Positions 1 to 59,735 of a stretch of 59,735 nucleotides of DNA are shown piece after piece. A program made the position numbers and the translations under genes. Under the pieces are notes generated by a model that saw only the letters and a list, made by a program, of their open reading frames with translations, made no database searches and was not told the DNA's origin. Within the stretch, counting starts at the first letter, position 1. Every line of letters begins with the position of its first letter. The stretch lies in the NCBI GenBank assembly GCA_028277205.1, contig JANQGT010000006.1:1-59735 (forward strand). Direction: 5' to 3'. Source of the DNA: Candidatus Altimarinota bacterium (GTDB lineage Bacteria > Patescibacteriota > Gracilibacteria > BD1-5 > UBA2023).

Positions 1-1372
1 ATGAGGCGGATGAGGCGGATCGGGATGATCCAAAAGCGTCTCACTCACCTCCGGGATCGGCGCGACAGGCGATGCCATCACCGAATACCTCGCCAATGCG
101 AAGCAGTCGGTACGCCTGACGTCGGGAGAAAAGCTCAATGAAATTTTGACCATAGAGCGCGCGGGAGAGCGCATCGAGCTCGCGGATGTCCTCGTGGATG
201 CGTCGGAGGGCGTTTCAAATATCTCTGATAATTTCATAGATCTCGCAGTCGGCGACACCATCGCCGCCACCGAGCGCGGCAGCATCGAGTTTTCTCTGGA
301 CGGATACTCGCGGCTCGGTCTCTCGCCGGGATCCACCATGCGCGTCGCGGACGCGGGCGAGGGATTTTTGGTCTATGAAAATGTCGCGGGGACAGTCGAG
401 TATGATTTCGATCATCGCTCGGATGCGGAGTTTGCCTACACAGTCGAGGGAAAAACCTCCTACGCCACCATCCGCGGGACGACGCTCACCGTCGAGAGTC
501 TGGACGATCGCGATATCTATCACCTCGTGGAGGGCAGCATCGATATCTACGATGCGTCGCTCGATCGTACTCTCTCGCTCTCTGCCGGCGAGACCTATAT
601 CGCCTATGTCGACGCCGGTGCCGCGGATGCGGATGATACGGATAATCCATCGCAGAGCGGACGATCCGGTGATGACAGCGATGAGGATGACGAGGATGAT
701 GAAAATGAATCGGACACCGCATACGAATACACCGTCACGCAAATCCCGAATAACAAACGAAATATGCCTACGAATCGGGAAAATATCTCCACGTGCGCGC
801 CATACGGCGATCTCCTGGCCGACAGCGAATTTTGCGCGTACGTGACGGCACTGCGCCAGGCGGACGTCATCCGAGTGCATGATGCATTCGAGCCGGATCG
901 GGACATTACCCGCAGCGAGCTTTTGAAAATCGTCGTCGAGGCGAGCATATCCTCCGAAGAGACTATCACCTACGATGCAGATTTCACCTACGACGACATT
1001 GATCCCGATATGTGGTGGGCGGCATATGTCTCGACCGCGAAACGGCTCGGGCATATCTCGGCGGAAAATGAGAACTTTCGACCAAATGATGCGATCACAC
1101 GTGCGGAGGCGATAAAGATCGTTTTGAATTTTTCATGAGAGCAGTCTGTCTACGACGCGAGCTTTACCTACGCCGACATTGATCCCGATATGTGGTGGGC
1201 GGCATATGTCTCGACCGCGAAACGGCTCGGGCATATCTCGGCGGAAAATGAGGATTTTCGACCGAATGACGCGATCACGCGTGCGGAATCCGCGAAAATC
1301 GTGTATAATCTCTTTTTCACCTCCGATACCTCATGAATTTTCGAGACCTCACCCGCATCCTCATCGGGATAG
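1..1372 (+). CDS. FecR-domain protein with C-terminal SLH repeats (5' partial)
   Basis: The frame is open from base 2 and begins upstream of the window; 456 residues are visible. A FecR-like beta domain covers roughly residues 50-190 (the stretch GSIEFSLDGYSRLGLSPGS is typical of FecR proteins), followed by an acidic linker and three SLH-type repeats up to the end. SLH repeats bind secondary cell-wall polymers, so the protein is probably at the surface. UGA at 1136 must be read as Gly to join the second and third SLH units, which are near copies of each other. A second UGA at 1334 overlaps the start of the next gene; read as Gly the protein ends at TAG 1370-1372, 11 codons later. FecR and CHASE2-cyclase genes are often neighbours, and a CHASE2 cyclase lies downstream. 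The FecR/SLH assignment is firm; the exact C-terminus is less so. Confidence 0.8.
961..1308 (+). repeat. 180-bp tandem duplication encoding SLH units
   Basis: Bases 961-1128 and 1141-1308 align at an offset of exactly 180 bp. The stretch 1001-1076 repeats almost unchanged at 1181-1256. The duplication spans one SLH repeat and keeps the frame only if UGA 1136 is sense. The low divergence suggests a recent event. Confidence 0.9.
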
Positions 1373-2421
1373 TACTCGCCGTCGGACTCGGCGCACTCGC
1401 CGGCTGCACGGACGAGGATGCGGCTACGGTGCACCACGATGCCGCATACTACCGCGATCGGTGGGAGTCGCTCTTTCGGCGGTACCAGGAGGCGACGGCG
1501 CACGTACCGAGAGCATGAGAGTACGAATTTTCCATCTCGGTGATCGCCGATCATGAGGGTGAGAGTCTGGATCGCATCGGTACCTATCAGCTCTCGGAGC
1601 CGCTGTCGAGTCTGGCATTCACGCTCTCGGGCGACTATGATTTTGAGGATCTGGAAAATGCATCTCTATCCAGCCGCCTGCGCGTGTATAGAAATCGCCG
1701 GGATTTCGGCGAGGGGGATATCGATCTCGAAGCGACACTCGACAGCTCCGGCAGGGTCGAGTATCGGTTTTACGCATTCGACGCCGAGACACTGAGCACG
1801 CTCGGGATCGACGCCGAGACTGTCGCCACGCTCCGAGCATTTGCGGATGAGTCGGGCGGACAGACGGTATCGACCAATGCGCATGAAAACATCCTCAAAG
1901 AAATTTTTCAGGCGCTCGCAGAGTCTCTGACGACAAAAGAACACGCTCCTCTGCGCGCAAATTCTGATGCCGAGGAGCGCGCGATCATCGACGCATTTCT
2001 CGCGTCCGAGACGATACGAGTGTTTTCGGGAGCGACGACGGGGGACTCCGATCGCGTCGATTTCCGGTTTGATCCGGATGCGTTTATCGTCTTTTTGGAT
2101 CGGGTCGCCGACATCCTCGGCGACGAGCACGCGGATAAGACATTTGCAAGCGACAGCGGGTTGTTTCGGGCGTTTTCCCTCGCGGGAGAGATGACGATAG
2201 ACGATAACGATACGCTTGACAGAGCAAATTTTTTCATAGAGATCCCACTCTCGTGAATCGAGGCGCGTACGGGGCGGCGGGTGGACGAGATCATCACGAT
2301 CGAAAATGCGCTCGAATATCCCGATCCCGAGACCCTCGACATCGACTGGACCGCTCTGGTACGCAGCCGATCCGAGCCGAAAAAAGCAGCACAAATCCGA
2401 GTCCGCTTATTTTTGAGGTAG
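1333..2421 (+). CDS. Putative lipoprotein of unknown function
   Basis: 362 residues in code 25, with UGA-Gly at 1516 and 2254 and a TAG stop. The start has a lipoprotein signal peptide: a short charged N-terminus, a hydrophobic core and the lipobox LAGC, giving Cys at about residue 25. The mature part is acidic and has no motif I recognise. It lies between the FecR/SLH gene and the CHASE2 cyclase (3 bp gap to the latter), which suggests co-transcription and perhaps a role as an envelope partner in the same signalling unit. The start ATG overlaps a UGA of the upstream gene as ATGA. A TATAAT-like box lies at about 1303, roughly 25 nt before the start. Lgt, the enzyme that would lipidate it, is encoded at 28 kb. 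Confidence 0.7.
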
Positions 2422-2424
2422 GCT

Positions 2425-4530
2425 ATGAAACGGTTTCGTCGGTGGGGCATGCGCATCATCATCGCCGCGGTGCTGGCAGCGGGGTCGCTATTCGCGCTTT
2501 CGCGATTTGACTACGTGCTCTCGTCGTGGCTTTTTTCGCTCAATCCCGCTCCCTCCTCAGACGTCCTCGTCGTCGCTCTCGACGAGGTGACGCTCTGGGC
2601 GGGCGATTTCAAGCGGTATCAGGACATCGACCGCTGCGACTACGCGAGTCTCATCGAGACGATTTTGCACGATGATCCGCGGATGGTGGCGGTGGATATT
2701 TTTTTTCATCAGGCGGGAGAGGACATCGGATGCGATCGCGCGCTCGCGGAGGCGGCGGATGACCCGCGCGTGATCCTGGGGACGGAGTATGATCCCTCCC
2801 AAAATCCCCCGATCGCAACTATTCTCGGATCATCCACGCCGCATGGAGAAAATATCTGATACGTCAATATTCTCGCGCACAATCCCTTCACCCCCTTTCT
2901 TTCGCTTTCGCAAAAAAAGAATTTTCTCCCGCTGTATTTTCACGGACGCGATCCGATCCTGCCGCTCTCGGTAGAGGCGTATCGTCGGGCTGCGGGCATA
3001 GAGTCAATCCGCGTCTCGGCAGAAAATCTCACTCTCGGCAGCCGTACATTCGCGCTCGACAGGGGACGCCTGGGGATCAATTTTTTTGGCGCCGACTATG
3101 AGACGGAGAGCGTGATCGACGTGCTGGAGCGCCGCACGCCCAGGGAGCGCATCGAGGGAAAAATCGTCTTTATCGGTGCGACCGCATCGGATATCCACGA
3201 TGTATTTCTCACGCCGCTTACGCCCGGCTCGTTTCTGCCCGGAGTCATGATCCACGCAAATGCCTACGATACACTCATGAGAGGTGCGGCAGTCCGGTAT
3301 CCGGATCCATGGCTCGTCGCGCTCGGTGCATGGCTATTTTGACTCGGGGTGTTTGCGGTATTTGCATACACCGCGAAAATCATACACGCTCTGCTCGTCT
3401 CGCTCGGCATACTGGCAGCAGTCGTCGGGGGCATCGCGGCACTCTTTGGCATATGGGGATGGTTTGTGCCGATACTCCCGTTTGTCGCGGTATTTTTCGC
3501 AGTGAGCGCCTACATGCCTCTGGAGCGCTATCTCTCTGAAAAGCGGGAGAAAGACGCAATCCGCGAGATATTTGCCAAGTATGTCTCTGCCGACGTGACG
3601 GCGGATCTGATCCAGCGGGGCATCGAGTCGCTGTCGCTGGGCGGACAGGCGCGCAATGTAACGGTCTTTTTTTCGGATCTCGTGGGATTTACCACGCTGT
3701 CGGAGACACTGGATCCAGAGACTCTCGGGAAAGTGCTCAACAGCTATTTCGAGCGTATGACGACCGCCATCCTCGCCGAGCGCGGAACGATCGATAAATT
3801 CATCGGGGATGCCATCATGGCATTTTGGAATGCGCCACTGGTCCTGGAGGATCACGCCGCACGCGCCTGCCGGAGCGCGCTGGAGCAGCGAAAAGCGCTC
3901 TCGGAAGTACGACAGGATCTGCTGAGACTCGGTGTAGACACGCAGATCGACATGCGAATCGGGATCAGTGCGGGACTCGTCGTCGTGGGAAATTTTGGCT
4001 CGTCGCACCGGTACGACTACACTGTCCTGGGCGACACGGTCAATGTGGCATCCCGCCTGGAAAGCATCAATAAAGTCTACGGCACGCATATCATCGTGAG
4101 CGCTAGTGTGCGCGACAGCGTCGGAGCGTACGGAGAGTTTGTGTTTCGGGAGCTGGATCGCATCACGCTAAAGGGTAAACACCACGCGACGGGTATCTAC
4201 GAGCTCGTCGATCGCGTCCCGGATGCATTGCGTCCCAGATTTTCCGCCCTGCGTCGGCAGCTCGCCACCGATCCCGACGCGCCGCTCGATCATCTGCTGA
4301 CGAGTGAGGAGATCGAATACCACGCGATGCTCGTCTCGCATCTGCGCTTCGTAGCCCGGTACGAGCGAGCACTGCGTGCGTACCGCACCCGAAATTTTTC
4401 GCGCGCGTCACGACTGTTTGCCGGGATCAGCGATCCGACCTCCGAGCTCATGAGACGCCGATCCGAAGAGTATGCGCGTACTCCGCCTCCCGAGGACTGG
4501 GACGGAGTGTATGTGTTTTTGGAAAAATAG
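2425..4530 (+). CDS. CHASE2-domain adenylate/guanylate cyclase
   Basis: 701 residues. A single N-terminal membrane segment (about residues 9-27) is followed by an extracytoplasmic CHASE2 sensor domain (about 30-290), three closely spaced membrane helices (about 300-375), and a class III nucleotide cyclase domain (about 405-590). In the cyclase I see the metal-binding motif FFSDLVGFT, the second motif GDAIMAFWN, and the DTVNVASRLE segment, all expected of an active enzyme. A helical tail of about 100 residues follows. UGA-Gly codons occur at 2857 and 3340, the latter inside a membrane helix. The likely product is cAMP (cGMP not excluded), made in the cytoplasm in response to an external signal. 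With the preceding FecR/SLH protein and lipoprotein it forms a probable three-gene signalling operon. Stop is TAG. Confidence 0.9.
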
Positions 4531-4532
4531 GC

Positions 4533-4560
4533 TTGACTTTCCGGATACGGCGTATATCAT
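4533..4560 (+). promoter_or_regulatory. Candidate promoter TTGACT-N16-TATCAT
   Basis: A sigma70-like -35 (4533-4538) and -10 (4555-4560) directly follow the cyclase stop codon. The only things downstream are very short frames and a hairpin terminator at 4688, so a short RNA or leader transcript is possible. Confidence 0.4.
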
Positions 4561-4687
4561 CATGGGGATGTCTTTATGATGAGAGGATGAAAATCACCAT
4601 CGCACACTCCGATCAGTGCCCGCTCTCTCGCGGCGCTACTCGGGGTTTTTCATTTTTTTCTCGAGAGGCAGTATTCATAATCCTATA

Positions 4688-4713
4688 ATCTCCCGTCGTG
4701 GGAGATTTTTTTT
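4688..4713 (+). terminator. Intrinsic terminator or attenuator
   Basis: A 7-bp stem ATCTCCC/GGGAGAT with a 5-nt loop is followed by eight T residues. It begins just 4 bases into a TATAAT sequence (4684-4689), so it could end transcripts from upstream or act early in a leader leading to the small frame at 4733. Confidence 0.7.
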
Positions 4714-4732
4714 ATCTCTTTTCACTGTTTTT

Positions 4733-4930
4733 ATGTCACTACAAAACGAGGCACATTATGTAGGAATGGGCATGAGTGATAAGTGCCTTCGCGATCCGTC
4801 TCCAGAAGACTGTCATGGAGTGGGCATGAGTGATAAGTGCAAGACAAGGCGCTGAAATACACGAACGAAGTCGCCCGAAGTATCGACACCGGTATGCTCG
4901 TACGTAGATAGGATACTGAAGGCAGCATAG
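4733..4930 (+). CDS. Small hypothetical protein with internal repeat
   Basis: A 65-residue code-25 frame, ATG to TAG, containing one UGA-Gly. It holds two copies of GMSDKC, encoded by a perfect 19-bp direct repeat starting near 4768 and 4822 (ggcatgagtgataagtgc). No family recognised. It follows a TATAAT box and terminator-like hairpin by about 20 nt, an arrangement also seen at pyrG. It could instead be non-coding. Codon composition alone does not settle this. Confidence 0.3.
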
Positions 4931-5031
4931 CAAAAGCCCAACCATCCTAAAATCAGTGTGCATACCAGCGCAGTTTTATCCCCTCAGAGACGACTGTTTT
5001 ATAATCACATCCATTTGCCTCGGGGTATTTT

Positions 5032-7467
5032 TTGGATACACTGGTGCGCGTTTTTTACGATAGCTGTTATTTGAGGCGTTTTTTTCTCATTTTCCTCGCA
5101 CTTCTCGGCGGCATTTCTCCGGCATTCCCCGTAGAGATTTCAGCGAACTCCCCCGACTTTTCCTATGTGATCGCGGACGGTATCGCACCTTTTTTTACCG
5201 AGGGGACGGATTTCGAGCACTATTCGCGTATTCCCTATGAGACACTGGATACCGACACGCCGCCGTATGTACATACGGATCGGCTCGCTGCAGCGAAAAA
5301 GCGATGGAGCGAGTACGCAGCGCTCATGGCACGGGAGGGCTATACGCACCTCTCGCTCGACGACGTGGTGCATGTCATCACGCTGGATGCGCTCGATATC
5401 TACTCTCCGGATAGTATCGTCCGACAGCGAAATGAGTACTACATCAGCTATTTTCGAGAGCTCATAGATATCGCGCATGCGCACGGGCTCGGAGTGTTTT
5501 TGACGAGTGATCTGCCATTTCTCACCGAAGAGATCCGCGACTACGTCGGCGATATCGACCCGCAGGACGACCGACTCTTTGCCGTCATGCGCGCGGGTAT
5601 GGACGAGGTGCTGGCACGATTTCCGGATATCGCAGGCGTCATCGTCCGCACGGGGGAGGGCGGCGGCTCGTACGACACGCCGTCCGGATATGCGAGCGAC
5701 ATCGTCTACACCTCTGCCGCATCCATCCGCCGACTCCTGCAGGAGCTATTGCCGACATTCGAGCAGCACGAAAGGCTACTCGTATTTCGGACGTGGAGTA
5801 TCGGATTTGGCGAGGCGGGCGATCTGGTGGCAAATCCCGAGACGTATGATCGCGTGTTTTCGGGTATCGACAGTCGCGCGCTCATCGTATCGATAAAGAT
5901 ATCACCCGGAGATTTTTTCCGATTTCCCCAGCAAAATCAGACCATCGGACACGGAAATATCCCGCAAATCGTCGAGCTGCAAAATCGGCGCGAGTACGAG
6001 GGAGGCGGAGATTTTCCGGCGTCGGTGCTGTCCTATCACCGGGACGCCCTCGAATTTTTGCATACGCGCGATACCGTCATCGGCGTCTGGACGTGGCAGC
6101 AGCAGGGAGGATGGGGATTTTGAGAGCGGATATTTGGAAATTTCGGACTCAATTTTTGGAATGAGATCAATTTTTTCATCACCGCCGAGCTCCTGAGAAA
6201 TCCCGATCTCTCAGACGAAGGTATCATCAGTCACGTCCTCGACCGGTATGATCTCGACAGTGGAGCGCGTGAAGTACTGCAAAGCATCATAAAATGATCC
6301 GAGCGCGTCATCGAGCGCGGGTGGTACATCGACGAATTTCGGCGGCAATACCTGACCATCACGCGTACGCGTGTCCCGCCTCTCTTGTGGATCTGGTGGG
6401 ATCGGGCGGTCGGATCGCCATTCGTACTCGCATTCATCGCGCACTTCATACACGATCCCGATCAGGTCATAGCAGAGGGAAAACAGGCACTGCAAACAGT
6501 CCGAGCCGACCGTGAGGCATGGGAGCGCGTCATGGATGAGAGCAGTGAATTTGACGGTGATATCAGACAATCCCTCGAAAATCGGGAGTACGTATTCGAG
6601 ATACTCTCCGTCTATCGCGAATTTTTTTTCGCATTTTTTCGGGACGCGGATGCGAGTCTGCGGGACGAGCTCGTCCGTCTGCTGGATCGATACGATGCCT
6701 GGGCACGCGAATATGCTGGAGACAGCCTGCGATTTGACACGGCAGAGATCCGCGACGCTGTCGCCTATATCGACTCGCGTGATCGTCACGCGCTCTACTC
6801 GGGAGTCATTTTGCTGCTGCTCTCGGGGTATGTCGTCCTGCTTTTTCGGATGGGAAAAAACGGCAACTATCTGAGGCTCGTGGCATGATACGCGCTCGCG
6901 GGGGTGGTACTGCTGATCCTGCCGCCGCTGTTTTTCACGCATAGCGATTTTTCGGTGTTTTTCATCCAGTTTGCGGTGCTGCTGCACATTCTCTTTTCGC
7001 TGTATACGCTCCTGTTTTCAGAGATCGCCCGACGACTTTTCGGCGTACGAAACGAGTGAGATCGACTGCGTTTGCTGTTTTCAGAGACACTTGCGACTTC
7101 GTTTGTCCCCATAGCGGTCTTTGCGGGGGTCGTCGCCGTCGCCATGATTTTTGGCGATCACCTGCTGTGGAGGACATTTGCCGCCGTCGTCGCAAGCGAC
7201 TATACCACCCTCTCGCTCGCATCGCTCGGACTGGGGTATTTGCTCGTCTCGGGGGGCGTCATCGCCGGTACGGTCGCGACCTATCGGGATATCGCCTCGG
7301 GCGCGTTTTTTCGATTTGCGTTGTTTCACCTGGGATTTTTGGCGTTCTTCGTCATGCTGTTTCTGGCGGGGACGATTCCGTTTTTCTTTTTCGAGATCGC
7401 GGATATACTTTTTCCCACCTATTTTTTCGAGGCGGGCAGCGACATTCGTCATATTTTTTCCGGATAG
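5032..7467 (+). CDS. Large membrane-anchored TIM-barrel-like protein, possibly a glycoside hydrolase
   Basis: About 811 residues with four UGA-Gly codons (6121, 6295, 6886, 7057) and a TAG stop. No ATG is available; the start is a TTG at 5032, about 27 nt after a TATAAT at 5000, or a TTG at 5071 directly before a signal-peptide-like stretch. Residues about 40-420 look like a TIM-barrel with alternating strands and helices; the segment GVIVRTGEGGG with a conserved-looking acidic residue, then WSIGFGEAG and GVWTWQQQGGWG, recalls alpha-glucuronidase-like (GH67-type) folds, but I cannot assign a family firmly. A helical region follows and the last 250 residues form about seven membrane helices. 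It is 9 bp upstream of the CarS-like gene and probably co-transcribed with the phospholipid genes. Function is inferred only from fold-like features. Confidence 0.7.
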
Positions 7468-7476
7468 CGGATATTC

Positions 7477-8010
7477 ATGGATACTTTTTTCTGACTCGCC
7501 TCCACACTGTGCCTGTTTGCTTCGGCGTTTATCGCAAACGCCACACCGGTATTTGCCGCGAAAATCCCGGTATTGCGAGACTGGACGCGCCCCGTATCCC
7601 GGGAAATTTTCGGGAAAAATAAGACGTGGCGAGGGCTCGTATCCGGCATACTGGCAGGAGCATTCGCAAATGCGCTCCTGTGGCACACCGGCGGATTTGG
7701 CGCGTGGGGAGAATTCATGCGGCTGTACACACCGACAGAGTACGCTCTGCTCGGCGGCTGGATCGCGCTCGGAGCGCTCACGGGCGATCTGGTGGAGAGC
7801 GCGATAAAGCGGATACGGGGGCTCGATCCGGGCGCGAGCTTTATGCCATGGGACGGTATCGACTACATCGTGGGGGCACTCGTATTTCTCTCTGTGTGGT
7901 ATATCCCGAGTATTTGGGAGGGTATTTTTTTGCTTCTGATCAGCCCGCTTTTGAGCAAAGCCGCCAATACGATCTCATTTTTTCTCGGATGGAAAAAAGT
8001 GCCGTACTAG
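7477..8010 (+). CDS. CDP-archaeol synthase (CarS/DUF46) family CDP-alcohol synthase
   Basis: 177 residues, the usual family length, with several membrane helices. Signature segments of the family are present: KTWRGL at about residue 47 and the C-terminal GDLVESAIKRIRG...PWDGIDYIVGA, in which Asp and Lys residues bind CTP and metal in homologues. A UGA-Gly occurs in the sixth codon. The reaction is activation of a lipid phosphate with CTP to give a CDP-activated lipid. Bacterial members exist and probably act on diacyl substrates, so archaeal-type lipids should not be inferred. It overlaps the downstream CDP-alcohol phosphatidyltransferase gene by 22 bp, and the two steps are consecutive in phospholipid head-group synthesis. 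Confidence 0.85.
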
Positions 8011-8633
8011 TGTTTGCGCTCTCGGTCGCGGGATTTTGGACAGCGGTCGGCGTCGTAGTGATAGCCGTAAATCATGCGCTCGTCAGCACGAGAGTCGCCG
8101 CATTTTTCAGAGAGACGGTATGACTCTCACCAAATGCGCTCTCGGTCGCACGACTGCCGATGGGGCTCGCTCTGGCATGGACCGTGAGTGAGCAGTGGAC
8201 ATTTGCGGGACTGCTGCTGCTGGGATGCGGCATCGTCTCCGACGTGCTGGACGGACTCGTAGCGCGGGCGACAGACCGGGTTTCCGAGACGGGAAAATGG
8301 CTCGATCCCTTTATGGATAAAATCCTCTATCTCCCGCCGCTGTTTGTATTTGCGGCGTCCGGGATGATCGACTGGACGCTGCTTGCGATCCTCGCATTCG
8401 CGGATATCGCCGGCACACTCGCGCGACCGATTTTGAGAGATCATGGCATCCGCTCGAAAGCAACCAACTGGGGAAAAGCAAAAACCGGGCTCGTATTTTT
8501 CCTCATGAGCATACTCATCATCATACCGGAAACACGGCTCGAGATACCGGTATTTCCCATGATGATACCGGTCATGCAGGCGATCATTGCCGGTCTCTCG
8601 CTCGTCTCCGTCGTCTCAAAGCTGCCCCGTTAG
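7989..8633 (+). CDS. CDP-alcohol phosphatidyltransferase family protein
   Basis: 214 residues. The family motif D-x2-D-G-x2-A-R-x8-G-x3-D-x3-D is fully present (DVLDGLVAR ... GKWLDPFMD), so the catalytic aspartates are intact. About five or six membrane helices. One UGA-Gly at the end of the first helix hairpin. It overlaps the CarS-like gene by 22 bp and is thus translationally coupled. The product transfers a phosphatidyl group from a CDP-lipid to an alcohol; PgsA-like activity (glycerol-3-phosphate) is plausible but the acceptor cannot be told from sequence. It ends in a 4-bp convergent overlap with the minus-strand gene that follows. Confidence 0.88.
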
Positions 8634-9289
8634 CGTCGAGCGCGCGGTTTTACGGCATTTCGAATGCGCTGTCGCGGACGCCTGCCGACCACGCTCGCCT
8701 CATTTTCGGCGCCGATATTTCGCAGAAACTGCATGATAAAGGCTCGCTGCAGCTCGTAAAATGCCGTGCTGATACCGGCATAGACCGGGTTTGGCGAGGC
8801 GGAATCCAAAAGCCCGAAATCGAAAATGATGATGTTTTCCCCGTCCCAGAGCAGATTGTGCAGGCGGGATGAATCGAAAAATCCATCCGACCCCACCATG
8901 TCGAGGTATCGCCCCGTCTTGCGCCAGAGGTGTTCGTTTATGCTCATCAGGCGCCGGAGTTTGAATCGCAGTCGGGCATTTTGCTCGATCAGCTCGAGCG
9001 AGACATTTTGAGCGGGAATGACGCGCTGACGCAAATAGTATTTATCGCGATAGCGATAGAGACGAGTCTCGGCGATGCGAAAATCGCGGGCGAAATACTG
9101 ATGCACGATGGCGATATTTCGCCGCATCTGTGCGTAGTGATCGCACCCCGATCAAAAGAAAAAAGCCGGAAAATTTGGAAATTTATAGTAAAAATCGCCG
9201 AGCTGAAAGACGTGATTTTCCGAAAGAAAGCGCGTCATACGACGCACCATCGTACGATTTTTCTCCTGTAAAATCGTCTGAAAACGCAT
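8630..9289 (-). CDS. Kinase-fold protein, YrbL/LPS-kinase-like
   Basis: 219 residues; UGA-Gly occurs near residue 46, so a standard-code reading would lose the N-terminal quarter. The C-terminal half has the pattern S-RLHNLLWDG-ENIIIFDFGLLD, which matches the catalytic-loop and DFG region of small kinase-like proteins (YrbL and lipopolysaccharide kinase relatives), though the catalytic Asp of the usual HxD motif is not evident. It is the last gene of the sortase operon (sortase, membrane protein, this gene; 18 bp gap). It might phosphorylate an envelope component or be a pseudokinase. Confidence 0.55.
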
Positions 9290-9307
9290 GGGGATAAATC
9301 GGTCGGG

Positions 9308-9679
9308 CTATGAAGGCGGGCGCTCTGGGGATGCCGGGGTCTGCGGCGATATCTTTGAATCAGTGGAGTCAGCGGGGGGTGATTCCGATTTTTCAGATCA
9401 TCCCGACGAGGCGACGATGGAGGTGCGCTCGATTTCTTTTTGCAGTTCTTCTTCCGCTGCTTTCATCGCAAGCAGGCGATCCAGCGTTTGCTTCTTTTTT
9501 CGATCGGCTCGCGCCTCCTGTCCCCTCGTCGTCTTGAGTGCTAGAAATACGCCCGCGAAATACGCGACGATAAATACGATCGTCGCCGCCACCATGCCCG
9601 CGAGGACGATGCCGATCAGGCGGACACTCACGGCGCTCTCGGGAGCTATATACGAGAAATCGATCTGGAAGACCTCCAT
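9308..9679 (-). CDS. Small single-pass membrane protein with coiled coil
   Basis: 123 residues. One membrane helix at about residues 20-49, then a charged helical stretch likely to form a coiled coil (about 50-90), then a Ser/Pro-rich tail reached through UGA-Gly at 9398. It starts 3 bp downstream of the sortase stop codon and is almost certainly co-transcribed with it. No family recognised. A role as a sortase-associated membrane factor is only a guess from position. Confidence 0.6.
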
Positions 9680-9682
9680 GGA

Positions 9683-10762
9683 CTACGGGGATGAAGTAAG
9701 CTCGGCAAAGACCAAGAGTCGATTGAGGGTGGTGCCGACCGGCCAGCACGTCATGAGCAAGAGTTTTTTCGCATCGGGATCTCCCTCGAGCGCCTGGACG
9801 TCCCCGGGTCTGACGACCCGCTTTTCCCGGACGGTGTAGATGTATTTTTTTTGCTCGTAGTAGACGACGATCTGGTCGCCGTACGAGAGATGATCGAGCA
9901 GTGCGAATACCTGATTGTAGTTGCCCGGCGCCCACGGATAGTTTGAGCTATGACCGAATATAAAGGAATTTCCATTTTCCCCCGGCTGCGCGGTCCCGGG
10001 ATAGCGGACGACTCAGCGCTCGAGCTCCTTCATAAAGATATTCTCCAAATGATCAAAGTCAAACCCGTGTCCGGGATCGATATCGACGAGGGGGATGTTT
10101 TTATTGATTTTCGGGATGATGATGCGATTGTCATACGGGGTGATATCCAGATTGAGCGCGGGCGTTTCGACCTCCTGCAAAAAATTTTGCGGCGAATAGG
10201 GGTGGCGCACATGCCGCACGGATGCGACCTGCGAAGCGGTCTCGGGATATCACGTCAGAGTATGGGACGTCCGTGAGGCGGCAGCAGTCTCCAATCGGCG
10301 CGCCAGTACGCGCTCTCGGGCGATTTCCCCGGGAGTTTTTTCACTGCGCGCATCGCTTCGCACGTCGATGCGGGCGTCTGCGACAAAGCTCGTGAGAGCG
10401 ACTTCGCTGTGGATATGTCGACTGGGAGAGACAAAGCTCATCGCCATCTCCGAATAGGCACGAAAATTCGCGATCGTCATCAGCATCGTAAATACTGCCA
10501 AAAACACTGCGACGTAGTAGCATCCCGTCCGCAATGCCGCAAATACGCGAGAGACGAGCGTCCTGGGTATCGGCAGGGAAATGTCGAGCGTCAGTGGACT
10601 CATCTCACCATCAGAGTCGCCGTCGGATGAGAGCTCCAGTGAGAGCGGATCACGAGTCGAAATCACACACTCCGATACGGATGAATCTGAAACACGATCC
10701 TCCGGATGATCCGGAGAAACAGTATCGAAACTATCGCTATGAAGAATGTCGTTTTCGGGCAT
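9683..10762 (-). CDS. Class D/E-like sortase
   Basis: 359 residues with UGA-Gly at 10250 and 10013. An acidic N-terminal cytoplasmic segment (1-75), one membrane anchor (about 78-100), a linker, then the sortase beta-barrel. The catalytic triad is visible: His about 271 in FIFGHSSN, Cys about 339 in LLLMTCWPVGT, and Arg about 348 in TLNRLLVF. Sortases join LPxTG-type proteins to the cell wall or to each other outside the membrane. No protein encoded in the window ends in an LPxTG plus membrane-helix sorting signal, so the substrates are elsewhere. First gene of a three-gene operon behind a good promoter; leader about 23 nt with no Shine-Dalgarno motif. Confidence 0.9.
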
Positions 10763-10791
10763 GATTTCGTATATATTTGGGTATTTGTTTT

Positions 10792-10820
10792 ATCGTATCA
10801 TATATGGGAAAAGGCGTCAA
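10792..10820 (-). promoter_or_regulatory. Promoter for the sortase operon
   Basis: On the minus strand, TTGACG (10815-10820), a 17-bp spacer and TACGAT (10792-10797). The predicted start of transcription is about 23 nt before the sortase ATG. Confidence 0.7.
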
Positions 10821-10870
10821 AAAACACCCCCGGAATTCGAGAGCGTTTTCTAAAATTGGATATGATCCGA

Positions 10871-11635
10871 CTAGTCATCTATGAGGATGGCTCCTGCTTT
10901 GCTAAGCAAATCATACAGCTTGTCAAGATTTCCGCTGTCTCGAGAAAACCACTCTTTCGTGAAAGAAGGAAAATCCATGAAATATACTCCATCTTTCGCT
11001 GCTTCCAGAGAAGATCTTGATATCCGCATGCCCGCCAATTCCTCTCATGAAATATTCATAAACATAACATTGTCGAGCTTTGCTCCCGTGAGATCAGCCT
11101 CTGAAAGATTGGCTCATCGAAGGTCTGCATAGGCTAAATCCGCATTGCGCAGATTCGCGCCTTGTAAATTCAAATCTCTTTCACCGGCCGATTGACGGAG
11201 GCGGCGCAGATCCGCGTCTTGTAAATTGGCTCAGGACAGATCAACTTCCCACATTTTTGCGCGATACAATCGAGCTCCTTGAAGATTTGAACCGGAGAGA
11301 TTCGCTTGAAAGAACAGCATTTTCTCCGGGAAAACATAGCCTGAAAGATCGATTCATTCCAGGTTGCCAGTCACCCTAATCCTATCGCCATGGCCAGGCT
11401 TCCAAAATATACTAATCTCCGCATTGTCCCTGTCTTGTATATTCAGGACACTTCGAAGGTTTCGAACTTCCATTCCAAGATCAACGACATCATGCTCTAC
11501 GAATGAGCAGGATGGTCATATATCATCCAGTCAGAGGGTATCGCGCGTATCGTGGACGACTTCGTCCCTCGTGAATTCTGGATTCGGGTCTCCGCGATCA
11601 AGTCAACCAGCCTCACCAAACTCGCTATAAGCCAT
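10871..11635 (-). CDS. Pentapeptide-repeat protein
   Basis: 254 residues, ATG to TAG, with seven UGA-Gly codons; in standard code it would be shattered. From about residue 105 it carries A(N/D)LxG-type pentapeptide repeats (for example LSGSNLQGA, LSGANLQDADL, LRGANLSEADL), which form a right-handed quadrilateral beta-helix. Two UGA codons fall exactly at the expected Gly of LSGAN and LRGAN, which is strong internal evidence for UGA as Gly. The N-terminal third is acidic and non-repetitive; a helical tail of about 45 residues follows the repeats. The molecular partner cannot be inferred. A second pentapeptide protein lies at 30.4 kb. Confidence 0.85.
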
Positions 11636-11789
11636 ATGTGTGAGATATTAGATATTAAAATACCACAAGGCATCTTTATATTATCCTGTATTTTACGACA
11701 ATGCAAATAATTATCACAAAAAAATCTCCCCATCTTGAGAAGATATTTTTTCAAAAGACACATGAGCATCGGGAATCGGGAATCGAGCG

Positions 11790-11990
11790 CTATCGCAGCT
11801 TTGTGTTTTGCTCTCGGTAGACACCGCGGATGATCGCGCTCTCGCGTATTTTTCGTCTCGTCGGCTCTTTCGTAAATCGCTTGCGCGCCCGAAGCCTGTT
11901 TGCTGTGCGGGTCTGAAAGAATGTCTTTTTATATCGCAGGATGAGTTTTTCGTCCGTTTCTCCCTGCTTTTTGATCGCGTAGGCTATCAC
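11790..11990 (-). CDS. rpsU: 30S ribosomal protein bS21
   Basis: 66 residues, basic, matching bS21 in size and in the RKRFTKEPTRRKIRESA segment that corresponds to the family's conserved basic helix. Start is GTG, preceded by a clear Shine-Dalgarno AAGGAG with about 7 nt spacing, one of few obvious ones in this window. bS21 is a late-assembling protein of the small subunit near the anti-Shine-Dalgarno region. It lies 37 bp downstream of the 980-aa gene on the same strand and could be co-transcribed. Confidence 0.75.
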   Translation of the reverse strand: MIAYAIKKQGETDEKLILRYKKTFFQTRTANRLRARKRFTKEPTRRKIRESAIIRGVYREQNTKLR

Positions 11991-12027
11991 GTCTTTACTC
12001 CTTCATTAGAAAAAATAAGCCCGCCCA

Positions 12028-14970
12028 TTATACAGGTTTCCCCTCCGAGTCAAATGTTTTTCGCATACGCGTCTCGAATGCCGGGAAATTGAATGTATTG
12101 TCCGCGTAAAACAAGTCGGGGACTTTCTGGCTGGCATGACGCGCCATACCCTCACGATCGCCCTGTCCATCGCGTGTGTGCTCGTGATCCGTCTGAAAAT
12201 TGAGATACCAAAGCCGCGTCTCGAGCTGATCGAGCGTAGCGGGTACGGGCAGCTGGATGCCAAATACCCGGAAAAGCGATCCGAGTAAAATCACCCGTTC
12301 ACGCTCCGAGAGTCCGTTTTCGGGAGTGATGGCGTCGCCGGGGTACCCCTCGCTGATGACGCGCAGGACATTATGGAGATCTGCACCGAAAAATCCGAAT
12401 CCGCCCGACTCGAAAAAAGCGAGGGTATCGACGGTATTTCGGATGGCGCGCTCCCGATCCGCCTCATCATCGGGCAGGGGAATATCGAGCTCCAGTCCGC
12501 TCGCCTGTTCGCGGACAGTCGCGATCGGTCCGTCCATGCGGACGAGGTAGCGCGTATCGGGACTCGCGCGCTCGGGACGATATTCGTCGTACGGGGTGAA
12601 TTTGTACGACTGCGAAATAACAGCAGTCTCGACTCAGACTGTCGCATCCATCGTGCGACGACTGATCGCATCGAGCGCCTCACTATCGATCGTCCCCATC
12701 ATGTACGCTGCGACGTGCCGATCGTTTGCTTCGGCGGTTTGGAGTGCGGCTTCGATGACGATGAGCTGTATGAGTGCTTTGCGAAGCTCGGGATTTTTCA
12801 CACCATTCGCATCCAAAAATGCCTGTGCCGTGCGCAGGACGTAGTCTTGTGCAGTTTCACCATTCGCTTGCTTGACATCATTTTTGGCAATATATCAGCG
12901 CCACTCGCTGACAAACGCTCGGCGCGAAGCCGCAGAAATCTCAAACGGTTTTTCGCTGTCTGCATCCGTCTGGGGCACTCCGAGGAGCGCGCGCCACTCT
13001 TCGGAGAGTTCGTCGGAGTACATTTCAATCGCGCCAGCATGCGCCTGCGTATCGCGATCCGCCTTTGCGCGGCGCAGTCGCTGCAGCACCACGATGAGCT
13101 CTGTTACTACGCTCTCGCGCTGCTCTTCGGGGATTTTCGCCATGAGCTCTCGAAAGGGCGCATAGACGTTTGAGAGTTTTACACCCGAGAAAACAGTAGC
13201 GTCAAGACAGGCGGAAAACTCCTCATGATGCTCGATGAGAAGGGTACGAGTCGCCTCGGAAATGCCGAATTTTTCACATATCCCCGCGAGCTTTTTTCGC
13301 TGCGCCGTATCCGTCTCATCCAGATCGAAAAACGCCCGAAGCCCCTCCACACCGTGATCACTCTCGGCTATGGCGGATCGGATGCCGCGATGCAGGGCGA
13401 TATGATCGTGATAGACGTTTTCGTAGAGGGTGCGCCAGATATTGCGATCCTCTGGTGAAATCGCGGCATCATACACCTGAGTCTCGAAATACGCCAGTAC
13501 CTCGGGATTTCTCGACATTTCCGGATATTTTTCGAGCATATCCCGCATTGCTTCAAATGACATTTCCCCCTTTGCGATAGAAATATCGGCGATAAAATCG
13601 CGAGCCTGCGAATGAGCAAGCAGTGCGTCCCGAACAGAAGCATGCGTACGAAGCTCGGAGGACAGAAATCGCACCGAATCAGGAACCGCCTCGACGAGAC
13701 GTACTACGGTGGGTATATCCCGGAGAATATTTTTTCAAAGAAGCGCGATATCATACGGCGACTGTGAAAGGTGCGCCGTAACGGTATCGAATTGCCCCTC
13801 AAGATCTGCGACAGAGCGGATATTCCCGAGTGCCTGTCTCCCCTCGCTGGTCGGACGATCGATCAGTTTTCCAGTACTCCTGAGAGCATCGGCGCGGGAC
13901 GGATTATCGATGACGTCAAATGGAATGATATCCGACGGCACCGACTGTTCACGAGTATGAGATGAACGTAGAAAGGTGTACAGATAGATATAATCATGCC
14001 ATTTTTCGTAGGGGATCGCATGCCAGAGAGAGCTGACGGGATTGCTTTCTGCGAGTCCTGAAAATTTCTCTGTCTGTGAAAAGTAGTATGCCGTTTTCTC
14101 CGGATCCGCGAAAAACTCCGCGGGAACGTATTTGACGATATGTCGACCAATGCGCTCTCAGCCAATGCGCGTGATACCACTCGAAAACACCATCTCCGCC
14201 ACTGCGATACACGCCTCGGGATCGAGTGCGCGCAGGTGTCGCTCGTCCAGGCGATCGTGGTACGCGAGAAAAAAATCCGCCGCCATATCCGGAGGAAACG
14301 CCGCTACGACAGCGGGAAACCGGATCGCATCCTCCGCCACGCGCGTGCGAATGCTCTCGGGAAGCGGAGTGCGCTCATGCGCATCGAGGTATTTGAGGAT
14401 ATGCCGGTTTTGCGCGAATGCCGCCTCTAGAAACCCGGGCTTGCTTTTGAGAGCGTTGGGGGTGTGTTGCCAGTTTCTTGCCAGTCCGTGAATCGCGGAC
14501 AGGGCAATATCGGGGCTTTTTTTGCGCAGAGACTCGGGCAGATTTTCGTACAGAGTCGCGATACCGACGGCATCGAGCACGGACTTTCCCACCTCATCTG
14601 CAAACAGCGATACCGGTATCCCGCCGAGTATCGCGGGATCGGCGACCAGCTGCGCACGCAGATCGTCATCAATGCGCGATGAGGCATCCGCGGACGTATC
14701 GGCAAGCGTCGCATAGACGATTTCGAGAATGGCGACGGACTGGGTTTCCGGGGCACCGGATTTTGCTTTCATCACCGAGAGGCATTCCCGGATATGCTTT
14801 TGCAGTATTTTCTTGCCTTCGGGATTTTCGGCGTACTGAGCGGCGTATCAGACGATGCGCTCCACCGCTCGTCTGCTCGGCAGGCTGTCGCGAGCTTTTT
14901 CGAGTCCCTCGCGAAGTCCGGATGCAGACTCTAGAGACGCAGGACTCGGGGCTTCTCATCTGGGGGTCAT
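12028..14970 (-). CDS. Large alpha-helical protein of unknown function (980 aa)
   Basis: One continuous 980-residue code-25 frame from ATG 14970 to TAA, interrupted by six UGA codons (near 14958, 14848, 14158, 13735, 12895, 12634) that would break it in the standard code. Predicted to be almost entirely helical and soluble, with no signal peptide or membrane helix. No catalytic motif is recognisable; short segments recall helical-repeat proteins. The start is fixed by a promoter (TTGACG-N18-TATGAT) about 22 nt upstream. Monocistronic or followed by rpsU. Conservation of an open frame over nearly 3 kb makes it a real gene, but no function can be offered. Confidence 0.75.
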
Positions 14971-14998
14971 GTACACAGATAATAATACTAACCCTCGC

Positions 14999-15028
14999 AT
15001 CATAGCACACTCTCCGGATTTTCGTCAA
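14999..15028 (-). promoter_or_regulatory. Promoter for the 980-aa protein gene
   Basis: Minus strand: TTGACG (15023-15028), 18-bp spacer, TATGAT (14999-15004). The predicted leader is about 22 nt, without a Shine-Dalgarno motif. Confidence 0.7.
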
Positions 15029-15571
15029 AATCCGAAAAATCGCACTAAAATACTTCAGATATTTCGCTAATTCATCTGGACTACTCGGCTCGCTCTCGAA
15101 ACACGCATCGTGATATTCGACTTCTTTTATCATCGTGATATGATATATAACATCACTCCTGCCGCCTGCGATCTTGTCGATGAATACCGCTTTGTTTTCA
15201 CGATGAATTTTAGTCGTTTAGAGCTTTCAGCTCGTCGAAATGTGTCCATACGATCCCAAGTGCAATCAGAGCATTTTGCCTACGAAATACGCAAAAGAAG
15301 CACTGAATCAAAGAATTGTTTTCAAACGGTGAAAAGGTACCGCCGCATATTTTGTGTGATCGTCTGCGACAGAATAGTCGGTCAGGCTGTAACCGTGTGA
15401 ATACGTGCATTCCAAAAGTTGCTGACACAAATGGTGAAAAACGCTTTTTATTCGAAAAAATCCGTTCTCCGACCAGGGATTCAACACTGCATGCCAACAG
15501 GACCTACCCAAAAAAATCGAACTGAAAACCTGTATTGAAAGCACTGCTTGCGATTTTGTCCCTCTGATACT
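15029..15571. other. Gene-free interval with a dispersed-repeat copy
   Basis: No convincing gene in either strand in code 25. It contains the short form of the dispersed repeat described separately (about 15434-15486: AAAAACGCTTTTT ... TTCTCCGACCAGGGA) preceded by TTGCTGACACAAA, a 13-mer that recurs at about 23703. Confidence 0.5.
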
Positions 15572-18500
15572 CTATCCCTCCGACTCTCGCGTCCGCCTCC
15601 TGCGCCCGACAAATATTCGTGCAATATGCCGCCTGAAAAATGAAAATATCCGCGAGATCCATCCCGGTCCGTGCGACCGGACAAACAACTCGTAAAACAG
15701 CGCCGGAATGACAAAGAGTGTCATGGTCGCTCCCGCCACCAGCCCAAAGACGACAGTGAACGAAAGTCCCGCCCAAAACTCATCCTGAAATGCCAGAGGC
15801 AGCATCCCAAATATCGTGGTGAGCGTCGTGAGGATGATGGGCGCGAGGCGCGATTTTCCCGCTTCGATGATGGCGTGTTTCATATCGGAGTCTCTCTCCA
15901 GATTGTATTTCATGCGGTCTATGAGGATGATCGCATTATTGACGACGATACCCGTCAGCGCGATAAATCCGATGGCAAACGGCATACTGTACGGATTTCC
16001 CGTGACGTAGAGTCCGATATTGACTCCCAAAAGCGCGAGGATGACGGAGTAGAGAATGATTGCGGGCTGCGCGTAAGAATTGAACTGCAATACGAGCACA
16101 GCGAAAATCCCCAAAAGCGCGAGGATAAAAGACGTCACGGTCGACTGGATGAGCTCGGCATTTTCCTCGCCTTCTCCGCTCGCCTCGTAGGAGACGCCGG
16201 TCGGAAAATCATACACCTCGGCGAATGCCAGATAGGCGCTCTGGATGTCGGCGGTCCGACTGATAAATTCTCGCTCCAGATCGGTCTCCGCCCTCAGGAC
16301 GATTTTCGTATCCTCTCGGTCGATGGAGTCGACGCTCTGTGCGAGCTGAAATCGCGCGACATCCTCGACGGCGATGCTGCCGCCATTGGTCGGGATACGC
16401 AGTCGCTCGATGGCGCTCGGATCGACACTGTCAGCAAAACGCGAACTTTTTATGATGATATCCGCATCAAATGCCCGCTCCTTCATAGAGCCGACACCGA
16501 TACCGTCCACGCTGCCGGATACGATACCGCGCACGGTACCGGGCGTGAGTCCGAGTCGCGAGAGTGCCTCGGTATCGTACTCCAGGACAAACTGTCCCGG
16601 CGTATCCTGGCTTGAGAGGCTTGCGTTTTTCGTGCCCTCCACGCCCTCGAGATAGGCTTTGAATTCTTCGCCGACAGCCCGGAGCGTGTCGAGATCTTTG
16701 GTAGAGGAGGCGACGAGCTTGATCCCGACGGGCTTCACGCCAGGAGGTCCGCCCGCCTGGACTGCGATTTCCGCAGAGAGATTATTTCGCCGGAGAAATT
16801 CGATTTTCCCCGAAATCTCCTCCTCGACTCCAAAGCTGTCGCGCAGTCACCTCTCATCGCGCAGATCTTTTTCCGCGAGCATCACGGTCATGCCGATAGA
16901 GTTGTCGAGTACGGATATGTAGAAATACTCCACCTCGGGAATTTCCGCAAGCACATCATGAATCTGGGGCAAAAACGGCGTGAGGTTTTCGGTCACTGTT
17001 CCCTTTTCGGCGGTGGCGGTGATGTTTATCTGCTTATTGTCCCCCGAGGGAAACAGCGTAAATCCGATGGAAGGACTCAGAAACATGAATGTCATGACGA
17101 GCGCGACAACGGGTGAAAATATCAGGATGATCCGCCGAAACCGCGTCTGGATAAATCGCGTCAAAAGAAATCCGTACCCACCCCGCAGTCCGCCGATGAG
17201 TCGCTCCGAAAAAGAGACTCGCTCCTCTTCGGGAGTTTTGTTTTCGCGGTCATGAGCCAAAAGCATTTTCACATCCGCATCCAGAAATCGCTCGGCATCA
17301 GGAGTGTTTGTATACTTTTTACTGTCGCGATTGAGCTTGTAAAATATCGCCGAGTTGAGCGTGAGCGACAGTACGAGCACCGCCAAGAGCGTCGAGAAAA
17401 CGGTGATGGGAATGAACGCGAGATATTTTCCGAGGATATCCGGGAGCGTGAGCATCGGTACGAAGACGACGAGCGTCGTGACCGCACCGGAAATAAGCGG
17501 ATATTTCAGCTCGCGAATGGCAAGCAGCACGGCATGTTTCGGGGTAAATCCGAGGCGCATTTTCTGCGATGCGCCCTCGACGATGACGATGATCGTGTCT
17601 ATAGAGATACCGAGCGTGAGGACGAGGCTGAAATTCGTAAGAAAATTGAGCGTGAGACCCAGAGCGTCGAGCACGAAAAACGTCACGAGAAAACCAAGCG
17701 GCAGCACGATGGACGTATTGATCGCCTGTTTGAGTCCGATGAATAACAGCAAAACGAGAAACACGAGCCCAAACGTTTGCAGCGCGCTTTGCGAGAGATC
17801 GCCGTAGTCGCGCTTGATTTCCTCGGAGAGGTCCAGTCCGTAGACGATGTTTGTCCCGGAAAATTCCTGCGTCTCAAGCAGCTTTTTGATATTTTCCTTT
17901 GCGTTGTCGGCGGTGGAAAAAATATCCGTTCCCTTACTTTTATTGAATGTCAAAAGTGCCTGCGGGCGCAGTGTTTCGCTCTGTCCGCCGTTTTCCTCCG
18001 AGAGCGGTCCAAATCCGAGTCGACGTACCGTCTCGTCCTCATAGTCGCGACGGGTGGTGGCGATATCGCGAAGCTTGACATTTGAGTCGCCGCGAGTGAC
18101 GACGGTGAGATCCATGAGCTCGTCTATCGAGCTAAACTCTCCCTCGATCCGAAAGTCATAGGAGAGATTTTCCACTCGATAGTTTCCGATCGGACGATTT
18201 TGGTGGTAGTCGCGGATCGTGCTTGCGATCGATTCGATAGAGATGCCGAGCGACTCCAGCTGCTCATGGCGAACGATGATCTCGTATTCAAATTCGGCGT
18301 CTCCGGCGACGTCGATGGTCGTCACGCCGTCTTTTCCTTCGAGTTCGTCTTTCATCCGGCGAGCCAGATCGATGATACGCTCCTGCGGGATATCCGTATC
18401 CTCGCTATACAGGAGCGCCTGAAACATGACCTGTGAATTGCTCGATATCTCGGTAACGGTGGGATCCTCGGCATCCGACGGAAATGATACTTTGTCCAAA

Positions 18501-18913
18501 GCGGAATTGACATCGACGATCGTGTCATTGACATCCACACCATTTTCGAGCTCGATCGTCGTACTCGAAAATCCGAGCCGACTCGTGGAAGTAATTTTCT
18601 TGATGCCTTCGAGGTCTTTGATTTCCTGCTCGACTTTATCGGTGATGAGATCGTCTATGTCCTCCGGACCGACTCCCTGATAGATCGTAGTGATCTGCAG
18701 GATACCGAAATCTATTTCGGGGTTGCTTTCTTTCGGGATGACAAAGAGCGCACCCACACCGAGGATGATGACCATGAGCACGAGCAAAAACGACATCCGG
18801 TACTGCACCACCCAAAATCCGAAAAATCCGGACTCGAGCGAGCGGATAAACCGGGTGATACGGCTGTCGGTATCGTGCGAGCCCGGCTCGGGCGTTTCGT
18901 GTTCGTGCGGCAT
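15572..18913 (-). CDS. RND-family efflux transporter (AcrB/MdtC-like)
   Basis: 1113 residues, typical length for a resistance-nodulation-division pump protomer. One UGA-Gly at 16847 joins the two halves. Features: N-terminal membrane helix (about 38-58), a large periplasmic-type porter domain, a helix bundle, then the repeated second half with its own porter loop and helices, and a charged tail. The sequence NPEIDFGILQITTIYQGV and the VEQEIKDLEGIKKITS segment match RND family signatures. It would export hydrophobic compounds using proton motive force. It is third in a row with an AbrB-type regulator and a lipoprotein adaptor (21 bp gap). No outer-membrane channel gene is present in the window. 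Confidence 0.92.
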
Positions 18914-18934
18914 GGGAAATGACGATATGAGGGT

Positions 18935-21043
18935 TTACTCGACGACTTCGAGATAGGAAGTGTTTGGATTGTAGTTTTCGAGGCTCGTAGTCACCACGCG
19001 CGTCTCCGGCGAAAGATCGGAAACAAGCTCGACCCGGGTCCCGCGGATGGCGCCGATATCGACGCGTTTTCGTACTGGGATGCCGTCTTCGAGGATATAC
19101 AGCGTCCCAGAGTTTCCGGATACGGTCTCGAAAATATTGACCGGTAAAAGCGCAAATTCGTAGGAAACCGGTATGCGCGCCGTGACAAAATCTCCAAGCT
19201 GGCGAAGTCCGCTCTCGGCGCGTACCAGGACCTCGTATGAGAGCGTATCGTCGGCGACGCTCGATATAGAGTACACCGTCCCCGTAAACGTGCTCTCTCG
19301 CGATGAGAGGGGAATAGCCGATCCGAGCGCGATGCGCGAGATCTCCTCGCTCGACAGCGATAGCGATGCCTCCTGTACGACCGTGCTCGACAGTGATACG
19401 AGCGGCGTGCCGGACGAGACCTCCTGTCATCGCTCGACGGCGATGTCAGTGATTTTCCCGGAAATCGGGGCGCGCACGGAGAGTCGGGCGTAGTCCCGCT
19501 CTGATCTCACGAGAGCGATGCGGGCGTCCTCTATGGAGTTTCGCAGGGAGGCGAGCGTGGTCGTTTTGTTTCTCTGGGCATTATCGAGATTGACACGCGC
19601 CTGCTCCAGAGCGATCTCCGCATTTTTCACACTGTCGGTCGTCCCGATCTCCTCTCGGTCGAGAGAGATCTCGGATGTCCTGTCCTGCGTGACCAGATTG
19701 TCCCGCTGGATCTGGATCTGCGTGACGAGAGAGGCGATATTTTGCTTCGAGCTTTCGATGCTGGCGCGAGTGGACTCCAGGCTCTTTTTTTGGACGTCGA
19801 GCGACTTTTCCTGTACTTCCAGATTTTTTTGCGATATCGCCTCATCGTCTCGATACTGATCGATGAAATTCGTCACGGTATTTTGAAACGACGAGACAAA
19901 TGTCGCGTACATCGTCTGCAGTGTCGTCTCGTATCCGGAAAATGTCGAGAGGTGTCCGTCTATGGTCGTCTGGGTAAAATCCGATGAGGGAATGGAGTTT
20001 TCGAGTACGTTTTTCATCTCGGCGAGAAATGTGCGCATCGTGGCATACAGCTCGTCGAGTCGCTCGATTTCAAAGACGAGATTCGACTCCGAGAGATTTC
20101 TGTGATTGACCGTCGAAAGCGAATCGGACGTCCTGATGATATCCTCGAGCATCGTCTCGGTGCGATCGCGCTGGATAGCGTTTTGCGCACCGAGAAACCG
20201 ATCAAATTCATCGTTTTTCGCCTGATTTATATCCGTCACACCCAAAAGCTCGTCCGCATCAAATGTGACATTATCCACAAATTTTACGAGATCGGAGCGG
20301 TAGACATTGTAGCTATTGAAATAATTTCCGACGGTATCCTGATTTTTCGCGAGTGTCTGCTCGTGACTCTGCACGCTCTGCTCGTACGATGCCTCGGACT
20401 GCTCCAGCGAGAGCTCGGCGTTTTCCAGATCCAGCTGCAGTTTTTGCAGATCGACGCGGGCTTTCTGGAGGTCGTTTTCCAGCTTTTCGATCTCGCGTGC
20501 GGCGGTGGAGTTTTCATCGCTGAGGTCGCTCGTGGATCGCGATATGGACGCCTGTGCCAGACGCTCGGTCGCATCCGCCTTTGCGGTCGCGAGATCTTTT
20601 TCCGCGCGCTGATAGGACAGATTGGCATCCGCGATCGCCTTGTCGAGCGAGATGGCAGTTCTTTCAAGCTCTATTTCGCGGGACTGTAGCGTATTTCGCG
20701 AGCGCTCCAGTGTATTGCCATACGAGGCGATCGTATCCTGCAGCGACACGACGACCTGTCATTCGCTCACGACATCGCCCGCCTTGACGAGGATAGCGCC
20801 GACTCGCCCCTGCACGAGACTGGAGACCTGCACGCTGTCCACCGGCTCGATGGTCGCCACTTTTTCGATGACGCTGTCCCGTCCAAATGACGAAATCGGC
20901 GCCACCTCGACCCGGTACGCGGTCTTCTCGATACCGGTTTCCGTCTCGCCGGTACCGGTCTCCTCGGTATCCGAGCCGGAGGAAAAACACGACGAGAGAA
21001 CCAAGACAGAGCAAAAAACCGGAATGAAAATCGTACGAGACAT
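18935..21043 (-). CDS. RND/HlyD-type periplasmic adaptor lipoprotein
   Basis: 702 residues, long for the family because of an extended coiled-coil hairpin. Lipobox LSSC gives a lipidated Cys at about residue 19. A first half-lipoyl segment (VQVSSLVQGRVGAILVKAGDVVSEG) and its partner (LSVRAPISGKITDIAVERGQEVSSG) bracket roughly 390 residues of heptad-rich helices. Both half-motifs are completed by UGA-Gly (20759 and 19427). A beta-barrel and membrane-proximal domain follow. It should link the RND pump to the outer envelope. Two UGA codons would split it into three frames in standard code. It starts 7 bp after the AbrB-type gene. Confidence 0.9.
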
Positions 21044-21050
21044 AGAGATA

Positions 21051-21341
21051 TTATTGAGGATGATTTTTATGAGTAGTGTCAGCTCCCGCCCCTATTTCCT
21101 CTCGCATGTACTCCAGGATCTCGGCGAGATCGGAGTTTTTCACGAGACCGACGGCACGATCATGTTTTGTGATGACCAGCAGAGTGTCGCCCGGCTCGAT
21201 GCCCGTGAGCTTACGAACTTCTTTCGGGATGACGACCTGTCCTTTCGCGCCTACACTCACGGTGCCGTGCATTTTGACAGCGCATTGATTTGCGAGCGAG
21301 TCAAATGCTTTTGTATCATGTGTTTTTGAGTCTTTCGACAT
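21051..21341 (-). CDS. AbrB/SpoVT/MazE-type DNA-binding regulator
   Basis: 96 residues. The swapped-hairpin AbrB domain is clear at about residues 25-70: GTVSVGAKGQVVIPKEVRK followed by GIEPGDTLLVIT. Such proteins bind DNA as dimers. It is the first gene of the adaptor/RND operon and probably its regulator. An 11-bp inverted repeat flanks its promoter and start codon (see 21333-21387), suggesting autoregulation. No toxin gene accompanies it, so it is not an evident antitoxin. Confidence 0.85.
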   Translation of the reverse strand: MSKDSKTHDTKAFDSLANQCAVKMHGTVSVGAKGQVVIPKEVRKLTGIEPGDTLLVITKHDRAVGLVKNSDLAEILEYMREEIGAGADTTHKNHPQ

Positions 21342-21387
21342 TTGTCGGAAATCAGAAGAAAAGTATGAAAAGTGGGAAATGTCGAAA
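21333..21387 (-). promoter_or_regulatory. Candidate operator of the AbrB-RND operon
   Basis: Perfect 11-bp inverted repeat TTTCGACATTT (21333-21343) and AAATGTCGAAA (21377-21387), 33 bp apart. One arm covers the start codon region of the regulator gene, the other lies at the predicted transcription start. This fits binding by the encoded AbrB-type protein, but binding is inferred. Confidence 0.5.
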
Positions 21388-21390
21388 AAT

Positions 21391-21419
21391 AGTATAGTTT
21401 AGGTAGTATAAAAATGCAA
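21391..21419 (-). promoter_or_regulatory. Promoter of the AbrB-RND operon
   Basis: Minus strand: TTGCAT (21414-21419), 17-bp spacer, TATACT (21391-21396), about 43 nt upstream of the ATG. Confidence 0.65.
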
Positions 21420-21571
21420 GAAAAAATGTTTTTTCATATTCATAAGCGAAGTATTTCGACGGTGCATGGGCAGAGCTGAGTGAGTGTTTGAATGCTTTCG
21501 GGCAGACGTCGATCCGCTAACATATGGGATATAAATCACCTTCGGACATATTCGAGATATTTAGCAGACTG

Positions 21572-22453
21572 TTACTGCTCGTCATGTAAATGCGATTCGT
21601 CTTCTTCGTGAGTATGCTCGCGATCATGATCGTGATGACGGTCGTGATCGTGGGCGTGATCATGATCGTGGGCGTGCTCGCCGCCGAAAGTGTGTAAAAG
21701 CGAATTGAATCCAAATACAAATCCTATCCCCACGAGGATGAGTAAAAATCGCAGGATATCCCGGATGCCCCCCTCGCGTCATCGCGAGAGCGGCATCATA
21801 TCGGACAGTGCGATGTAGAGGAGTCCTCCCGCATTGAAAGCGATGAGGATGGGCGTGATCCGATCGATCGAATCGAGAAACGGATACATCGCAAGCGCTC
21901 AAAAAATCCCGCCGCTTGCGGCGACGGAGTACGAAAGAAATGATCCGCGATTCATGACGTAGTTTGCAAAATTTTGCGGGAGCGCGTGCAGCAGGATCAC
22001 CACCGAGAGCAAAATCCCCGTCTCAAAACCGGCTGCAAACCCGGTATACAGGACGATACCGTGAAAGCCATTATGTAAAAAAGTCCCCATATTCATGAGC
22101 GTCCCGTGATGCGAGTGCGCATGGGCGATGCTGTCGTCGCGAGGGTGATCGCCATCGCCTCTCACATGGGAAAGGTCATGACAGTGATGATAGTGCACGA
22201 GCGTCTCGACGAGCGCGAAAACAAGCACCCCCGAGAGTAAAAATATCGCAAACTCCTCTCCGGAGAGCTTTGCGGACGCCTCGGGGAGAAATTCAAAAAA
22301 GACAGTCGCGAGGATCGTCCCAGTAGCAAAAGCGACAAACCACGAAAACGCCGATATGATGCGATATCGCAGGGGCAAGAGCGCGAACGCGATACAAACG
22401 AGAAGGAGGGTGATACCGACATTCGCGACAAGCGAAGAAAGCCAGAAAGTCAT
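21572..22453 (-). CDS. ZIP-family metal transporter, His-rich
   Basis: 293 residues from the chosen ATG; an in-frame ATG at 22597 would add 48 residues, but an extended -10 (TGGTATACT, 22479-22484) lies about 20 nt before 22453 and favours the shorter form. About eight membrane helices. The paired ZIP metal-site helices are present: HNGFHGIVLYTGF and LHALPQNFANY. The loop between helices 3 and 4 is His-rich, and the C-terminus is an extreme His/Asp repeat (HDHDHAHDHDRHHDHDREH), reached through two UGA-Gly codons. Zn2+ or another divalent metal is the likely substrate; direction cannot be read from sequence. Stop TAA. Confidence 0.88.
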
Positions 22454-22647
22454 AGAAATCAAAAAAAGATGCCCCTGCAGTATACCAGAGCCGTCAAGTG
22501 TTTTTGATTTTTCATCGTGAGATTTTAGTATTTGCGCCTCCGATTTCGGGATGACGCTATTATCTGCAAATGCATTGCAGAATAGCAGCATAGTCAAAGC
22601 AATGCTTTCGATATGATTTTTTGGATTTTATTGATACCGTGTCAATA

Positions 22648-22782
22648 TTCCGGTCGGAGAATGATTTTCTCGAATGTCAATGATTTTCTCGAGTATGAAT
22701 AACCCCCAGCCGGGAGACAGGGAGTTTTGCGCGGAAAATATAAGCCGGTATCCGGACTTCTTCGACGAAAAAGCGCTTTTTT
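22648..22782 (-). repeat. Dispersed intergenic repeat, long copy with inserted hairpin
   Basis: Read on the minus strand it contains AAAAAGCGCTTTTT, CGGATACCGG, GAGAAAAT and TTCTCCGACCGG in the same order as the copy at 33461-33530, but with about 60 extra bases that include a terminator-like module (22701-22728, plus-strand form aacccccagccgggagacagg). A shorter relative lies at 15434-15486. Confidence 0.6.
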
Positions 22783-22970
22783 ACTATACTGTATCAATTT
22801 GTATCATTTGTATCAATAGATTCTGGTCACTCTTCACTCATCCAAAATACCTCATTATCTACAGCTGTGATCGTGATTTTATCGCAGGCGGTTAGAGAGC
22901 TTTACTCTCAAATTTTATGTGCGAACTTTTTATACTTCCGGCATTTTACCGGTATTTCCATAAATCCCCC

Positions 22971-22999
22971 TTGTATTTTAAGGAAAAACCTCATACACT
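22971..22999 (+). promoter_or_regulatory. Promoter of the SLH protein gene
   Basis: TTGTAT (22971-22976), 17-bp spacer, TACACT (22994-22999); leader about 25 nt to the ATG at 23031. Confidence 0.6.
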
Positions 23000-23030
23000 G
23001 CCGGGGTGATTATTTTCCATCCATATTATT

Positions 23031-23639
23031 ATGCGCATTCGATTTCTCTCGCTTCTCGCATGTTTCCTCCTCATATGAGGATCGCATGTTTCCACGATCT
23101 CGGCAGCCAGTGAATTTTTCGAGAGCGCGGAAAAACTCTCGGAAAAAAATATCATCTCCCGGGCGTCGTCGGCATACGCCTACCGTCTGGATGATCCGAT
23201 CACTCGGGGCGAGATGTCAAAAATCCTTTTTGGATTTATCAATACATTTCGCTCCGAGGGGATATCATTCGGAGACTGCTCGGAGAGCTCATTTCTCGAT
23301 GTCGATGAGGATAGTGTTTTTTGCCGGTATGTCGTCGCGCTCGTAGATGACGGGATCATCTCGAAAAATTCTCGATTTTACCCGGAGCGTCCCCTCACAC
23401 GCGCGGAGATGACGACACTCCTACTACGATGAATGCAGGAGCAGGCGAGTGAGTCACCGGAAACAGTATTTTCAGACATATCCGAAGATATCGTCGGTAT
23501 CCACTCCGGATACATCACCCGGGCAAGAGAGCTCGGGATCGTACAGTCGTGACGATATTTTCGTCCGCTGGATCCCGTCACACGCGGAGAGGCGTTTACG
23601 ATGATTGCACGGCTTCTTCCGGATAGCTCGGACAGCTAG
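23031..23639 (+). CDS. Secreted SLH-domain protein
   Basis: 202 residues, ATG to TAG, with three UGA-Gly codons, one inside the signal peptide. An N-terminal signal peptide (about 1-25) is followed by about three SLH-like repeats: DDPITRGEMSKILFGFIN, YPERPLTRAEMTTLLLRG and FRPLDPVTRGEAFTMIAR mark the repeat ends. It probably sits non-covalently on the cell wall. A terminator follows at 23723. Together with the protein at the left edge it shows that SLH anchoring is used by this organism. Confidence 0.8.
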
Positions 23640-23722
23640 TACCATGGAGATACTTGCAGTGTAAGTATTCGCTCTCAACATAGAATATCGAGCAAACCAG
23701 AAATTGCTGACACAAAGTAAAT

Positions 23723-23749
23723 AACCCTCAGCCGGGAGGCGGGGGTTTT
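23723..23749 (+). terminator. Terminator after the SLH gene
   Basis: AACCCTCAGCCGGGAGGCGG followed by GGGTTTT: a GC-rich hairpin with a short T-run. Closely related sequences occur at 22701 (plus) and 35600-35630 (minus), so this is a recurring terminator type here. Confidence 0.6.
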
Positions 23750-23918
23750 GGGGAGGAAGTATAACATCTTCTGTGCGCTGCTATCGACAGAGTGTTTATT
23801 TGGAGTTTCGGTATAAATCTCTATAGACTCAGGAAAATCCGTACTACAACAGCTTTTACGCATTTTCATCACGAAAATATTTTTAGACATGCTCTGTCGT
23901 AAATAGGGCTCTACCCTC

Positions 23919-23940
23919 AAAAAAATCCCCGAAACGGGAA
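23919..23940 (-). terminator. Terminator of tRNA-Ser
   Basis: On the minus strand TCCCGTTTCGGGGA followed by TTTTTTT, about 20 bp after the tRNA 3' end. Confidence 0.7.
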
Positions 23941-23960
23941 TAAAAACACCTCTCGACATC

Positions 23961-24050
23961 TGGCGGAGAGGGGGGGATTCGAACCCCCGATGCCCTTGCG
24001 GGCATACCGCTTTTCGAGAGCGGCGCGATCGACCACTCTGCCACCTCTCC
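23961..24050 (-). tRNA. tRNA-Ser (CGA)
   Basis: 90 nt including encoded CCA. Acceptor stem GGAGAGG/CCTCTCC with G discriminator, long variable arm typical of tRNA-Ser, T-arm GGGGGTTCGAATCCCCC, and anticodon loop CTCGAAA giving CGA. Confidence 0.95.
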
Positions 24051-24155
24051 AGAGTGCGCGACAGCATATCCGAAAGCATGTGAAAGTCAATGAGGCATCC
24101 TACTGGTTCACAAAGCAATACATTTTGCTATAATCACCCCAGATCAATCTATCAT

Positions 24156-24536
24156 ATGCGCTGCTATTGTCCACATTCTCGCGATCTTGATTATGCGCTC
24201 GAATTGTATCGTCCCATCCGGGAGAGCGATCTCTTTGGAGCGTGGGAAATTGTCTTTCCGTATGAGCAGCGCGAACATCCAGAGCATTCTCGGTCGCTCA
24301 TCCGAAAATCGGATCTCATCATCGCAGAGGTATCGTATCCATCCACGGGACTCGGTATCGAGCTCGGATGGGCGAACGCCGACGGGATACCTGTATTTTG
24401 CATCGCGAAAACCGGTATGAAAATATCGCGCTCTCTGTCAAAAGTCGCCGTAGAGTGTTTTGAATATGCAAATCAACAGGAGATGGTTGAGATATTTACC
24501 CGGATTTTTTCTCGATACGACCAGACACGCGAGTAG
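24156..24536 (+). CDS. Nucleoside 2-deoxyribosyltransferase-like protein
   Basis: 126 residues. The segment RKSDLIIAEVSYPSTGLGIELGWANADGIPVFCI matches the core of the nucleoside 2-deoxyribosyltransferase family, including the acidic catalytic-type Glu in GIELG. The enzyme family exchanges bases on deoxyribonucleosides, and distant members act on other N-glycosides. TATAAT at 24129-24134 lies about 22 nt before the ATG. The N-terminus (MRCYCPHS) is short compared with family members. It converges on mraY with a 13-bp gap. A salvage role would suit a CPR-type host, but that is inference. Confidence 0.7.
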   Translation: MRCYCPHSRDLDYALELYRPIRESDLFGAWEIVFPYEQREHPEHSRSLIRKSDLIIAEVSYPSTGLGIELGWANADGIPVFCIAKTGMKISRSLSKVAVECFEYANQQEMVEIFTRIFSRYDQTRE

Positions 24537-24549
24537 CTGTCATCCGGAT

Positions 24550-25608
24550 CTACCGCGTCAGCAGATACACCACGAGCCCCACGACCGAGAGGATGAGACC
24601 CACGAGCCACAGACGCATGACCACCGTCTCCTCTCGCCAGCCGAGCGCCTCCAGGTGATGGTGGTACGGCGCGATACGAAAGACTTTTTTGCCGCCCCGC
24701 AGCTTTTTACTGGTGATCTGGATGACGACGGAAAAAAGCTCCAGCGCAAAAATCCCGGAGATAATGGCGAGCACGACCAGCGTATCCGTCATCATGGCGA
24801 TGACGCCGAGCGTCGCCCCGAGCGAGAGCGATCCGACGTCGCCCATGATAAATTGAGCAGGCTTGATATTGTACCACAAAAATGCCACGAGCGTCCCGAC
24901 GACGAGCATGCACACCGCCGAGAGGATGAGCAGTCATTTGTCATAGGCGATGAAGGCGTAAACTCCGTATCCGAAGAGCAACAATCCGCCCGCGAGTCCG
25001 TCGAGTCCGTCGGTGAAATTCACACTATTTGCCATGGCGAGGATGACGAAAATGAAGAGGGGAATGTAAAAAATGCCGATGTCGAGCGAGCCGAGTACGG
25101 GGAGCGCTACGGACGAATACCCGAGCTTTTCAAAAAACCACCATCCCCCCGCCATGCCAAAGAGTATGAGCAGTGCAAATTTCAGTCGTGCAGAGAGTCC
25201 CTTCGTCCTGCCGATACCGCGCACATTCATATAGTCGTCGACTGCGCCGACTGCGCCGAGCACAAAGAGAGTAAAGAGCGCGATGTAGGTCTCATTTCGA
25301 TTCCAGAGGGAAAATCGTATGGTCACTCCAAACAACTCCTCGACAACCGGAGAAAACGCCTGTGCGATGATGGACAGCGCGACGAGCACGAGGATCACGA
25401 GGAGGATGACACCCCCGCCCATCGTCGGTGTTCCCGCCTTTGCCTGATGGAGGCGCGCGTACTCCGATGCCTGTCCTACGAGGGCTTCCGTACGGATATT
25501 TTTTCCCAGACGGTAGCGATACAGGATGCGGATATACGGCGGTATCGCTACAAATCCGAAGACGAACGCAAGTACGAGAAAGAGGAAGAGAAAGGGAAGA
25601 TCGCCCAT
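24550..25608 (-). CDS. mraY: Phospho-N-acetylmuramoyl-pentapeptide-transferase
   Basis: 352 residues with about ten membrane helices and one UGA-Gly at 24934. Family hallmarks: GTPTMGGG near residue 60, the aspartate pair in GAVDDYMN, the NSVNFTDGLDGLAGG motif, and APYHHHLEALGW near the C-terminus. It transfers phospho-MurNAc-pentapeptide to undecaprenyl phosphate, making lipid I, at the inner face of the membrane. The start at 25608 is chosen because a TATAAT (25633-25638) lies about 25 nt upstream, inside what would be an N-terminal extension to 25659. It shows that peptidoglycan is made. Confidence 0.95.
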
Positions 25609-25845
25609 GAAACACGATGAGAAAGTCGAAAAATTATACACCGCGAGACGTAAAAGCAATACAGATTTTTCATCTGGTAAAAAACTGCATAACGAAAAGC
25701 AGACAACGCGAAAATAGATCCTTTATCACTCGATGGTGATCCGGTATATATACGCACGGCACAGGGATCAGAAAGCGCCTGAGAGACGACAGCTCGCATT
25801 CGAGATCGATATGCTCGCCGCAAGAGAAAACGCAGACATACGCGA

Positions 25846-26313
25846 CTAATCCCTTCCGGCATCCACCCCTTTCCACACGCCGTGCCGATTGCAGGTAGCA
25901 CGCACCTCAAACGGCTCATCCGGACACGCGAATGTAAACTCTCACTCGATATCGGCGTCGTCTCCGGAGAGCTCTTCTATGACCTCGCCGTCCGTGTCAT
26001 AGACGCCGATCGCCTCGATGCGATGGTCGTCGGTTTGCGGGTGAGGATTATCCTCCAGTCCCACGCGCACACGCAGCACGTCCCCCTCCCGAAAATAAAA
26101 GGGCGTGTGCTGCTCCTCTACCGCCGACAGATCATCCGGATCCTCCGGCGGATCCTGCACCGCCTCCGCCACCCGCATAAAGGTATCGACTCCCCCGCAC
26201 GCCGGACAAACAAGCGAGCCATCCGCCGCATACAGCTCGCTGGAGCTGTCGTCGCGATCCAGCATATCCGTAGACAGGAGGTACCGACACTCGGTGCATA
26301 CGAGGCGCGCCAT
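25846..26313 (-). CDS. Small zinc-ribbon-like protein
   Basis: 155 residues. Two CxxC knuckles, Cys6/Cys9 and Cys36/Cys39 (LVCTECR, LVCPACGG), form a probable zinc ribbon at the N-terminus; the middle is acidic. UGA-Gly at 25942 adds 31 residues with two more Cys and a His. It stops at TAG 25846. A TATACT box lies about 40 nt upstream of the start. No family name can be given; such small ribbon proteins often bind nucleic acid or partner enzymes. Confidence 0.6.
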
Positions 26314-26492
26314 CTGAGAAAAACGATATGAAATAGCAATCCAAGTATATGCCGAATTTTTTCGCTCGCAAACCGTTTCAAAATTGACTTTCTGTGTGTT
26401 TGAGTACTATTCGGGTACGTGCGCTGGATTTTTTCCGATACGAGCAATCAAACACCCGATAAGCGCATTCATATCATCATGATCTCTCCAAC

Positions 26493-28022
26493 ATGTTCGA
26501 ATTCCTGTGGTTTGCTGGCGGCGCGCTCGTCTGCGCCATCGGCTCCTATGTCCTCTTTCTGCATATGGCAAAGCGCGAAACTCTCTCGCGCACAAAAGAA
26601 ATAGAAAAACTGCGCGAGGCGGATGAAAAGCGAATCGCCGAGCGTAAAAAAGAACTCGAAAACGCGATGAAATCCGACCGGGAAAAAATCAATTCGGAGC
26701 GTCAGGAGCTCTCATCACAAAAAAAGAAGATCGACGAGCTGGAGGGAAAAATCGTCGAAAAAGAAGAGCGCATCGAAAAGCGACTTTCAGAGCTCGATGG
26801 AAAATTTGAAGAGCTGTATAAAAAAGAAACCGATCTCGCAGACAAACGAAAAGCCCTCGACGAAGAGTCCGCAGAGCTCTCGTCCCGCCTCTCGGAGATC
26901 GCAAAGCTCTCCGAAGAAGAGGCGAAAGATGAGCTCTTTTCTCAGGTGGAGGCGCGCTATGAGAGCGATCTCTCGGCACTGGCGCAAAAAAAGCGCACAG
27001 AGTACAGAAAGCGCGAAAAGGAAATCGCCCAAGAAGTCCTCATCGGCGCCATCCAGCAGTATGCCGCAGAGGTGACCAGCGAAGCGCTGCAGACGATGAT
27101 ATCGCTCGAGAGCGACGATCTAAAGGGAAAACTCATCGGAAAAGAAGGGCGAAACATCACGGCGTTTGAGCGATCGACGGGAGTCTCGCTCGTCATCGAC
27201 GACACGCCCGACACGGTATTTTTATCGAGCTTTGATCTGTTTCGTCGATATATCGCAAAAAAGACTCTGGAAGACCTGATCGCCGATAAACGCATCCAGC
27301 CAGCACGCATCGAGGAAATCGCCGAAAAAAATCAGCGCGAGGCGGAAAAGCTCATCGCCGATCTCGGTGAAAAAACTCTGGCGGAGATGGGCATCACGGA
27401 TATTCCAAATGAGATCGTGCCCCTCATTGGAAAATTTCGATTTCGTACGAGCTACGGACAAAATATCCTGACGCATTCAAAAGAAGTGGCATACCTCTCC
27501 GAGGCGATCGCAAAGCTCATCGGCGCCGATCCCGCCCTCGCTCTGAAGGGATGACTCCTGCATGATCTCGGCAAGGCGATGGATCACGACATCGAGGGGA
27601 CGCATCCCGAGATCGGCGGACGCATCGCGCGAAAATACGGGCTGGATGAGCGCCTCGTCAATATCATCGAGGGACATCACGACGACGTCCCGCAGATCTG
27701 CATCGAGACGAAAATCATACAGATCGCCGATGCCATCAGCGCTATCCGACCGTGAGCGCGCCGTATCAATGCCGATCAGTTTGTAAAGCGGATGCAGGAG
27801 ATGGAAAATCTCGTCGCGAGTTTTTCCGGAGTCAATAAAGCATTCGCGCTCTCGGCAGGACGGGAGGTCCGCGTCTTTGTGGACTGCGAGACCGTGAGCG
27901 ACTGGGATGCCGAGCGTATGGCACAGGAGATCGCCGAGACCATACAGGACACCCTCTCGTATCCGGGAGAGATCAAAATCACCCTCATACGCGAAAAACG
28001 CGTCATCGAGTACGCCCGATAG
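26493..28022 (+). CDS. rny: Ribonuclease Y
   Basis: 509 residues, the normal size. N-terminal membrane anchor (about 2-22), long charged coiled coil (about 25-195), KH domain (about 205-265, GKLIGKEGRNITAFE), then the HD phosphohydrolase domain with LLHDLGKA and EGHHDD. UGA-Gly at 27552 precedes LLHDLGK and UGA-Gly at 27753 is the glycine of DAISAIRPGARR, invariant in the family, which makes this gene a good test of the code. RNase Y starts mRNA decay from the inner membrane. It is followed 15 bp later by lgt. Confidence 0.95.
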
Positions 28023-28037
28023 TTTTTCACTTTTTCT

Positions 28038-28820
28038 ATGTATCCCCAGTTCGACGTTTTCGGCATTACACTCTATTCATTCGGGCTCGGTCTGTCACTG
28101 TCGTTTCTCGCGTTCTTTTTCCTGCTGTATCGTCTGTCGCTAAAGCTCGGCATCAACACCCAATTTTTCCTCGGAAACGCCTTATTTTTCTTTCTTTCGA
28201 GCTTTCTTTTTTCCCGGTTTTTCTACATCATCGCCGAGTGGCGGGATTTGCAGTTTATCTTTTCGGAGGGAATCATCCGGTTTTTCCTCATGTCCGATTA
28301 CAATTTTTCGCTCATAGGAGGGATATTCGGCTTTCTGTTCGTGCTCTTTATCGCCGTATGGTGGCGCGGATTTTCTCTTCCGAAATACATTGACGCCACT
28401 GTCATCGCCTTTCTCGGAGCCGCGTCCGTCGGATTTGTCGGAGCGTTTTTCGGTGGGCAGGTGCTCGGTGCGCCGACGGATCTGTCCATCGGCGTCGAGT
28501 ACACCTCTCCCTACTCTGCCAATCCCTATGCCGATCCCGTCATTCCGTTGGGGCTTTTGTATGCGCTGTTTTCGTTTTTGCTCTTTAGTCTCCTGTACAT
28601 CGTGCGCTCGGTCGTGAGCATCGACGGCATCGTCGGCTATTTCGGCATGATCACGTTTTCGGCGGCGTACATAGCGGGCGAGCAGTTTTCCGGTCGCGAA
28701 GACATCGTCGCCTCGTACACGGGCGCGTCGCTGGGGCAGATCGGATTTCTCATTCTTATCATTTTCGCCGTGTGGTGACTGGCTCGGCTTTCTCGTCGCG
28801 AAAGCTCGCTCATCGGGTAG
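28038..28820 (+). CDS. lgt: Prolipoprotein diacylglyceryl transferase
   Basis: 260 residues in code 25, with about seven membrane helices. The N-terminal FGITLYSFGL, the Asn-containing DYNFSLIGGIFGF (the Lgt signature region) and the C-terminal GEQFSGREDIV identify the family. The enzyme adds diacylglycerol to the lipobox Cys of prelipoproteins; several lipoproteins are encoded in this window. UGA at 28776 overlaps the GTG start of comEC as GTGA; read as Gly, the protein gains a charged tail of 14 residues ending at TAG 28818-28820. That tail is not needed by the family and may be a relic of stop-codon reassignment. Confidence 0.9.
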
Positions 28821-30328
28821 GATTTTTTCTCGCGGCTGCCGGGTTTTTTCTCTCGATTGCCGGGTACAGCCTGTGGGAAAATCCGGTCGCGATAGTGTGA
28901 ATTTTCGCAGTAGCGTGCGCAGTACTGGGGACGGTGAGGGCATTTGCACCTCAAATATTTTTACAAAAAGCAGTGTGGATAGCACTGTTTATATGAGCCG
29001 GTTTTGGTCTATTTGTCTCGATCGCTCCGACACAGGGGCACATGCAGACGCTCATCGATACCGGTATTTTCACACAGACGAAATCGGGGACGATCGAAAA
29101 AACCGGAGAGAAAGCAGCGATGCGCATCCGGATCATCCGTCTGGAGCGCACGGATACAAAGTGGTCCCGGTATTTCGCAAGGCTCCTGCAGGTACATCGA
29201 CAAGCTATGCCGGACAATACCGGCATGTGGCTCTATGTGTCGCCGAGTCAGACATTCAAACCGGGTGACATCCTCACCCGAACCGGTACGCTCCTGCCGC
29301 CGCTCGGGTGGGACGATCCATCGAGACGGCGATTTTATGAGACGCGGGGAGTGTTTGCCGTGACATTCGCCTGAGTCGAATCACGCACCGAAACAAACGA
29401 CCGAAGCCCGGTCTTGCGATGAGTCGACACGATCCGCTCGGAAATCCGCGACCGGACAAACCGGCTCTATCCCGACGATACCGGTGTGCTCGTCCGGGGA
29501 CTACTGTTTGGTGATCGCACGGATATGGACGAGTGAGCACGGGATGCTTTTGCGAAAACCGGTCTGTCTCATATCCTCGCAGCGAGCGGATTTAATGTGA
29601 CGATCGTCGCCCTCTTTTTCGCGTGGATGCTGTCCCGATTTTCAGTGGTGGTCCGCAGTGTCGGGGTCATCATCGGCATCATCGGTTTCGTCCTGCTCGT
29701 GGGCGATGATCCGCCCGTCGTACGTGCCGGTATCACGGGCGTGCTCGGATACCTCGCATTTGCATCGGGCACGCGCCTGCGCCTGATCGCACTCACGATC
29801 GCGGTCGCCGCCATCATGGTCGCACGAAATCCCGGCATCCTCGTCTCGGATGTCAGCTTTCAGCTGTCGTTTCTCTCGGTGTTCGGACTCATTGTTTTGA
29901 AATCGGCACTCGAACGCTTTTTTCAGCGAATACCGACTATCCTCTCCGCTCGCGAGTCCGTCGTGCTCACGCTCTCGGCGACGGCATTTTGCGTACCGCT
30001 CGTCGCCGTCGTTTTCGGTGAGGTCTCGACGGTATTTCTCCTCTCAAATTTGCTCGTGGCACCGCTCATCCCCGCCATTATGCTTTTTTCCGCATTATCA
30101 CTCGTATTCGTCGGGGTTTTTGCGCCGGCGGCAATCGCGCTTGGATTTATCGCCGATTCACTCTCGCGGATCATCCTCCTGGTCGCAAACGGACTCTCGG
30201 CGCCCGAGTGGGCGGTAGTGTCGGCTAATTTTTGACAAGTGATTGAAGCAATCATACTCACGACTATGATTATGGGACTCGTATTTTTATCGTGAAATGC
30301 ATTACTTGGAAAAAACTTACAAATATAA
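28775..30328 (+). CDS. comEC: ComEC/Rec2-type DNA uptake channel protein
   Basis: 517 residues with about seven UGA-Gly codons. The N-terminal part has three membrane helices and an OB-like soluble section (about 90-200), then the competence domain with the signature GLSHILAASGFNV and several helices. Start GTG at 28775 overlaps the last original codons of lgt. The usual C-terminal metallo-beta-lactamase-like domain of some ComEC proteins is absent. ComEC forms the inner-membrane channel for single-stranded DNA in natural transformation. In reduced CPR genomes it is commonly kept and could feed nucleotide salvage. Confidence 0.88.
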
Positions 30329-30329
30329 T

Positions 30330-30357
30330 TTGACATTACTCATTCTATATATAAAAT
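30330..30357 (+). promoter_or_regulatory. Promoter of the second pentapeptide gene
   Basis: TTGACA (30330-30335), 16-bp spacer, TAAAAT (30352-30357); leader about 24 nt. Confidence 0.6.
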
Positions 30358-30387
30358 TGCCACTGTACTTCTCTGACTTTATTTATC

Positions 30388-31128
30388 ATGAGTACACCAG
30401 ATAGCCCAGTAACGCATTATGAGTTTGCCGGGGAAATTCCACCAGATCTCCATCTCGAAGCCTCGGGAATTACCGGACTTTCCCAGCAGGTAGCAGACGA
30501 TGCTATGGCGGCAATAGATCTCGGTACTGAAAGCATGTCCGATCTGGCGTCGGCTGTCGTAGCGGCAATCACTGAAGATCCACGGGTGTTGGATCAACTC
30601 GTAGGCGTTCTTGTAGGGAATGATACTTTTATGAACTCTCTTGTAGTGAGGGCAGTGGAGAAAGTCGAAGAAGAAATTGACCCTGAAAAACTTCAGCAGG
30701 ATGAAACAGATGGCCACGATCCTTGGGGAGAATGATGAGTCGATCAAGACGATCTACCTGATACCACCGACAATGTCCAAGCTGTTTCATGAACAAATTT
30801 AGCACAGATGGTCGTCGCCGGATCACACGGAGAGCGCACGCAAGGCGGAGATAAAATAACTGAATCATGACAAAAAGAACTCGTAATTCTCGACTGAAAA
30901 GATTTTTCCGGAATGCGTTTTCGTGGTACATGATCTGTTCTTGTTTGACGGGAAGTAAATCTAACCGGAGCGGACTTTCGAGGAGTAGATTTCAACTACA
31001 TCACTATCGGCGAGGGGACTACTCTAAAATGAGCACGTTTCCGAAGAAAACAGATCGAAAACCTGTGAAAAGATGCCAAAAAATTCATGAGAGAACTGAA
31101 AAGATTGGGGGCGGTCATAGAGGGGTAG
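30388..31128 (+). CDS. Pentapeptide-repeat-containing protein
   Basis: 246 residues, ATG to TAG, with about nine UGA-Gly codons including a UGA-UGA pair at 30733-30738. The N-terminal 115 residues are acidic and helical. The C-terminal half has degenerate pentapeptide repeats (GKDFSGMRFRGTG ... REVNLTGADFRGVDF ... LKGARF) and a basic helical tail. A standard-code reading would stop after 115 residues and miss the repeats. Function unknown; the tail design resembles the pentapeptide protein at 10.9 kb. Confidence 0.75.
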
Positions 31129-31147
31129 AGCGGTATCACATTCAGAC

Positions 31148-31174
31148 ATCCCGAGAGTTTCTCTCGGGATTTTT
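31148..31174 (+). terminator. Intrinsic terminator
   Basis: Perfect 10-bp stem ATCCCGAGAG/CTCTCGGGAT with a 3-nt loop and following T-run, 20 bp after the pentapeptide gene. Confidence 0.85.
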
Positions 31175-31193
31175 CGTTCTCGGTTTCTTTTGT

Positions 31194-31883
31194 TTACCCC
31201 TCAAAATACTGCGCATCATACACACTCTCGAGGCGCTTTGCGAGTTGTTTCAGGATGAAATCACTGTATTTATGCGCGCGCGACTCGGATATGCGGATCC
31301 GAAGCGAAAAGAGAAAATGCTCGAAAATATCGCGTACGAAGTCGGTCATCATCCGCCGATACGCGGACGTCTCGAGCTGGGTGAGCAGCTTTTTGGTGAT
31401 GATATTCGACGGATCGTGCGTGACCGCATCAAAAAGATCGTCAATCCAAAAATTGATCCGATCGCGGACAGCCTGCGGCAGCGCCTCTTCGTCAAATTCG
31501 ATGTGTTCAGCGAGTGATTCGCATACGGGCGAGATCGCATCTGCGCGCTCGACAGAGGTGTAGCGCACGCGGATCGTCCGCTCCGCAGGCTCGAATATGA
31601 GTGACAATCACCCCACGAGAAAATGCGACGGCACACCCGAGGAGATGAGCGGCACGAGCGACGAGAGCAAAAAATGATACTCCTCCGTCTGCATGAGCGC
31701 CAGCAGCACCCGCGCCAGCGAGTCATCATCGCGCCGGGATTTTTGCTCGTCGCGCCGGGTTTTTTTGATATTTCGGAGAGTGCGGGCGACCCGGACGGGA
31801 TCCGACTCGCGGACGGACTCCGCGGATTTGCCGCCGGCTTCGCCCGAGTCCTCGACGGATGGGGTAAATTCTTCGAGGGACAT
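31194..31883 (-). CDS. Hypothetical protein (229 aa)
   Basis: ATG 31883 to TAA, with one UGA-Gly at 31608 between two otherwise open halves. The N-terminus is charged (to about residue 60), the rest mostly helical with scattered aromatic residues; no signal peptide and no motif recognised. It lies 22 bp downstream of glyA on the same strand and may share its transcript. Confidence 0.6.
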
Positions 31884-31905
31884 GGGATTATGCTAATGGG
31901 GAAAG

Positions 31906-33165
31906 TTATGCAGCCGCGTTTTCGTATATGGGGAATCGACGGCAAAGCGTGCGCATTTGCTCGCGGAGTGTGGCGATCATTTGCGGATTTTGTCGATTTC
32001 GGATCGCCTCGCTCATGATGTGCGCGATGGTGTGCATGTCCTCCTCGCGCATGCCGCGAGTCGTGACAGCGGGCGTCCCGATACGCACTCCCGAGGGATC
32101 GACGGGTTTTCGCGGGTCATTCGGGACCATATTTTTATTGAGCGAGATACCGACTGATTCAAAGATAGCTTCGGCTTCTTTTCCGCCGATACCGAAATTT
32201 CGATATACATCGGCGAGAAAATAGTGTGTATCCGTCCCGCCCGATACGATACGAAATCCTTCTTTTGAAAGTGCGTCCGCAAGCACTTGCGCATTGAGAA
32301 TGATTTGTTTAGAATATTGGCGAAATTCCGGCTTCGCCGCTTCGAGAAATGCTACCGCTTTAGCGGCGGTCACATGATCGTGCGGTCCGCCCTGTACGCC
32401 CGGAAATACCGCTTTCGCGATTGCTTTTGCATACTGCTGTTTTGCCATGATCATGCCACCGCGCGGTCCGCGGAGCGTTTTATGCGTCGTCGTCGAGACG
32501 ACATCACATATCGGCACGGGGTTTTCCAGCGCTCCTCAGGCGATGAGCCCCGCGGTATGCGATATATCAGCGAAGAGAACGGCACCAATCGCATCGGCGA
32601 TCTCGCGAAATCTCTGCCACTCGACGAGTCGGGAGTAGATCGTATATCCGGCGATGATCATCTTTGGGCGGTGTTCGAGCGCCAGACGCTCTACCTCGTC
32701 CATATCGATGCGCTCCGTCTCGGGATCCAGACCGTAGGGAATGACATTGTAGAGCATCCCGGAAAAATTCACAGGATGTCCGTGTGTCAAGTGTCCTCCG
32801 TGATCGAGCGACATACCGAGAACGGTATCGCCGGGAGAGAGTATCGCCATATAGACTGCGAGATTCGCGGGAGAGCCTGAAAGCGGCTGGACATTGACAT
32901 ATTCGGCACCAAAAAGCGCCTTTGCGCGCTCGATGGCAAGACTCTCGACTTTATCGACGACTTCATTTCCCGCATAGTAGCGCTTTGCGATATATCCTTC
33001 GGAGTATTTATTGGTAAAGACGCTCCCAAGCGCCTCGAGCACGCCGGGTGAGACGGAGTTTTCGGATGCGATGAGCTCGATGCCATCTTCTTGGCGTTCT
33101 CGTTCTTCGGCGATGAGTGCGGCGATCTCGGGATCGGTGGTGGTAAGTGGCTGGCTGAGAAACAT
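31906..33165 (-). CDS. glyA: Serine hydroxymethyltransferase
   Basis: 419 residues, the standard size. PLP-binding Lys is in [13 protein letters not shown], with upstream [11 protein letters not shown], the [11 protein letters not shown] segment and [12 protein letters not shown] typical of SHMT. UGA-Gly at 32536 is the residue after GLIA, where homologues have Ala or Gly. It converts serine and tetrahydrofolate to glycine and methylene-THF, the main one-carbon source. Start at MFLSQPL is chosen over an upstream TTG by family length. Confidence 0.95.
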
Positions 33166-33460
33166 GATTTGAAAAATTTTAGAAAAACAAGTGCTGTCAA
33201 TGATATTCAAACACTACCCCCCCGTTTCCGAGCGATGCCTGATACTCCTTTCTTCCGTGAGTGTCGAGACGGATGTACATGAGCTGTATCGGTATAAAAA
33301 GGCAGGAAATTTTCACGAAATTGTACCGAAACATGGAGCGTTTACAAGCAAAAATACAAAAGAATCCGAAAGCGAAAAACCGGCTTCCCTCGAGGAAAAC
33401 CGGTATCGAAAGATGCTGTATATCGGGCTTTTCAGAGTCTGGGGGCTATCGGTATAAATA

Positions 33461-33530
33461 GTGAAAAAGCGCTTTTAGCGAAAAAATCGGATACCGGTTT
33501 ATTTGAGAAAATTTGTTCTCCGACCGGGAT
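33461..33530 (+). repeat. Dispersed intergenic repeat copy
   Basis: Contains GTGAAAAAGCGCTTTTAGCG, CGGATACCGG, GAGAAAAT and TTCTCCGACCGGGAT; homologous in order to 22648-22782 (opposite strand) and partly to 15434-15486. Confidence 0.6.
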
Positions 33531-33571
33531 TTCGATGCTGTATGTCACAGAGTCCGATTGTCATCGCGACA

Positions 33572-33813
33572 GAAGCACCACGACCGCAATCGGGGTGAGT
33601 GGATTGCAGCGAGCAGAGTATGCCCGATTGGAGAGTAGGAGTACGCAATTACAGTCGGAGGTGAGTGAGTGGATTGCGGTGTGCGCGAGATTCACGACCG
33701 CGGTAGGAAGTACGCAACTACAGTCGGGGGTGAGTGGATTGCTCGACTCTCGAAGAGTTCCCGGCATAGATAGAAGTACGCAACTACAAGTCGGAGGTGA
33801 GTGAGTGAATTGC
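33572..33813. CRISPR. Degenerate CRISPR-like direct-repeat array (4 units)
   Basis: Four imperfect direct repeats start at 33572, 33639, 33707 and 33773 (period 66-68 bp). The core is GAAGTACGCAACTACAGTCG followed by a GTGAGTGGATTGC end; units are 36, 39, 36 and 41 bp because of short insertions such as an extra AGTG. Intervening sequences of 31, 29 and 30 bp differ from each other. Geometry resembles CRISPR, but the repeats are too divergent for an active array and no cas gene is in the window. A decayed array or an ordinary minisatellite are both possible. Confidence 0.35.
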
Positions 33814-33894
33814 GGTTTTTTTGTGAGACTGATCCAAAAATCGTGTGAAAATATGTCGCGGATCTGTAGTCGTAAATACTGTCTTTTAGAGAAT

Positions 33895-35277
33895 CTATTC
33901 TCCATCAGACTCGGGGGACTCAGGGGATTCGGGAGTATCATCGGACTGCCCACCCGCAAGCAGCGCTATCTGCGACTGTGCCGCATCGAGCCCCGCGATC
34001 CGATCGCCCGCCTCGATCCACGACTGCAGGATCACCTCGGCGACCGCACGCTGGCGATCGTACTGACTGTCATAGTCCTCATCCTGAAAATCAACCACTA
34101 CATCCGGCGTTATGCCGACTTCATTGATCTGGTCTCCGCCGGGTGTGAGCCACTCGGCGATGGTGATCTTCACTTCACTGCCATCCGAGAGTACGAAAGG
34201 GCGCTGGACCGATCCTTTGCCGAATGTGTTTTGTCCCACGAGCACTGCGAGTCCGTACTCGCGAAGTGCTCCGGCGGTGATCTCGGATGCGGATGCCGAG
34301 TTTTCATTGACGAGGACGACGACGGGAATATCGGGGAGTGTATTGCCGAGTGAAAAAAAGCTCTCGTTTTGTCGCGGATCGCGATATACCGTCCGAACCA
34401 AGAGCTCGTTTTTCTCGATAAAATTCGAAAGAATGCCGACCGCCGTCTCCAGAAATCCCCCGCCGTTATCCCGTAGATCCAGGACGAGTCCGTTTACACG
34501 CTCGTCGAGGACGAGTTTTTGCAGCTCGGTCTGAAATTCGCGATCGGTATTTTCTCAGAAAATCGAGAGGAAAATATACCCCGTCCCGTCATCCGTGATT
34601 TCCGAGGAAACGGAGGGAATCGTGATTTTCTGTCGGGTGATGGTTTTCGTAAATGTCTCATTTTCCTCTGGGCGGATGATCTCGAGCTCGACGACAGTCC
34701 CCGCAGGACCGCTGATCTCCTGCACCGCCTCCGCAGTAGAAAATCCCGCAAGACCCGTCTTGTCGGCGCGTACGATGATATCTCCCGCCCGCAGATTATT
34801 TGCCTTTGCGGGAGAGCCGGCGATGATCCGCTCTATCCTGACTCCGAGCTCGTGAGTGGCGATGACCGCCCCGATTCACTCGAAATCTCCCGAGAGCACA
34901 TCATGAAATACTTCGGTCTCCTCGATATCAAAATACTCGCTATAGCGATCATCGAGACTCTCGACAAATCCTCTGACCACTCCCTCCTCGAGCTCCCGCG
35001 AATCAAGGTACTCATAGTCGATATAGTGCTCCTGTACGATATCGTATACCTCGGAAAGGAGATTGAGATCAATTTTTGAAAATGTCTCTAAAGAAGCGGG
35101 ATCGGCTGAGTCCAAAGTAGCTCCCCCCTGTCTCTGCGAGAGAAACGAATCCGCCGCGCGAGAAAGATACAGCTCGTCAAAATACGCATCAATATCGGAG
35201 TACTCTCAGAGTAGCAGTCCAAACGAAAATGAAAATCCGAGAACGACGACACTGAGAAAGATGTGAAACAATCTCAT
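33895..35277 (-). CDS. C-terminal processing protease (S41 family) with PDZ domain
   Basis: 460 residues. An N-terminal membrane anchor (about 3-25) leads to a helical region, a PDZ domain (about 140-215, GSPAKANNLRAGDIIVRAD) and the S41 protease core. The catalytic Ser lies in LVNENSASASEI and the Lys in GQNTFGKGSVQ; GLVLDLRDNGGG is the family strand. Three UGA-Gly codons. It acts outside the membrane on envelope proteins. The C-terminus has a short acidic SPE-repeat tail. No close neighbour on the same strand. Confidence 0.92.
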
Positions 35278-35955
35278 AGAAAGACGAGAAAAATGAGAGA
35301 ATGTGAAAAGAAATTTTTAGTATTTCACCGAAGAATTATATTCAACGAAGACAAAAACCAAAACCCGAAAAAGAAGAGTTTTCGACAGTGAAAAACTTTA
35401 TAAAAAGAGAGGATACCCGGCAAGAAAAAGAGAATAGTGCGTATATCCACCGGCAGAGTATGTGAATTTATCCTGTATCTCGGCTCCTCTCCAGTACGAG
35501 AAAAAAATACACAAATCGCACTAGTCTCTAGGTATTAAGAATATATAAAGAAAAGAGTATAATAACGAGAGTATCGACACTTCTTTATACATTCCTCCGC
35601 AAAACCCCCTCTCTCCCAGCTAGGGGATAAAGTTTTTCAAAGTCTTCTTTGGATGAGATAATAACAGGAAACATACGGAATTACGCCGACAGGGCAATTA
35701 CACCTATAGAGCACCAAGCAAAAGAAGATCCTCAACGAACAAAGCGTGAGACAGAAACATGCAAAGTGTTTCAGCTTTAGATTTTTATGATACTCTCTGC
35801 CTGCCGGCTGGAGGGTATTTATAAACTGCAAAATACATGCTTGCTTTTCAAAATACTCTAAAGCATTTTCCCATTTTCATCCGAGCTATGCAAATATCCC
35901 GTTCGAAACATTTTGACAAAAGAGCACGCTTTTCCTACAATCTCCAGACACGCCC
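35278..35955. other. Gene-free interval before tRNA-Leu, possible RNA gene
   Basis: No protein gene is supported. TATAAT at about 35558 on the plus strand, a strong hairpin at 35792-35820 (ATACTCTC ... GAGGGTAT with an inner GCC/GGC stem) and a terminator-like sequence at 35600-35630 on the minus strand (CCCCTAGCTGGGAGAGAGGG then GGTTTT) suggest one or more untranslated transcripts of about 200-260 nt. I looked for RNase P, tmRNA and SRP signatures and did not find them. Confidence 0.35.
35913..35941 (+). promoter_or_regulatory. Promoter of tRNA-Leu
   Basis: TTGACA (35913-35918), 17-bp spacer, TACAAT (35936-35941), 15 bp before the mature tRNA. Confidence 0.8.
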
Positions 35956-36039
35956 GCCGAGATGGTGGAATGGTAGACACACGGGTCTTAGAAGCCCGCG
36001 CCCTCGGGTGTGAGAGTTCGAGTCTCTCTCTCGGCACCA
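35956..36039 (+). tRNA. tRNA-Leu (TAG)
   Basis: 84 nt with encoded CCA. Acceptor GCCGAGA/TCTCGGC, A discriminator, long variable arm, anticodon loop CTTAGAA giving UAG. Confidence 0.95.
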
Positions 36040-36108
36040 GATAGATGTTTCGATATTTTTGATTGTCTGATCGGTTTCGGGCGGTTTTATATTTTTACGG
36101 TTTGTCTG

Positions 36109-36534
36109 GTGCCGCTGCATGCCATTTTTCCCAAAGGGCTGATACGACAATCAAAGCTACCCCAGAGTGATTTCAAGAAAAAGTTGCAAGAAGTACAAAC
36201 CTTCATAGAGAAAAGGGCGTCAGGTGTTTATGGTGAAAATTGGACGAAGGTACAGATTTTGTATTGTGCTGGGATGTACATGCAATACCGACTCGTTGCG
36301 ATAAAGGAACCTGGGTTGTCCATAGTATACAAGCTTGAAATAGTACGCGCCTACATACTGATCATGTCCCTGTAATCGTTTTTTATTTCTCGAATCCAGA
36401 AGAACAGGAAGTACGAGAAGTATATCTTTTCGGGGATCAGGAAAGCCGCTGTAAAGCATTGCTAGAGGTAGAAGGGGATTCTTGCAGTAAGTTTCACGCG
36501 TTCCTGAAAGAGAAAATTTGAGCATTTACAGTCA
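36109..36534 (+). pseudogene. Possible decayed gene in two frames
   Basis: Frame 1 up to TAA at about 36375 contains coding-like sequence (DFKKKLQEVQTFIEKRASG); the adjoining frame from about 36250 onward also looks coding (DHVPVIVFYFSNPEEQEV) and ends at TAA about 36534. The two could be one gene broken by a frameshift. There is no good ATG and the region is more AT-rich than its neighbours. No family recognised. Confidence 0.25.
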
Positions 36535-36559
36535 ATTGAGCGGCACAGGGGTAGTCGAG

Positions 36560-36620
36560 TATAATTCTTTCTTGCTCATATCCGTCCGACTCGTATACTT
36601 TCGGGCGGTTTTTATTTTTT
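36560..36620 (+). promoter_or_regulatory. pyrG leader with promoter and attenuator-like hairpin
   Basis: TTGAGC-N18-TATAAT (TATAAT at 36560-36565) precedes an 8-bp stem CCGTCCGA (36582-36589)/TCGGGCGG (36601-36608) followed by TTTTTATTTTTT, only 13 bp before the pyrG ATG. A second -10 (TATACT) sits in the hairpin loop behind TTGCTC. Attenuation of pyrG is known in Bacillus; here it is inferred from layout. Confidence 0.5.
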
Positions 36621-36632
36621 CGCGCTTTTCTC

Positions 36633-38231
36633 ATGAGGGTCATATTCGTCACCGGCGGCGTACTGTCCGGCATCGGAAAGGGAATCATCGCCTCGTCGCT
36701 CGGGGCGCTCCTGCAGGGCAGTGGATATCGCGTCTTTTTTCAAAAGCTCGACGGCTATCTGAATGTCGATCCGGGGACGATGTCGCCATTTCAGCACGGC
36801 GAAGTATTCGTGACGGAGGACGGTGCGGAGACCGATCTGGATATCGGGCACTATGAGCGATTTATCGGAGAAAATCTCAATCATCTTTCGTCTTTCACGT
36901 CTGGGCGCTTTTTCGAAGAAGTGATCAGACGTGAGCGAGCGGGCGACTATCTGGGGAAAACCGTCCAGTTTATCCCTCATCTCACCAATCTCGTAAAGGA
37001 AAAAATCCGCGAGGGCTACGAGACGAGCGGGGCGGACGTCTCTATCATAGAGATCGGCGGGACGGTCTGAGACATGGAAAATGAATATCTCATCGAGTCG
37101 GCGCGCCAGATGAGGCGGGAGATCGGACGTGAAAACGTCGTCTATATCCACGTGTCGCTCCTGCCGTATATCGGCGCATCCAAAGAGCTCAAGACAAAGC
37201 CGACTCAGCACGCCGTGCGTACGCTCATGTCTTACGGGATCAATCCGGATTTTCTGGTGCTGCGCGCGGATCTCCCTATCCCCGAGGATATCCTCAAAAA
37301 AGCGGCGGATTTTTGCTCGCTGGATCGGGAGCATATCATCGCCGCGCCAAATATGCCGACTATCTACGAGGTACCGCTCGATCTGGAGCATCAGGGCGTA
37401 CGCGAGCGACTGCTTTCTCGGCTCGGATTCGAGGTGTGTCCGTGTGATCTGGGGGGATGGCGGACACTCGTGGAGGGGATACACACAGCACGCGAGATCG
37501 TGAAAATCGGCATGGTGGGAAAATACAATGATCTGGAGGATGCATACTATTCTCTAAACGAATGACTGCGCACCGCGGGATACGCACGCAAAAAACGGGT
37601 GGAAATCCGATTTATCGATGCGGAGGAGATAGAGCAGGGAAATCTGGCTCTGCTCGAAAATCTGGACGGTATCTGCGTCCCGGGAGGATTTGGCAGTCGG
37701 GGCATCGAGGGTATGATCATCGCGTGTCGGCATGCGCGCGAAAATCGTATCCCCTATCTCGGTATCTGCCTCGGATCGCAGATCATGGGCATCGAGTACG
37801 CGAGAAATATCCTCGGAATCGCAAGCGCGAACAGCGAAGAATTTGTGCCGGAAAACACCGAAAATATCATCCATATCATGGAGACGCAAAAGGGCGTCCG
37901 GGACAAAGGCGGGACGATGCGTCTCGGGACGTATCCGTGCGTGATTCGCGGGGATTCTCTTGCCTTTGAAATATACAAAGAGACGGACATCCATGAGCGA
38001 CATCGGCATCGATTTGAATTCAACAATGCGTATCGAGAGCGGATGGAGTCCGCGGGATTTCACATCTCGGGGACGAGTCCGGACGGGGAGCTCGCGGAGA
38101 TCGTCGAAATTTCCGAGCATCCGTTTATGATCGGGACGCAGTTTCATCCCGAATTCAAATCACGCCCGACCCGACCGCACCCGCTTTTTCTCGCATTTGT
38201 CGAGGCGTGTGAGCAGATGGTGCGAGAGTAG
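36633..38231 (+). CDS. pyrG: CTP synthase
   Basis: 532 residues. The N-terminal synthase domain opens with [13 protein letters not shown] and contains EIGGTVGD, in which the second-last Gly is UGA (37068); this residue is invariant, so the codon must be sense. A second UGA-Gly is at 37563. The C-terminal class I glutamine amidotransferase domain has GGFGSRG, the nucleophile Cys in YLGICLGSQ and the HPEFKSRP segment. It makes CTP from UTP with glutamine. The leader carries a terminator-like hairpin directly before the start, so expression may be attenuated. Monocistronic. Confidence 0.97.
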
Positions 38232-38296
38232 ATTTCGGGGCTGTTTGGCTATCGCGTGTTTGCGGGTGGTATGCTTCGGGGCAGAGCTTCGGTCGA

Positions 38297-38500
38297 ATGC
38301 GTGCACTCCAGCCCGATGAAGATCGAACTAAAAACTCGTATCAGAAGCAGTGCCACGAGCGTATGCGTGGGCATTCGCAAGTTTTGCTGGAGCTGTATAT
38401 CACCAGTATACTCGCACGAGACGATACTGACAGTCATTTTCACCCATACGCTTTTACTCTTCGCGAAGACTCATACGCGATAAAATTTCCGAGTGTATAG
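38297..38500 (+). CDS. Small hypothetical protein
   Basis: 66-residue frame, ATG to TAG, no UGA. The sequence looks coding in its second half (QVLLELYITSILARDD ... AFTLREDSYAIKF) but has no recognised family; it might be a fragment of a larger gene. Lies 65 bp after pyrG on the same strand. Confidence 0.35.
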   Translation: MRALQPDEDRTKNSYQKQCHERMRGHSQVLLELYITSILARDDTDSHFHPYAFTLREDSYAIKFPSV

Positions 38501-38614
38501 CGGTATCCAGAAGTTGCGTCATCGGAGTTACATGGTCGACTGACCGAGTTCAACTCTCCCCTCAAACACTTGCAAATCAATAAAAATCCGTCTCAAAATA
38601 AACGGACAAACTAT

Positions 38615-38650
38615 TTTCATGGTGCGACCGAGAGGATTCGAGCGCTCTCC
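38615..38650 (-). repeat. Duplicated 3' end of tRNA-Arg
   Basis: GGTCGCACCA with the adjoining T-arm-like sequence TCGAATCCTCTCGGTCGCA repeats the 3' end of the intact tRNA-Arg about 185 bp away. Downstream flanks are also related (AATCCGT ... ACGGA hairpin). The 5' half of a tRNA is missing. Confidence 0.7.
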
Positions 38651-38797
38651 GGCGCGCTCGCCTCTCCTCACTCTCGGCGTGCCATACGAGGCACGCCTCG
38701 TCTCGCGCTGCTCGACCGCTCGGATTCGAATCCTCTATGAGATAGTTGAAATTGATACAAAAAATCCGTTTTGGGATGAACGGATATATTGTTTGCA

Positions 38798-38874
38798 TGG
38801 TGCGACCGAGAGGACTCGAACCTCTGACCTCGACCTTCGGAGGGTCGCATTCTATCCAGCTAAACTACGGTCGC
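38798..38874 (-). tRNA. tRNA-Arg (CCG)
   Basis: 77 nt with encoded CCA. Acceptor GCGACCG/CGGTCGC, A discriminator, D-arm and T-arm canonical, anticodon loop CTCCGAA giving CCG. Confidence 0.95.
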
Positions 38875-39073
38875 ACGTGGCGCGCATTGTATGGATGTAC
38901 GTCAAAAAGTCCATTCGCGCGGACGATTGTCGACTGTGCAGGCGATGTCTGATCGGCGCGCTCGCATGAGAGCGACAGCATGATTTGTACCGAAATCGCA
39001 AGATCTGCAAACTGTCGCCGTATTGTATTCGTGGTTGTTTCGGATATACTCCGGTGCACGTTTTTTCGTGAAA

Positions 39074-39102
39074 TTGAAATCAAGCATTTTTTCGGATATA
39101 AT
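39074..39102 (+). promoter_or_regulatory. Promoter of tRNA-Met
   Basis: TTGAAA (39074-39079), 17-bp spacer, TATAAT (39097-39102), 10 bp before the tRNA. The first 21 bases recur exactly at 46865-46885 without a -10. Confidence 0.8.
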
Positions 39103-39111
39103 GGCGCTTTC

Positions 39112-39187
<76 letters not shown>

Positions 39188-39206
39188 TTCATGTCATGAG
39201 ACAACT

Positions 39207-39570
39207 ATGAACGAAGAAATTCAAAAAATTAAAGCGCTAGAAATGGAATTACTTCAGTCCGAAACCAGAAAACCTCCAAAAAGACTCAATGAGCTTTTGG
39301 CAGATGATTTTTTTGGATTCATGCAAAACGGTCGTTCTGCAAACAAAAAAGACGTACTCGAACACGTACCAAACAGTTCGAGCTTTCAATTCGATATTCG
39401 AGAAATGGAAGCGAAAGTGCTGTCGCAAGATAATTCTTTTACATTCCGTATTGGATAGAAAATTTGATGAATCGGGTGAGAACAAATGCACTTTATGTAG
39501 TTCGATTTGGCAGAGGCATGATGGCAATTGGCAAATGATATTCTTTCAAGGAACACCTGCTAAAAAATAG
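39207..39570 (+). pseudogene. DUF4440/NTF2-like gene with frameshift
   Basis: The first frame (39207-39458) gives LNELLADDFFGFMQNGRS and the following strands of an NTF2-like DUF4440 protein, then stops at TAG. The remaining conserved end, SSIWQRHDGNWQMIFFQGTP, lies in the +1 frame up to TAG 39570. Joined, the parts make a complete protein of about 120 residues, so one indel near 39430-39460 has broken the gene, or a sequencing error has. It starts 19 bp after tRNA-Met. Base composition is AT-richer than neighbours and UGA is not used inside, both in line with transfer from a standard-code source. Confidence 0.7.
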
Positions 39571-39682
39571 GGACTATCGTCATTTCTTTTGTCAGTCTGG
39601 ATAGACATTCTTTCGGTTCTTTTCTCTCCAGCTGATAGCGAAAACAAATGCAGTGTGAAGTTTGCGCATAGAGCGAAGAGCT

Positions 39683-41194
39683 TTACTCCGGAGTGGAGAG
39701 AGTCTGCCGTTTGTTTGCGGATTTTTCAAAGAGTTTTTTGGACAGCATCGCGATATCCACGCTGTCCATATCGTCGAGGATTCAGATGCTGCGGGCGCGA
39801 TCGAGTATCGCCGCGTTCGAGTGTTTGTCCTGAAATCGGAAAAATTGCTCCTCGAGTTTTTCCAGAGGCAGCGCGTCATTCTGCACTTTGGCAATCCTGA
39901 GGATGCGAGCAAAATCCGCAAGCAGCGTGTGACGTTCCGCTTTTGAAAATGCAAACTCTACACCAAATCCGCGACTGTGTGTCTTGCGGGCGAAGAGCGT
40001 GCAAACGTCGTGTATTTTCGGGATGAGAAATCCAAGCCCGAGCGACTGGAGGTATCCCAGATTTTCCACTGTGTGCATGACGCGTATGCAGGAGTATGTC
40101 TCGGCGTAGATCTCGTAGTGATCATCATCGATTTTTTTGATGGGAATGCCGTAGCGATTTGGCACAAAGCTCCCTATGCGCGTCCGGGCGAGTGCGGTCT
40201 CGATGTCGGTACTCATCGTGCGCATGGACAGCTGCATGTGCGCCTCTTGGTATACTCGCTCGAATCCGATTTCCTGAATGTGTGAGCTCAGCGTCTTTTT
40301 CGGCATGGCAAATGCGAGCTCGATGATATGGCGTTTTTGGTACGTGCGCTTTTTTGAAAATCGGGAGAGCAGCTGAAAGAGCGCTTCCTGTCGTTGCGAG
40401 AGGCTGGATTCTTCTCGGCGCATCGACAGCTGATGCAGGAGAATGGAGACATACTCCTGCGTATCAAACAGCTCGTCCGTAGACTGAAACTCTGAAAATC
40501 CCGGTATTTCCCGGATCTCGGAGAGGTAGTTTCATGCTCGCAGCAGATCGCATGATTTCAGTACGGCGGCGCTTCCCTTGATCGCCGAGAGGATTTGTGC
40601 GTCGTCCCACTGTGCCTGCAGTCCGCTTGCGAGCAGTACGACGCTGTCCTCCGCGATAAATCGCAGGGACTCGGGAGGGTGTTCGTGCTCCAGGAGCTCC
40701 CATACTCGTGAAAATTTCGAGCGAAATTCCCGGGTATACTCAAAGACATGCCTAGAAAGCCGGTAGCAGCCGATGTGCCGCATGACTGTCGGCTCATCGT
40801 GAAATCGCGACTCCAGACGCGACAGCTCCGCCGAAAGCTGAGGTCATCGAAGCGGAGTGAGCGCTCTGAGGATCGGATCCTGTTTTGCATTTGCGAGGGC
40901 TACTCTCGACCACTCCAGATGCGAATCCGAGAGTCCGCACAGCAGGCGGATCTTATCCGTCCGGGAAAATACGCACCGCTCCTCCTCGCAAAATCGGGCG
41001 AGAAACGAAAAGAGCATCGTGAAATACCGGGGGCGCGACTCGACTGACCACTCGGCGAGGATTACTTCGCAGGAGTGTGTGAGTCGCTCGAGCGCGCGTT
41101 TCGAGGTGATATTGTGTTTTGCCAGTAGCTGCACGATCGTGCCCTGAGCATGCTTTGATATCGGGATGTGTTTGAGCGTGGTGTGATCTCCCAT
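39683..41194 (-). CDS. Hypothetical protein (503 aa)
   Basis: One code-25 frame, ATG 41194 to TAA 39683, with three UGA-Gly codons (40844, 40532, 39782) that join four otherwise separate frames. Predominantly helical, no signal peptide or membrane helix, basic in parts (FSKKRTYQKRHI). No family recognised. A section around residues 290-380 has mixed strand/helix character (IPIKKIDDDHYEIYAETYS). It is monocistronic. The upstream start at 41227 is possible but less likely. Confidence 0.65.
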
Positions 41195-41598
41195 CGGGTA
41201 TGACCGAAAAAAATACAAAAGACACACCTCGTCGAAAGAGCTACCATATTTCCCGAAATTTCGAAAAACGCAAACAAAAAATACCGGTTTTCGAGCGAGG
41301 GCGTTTCAGAGCCTCGGGTGTTTTTTGACACGGTGAAAAAATAGCATTCAGTATCTCTCGCACCCGGGGATCGAGATGAAAAAAGGCACCGCACCCCGAT
41401 CTATGATATGGTACTCCGGTGCGGTATTCGCTCGATTGTTTCGATGATTTTTCGCGCTCTGACGCCATGATGGACGCATCGGATTTTGGTGCGATATTTT
41501 CACGAGTATCAAACCGACGAAGCTCACCGGATATTTTTTCATGCGTTACGTACTTTATCTAAAAAATGCTCTCATGAATCTAGGCGCGCTCCTCGATC

Positions 41599-41766
41599 AT
41601 GTCGATCATGATGCGCTATCCCGGCGACTCTCGCATGATCGCTGCAGACAGCGCTGTTTTGTCCATACCGGTCATGCCGTATCAAACCGGAGTACTCGAC
41701 TCCCGTATCGTATGCGCCTCGATACGAGACGATATTTGTCCTCTCGTGAAAAATAGGATAGACTAA
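41599..41766 (+). CDS. Small hypothetical frame upstream of a membrane-protein gene
   Basis: 55 residues, ATG to TAA, ending 11 bp before the next gene. The composition (RMIAADSAVLSIPVMPYQTG) looks coding, but an overlapping longer frame from 41541 exists, so this is only a candidate. Confidence 0.25.
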   Translation: MSIMMRYPGDSRMIAADSAVLSIPVMPYQTGVLDSRIVCASIRDDICPLVKNRID

Positions 41767-41777
41767 ACAAAAATCCT

Positions 41778-43001
41778 ATGCAGGCACCCATATCATCACT
41801 CGATACGAAAGTCCGCATCAACGCTCTCGCAAGCTATTTGTTTTTGGGGTGGATGTTTTTGCTTGCGAGAAAAAATCCGAATTTTTCCCATCCGTACGTG
41901 CGACGTCATGCCTGGCGCGCGACGGGAGTGCATGTCGCATTTTTCGCGCTGATCATCCTGTATCACGGGGTTTTTGCCTCGTATCTCGGATTTTTCATCC
42001 CGTTTGTCGGCATCTCCGTGCGAGAGCTTGGGACTGTGCTCGTGTACGGAGCGGGGCTTTTCGCTATCCTCGTGCTCGCGCGCGATGCCTATCGCGGCAC
42101 TGACGCGCGAGAGATCGCCGAGACCGGACATGCGCTGTCCCGGACGTGCACGCACCGGTTTTCCTCTGATCGTGGGGCGCTCATCGCCGTGGCGAGCTTT
42201 GTGCCGATTTTCGGATTTTTCATCCATGCTCGCCATGAAAACGACGCCACTGCCGACGGTATCCGGATCGGCGGATCGTTTGCGCTTCTCTTTGCGTTGT
42301 CGGGATTTGCATTTGGCGCGCATGCGTCCGCCATGGTCGTCACACTCCTGTACAGCATCGTATTTGCCTGGGCGGCGATCTCGGCGTTTACGGTCGACCG
42401 ACTCGAAATCCCGGCACTGATTCGCCGCATCCCGCTGCCGCTCTCGTGGTATGTAAATATCGAGGCGGCACTACTGTTTATACGACATATTTTCGAGGCG
42501 CTGTTTTTTGGACGGGAGCGCGTTTCGTTTTCCGCAGCACTCGAAAATATCCGTGATATCGCCGCATATGAGGAGCAAGCGTACGAGTCCGCGCATCCCG
42601 ATACGCGGTTTCCACTGCCTATAGAGCTTTTGTGTATCCCGATGCTCGGTCTCCTGTTTCTGCCGCTGATCCTGTCTCGTCCCGAGAGTCGGTATCGTCG
42701 TCTTGCGTTTCAGATGCTTCTTTTGTCCGTGGCATTCGGATCTGCAGTGGCGCTCGGCTGGTCGGTCGTCGCGGGACTGCTGCTCGTCCTGTTTGCTCTC
42801 GCGATGAGTGTAGCACGCTCGCGACCCGGGGTACTACTGCCGCTCGTCGGCAGCGTGTATACGCGCCTCTGTGTGCTCGCCCGCCTCGTATCCGGAAAAT
42901 CCCGGGATGTCCGCAGGAAAATACCGGCACGACAACAAACCGTATCGTATCGGGTAGGAGAGCATGATGCGGACAGTGGAGATCCGTCGGGGGAGGGGTA
43001 G
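41778..43001 (+). CDS. Polytopic membrane protein of unknown function
   Basis: 407 residues, ATG to TAG, no UGA. About nine or ten predicted membrane helices arranged in groups, with a hydrophilic segment at about 245-275 and a basic C-terminal tail of about 45 residues. The N-terminal region (FLGWMFLLARKNPNFSHPYV) resembles small DUF4870-like membrane proteins but the match is weak. No neighbours in an evident operon. Confidence 0.7.
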   Translation: MQAPISSLDTKVRINALASYLFLGWMFLLARKNPNFSHPYVRRHAWRATGVHVAFFALIILYHGVFASYLGFFIPFVGISVRELGTVLVYGAGLFAILVLARDAYRGTDAREIAETGHALSRTCTHRFSSDRGALIAVASFVPIFGFFIHARHENDATADGIRIGGSFALLFALSGFAFGAHASAMVVTLLYSIVFAWAAISAFTVDRLEIPALIRRIPLPLSWYVNIEAALLFIRHIFEALFFGRERVSFSAALENIRDIAAYEEQAYESAHPDTRFPLPIELLCIPMLGLLFLPLILSRPESRYRRLAFQMLLLSVAFGSAVALGWSVVAGLLLVLFALAMSVARSRPGVLLPLVGSVYTRLCVLARLVSGKSRDVRRKIPARQQTVSYRVGEHDADSGDPSGEG

Positions 43002-43112
43002 TCTCATCACGTGCAGGTCGCAGCGAAAATTTTGACACGTAATCCAGTGTTTGTAAAATGAAAATGCAGTCGTCATCACGACACATTTATCGACAGGATA
43101 CTTGGTTTTTCG

Positions 43113-43733
43113 ATGTTTATGGACAAACAATCGGAACATGCTCGTAGTGCGGCGCCGCCAAAAGCGCAGATTTCGATAGACAAAATCAAGATCGCGCTTT
43201 CGAGGCGCATCGAAGCAATAATCTGACATCGCATAGCATGCGATCAGATTCACATATCCGTCCCCTATAGGGACGATCGGGTGTTTCCAAAAATCAATCT
43301 CTCTCGACTGTCAGCAGTATTGCCGACGTGTGCACTTTCCCATGTTTGTGATATTTTGGATGATTTGTGAATCGTCACTGTGTTGCCACTCTGAATCACT
43401 AAGCACTATATACTCGTACAGGAGACGACAAGAAATCGCGAAGCGCTTTCATGATGCACGCTACAGCAAAATTGTTTGGATAGTGCATATCTTGAAGGGG
43501 CGCTGGTTTGAATACGAGTGTACGTAAATGTACATACGAAGGGATATAGCACTCACAGGGTCATGCATGTTTTTCCTCTGGAGGATTTTGACGAGCTGTT
43601 GGAGTCATGTGGTATCCCGCTTGACCTGCTTCAGGTAAGCCGCGCTGATCTCCGACAATCTACATCCGCACCTCGCACCGGCGGACATAGTGCTCCGCCG
43701 CAGCTGCGAGTGTATGCATCTGATCACGAGTAA
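43113..43733 (+). CDS. Hypothetical protein, code-25 frame only
   Basis: 206 residues from ATG to TAA with five UGA codons; such a long frame without UAA or UAG is unlikely by chance. Segments such as FPKINLSRLSAVLPTCALSH and CDILDDLGIVTVLPLG look protein-like, with one UGA giving a sensible Gly in DDLGIV. The last 74 bp overlap the end of nrdG on the other strand, so the true end may be earlier, or the frame may be fortuitous. No family recognised. Confidence 0.4.
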
Positions 43734-44361
43734 ACGATCCTCCGACGAAATCGGGATCGAGCGTTTTTTCACTGCGAAAATTTTGGATGGCGTAGTGCGG
43801 TGCATCCGGGATCTCACGGGTGATCGACTGCATGATCGTCGGCGTGTGCCAGTCCCGTATGACCGTCGTGCGAAATTCGTACTGTACGCCCGATGCGCGA
43901 ATGAGAGCGATGCTCCGGCGATAGCGCTCGGGACCGACATGTCTCCCGGCGAGCTCGACGTACCGATCGAGGGGAAATTTTATATCCATCGCGACCGCAT
44001 TCACGAGTCATTTTCGCAGCAGATATTCCAGCATATCGGGATTGCCGCCATTCGTATCGAGCTTTATCAGAAATCCGCGCGCGCGGATTTTTTCCAAAAA
44101 CTCTGGCAAATCGCGGTGGATCGTCGGCTCGCCTCCGCAGATGACGACACCGTCCAAAAGTCCCCGACGCGAATCGAGAAACCGGAAAAATATCGACTCG
44201 GGGATAAACGACGACGTAAGCCTCTGGATCGCATCGGGGAGGACAAATTCCGGATTGTAGCAGTAGCGGCATCGCAGAGTGCACCCCGGCGTAAAGGCAA
44301 TGGCGGCGAGCTTTCCGGGGTAGTCGATGTGGGTGAGCTTTTGGACTCCGGACAGGCGCAT
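43660..44361 (-). CDS. nrdG: Anaerobic ribonucleoside-triphosphate reductase activating protein
   Basis: 233 residues. Radical SAM enzyme: the CxxxCxxC cluster motif is CTLRCRYCYNPEF near residue 29, followed by GGEPTIHRDLPEF and the DTNGGNPDMLEYLL region. One UGA-Gly at 44008. It generates the glycyl radical on NrdD. The start at 44361 is 1 nt after the stop of the separate glycyl-radical gene, so the two are tightly coupled; an in-frame ATG at 44412 would overlap that gene. Unlike the short E. coli type, the protein has a C-terminal extension of about 80 residues common in the larger NrdG group. Confidence 0.92.
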
Positions 44362-44362
44362 A

Positions 44363-44542
44363 CTAGGAAAAATCCCGCAGAAATGCAGAGTTTGCGGATG
44401 CGCACTCGTCAAAATACGTACGCGAGTAAAACTCGGCTTTTTTCCCGTGATTGAACTGCTCGACGGGTCGGTAGTATCCCATGACGCGGGTGTAGATCTG
44501 GCAGCGGGTGCGCTTTTTTGCGCCGGTGTCGTGTGCGGACAT
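44363..44542 (-). CDS. Free-standing glycyl-radical domain of class III ribonucleotide reductase
   Basis: 59 residues, ATG to TAG. Residues 13-50 read RCQIYTRVMGYYRPV then EQFNHGKKAEFYSRTYF, the C-terminal glycyl-radical segment of NrdD; Gly22 in RVMGYY is the expected radical site. In known NrdD proteins this segment is the end of the same chain, after the zinc site. Here the main NrdD stops at TAG 44587 and this piece starts 44 bp further on in another frame with its own ATG, then is followed 1 nt later by nrdG. The parallel is GrcA/YfiD, the small spare glycyl-radical protein of pyruvate formate-lyase. Function as a trans-acting radical subunit is inferred. A GGAGG lies about 27 nt upstream, too far for a normal start. 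Confidence 0.8.
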   Translation of the reverse strand: MSAHDTGAKKRTRCQIYTRVMGYYRPVEQFNHGKKAEFYSRTYFDECASANSAFLRDFS

Positions 44543-44586
44543 AGAGCGTGATGATAAAAAAGAAAAATATCCTCCAGACGAGAAAA

Positions 44587-46800
44587 CTATCCCGTATCCG
44601 ATACGGCGAGTGCATCGGCGATTTTCGCCTCCCGACGCTCGGTGTAGCGTGCGCGGGTTTCGTGATCCCGATCGTCCTCGCCCGTGTAGCCCATCTCCTC
44701 GTCGCAGCGCGGACAAAAATCGTGCTCGCCCGGGATGTATCCGTGGATCGGGCAGACGGAAAATGTGGGCGTGATGGTGATATACGGCATCCGGTAGCGC
44801 GAGACGACGCGCCGCACGAGGGCTTTGCAGGCGCGAATATCGGAGATGCGCTCGCCGAGATAGAGGTGCATGACTGTCCCGCCCGTGTACCGGCACTGCA
44901 GCTCGTCCTGGGCGTCGAGCGCCTGAAAGGCGTCGTCGGTGTAGCCGACCGGCAGCTGTGAAGAATTGGTATAAAATGGTGCCTCCTCGGTCCCTGCCTG
45001 GATGATACCGGGTATCTGGGCGCGATCCTCACGCGCAAACCGGTACGTCGTCCCCTCGGCGGGGGTCGCCTCCAGATTGTAGAGATTGCCGGTTTCCTCC
45101 TGGTATTCACGCAGTACGTCCCGCATGAAATCAAGTATCTCGAGCGCAAAAGCACGTCCATGCTCGGTCGAGATAGTGTGCTCGTCTCGACTGAAATTTC
45201 GGATGGCTTCATTCATACCATTGATCCCGATCGTCGAAAAGTGATTTCGAAATGTTTTCAAATATCGCGCGGTCGCGGGATACAGCCCCCGATCGAGCCA
45301 GTCGGAGAGGACGCGCCGCTTGATCTCAAGCGATTCTTTCGCGGTGTCCATGAGCGTCCGGAGCCTCTGGAAAAATCCATCCCGATCGAGCGCGCACAGC
45401 GCGCCGATCCTGGGCAGATTGATCGTGACGACGCCCAGCGAGCCCGTCATCTCCGCCGATCCAAAGAGACCGTTTCCCCGTTTCAAAAGCTCCCGCAGAT
45501 CCAGCTGCAGACGGCAGCACATGCTGCGCACGGCGCCCGGCTCGTAGGCGTGTTCGTTTTTTCGGCGCTCGATCGAGCCGTCCGGATTTCTGGTATATTC
45601 GTACTGTGATCCGACGAAGTTTTGAAAATAGGGGATTCCGTATTTTGCCGTCATCTCGAAAAGGGCGTCGACATCCGGATCATCCCAGGGAAAATCCTCC
45701 GTGATATTGTATGTCGGGATGGGAAAGGTAAATACTCGTCCCTTCGCGTCGCCTGCCAGATAGACCTCGATGAGTGCGCGATTTATGAGGCGGCGCTCGC
45801 GATCCAGCTCTCCAAAGGTTTTTTCGTAAGGTGCGCGGTCGTATCCGCCCATCTGCAGACGCTTTTCCGAGAGATCATCGGGACACGTCCAGTCGAGCGT
45901 GATATTGGTAAACGGGGTCTGCGTTCCCCAGCGCGACGGGACATTCATGCCAAATACGAAGTTTTGCATATTTTGCACGACATAGCGATACACGCGATCC
46001 TCTATGTGAGTCTCTCGCGCGCTGTCGCTTTCAAAGCTCGCATTGACCGTCTCCAGCTGTTCTTCGAGTTCCTTTCGATATTTGTGCACAAACGGGGAGA
46101 GATACGTATCAAACGATGAAAATGCCTGCGCGCCCGCCCATTCGTTTTGCAGTGTGCCGAAAAAATTGATCATCTGATTGACCGCCGACTGCAGATTCAT
46201 GGGCGGTGTCGACTCCATCGCTGACGGAATTCCATTGAATCCCTCCTCCAAAAGCATCCGCAGACTCCATCCCGCGCAGTACCCCGCAAACATAGAGAGA
46301 TCATGAATGTGCAGATCGCCATTTCTATGGGTGTCGCCGATATGGCGCGGATAGATGTGCGACAGCCAGTAGTTTGCCGTGACCTTTCCGGAGGTATTCA
46401 GGATCAGACCGCCCAGAGAGTAGCCGGAGTTTGCGTTTTCATTCACGCGCCAGTCCGCTTTTGACAGGTATTCGTCCATGGTGCGCCCGACCTCCACGAC
46501 GATATCGCGTCCCTGCCGCAGACGGGCGTGCTCCTCCCGGTAGAGGATGTAGGCGCGTGCCACATCCTCGTATCCGCGCTGCATCAGTACGCGCTCGACA
46601 CTGTCTTGGATATTTTCGATATCGGGGATCGTGTCGGCCTGCGATTCGAGCTCGCTGACGACCTCATCGGTGATGGATGCGGACTCGGCGATGCCATCGG
46701 GACGATGCGCTTCAAATGCTTTTTTGATCGCGCGCTCGATGCGACTGCGATCAAAGCTCTCGATACCACCGTTTCGTTTACGGACTTTGAAAATAGGCAT
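44587..46800 (-). CDS. nrdD: Anaerobic (class III) ribonucleotide reductase large part, lacking the glycyl-radical end
   Basis: 737 residues, no UGA. An ATP-cone (about 3-95, VRKRNGGIESFD) is followed by the ten-stranded barrel with NGDLHIHDLSMFAGYCAGWS and the active-site Cys pair in RSMCCRLQ, then FSTIGINGMNEAI, and a zinc site CPIHGYIPGEHDFCPRC near residue 700. The chain ends soon after in an unrelated acidic/basic tail; the RVxGY radical loop is missing and is encoded by the next gene. The enzyme reduces ribonucleoside triphosphates without oxygen. Two NrdR-type boxes lie just upstream. Confidence 0.93.
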   Translation of the reverse strand: MPIFKVRKRNGGIESFDRSRIERAIKKAFEAHRPDGIAESASITDEVVSELESQADTIPDIENIQDSVERVLMQRGYEDVARAYILYREEHARLRQGRDIVVEVGRTMDEYLSKADWRVNENANSGYSLGGLILNTSGKVTANYWLSHIYPRHIGDTHRNGDLHIHDLSMFAGYCAGWSLRMLLEEGFNGIPSAMESTPPMNLQSAVNQMINFFGTLQNEWAGAQAFSSFDTYLSPFVHKYRKELEEQLETVNASFESDSARETHIEDRVYRYVVQNMQNFVFGMNVPSRWGTQTPFTNITLDWTCPDDLSEKRLQMGGYDRAPYEKTFGELDRERRLINRALIEVYLAGDAKGRVFTFPIPTYNITEDFPWDDPDVDALFEMTAKYGIPYFQNFVGSQYEYTRNPDGSIERRKNEHAYEPGAVRSMCCRLQLDLRELLKRGNGLFGSAEMTGSLGVVTINLPRIGALCALDRDGFFQRLRTLMDTAKESLEIKRRVLSDWLDRGLYPATARYLKTFRNHFSTIGINGMNEAIRNFSRDEHTISTEHGRAFALEILDFMRDVLREYQEETGNLYNLEATPAEGTTYRFAREDRAQIPGIIQAGTEEAPFYTNSSQLPVGYTDDAFQALDAQDELQCRYTGGTVMHLYLGERISDIRACKALVRRVVSRYRMPYITITPTFSVCPIHGYIPGEHDFCPRCDEEMGYTGEDDRDHETRARYTERREAKIADALAVSDTG

Positions 46801-46811
46801 ATGAAATTTCT

Positions 46812-46860
46812 ATACTATATATAGGTGTCGATACGACGATATGAGCACTATATACAGGTA
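46812..46860 (-). promoter_or_regulatory. Tandem NrdR-like boxes upstream of nrdD
   Basis: ATACTATATATAGGTG (46812-46827) and GCACTATATACAGGTA (46845-46860) resemble the NrdR consensus ACACTATATATAGTGT in their cores and are 33 bp apart, about three helical turns, as in known paired NrdR sites. The first lies over the probable -10 region. No nrdR gene is in the window. Confidence 0.65.
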
Positions 46861-47287
46861 TTTTTTGAAATCAAGCATTTTTTCGAAAATCGTCGTTTGT
46901 CCGAGAATGTCCCCGCAGATGCAAGAGACCCTCCTTCTGTAGGCGGTATATTATGATACCGCTTGGCGAATTGTCTTTTTCTCGTTCGTGATGACATATA
47001 CGATTTACAGTACACAAAAAGCCTGTCACTCTTTTTCATCGAAACATGTTTTCAGGCATTGCTTTAGTCGTATATTTATCGGGCTTTGACATGATTGACC
47101 CCAGCAAACATTCCTGAAAATCGAGAGGATTTCCCGGGCGACGACAGACAAAAACCGGTCTAAAATCTCGCATCCTTATATGATTTGACGCGGACTGTAT
47201 ATGGTATTCATCAGTATCATCCGATAGCGCGCTCTTTCAAAATCGCGGTATTTTCGTATACTGGTCGCATCGCAATATCGTGCCTGC
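46861..47287. other. Gene-free interval between nrdD and the redox fusion gene
   Basis: Contains an exact 21-bp copy of the tRNA-Met promoter region (46865-46885), a 7-bp perfect inverted repeat GCGGTAT/ATACCGC at 46943-46962, and a TATACT about 25 nt before the gene at 47288. No coding frame is supported. Confidence 0.5.
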
Positions 47288-48769
47288 ATGATCAAAAACG
47301 TCCGTATCATCCCCGGGTGCATCGCCTGCAAGACCTGCGAAAATATCTGTCCGCAGGTGTTTCATATCGAGGGGACGAGCCGGGTAATCGGCTATGATTT
47401 TGAAAAATACCGGCAGGCGGTCCTGCGCGCCGAGCGGATGTGCCCCGTCAATGTGATAAAGGTCGATCGTGACGATACGGAGGCGGTGGCGGAGGCATTT
47501 GCGGAGGCGACGCTCATAGAGTCTCGATACCTCACGCGGGATGTGCTCGCGCTCTCATTTGGCGTTCGGGAGTTTTCGGCGGTGGCGGGACAGTACGTCT
47601 CCGTGCGTCTGCGGGATAGTGACGGAGAGTTCGTGCGGTCGTATTCGCTCGTCGAGTTTTCTGCAGCGCAGATCACACTCTGGGTAAAAATCCTGCCGGA
47701 CGGACGGGGCGGACGAGTGCTTTCATCGCTTGCTGCCGGTGATCGGGTGGGTATTTCTGAGGCGCTCGGGCATTTCGTCGTGGCGGAGCCGGATATCCCT
47801 CATGCATTCGTGGCGACGGGGACGGGACTCGCGCCGGTGATCCCCATGCTGCGTGCGCTGCCCGCCGATACACCAAAACTCGTGTTTTTCGGTGTGAGGA
47901 CGCAGGCGGATGTATTCGCTGCAGATATCCTCTCCGCCATTCCAAACACCCGTACGATCATCACCTGCTCGCGACCCTCGGACGCATGGTCGGGCGAGCG
48001 CGGACGCGTGACGGATCACCTGCAGCATATCACCTCCGATATGCACGTCTCTATCTGCGGCAATCCCGCGATGGTCGATGCAGTGGAACGTACGCTCACG
48101 GATCGATGACACGACCGGGCGCGCATACTGTCGGAGCGCTATGTGGATCAGTCCGCCGACACCCTGACGCCCCGATCGTGGATCGCACGCATCGTATGGG
48201 ACGGTGAGATCGGTACCTTCGTGCGGGTGGCGCACTATGTACTGCTCACACTCTCTGCGGCGGTCCCATTCGCATGGGGATATGCGCCGAGTCTGCGGGG
48301 AGATCTGTGGGATGTCAGCTGGTATGCCGTCACACTGCTCATGTGCATCCGTCCCATCGGTGATCTCTTGCCGGATGTGTTTCTCTTTCGGGCGCTGCTG
48401 CCGCTGCGACAGGGACTCGGTATCCTGTCGTCGGTGGTCGTCGCGACCAATGCGGGATTTGCCTATCTGCCGGATTTTGCAAATTTTCTCACTCTCTACA
48501 CTTCGGCGCGCATGTGGGGATTTGAGACCCGACTGCTCTTTGCACGGCTGGCTGAAATCGTGGGTATCATCCTCCTCATCACCTCAAACTCTCTGAGTCA
48601 GCGTCTGCTCGGCAAATGGTGGAAACGCATCCAGCGACTGTCGTACGTGTATTTTTTCGCGGCGGGGATCTATCTGGCGCATATCGGATCCGATGCGGCG
48701 ATCCCAGCGATGATCCTCGTCGGTGCGCTCTGGATCGCGGCATTTGTGAAAAATCGACGATCCAGCTAG
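47288..48769 (+). CDS. Fusion of ferredoxin, flavin reductase and ferric-reductase-like membrane domain
   Basis: 493 residues with one UGA-Gly at 48107 that joins the soluble and membrane halves. Residues 1-60: ferredoxin with CxxCxxCxxxCP (Cys11, 14, 17, 21) and a further CysPro at 52. Residues about 70-272: FNR-type module with the FAD motif RSYSLVEF and the nucleotide motif ATGTGLAPV. Residues about 300-490: five or six membrane helices with GLGILSSVVVATNAGF and LLGKWWKRIQRLSYV, resembling YedZ/MsrQ ferric-reductase-like domains, though only one or two of the usual haem His remain (HYVLL, LAHIG). It could pass electrons from NAD(P)H or ferredoxin across the membrane. ApbE and an FMN-binding lipoprotein lie downstream on the other strand. 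Confidence 0.85.
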
Positions 48770-48965
48770 TACGCCGTCGCATAGTGGCGTATTTCGGGTA
48801 CGATACTCGCGACCGCGCTCGGGGATGCACGCGGCGCCCGTCCTCGACGGGCACTGTACTGCGCTCGGACTTTTCATACGAGAGCGATACTGCGGTCATA
48901 CATCCACATCTGCAGAAAAAAATATGGCTCTCAACGAGCAGAGAGTATCCCATATACTCTCTGCT

Positions 48966-49316
48966 ATGATTTCATATGCGAAAATATCACGATACAAAAT
49001 AGGGAGAATTTTTTACTATTTTTTCGAAGATTTTACTGCTATTCAGACAGCAAAAATTACCAGGTTGAATCGAAACACCACTAATCTCTGGTACAATCAT
49101 TTTCGACAGGCAATTGTTCCCATCTCAATCAATCAAACACAGAAGCTCACAGAGTTTGAAGTTGATGAGAGTTATTTCTCAGTAAAAAGAGTACGTTGAA
49201 AGCGATGAAGAGGTGCAGCAGGTAAAACTCCTGTACTCTGACTCCTGAAACGAGATGGCAAGGTATTCGCCTCCGTCATGAAACGATGCCTAAAAAAAGA
49301 AAGTCTGCCAGTCTAG
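48966..49316 (+). pseudogene. Truncated IS1595-type transposase
   Basis: 116 residues remain. EVDESYF with the first catalytic Asp and the following VRGKRGRGAAGKTPVLGLLK are diagnostic for ISXO2/IS1595 transposases. Three of the glycines in that stretch are UGA, so the element was functional under code 25. The C-terminal catalytic part is missing after TAG 49314-49316, and I see no terminal inverted repeats. The remnant lies between the redox fusion gene and apbE. Confidence 0.8.
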
Positions 49317-49511
49317 ATCCAAATATGATCATCATGCGATGTGTTTTCTCGTCGTTTCGCTTTCGTGTGCATGGTTGAAAATCCGCTCATTCGTCAGATC
49401 GCGAGCGTGCATGCAGCCACAAGCACGCGTCTTACAAGCGCTGTCGTCTGGCTGTCGCGATGGCATCGCACTCTCTCGGAGAGCTCTCTGATACCGACTG
49501 TCAAAATAGCA

Positions 49512-50381
49512 TTAGCCGTCCACCCCGAAAAAAGCGGCGGGAAATTTTCGGCGGTATATATCGCCGTCTCTCGCGATGAGGAGGACTGATAGATCATGCG
49601 TCTCGGCGAGCATTTTCGCGTGATCGTATCCCGAGACAAAGCAAGCGGTAGACCATCCGTCGGCGACGATGCCAGCTTCGGCGAGCACCCAGACCGCCGT
49701 CATGTCCGACGCGGGCGCGAGCGTCTGTGCATCCACGAGGTGATGACGATCCCGCCACTGCCGGACGAGAGGACTCGATCCCGCCAGAAAATATCCGTCG
49801 AGCACTGTCTCGCCGATGGCTCGCCGGGTGTCTGTGGGATGTCCGAGCAGCGCCCGCCACGGACGTCCGTCCGGGGTATATCCGCGGGCGTATACATCTC
49901 CGCCCGCATTGATAAATATATTTTCACAAGCATTGAGGCAGTGCGCCATGCGATCCAGAGCGTATCATTTTCCGATGGCGCCGATCTCTATCGATCCTGT
50001 CACACGTATGCGTGCGTCCTCGCTGATCTCGTACGATCCGAGCTGTGTGTCCAGTATTTCCCGATCCAGACGATATTCGGCGTCGTAGCCCCATCATTCC
50101 AGTATCGGCTTTATGCCTAGGGAAAACGCGCCGCCGGTAGCCGACTCGAAAAATTTTCCCCACCGCAAAAGCAAAAGAAGCTCATCCGAGACCCGTGTCC
50201 ACTCGCCTGCCGAGTGATTCAGACGCGCCAGCTCATTTCCCTCGATAAATCGTGAATACGCCGCCTCGATCCGGCGCGTCTCGGAAAATGCTGCCCCCAC
50301 GAGCTCTAGGAGGTGTGGAGTATCGGGATGGACGGCGATGCGGATCCGGGTACCGAGGATCGTCTCGGTGCGATCGATCAT
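49512..50381 (-). CDS. apbE: FAD:protein FMN transferase
   Basis: 289 residues. Opening ETILGTRIRIAV, the FAD-binding IEIGAIGKGYALDRM, AGGDVYARG, and the C-terminal GWSTACFVSG are characteristic of ApbE; the catalytic region is intact. One UGA-Gly at 50094. No signal peptide is evident in the first 20 residues, although many ApbE proteins are exported. The enzyme attaches FMN to Thr or Ser of target proteins outside the membrane. The obvious target is the FMN-binding lipoprotein encoded 6 bp upstream in the same operon. Confidence 0.93.
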
Positions 50382-50387
50382 GGCGGA

Positions 50388-50873
50388 TTATTCGACGGTG
50401 GTCTCGGTATCGGTCTCGGCTCCATCCTCAGCTCCAGCAGTGGTGTCATCCTCGTCTTCAGTAGCAGTCTCATCAGCGCTCGCCTGCATCGCTATCGCCT
50501 CCAGCGCCTCGGCAAACGCTGTGGAGGCGAGCGACGCTCCGCTCACATATCCGAGCTCTTTTGCTTCATCGAGCGTTTTTCCGATCATTTTCTCCGAAAG
50601 TCCGTTTTTGATTTCCTCGGCGTATCCCTGGACGGTGTGCGCATTTTCACCGGGATCCGGCGTGATCGAGAGCGACTCTATCGCCCCGTCAGAGAGGGTC
50701 ACGGCGACATCCATGTAAAAAGCGTACTCGTCGTCCGCCCCTGCCGCATAGGTCTCGCGGTGGACGTATGTCCCGTCGCGCAGAGCGGCGGACTCGGTAT
50801 CCGTACACGAGGCGAGGATCGTGGCGGAGGCGATCACGCTTGCGATCGTAGAGAGCAGAGAAATGCGGGACAT
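50388..50873 (-). CDS. FMN-binding-domain lipoprotein
   Basis: 161 residues. Signal peptide with lipobox LASC (Cys23). The FMN_bind domain (about 35-130) ends in VSGASLASTAFAEAL, matching the SGA(T/S)xx(S/T) flavinylation site used by ApbE, here with Ser in place of the usual Thr. An acidic low-complexity tail follows. It probably carries covalent FMN on the outer face of the membrane and receives electrons from the membrane fusion protein or a similar donor. First gene of an operon with apbE; an 8-bp inverted repeat lies over its promoter region. Confidence 0.88.
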   Translation of the reverse strand: MSRISLLSTIASVIASATILASCTDTESAALRDGTYVHRETYAAGADDEYAFYMDVAVTLSDGAIESLSITPDPGENAHTVQGYAEEIKNGLSEKMIGKTLDEAKELGYVSGASLASTAFAEALEAIAMQASADETATEDEDDTTAGAEDGAETDTETTVE

Positions 50874-50883
50874 GAGTGCTGCC

Positions 50884-50911
50884 TAGTATGAGAATATGAA
50901 ATATCATACTA
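50884..50911 (-). promoter_or_regulatory. Inverted repeat upstream of the FMN-binding lipoprotein
   Basis: TAGTATGA (50884-50891) and TCATACTA (50904-50911) form a perfect 8-bp inverted repeat with a 12-bp gap, 11 bp before the start codon and overlapping probable -10 sequences. A repressor site is likely but the protein is unknown. Confidence 0.45.
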
Positions 50912-51525
50912 TCGGATTTCGAGAAAAATACAATCTCATCGCGTAAAATATTTGCTATTTCTGAAGGGTATCAACGTACGAGCATGCTATGAAGTTTGAT
51001 CTTTTAGAAGCTCGATCTCAAAATTTCATACTCTCCAGTGTGGAGGATGACAGGTGAGAATGCCTCAAATCGATATCAAAAACACAATCATACTAACGTT
51101 GAACACATACGATGTGAATACCTCCCGCTTCTTGGTCGGGAGCATGTCATTTTCTCATATCTAAAATATTTTTCATCAAATAAACCCCCCGCATCGTACA
51201 GGTGGCATTCGAAAAAATTGCACCTACGAGCAGGGGAGTTTTTCGGATATCGGACTCGTCTCGACGGATATCCGGGACATCTACCACACTTTGGAATTTT
51301 TTCGGAGATTTCCGGCTCCCGCCGCCTGGGATTTCGCCGTGTCGGGTCGAAAGGCTGGGCGGTTTGGTTCATTCGGCTTTCGCCGACTGAGGGTGTGTTT
51401 TACTGGGTGAGAGCGACCACCGTATCGTGCAGTAGATATACAGATTATGACACATATTTTACTCTCTGTCAAAAAACAAGCCCTCTTTTTTAGAGGACTC
51501 GCGATAGGGCATTGTGATAGGAAAA
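50912..51525. other. Interval without a supported gene
   Basis: A 151-residue open frame (51038-51493, plus) and a 34-residue one from about 51059 exist, but neither shows family features, a credible start context or consistent codon use. Nothing else is evident. Confidence 0.4.
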
Positions 51526-53265
51526 TTACTCTCGCAGCATCCCCGTCTGCAGGTCGACCAGTGTCGAGTACACACCGCCTCTCGCGAGCAGTTCGACGTG
51601 TGTGCCGGATTCGATCACCCGCCCCTTTTCCATGACGTGGATGATGTCCGCGTGCATGACGGTCTGCAGGCGATGCGCGATGATGACGACAGTTTTATTT
51701 GCGGTCAGCTTCACGAGCAGATCAGAGATGATCTTTTCACTGATGCTATCCAGTGCGCTCGTCGGCTCGTCCAGCAGGACGATATTCGGATCTTTTAGGA
51801 AAATGCGAGCGATGGCGAGACGTTGTTTTTCTCCGCCGGAGAGCTTGATGCCGCGCTCGCCGATCTCGGTCTCGAGGAGCGTGTCAAACTGTCGTACCCG
51901 CTCTGCGAGTCGCGCGTCCTCCAGGGCTTTCCAGAGTGCCTCATCATCGAATGCTTTATCGGGACTCGCATACTCCAGATTTTCGCGGATCGTCCCGTCA
52001 AATATCGCGGGATCCTGAGACAGGTAGCCGATATGCGCATAGAACGACGAGAGCTGCAGACCGGTCAGCTCTTGTCCGTCGGCGGTGATTTTCCCGGACT
52101 GCGGATCATATATGCGCAGCAGCAGTCGCAGTACGGTCGACTTTCCAGAGCCGGAGTGCCCGACGAGCGCCGTCGTCTTTCCGGACTCGAATCGGAGAGA
52201 AAAATCCTCGAATATCGTCACGGTGTCCGTATAGCCAAATTTCACATTCTCAAACTGAATGTCTCCGCCCTGAAACCGGTATTCCCGGTCTCCGTCCCGG
52301 TATACGTCCGGCTCGTCTAGAAATTCGTGCATGCGGTGGTACGCCTCGTACTGGCGCCCCATGTGTCGGGCGCTATGCAGGATTTTCTCTATCGGATGCC
52401 AGCTAAACCACATGTACACGGCGAGGAGCGTGATCGTCGCGATGGTCATCTCTCCTGTGAGCACGTAGTAGCCGAAATAGGCAAATATTCCTGCCTCGAT
52501 GAGGCGAAATCCGATATGCATGAAGTCGAAAATACTCCAGGTGATCGCTGCATACTGAAACTCTATACGGGGTCTCGGAGCATTGTTGCTCGCGCTTTGT
52601 TCGAGCTCGTATCCCTTTCGATTCGAGACGCGGATGAGAAAATTTTCCATGATGACGCGCGCGAGATTGCGTTTGTCCTGCTCGTTGATTTCTTCGCTTT
52701 GGTCGGCGAGCTTTCGAGACCCCTGAAAGAAGACGTACTGAATGGTGGCGGTAACACCCAGAAAGGCGAGAAAGACCGTGCCGAGCCATACGGAGTATGT
52801 AAAGATAATAATGGTAATAATGACGAGCCGCACCACTCCGATGAATATCGAGTCGACCATATGGTGGAGGAGGTCTACCTCGGCATCGATACCTTTTGTC
52901 ATACGGGAGATGAGCTTTCCCGTCCCGTATTTCAGCAGCGTCGCATAGTTGATGGAGAGGATCCGGGTTTTGTATTCGGCGACTTTGATGATGTAGATTT
53001 TTGTCCAGAGATAGTCCCATGACTTGGTGCGTATCCAGTCAAAAATGACAAATACAACCGATGTAAACGCGAGCGCTCCCGCCCAAAACAGCAGATCATC
53101 ATAGCTTCCTCCGGTTTCGAGGACGAGGACATTTCGGGATGTGAGCCATGGCAATAGCAGGACGAGCCCCTCTGACGCGAAGATCGCAACAACGAGAAGA
53201 ACACCAAGTGGTCCCATATGGCGGGCATTTCCCATGATATGGCGAATATCGGCAAACATATACAA
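51526..53265 (-). CDS. ABC exporter (fused membrane and ATPase domains)
   Basis: 579 residues, the usual half-transporter size, no UGA. Six membrane helices occupy about residues 17-300. The nucleotide-binding domain has Walker A GHSGSGKST (about 369), Q-loop near GYLSQDPAIF, signature LSGGEKQ, Walker B IVLLDEPTSALD and the switch His in IIAHRL. It should dimerise and export lipids, peptides or drugs; substrate not predictable. A second in-frame ATG two codons in is equally possible as start. Confidence 0.92.
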   Translation of the reverse strand: MYMFADIRHIMGNARHMGPLGVLLVVAIFASEGLVLLLPWLTSRNVLVLETGGSYDDLLFWAGALAFTSVVFVIFDWIRTKSWDYLWTKIYIIKVAEYKTRILSINYATLLKYGTGKLISRMTKGIDAEVDLLHHMVDSIFIGVVRLVIITIIIFTYSVWLGTVFLAFLGVTATIQYVFFQGSRKLADQSEEINEQDKRNLARVIMENFLIRVSNRKGYELEQSASNNAPRPRIEFQYAAITWSIFDFMHIGFRLIEAGIFAYFGYYVLTGEMTIATITLLAVYMWFSWHPIEKILHSARHMGRQYEAYHRMHEFLDEPDVYRDGDREYRFQGGDIQFENVKFGYTDTVTIFEDFSLRFESGKTTALVGHSGSGKSTVLRLLLRIYDPQSGKITADGQELTGLQLSSFYAHIGYLSQDPAIFDGTIRENLEYASPDKAFDDEALWKALEDARLAERVRQFDTLLETEIGERGIKLSGGEKQRLAIARIFLKDPNIVLLDEPTSALDSISEKIISDLLVKLTANKTVVIIAHRLQTVMHADIIHVMEKGRVIESGTHVELLARGGVYSTLVDLQTGMLRE

Positions 53266-53361
53266 ACAGCTAAAAAATCGCCTAAAACAGCGCCGGTAAA
53301 ACTACCCACAAAAATCCCCTCGTCAAGTTTCGCTTTGTGAAGAGATGGTGAAGAAATATTC

Positions 53362-53604
53362 ATGCTATTGTCGCGATCACGCCACTGCGCGGCAGCGAAT
53401 ATCGGGCTTGTTTCATGCGCCATGAGATACGAGAGCATGCAAATTGAACTCGGGAAATATGCCACCCTGAATGATGTTTCACACGCGATGAGACGCGAGA
53501 GCATGCAAATACACGAGCATACGGCATTTGCGGTACTACTTTCAGAGAGGCATAAAGATTCGAATACGCTTCAACTTGCAGGTTCGGATTCTTATCGCGA
53601 ATGA
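53362..53604 (+). CDS. Doubtful small frame with internal duplication
   Basis: Starts at ATG 53362 and looks coding for about 80 residues, with AMRYESMQI and AMRRESMQI encoded by two related 23-bp direct repeats (near 53420 and 53488). In code 25 the UGA at 53602 is not a stop and the frame would run about 180 bases into the antisense of the histidine kinase gene, which argues against it. No family recognised. Confidence 0.2.
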   Translation: MLLSRSRHCAAANIGLVSCAMRYESMQIELGKYATLNDVSHAMRRESMQIHEHTAFAVLLSERHKDSNTLQLAGSDSYRE

Positions 53605-53648
53605 CGATTTGTTTGCGGATACGGTATCGTCAATTTCAAAGTAATACC

Positions 53649-54911
53649 CTACCACCGGACCGTGATCGTCGTGCCTTTGCCGATTTCGCTCTCTAGCTCG
53701 ATGCTCATGCCGTGCACTTTTTCGATGATGGTACGCACGATAGAGAGCCCGAGTCCGTGTCCGCTGGCGTATGTGCGCGCCGCATCCGTTTTATAAAATC
53801 GTCTCCAGACTTTGTCGATGTCCTCGGGTTTGATACCGACGCCGTTGTCACTGACGACGAGGGCGCGTTTTTCCAGCTGGACGCGCACGCGCCCCGTCTC
53901 GGGATCAGAGTACTTCAGACCGTTTGAGACCAGATTATTGACCGCGATCTCAAAAAGATCGCGATAGATCCAGAGTGTTACGCGCGCTTTTGTAGAGGAA
54001 AAAGTAACGCGCTTTTGACCCATCGTCGGCAGTCCCGAGAGAAATCTGCTCATATCCGTACGCTCGCGATCGAGCTCGCTCGTCTGCGCGCGCGCAAGCT
54101 CGAGCAATGACATAGTGAGCGAATTCATCTCCGCGACCTGTTTTGCGATGCGATCCAGTCATTCACGGTAGTCTTCTTTTGCGCGGGCGATGTCGATGGA
54201 GCTCTGGATTTCAAATATTTTATTTTTAAATTCGTGTGCGAGATCATCGGAAAACTGCTCGAGATTTTTCGTCTCCTCGTGCACTCGGCGAAAGAGTGTA
54301 TTGAGCGTATCGGACAGGAGATAGATATCATCCGCGGGATTTCCCTCGAGGGGGATGAGCTGCTCTTCGACCGGTTTTCTCGGAGCAAATGCGCGCGCTT
54401 TTTTCGTGATATCGCGAAATGGCTCATAGAGTACATAGCTAAAAAGCACCGCGATGATGAAAATGACGGCGAGTCCGAATCCTGAAAATACGCTCATGGC
54501 ATACAAAAAATCATCGCGCTCCGTCACCACGTCCGTCACATCGAGCGCGAATACGAGCGTATCGCCGCCGTATACCGAGTACTCCGCGATGAAATACGAG
54601 CGCCTGTCGATCTCTATGATGCGATCCGCTCCGATGAATGTCTGTGTATAGTCAAATCGCTCGAAGATCCCCTGCGCGTGCAGCGGATCTCTGCTGCGAC
54701 CGAGGATGAGCAGGTGCTGTGTCGTGCGGATGACCTCCCCAAACGTGCGAATATCCTCCAGACGCTCGCGGACATACAGCGTCTGCTCCTGGCGCCATCG
54801 CCGCTCGTTTGTGGCGAAGAGGAGGGTATTGAACACGATGAGCACGCAAAATACGATCCCCGTGAAGAGCACGACGACTTTTTGGCGGGAGGTGAGGGGG
54901 AAAATCTGCAC
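53649..54911 (-). CDS. Sensor histidine kinase
   Basis: 420 residues. Two membrane helices (about 10-33 and 139-165) enclose an extracytoplasmic sensor of about 105 residues; a HAMP-like segment follows. The phospho-acceptor motif is LAHEFKN with His226, an unusual version of HELRTPL. UGA-Gly at 54159 joins the dimerisation helices. The ATPase domain has N-box NNLVSNGLKYS, G1 SDNGVGI and G2 GHGLGLSIV. It is encoded on the same strand as an OmpR-type regulator 1.3 kb upstream, separated by a dehydrogenase and a small gene; they probably form one system. Confidence 0.92.
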
Positions 54912-54980
54912 GGTGGCGGTTGTTAGAAACCGCTTTCAAAAAGACTATTGTAGTGTATTTTTGCGACTCACCAAGAAATT

Positions 54981-55883
54981 TTACTTCTTATGAAGCATGC
55001 GCTCGACAGATTTTCCCGTAGCAAATGCCTCGACATTTTCTATCATGAGTTCCTCTCATGCGTCGCGCGCCTGTCGGGTCAGCCCCGCGATGTGCGGTGT
55101 GACGAGTACCCGGGGGTGCGAGAGCATTTTTTGATAAAATGCATTGCTGGTATCGCCGAGCGGCTCTGGGTCGCAGTCGATCGCCGCACGATCGAAAGCG
55201 CCGTCCGAGAGCGCCGAGAGCATCGCATCCGCATCATATGTGTACGGTCGCGAAAATGTCAGAAATTTCGCGTGTCCCGGGAGACTGCGAAAAAACGACT
55301 CATCGAGAAGATTGTGACTCGAGGGTGAGCAGTTGAGCGCATTGATGACGAGATCAGCATCCGCGACGCAGGCATGCAGATCATCACCTCGCTCGAAAAA
55401 TAGAACGCTCATCCCGAGTGCTCCGAGCACCTCTCCGAGCTGCGCTCCGATGCTGCCCTTTCCGATGATAGTCGCATGTTTTCCGACGAGACTCTCATGG
55501 GAAATGATCGGTACGTCCTCGCGAGTATCGATCGTGAGATGGAGATCACGAAAGAGCGCAAGGGTCATAAAGACGCTCCACTCTACGATAGTGTCGCGAT
55601 TTCCGCCGCGAGCGTTCGCGACCTGTACGCCTCTTTGTGCCAGCACCTGCGAGTCAAATGATCCGATCTCGACAAACGGATAGGTGACGAATACATTTTC
55701 AAATAATCCGAGCGCCGCATGCAGATACTCCCCGTCACTACAGACGATGTCAAATCCGCGCGCTTTGTGTGCCAGATCCTCGGCACTCTCGGGACTGCCG
55801 AAATACGAGACCTCGCCCGCGCGCTCCAGACGCGAGCGCTGATCATCCGTAAATCCGAAATCTCCGAATACCGCGATTTTCAT
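54981..55883 (-). CDS. D-isomer-specific 2-hydroxyacid dehydrogenase
   Basis: 300 residues. The NAD-binding motif is GKGSIGAQLGEVLGALG (about 137-153), ending with RVLVTPHIAGLT, where the catalytic-type His of the family lies. UGA-Gly at 55056 adds 25 C-terminal residues. The sequence is shorter and more divergent than SerA; it may reduce a 2-keto acid or act on phosphoglycerate. It sits between the response regulator and the kinase genes, 69 bp before the latter. Confidence 0.82.
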
Positions 55884-55938
55884 ACTATGGATGGGTTATG
55901 ATTGGCACGCATTTTCGGACAATTTGCCTCTGCGAAAA

Positions 55939-56118
55939 TTATTTATCTTCAGCAGATTTTCCGCAACGCGCAAGGAGCCTGTCGGTTTCGACGATGACTC
56001 TTTGAAACTCTTTTGTCGCCTGTCTCGCTTGTGTAATTTTGAGCAGCATGCCGTTATATGTTGGCATCTCGTCTGCTGGATCGGGAGATGTGTGTGTGTC
56101 TTGTAGTGATACCGTCAT
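55939..56118 (-). CDS. Small hypothetical helical protein
   Basis: 59 residues, ATG to TAA, no UGA. A disordered N-terminus is followed by an amphipathic helix (MLLKITQARQATKEFQRVIV ...). It fits in a 345-bp gap between the response regulator and dehydrogenase genes on the same strand and reads as coding. No family recognised. Confidence 0.5.
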   Translation of the reverse strand: MTVSLQDTHTSPDPADEMPTYNGMLLKITQARQATKEFQRVIVETDRLLARCGKSAEDK

Positions 56119-56228
56119 GAGAATAGACCTGAGGACTTTATGACATAGACTTTATGAGTGTGTCGATTGTAAACAACACAAATCGAAAGTCAATAGCTAT
56201 AAATATTTCAAAAATATCATGCTCCACG

Positions 56229-56918
56229 CTAATCAATCACATACCCCGCGAGCTTTACCGTGCGAATGAGATGCGGATTGTCGAGCTTTTTTCGCAGGTA
56301 GGCGATATGGACATTGATCGTGTCCGAGCCGTAGGAAAAATCCGAGCCGTAGTCTTTCCATACGTGCTCGAAAATTTCCTCGCGCGATACGATCCGTCAG
56401 CGATTTTTCAGCAGATACGCAAAGAGTGCGAACTCTTTCGGCGAGAGGGCAATCTCACTATCGTCTTTTCGGCGGATGCGCTGGGACGAGAGATTGACCT
56501 CCAGATCCTCGATTTCTATGATCTCATTGCCAAATCCGGAGTTGTTTGCCATCTGGGCCCTCGTGCGCTCCATGATATTCGACACGCGCAGATAGAGCTC
56601 CTCGAGATTGAAAGGCTTGACGAGATAGTCGTCGGCGCCGGCGGAGAGCCCCTCCACTTTGTCGATGGGCTTATCGAGCGCCGTCAAAAAGAGGTAGGGA
56701 ATGTCGATGCCGCGTTGTTTCGCCATTTTGACGAGCGAGAGTCCGTCAATCTCTGGGATCATGCGATCCACGATGAGAAAATCGTACTCGACATTGCGCA
56801 TGTTTTCATACGCTCGCTCGCCGTCGTAGGCGGTGTCCGCTTCCCATCATTTCAGGCGGAAATAGTCGGCGATATTTTCGGCGATTGCCCGATTGTCTTC
56901 GATGACAAGCAGATGCAT
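56229..56918 (-). CDS. OmpR/PhoB-family response regulator
   Basis: 229 residues. Receiver domain: acidic pocket at Glu7-Asp8, phospho-acceptor Asp51 in LIVDRMIPEIDG, Thr/Ser switch in FLTALD and Lys in LVKPFN. UGA-Gly codons at 24 (LKGWEADTAYDGE, the usual Gly) and about 174. The winged-helix domain has LSPKEFALFAYLLKN and DTINVHIAYLRKKL. It binds DNA when phosphorylated, presumably by the kinase at 53.6-54.9 kb. Confidence 0.93.
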
Positions 56919-56975
56919 GGTATCGGTGGATGGAGTGAGAATAGCTGCAGATCAATCGGAGCAAGACCCGGGTTT

Positions 56976-57602
56976 TTACTCTGCTGTCTGTGGAAATCCT
57001 GTGACGATATCATCGAGCGTGTTAGCTCCGAGCTTTTTCTCGGAGGTATCCGTGTCCGCGCTCAGATAGACGATCGTATGCTGCATCGTCACGCCGTGAG
57101 CTCGTCGCAAAGCGACTGATGTGTCGTAGTCGACCTTGAATATCGCGGTATCCGACGAGATGTCGCCTATATTTTCCTCTATATTTTCCTCGAGTGCGCG
57201 GCAGCTGGGACACCAGTCCGCGTGAAAAAACAAAGCGACATTTTGCCCCTGGGCGACAGCGCTGTCGACTGTCTGCGAGTCGTAGTCGATATATCCGGAG
57301 ATCGACTCGGCATCCATAGCATCACCCTCCGTATCCGTATCCATGGCAGTATCGTCAGATCCTTCGTCCATCATGGAGCCATCCTCTGTGCTGTCATCCA
57401 TACTCGTGCTGTCGTCTGCGGTCTCATCGTCCGATTCTGTATCCATGTCTGTATCCATGGACTCGTCGGGCATAGTGTCACTATCTGTCGGTGCCGTGCT
57501 ATCGTCCGGAGCCGTCCCGTCATCCGTCGGAGCCGAGTGCATACAGGCGGAGAGCAGTATGATTGCCGCAACGGAAAGCAGCGTGATGCCAGTGTACTTC
57601 AT
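56976..57602 (-). CDS. Thioredoxin-like lipoprotein
   Basis: 208 residues from the ATG that gives a clean signal peptide. Lipobox LSAC (Cys20), then about 85 residues of Asp/Ser/Thr/Met-rich low-complexity linker, then a thioredoxin fold with active site FFHADWCPSCRALEENI. It should carry out disulfide exchange outside the membrane. It lies 54 bp downstream of a CcdA-like gene on the same strand, the usual electron donor for such proteins. The acidic linker may keep it away from the membrane or bind cations. Confidence 0.88.
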   Translation of the reverse strand: MKYTGITLLSVAAIILLSACMHSAPTDDGTAPDDSTAPTDSDTMPDESMDTDMDTESDDETADDSTSMDDSTEDGSMMDEGSDDTAMDTDTEGDAMDAESISGYIDYDSQTVDSAVAQGQNVALFFHADWCPSCRALEENIEENIGDISSDTAIFKVDYDTSVALRRAHGVTMQHTIVYLSADTDTSEKKLGANTLDDIVTGFPQTAE

Positions 57603-57656
57603 AGAAGTGGGATTACCGATAAAGCGCCAGTGTACCGCCCTTGAAATAAAATGCAA

Positions 57657-58397
57657 CTAATACGTGTCAGAAAGTCCGTTTCCCCGCAAAAGCATTCGCT
57701 CCAGCTGGACTGTTTCCGACCATCCTCGATCCGTAAACCATGCCTCTATATCCCGATGAAATCCGAGAGAAAACATGATACCCGCAGCGAGAAAAAAGAC
57801 TCCCACACCCCGGCGAAACCATCCGCGCGGATCGCTCGCACCCCGGATCGTGCGCATAAACGTCTGACCGAATACCGCTACCAAAAGCAGCATGAATACG
57901 AGACCGAGCGCGTAGAGCGTGATATAGAGCGTCCCCAGTGAAAAATCCACCGGCAAAATGCTGCCGATGACGGCGGCGTATGTCGGTGAACAGCTGGTGA
58001 AAACCGGTCCGAGTGCGATACCTGTGAGCACACTGCCGGTATAGCCGTCGTGCTCACGGGCACTGCATAGCCACGCTCCGGACTGTCTGGAAAATCCCGA
58101 CATGGCAACAGCTCGCTCCCATGCACCCGGAAAGACCATGGAGAGCCCCACGACAAAGAGAATCACTCATGATATCACCGCCCACGTCTCGTGCGATATC
58201 GGAGCAAATGTCGCCATCCCCTTTACGAGTAGGGCGAAAGCGACGATGGAAAACGCAAGCGACGCCATCATGATGGTGATGTGCCCCGGGCGCGAATGCG
58301 CCATCGATCCCCCGAGGATCACAGACAAAAGCGGAAACGCGCACGGTGCGAAGATCGTGAGGACTCAAGCGGTAAATGACAGCAGAGCGAGAGACAT
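57657..58397 (-). CDS. CcdA/DsbD-type membrane thiol transporter
   Basis: 246 residues, six or seven membrane helices, two UGA-Gly codons, one giving FTAGVLTIFAPCAFPLL, the conserved PCxxP region (Cys19). The second Cys is in GPVFTSCSPTY (about 137). The family passes reducing equivalents from cytoplasmic thioredoxin to extracytoplasmic partners, here presumably the lipoprotein thioredoxin encoded next. A promoter and a leader hairpin precede the gene. Confidence 0.9.
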
Positions 58398-58426
58398 GGA
58401 CGATATCCGAAAAGAAAGCGAAGAAA

Positions 58427-58488
58427 GAGCATCCTCCTCTTCGCATGATCGAGGAGGCTATTGTATGCCGATCGGATTAAGAAAACAA
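58427..58488 (-). promoter_or_regulatory. Promoter and leader hairpin of the ccdA-like operon
   Basis: Minus strand: TTGTTT (58483-58488), 17-bp spacer, TACAAT (58460-58465). The leader begins with CTCCTC ... GAGGAG (58428-58451), a hairpin within the first 30 nt of the transcript. Confidence 0.6.
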
Positions 58489-58756
58489 AGGAGCGTTCGA
58501 GTGTGTTTTTTATACACAATACCGGGTCATCGACCGATAAGACCGGGCATAGATTCTCGGGTGCCGGGAATGCCTGGGAAAAAACCGGTGCTGGTTTTGC
58601 ATGGTATTTTTCACGATAAAGACCCTCACTGCAGTCGAAAGCTCACTTGCTCTCGGCTGCAGCCGAGGCGTCCCATCGCGATCGATCACATGCCGTATGT
58701 GGATTTTGACTGGCTAAAAGCCTGAAAAAAATACAAGCGAAAACCGGGATTGTTTG
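58489..58756. other. Interval without a supported gene
   Basis: A plus-strand frame starting at 58570 (MPGKKPVLVLHGIF ...) looks coding for about 70 residues but has no stop before running antisense through the next gene. Nothing else stands out. Confidence 0.4.
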
Positions 58757-59143
58757 CTATTTTTGTCGCTGCTCCCGGATGAATACCGGAAAATGCACGA
58801 GAAACAACAAGAGAAATATCGTCCCCCAGATACCGCCGGAGAGCATGGTTTCTTTCGTGGAAAATTGTCGCTGGATGAGTACTGTCTCCCGGGCTTCTTC
58901 TTTGCACTCCTCGATTTCCTCCTCGGTTCGTGCCTCGCGCTCCTCGCCGTCGATGATCGGTCGGGGATCGTTTTCGCAGTTTTCCACCTGCCAGCGTCCG
59001 GATCCGCCCGTCAGGTATTCCTCGTCGGTGATGATGGATGATATCGCGTACGAATACGCGAGCGTCCCGTAGCCCACGACGGCGCCGATGAGTCCGACGA
59101 CGGAGGCGACCAGCAGATAGATGGAGATGAAGAGATGGCGCAT
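58757..59143 (-). CDS. Small membrane protein of unknown function
   Basis: 128 residues, no UGA. Two membrane helices (about 6-30 and 101-120) flank a 65-residue acidic segment with two Cys (ENCENDP, EECKEEA), probably on one side of the membrane. TATGAT lies close upstream of the ATG, so the leader is very short. No family name can be assigned. Confidence 0.6.
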   Translation of the reverse strand: MRHLFISIYLLVASVVGLIGAVVGYGTLAYSYAISSIITDEEYLTGGSGRWQVENCENDPRPIIDGEEREARTEEEIEECKEEARETVLIQRQFSTKETMLSGGIWGTIFLLLFLVHFPVFIREQRQK

Positions 59144-59392
59144 ATCCTGATAGGATCATAAAATAAAAACGAGCACTGACATAGTACTCGTTTTTGGAGG
59201 AAAGCAAGAGAGCGGACCTGCGCTCTACTAGTAGCGACACCGAAGATCGACAGAAGCGTTATTTTGAGTGGATGAGATCGAAACAACTTCGAAGCTGACA
59301 GAGCCAAAATGCAGCGGCAATGCGCAAATCATGACTACTCTATAGTATATCTATCCACGAATGTCAAATAATTTTCCCAGAAGAATTGTTGC

Positions 59393-59735
59393 TTACATGA
59401 TAAAGCTCTTCTCAAGGCGCTCGATGCGACTCTCGAGCGGCGGATGCGAGGAAAAAAGCGAGAGCCACGAATTTTTTGTCGAAATTTTGAATGCGGCGAG
59501 CTCCCCATCGTCGTTTTCCTGCGTTTGAGGAAAGAGCTTTTGCAGTCTGCGGAGTGCCGCGACCATGCTGTCGCGCCCTGCAAACCGGGCTCCGCCCGCG
59601 TCCGCCCGGTATTCTCGGTAGCGTGAAAATGCCATGAGGATGAGACTCGCGAGGATACCGAGCACGATCTCCAGGATGATGACGCTCGCATAGTAGCCGA
59701 TGCCGAATCCCTCTTCGTTTTTCAGGATGGCGCGA
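59393..59735 (-). CDS. htpX: M48-family metalloprotease HtpX, C-terminal part
   Basis: The last 114 residues are present; the gene continues beyond the window. A membrane helix is followed by [16 protein letters not shown], which holds the third zinc ligand Glu of the M48 family, and the end [16 protein letters not shown] is typical of HtpX. The HExxH motif would be upstream, outside the window. HtpX degrades damaged membrane proteins. TAA stop. Confidence 0.88.

Follow-up and report, generated by a model that had tools for sequence, protein, structure and literature searches.

Haems are the defining feature of ferric-reductase domains, and the locus analysed here raises the question of whether a membrane domain of this ancestry, now devoid of the haem ligands, may still carry electrons across the membrane to a flavin on an exported protein. 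The window (the whole stretch of 59,735 nucleotides that was analysed) belongs to a gracilibacterial genome of 1.06 Mb in 52 contigs, and the source bacterium is predicted to be host-dependent. The genes and domains of the locus are as follows.

47288..48769, + strand: fusion gene of 493 amino acid residues (code 25), comprising a 4Fe-4S ferredoxin, an FNR flavoreductase and a six-helix, haem-less MsrQ-like membrane domain
47288..47473, + strand: single-cluster ferredoxin domain (Fer4_13), with Cys 11, 14, 17 and 52 invariant in a 14-sequence alignment
47501..48148, + strand: FNR-type FAD/NAD(P) module (Pfam)
48203..48766, + strand: membrane domain, with transmembrane helices (TM) at about residues 311-332, 334-360, 373-404, 416-432, 451-465 and 471-492 (AF2 secondary structure)
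48924..49313, + strand: transposase remnant of ISXO2/IS1595 type (PF12762, E 4e-5, below the cut-off)
49512..50381, - strand: apbE, FAD:protein FMN transferase (PF02424, E 1e-45), without a signal peptide
50388..50873, - strand: lipoprotein with an FMN_bind-like domain and lipobox Cys23, six bases upstream of apbE

The original prediction that a ferredoxin, a flavin reductase and a ferric-reductase-like membrane domain are joined in one polypeptide was borne out at the predicted coordinates. In the code-25 translation, Fer4_13 (residues 11-59, E 2e-8), FAD_binding_6 (residues 74-163, E 4e-8) and NAD_binding_1 (residues 174-267, E 1e-15) were all above the Pfam cut-offs, and the C-terminal part matched no Pfam family, PF01794 included. 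An AF2 model of the fusion, built on an alignment with 21 relatives, had a mean pLDDT of 87.5 and folded the C-terminal stretch into six helices, with values mostly above 85 in the membrane domain. The solved structures closest to the FNR part were the reductases of dioxygenases and monooxygenases, cytochrome b5 reductase and NqrF. The two neighbours that had been predicted fared differently, in that ApbE was assigned firmly through PF02424, whereas the lipoprotein fell just short of the FMN_bind family (PF04205; 20.9 bits against a cut-off of 22). The fusion gene is convergent to apbE and the lipoprotein gene, and the transposase remnant, which carries a UGA at an expected Gly position, lies between them; the nearest relative (L021) has these genes in the same convergent arrangement, with its fusion and apbE directly adjoining and no such gap. 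The region adjoining the module (43660-44412 and 44587-46800) holds genes for the anaerobic ribonucleotide reductase NrdD and for a radical SAM protein, and one in-frame UGA occurs there.

Because the fusion gene has one in-frame UGA and a transposase remnant adjoins it, the polypeptide might be an artefact, with two genes joined by reading through a true stop at a transposon-damaged locus.

48107..48109, + strand: in-frame UGA, read as Gly274; the Gly is invariant in the 14-sequence alignment

This explanation is hardly credible. The UGA falls on the invariant Gly, and the two UGAs of the window apbE fall on G96 (in GWG) and within GAIGKG139 (the GxIGKG motif). A tRNA with a UCA anticodon is encoded in the window genome (L189, 1244-1322; ARAGORN labels it SeC, an assignment made from the anticodon), complete fusions without an internal UGA were found in two standard-code relatives (G077 and G314), and all three genes of the module have intact frames. 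A true stop at 48107, the doubt attached to the original prediction, was thus ruled out, as was noise in one genome, by the survey of relatives described below.

The full fusion was found in 18 of the 77 genomes of the order (one of the 18 copies is cut by a contig end), and elsewhere in the class in G114, G077 and G314, together with a truncated copy in G335 and a protein of the related domain order membrane-ferredoxin-FNR in G318. Among 380 genomes sampled from the phylum, the only matches were in the window genome and G314. A scan of GTDB 220 contigs, which used two peptide patterns only and may have missed further copies, returned full-length copies exclusively from records titled Gracilibacteria, Absconditabacteria, Altimarinus or unplaced Patescibacteria, the matches in named records being nearly all from Candidatus Gracilibacteria. 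The neighbours anticipated from the window sequence also recurred, and the co-occurrence on which the original prediction was staked was present: in a first survey apbE was detected in all 14 fusion genomes as against 27 of 45 others, and it lay within about two genes of the haem-less fusion in 13 of 20 cases, nine of these 13 loci having lipoprotein, apbE and fusion in a same-strand run. The remaining seven fusions (one on a 3.5-kb contig) are not beside apbE; their genomes have apbE elsewhere, and in G036, G053, G041 and G007 the distant apbE adjoins a similar lipoprotein gene. Additional operon partners were considered (DUF1722, DUF2177, DUF1295 and a photolyase 3' of the fusion in L024) and were set aside, as they recur only in closely related loci. 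Gene order of this kind is evidence of association rather than of function.

We then compared the membrane domain with its haem-type relatives, which pass PF01794 and have their haem His residues in TM3 and TM5. The positions of interest in the window protein are the following.

48449..48451, + strand: Asn388, aligned with the haem His that haem-type relatives have in TM3
48545..48556, + strand: Arg420-x-x-Glu423, the new TM4 pair that is conserved in the haem-less clade (alignments and all-domain count)
48671..48673, + strand: Tyr462, aligned with the haem His that haem-type relatives have in TM5

A profile-profile comparison of the haem-less domains with ferric-reductase domains gave an hhalign value of 99.8 % (E 1e-27), and NCBIfam MsrQ matched weakly (E 0.0018). 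A PDB sequence search with the window membrane domain returned no match, and in a fold search with the whole fusion the matches listed covered the reductase part only, so that homology to the membrane fold of the ferric reductase/NOX superfamily is supported by sequence (hhalign, tree and alignment). Judged in this way, the domain descends from MsrQ/ferric-reductase domains. All 27 domains of the window clade have neither haem His and carry [R/H]xx[E/D] in TM4, whereas all 31 haem-type relatives have both His and no acid at the TM4 position; there were no mixed cases in this comparison, which covers all collected domains and in which the L266 row has a gap at the TM3 column. Bis-His ligation is accordingly absent from the window clade (0 of 27). 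In a tree of 41 domains the haem-less ones formed a single clade (support 100/99), which makes this a single loss event followed by long conservation; the 27-to-31 split reflects that one event, and the Fisher value calculated on it is not independent evidence. The domain from G314 (L152), which has the same domain order and both His, was placed beside the haem-less clade with weak support (80/43), and if this placement is right, the domain order changed before the haem was lost. Residues D342, R420, E423, T425, Q438 and Y455 are specific to the clade, and their conservation points to selection rather than decay. The original prediction had noted the loss of some haem His residues; the loss is real, and its extent was understated, since both conserved ligands are gone in the window and its close relatives. 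What is solid in the result, and also surprising, is that the haem was lost and a replacement pair became fixed. A literature search, limited to papers outside subscription, found none on haem-less ferric-reductase domains.

Could haem still be bound through non-standard ligands? The window domain does have two His residues, located in TM1 and towards the end of TM5, but at every column of the haem-less set His occurs in at most 15 % of the rows, and several members have no His in the domain at all. In the alignment neither Cys nor His was conserved in the haem-less domain, and its only conserved Met residues were one shared with the haem-type relatives and one near the last helix; His, Cys and Met were rejected as alternative ligands for want of a suitable conserved residue. 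Of the 77 genomes of the order, two were found to encode ferrochelatase, and the window genome is not one of them, although haem uptake is possible; with the enzyme so rare in the order, independence from haem would make sense. We consider retention of haem very improbable. No recognisable transmembrane electron-carrying cofactor was identified in the haem-less domain. A flavinylation motif within it was also sought by eye on the alignment and rejected, as the stretch GILS[SA]x has no conserved acceptor position.

The loss of both ligands, with no replacement cofactor recognised, raises an alternative, namely that the membrane domain no longer carries electrons and serves as an anchor or dock for the ferredoxin-reductase, or as an ion path under its control, the lipoprotein being reduced in some other way; the buried charged pair would suit an ion path or a docking site no less than a cofactor. 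Against this stand relatives in which the ferredoxin-FNR part is absent. Seven further relatives have the haem-less domain as a separate protein or attached to another flavin reductase, and all seven loci are beside apbE, as compared with one of 19 stand-alone haem-type domains (some of the 19 on short contigs). The order lipoprotein, apbE, stand-alone haem-less domain was found in L159, L160 and L161 (genomes G029, G063 and G062) and, split over two contig pieces, in G045; in G290 and G265 no space separates apbE from the stand-alone domain, the two adjoining or overlapping; and in G632, sampled outside the class of the window, the stand-alone domain is accompanied by apbE and then an FNR gene. 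L267 is a locus with such a separate FNR gene beside the haem-less domain. The domain of G316 forms part of a fusion with an NADPH-dependent FMN reductase (FMN_red, E 6e-32), and apbE is located six bases upstream of it. The haem-less domain thus keeps the company of apbE and the FMN lipoprotein where the ferredoxin-FNR part is missing, and it sits between cytosolic flavin reductases and the FMN-carrier genes; this is our main reason for keeping the electron-conduit reading. Pairing with three kinds or placements of reductase is likewise conduit-like, and a plain anchor would not need it. We regard the anchor or dock explanation as unlikely. Apart from this, the FMN_red-membrane fusion of L266 (3569-4750) ends in SRLSQAS.

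The putative flavin acceptor was examined together with its transferase.

50532..50552, - strand: flavinylation-like site GYVSGAS in the lipoprotein, with Ser114 invariant

ApbE substrates carry the motif D-x-x-[ST]-G-A-[ST], with FMN attached to the last residue (PMC12052999). The putative flavinylation site of the original prediction is weaker than this motif: Gly112 and Ser114 are invariant in the alignment, and the window site has every part of the motif except the Asp, which several relatives have (e.g. DTISGASLTT in L176). The best Foldseek match of the lipoprotein was weak (E 1.4e-3), and its profile yielded only chance signal-peptide matches in the PDB. Lipoprotein diacylglyceryl transferase is encoded in 73 of the 77 genomes of the order, the window genome included. 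The window ApbE has the motifs GAIGKG, GGD, HH and ADGxSTA, and neither an N-terminal signal nor a lipobox was found on it. In the linked loci, leaving aside a few with longer upstream frames, the ApbE domain mostly starts a few residues after the start codon with no fitting signal peptide, and the lipoprotein stop codon is often less than 35 bases upstream of apbE. A signal-less ApbE is known from Klebsiella, where its substrate is cytosolic (PMC12052999). A cytosolic ApbE with an exported acceptor would require an unusual order of events, and from the missing signal peptide we infer that FMN is probably attached to the lipoprotein before export, which raises the question of whether export is possible for a chain that already carries its flavin. 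In the literature outside subscription, our search found no paper on flavinylation in Patescibacteria.

Several haem-less and haem-type loci also encode small exported proteins near apbE. These contain a signal or anchor segment and a low-complexity region, and their C-terminal residue is a Ser in the form [ST]xAS, which is like the last part of the flavinylation motif with another residue in place of Gly:

L178, 3925-4095: ends IDTKTRAS
L170, 10118-10291 and 10309-11358: two proteins; end in L170 YDTKTRAS
L039, 7712-8731: ends VDTTTKAS
L256, 5540-5890: ends RQSRAS
L267, 7740-8165: ends RQSRAS
L266, 2450-2671: ends RHSYAS
L255, 5967-6158: [ST]xAS end
L269, 3366-4376: [ST]xAS end
L151, 9613-10386: ends AVTRAS

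In a post hoc count (the pattern was noticed before it was tested), [ST]xA[ST] ends occurred in 13 of 569 distinct open frames within 5 kb of apbE (one of the 13 being the FMN_red-membrane fusion itself) and in 3 of 1400 elsewhere, two of these three coming from short loci that belong to the same systems. None of the other residues in place of Ala clustered near apbE. It is possible that these ends serve in nature as C-terminal flavin tags on proteins that have no FMN_bind domain, in which case FMN would sit on the C-terminal residue.

Taken together, the reading that we favour, with some reservation, is that the module is a haem-free derivative of MsrQ-like flavinylation systems that carries electrons to FMN on a surface lipoprotein; the three-gene kit would probably move electrons from the cell interior to a flavin on an outside protein. 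NAD(P)H and/or a reduced low-potential donor would feed the FAD and the [4Fe-4S] cluster of the fused cytosolic domains, and the electrons would cross through the six-helix membrane domain on a haem-independent route, with another cofactor near the TM4 R/H-x-x-E/D pair, or one supplied by the lipoprotein, as the putative substitute for haem. They would then reduce FMN esterified to Ser114 of the lipoprotein, attached by the signal-less ApbE most likely in the cytosol ahead of export, and the FMN lipoprotein would pass them to an outside acceptor. The minimal path to the outside in the original prediction is not supported as a complete one, given a membrane part with no known redox cofactor and an ApbE with no export signal. 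A bolder version, which is possible but doubtful, is that the ferric-reductase fold gave up haem and now holds a different redox cofactor within the membrane, perhaps a flavin, at a conserved [R/H]xx[E/D] site in bacteria that rarely make haem, that flavinylation occurs in the cytosol before export, and that sister lineages place the flavin on the last residue of short exported [ST]xAS tethers.

The direction of flow may also be questioned. The fused low-potential 4Fe-4S domain, the charged TM4 pair and a related rubredoxin protein of Vampirococcus, proposed to generate proton-motive force (PMC8080830), would suit inward flow from an outside donor through the FMN lipoprotein, or an exchange between ferredoxin and NAD(P) with ion coupling in the manner of a miniature Rnf. 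However, known FRD proteins move electrons outward (PMC11031084), no Rnf/Nqr-type membrane subunit was seen and ion pumping is speculative, and we judge this explanation to be improbable. Outward flow to the FMN lipoprotein, as favoured above, would offer Gracilibacteria a redox outlet; their relatives apparently have no standard electron transport chain (PMC8080830). A clade with a single loss of both ligands, a fixed charged pair and the company of flavin reductases and FMN carriers would also be a clean test of haem-free transmembrane electron transfer.

Among known systems, the likeness to extracytosolic flavinylation systems in the original prediction was supported, specifically for the MsrQ-like kind (PMC8238504), by the hhalign result and the gene order. 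Both cluster a six-helix ferric-reductase-type domain (the six TM helices here are those of the AF2 model) and an NAD-binding reductase with apbE and an FMN-binding gene, the latter just under the cut-off in the window. MsrQ-like systems have two haem sites and a C-terminal reductase and come mostly from Actinobacteria, whereas the window module, from Gracilibacteria, has no haem ligands and no PF01794 match, an N-terminal reductase behind a ferredoxin and a signal-less ApbE. The tripartite flavocytochrome-rubredoxin-FNR protein of Vampirococcus/Absconditabacteria (PMC8080830) shares the membrane domain and FNR blocks and the bacterial group, but has the reverse domain order, with rubredoxin instead of ferredoxin; the order membrane-rubredoxin-FNR was not found in the window fusion, and the equivalents that we surveyed keep both haem His. 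Related architectures were also observed, namely a 702-residue protein with a ferric-reductase membrane domain, rubredoxin and a glutamate-synthase domain (L037, 7038-9146), a membrane-rubredoxin-rubredoxin-FNR protein with tandem rubredoxins (L038, 8407-10047) and, beside a haem-type membrane domain, a putative exported lipoprotein with a 4Fe-4S ferredoxin domain (L166, 5501-5857). Two-subunit NQR/RNF-like systems, reported partly from CPR bacteria (PMC8238504), share an NqrF-like reductase and the haem-free route to an extracytosolic FMN domain that is proposed for the window module, but their membrane part is NqrB/RnfD and that of the window module is of ferric-reductase ancestry, with no PF03116 match in the window protein or the stand-alone domains. 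NADPH oxidase and SpNOX (PMC11031084) likewise join an FRD membrane domain to an FNR module; they have bis-His haems and reduce oxygen directly, in contrast to the window fusion with its FMN-carrier partner and no haem ligands. The module is best read, from its sequence, as a haem-less form of the MsrQ-like system that is new relative to both the haem-bearing MsrQ-like systems (PMC8238504) and the Vampirococcus cousin (PMC8080830).
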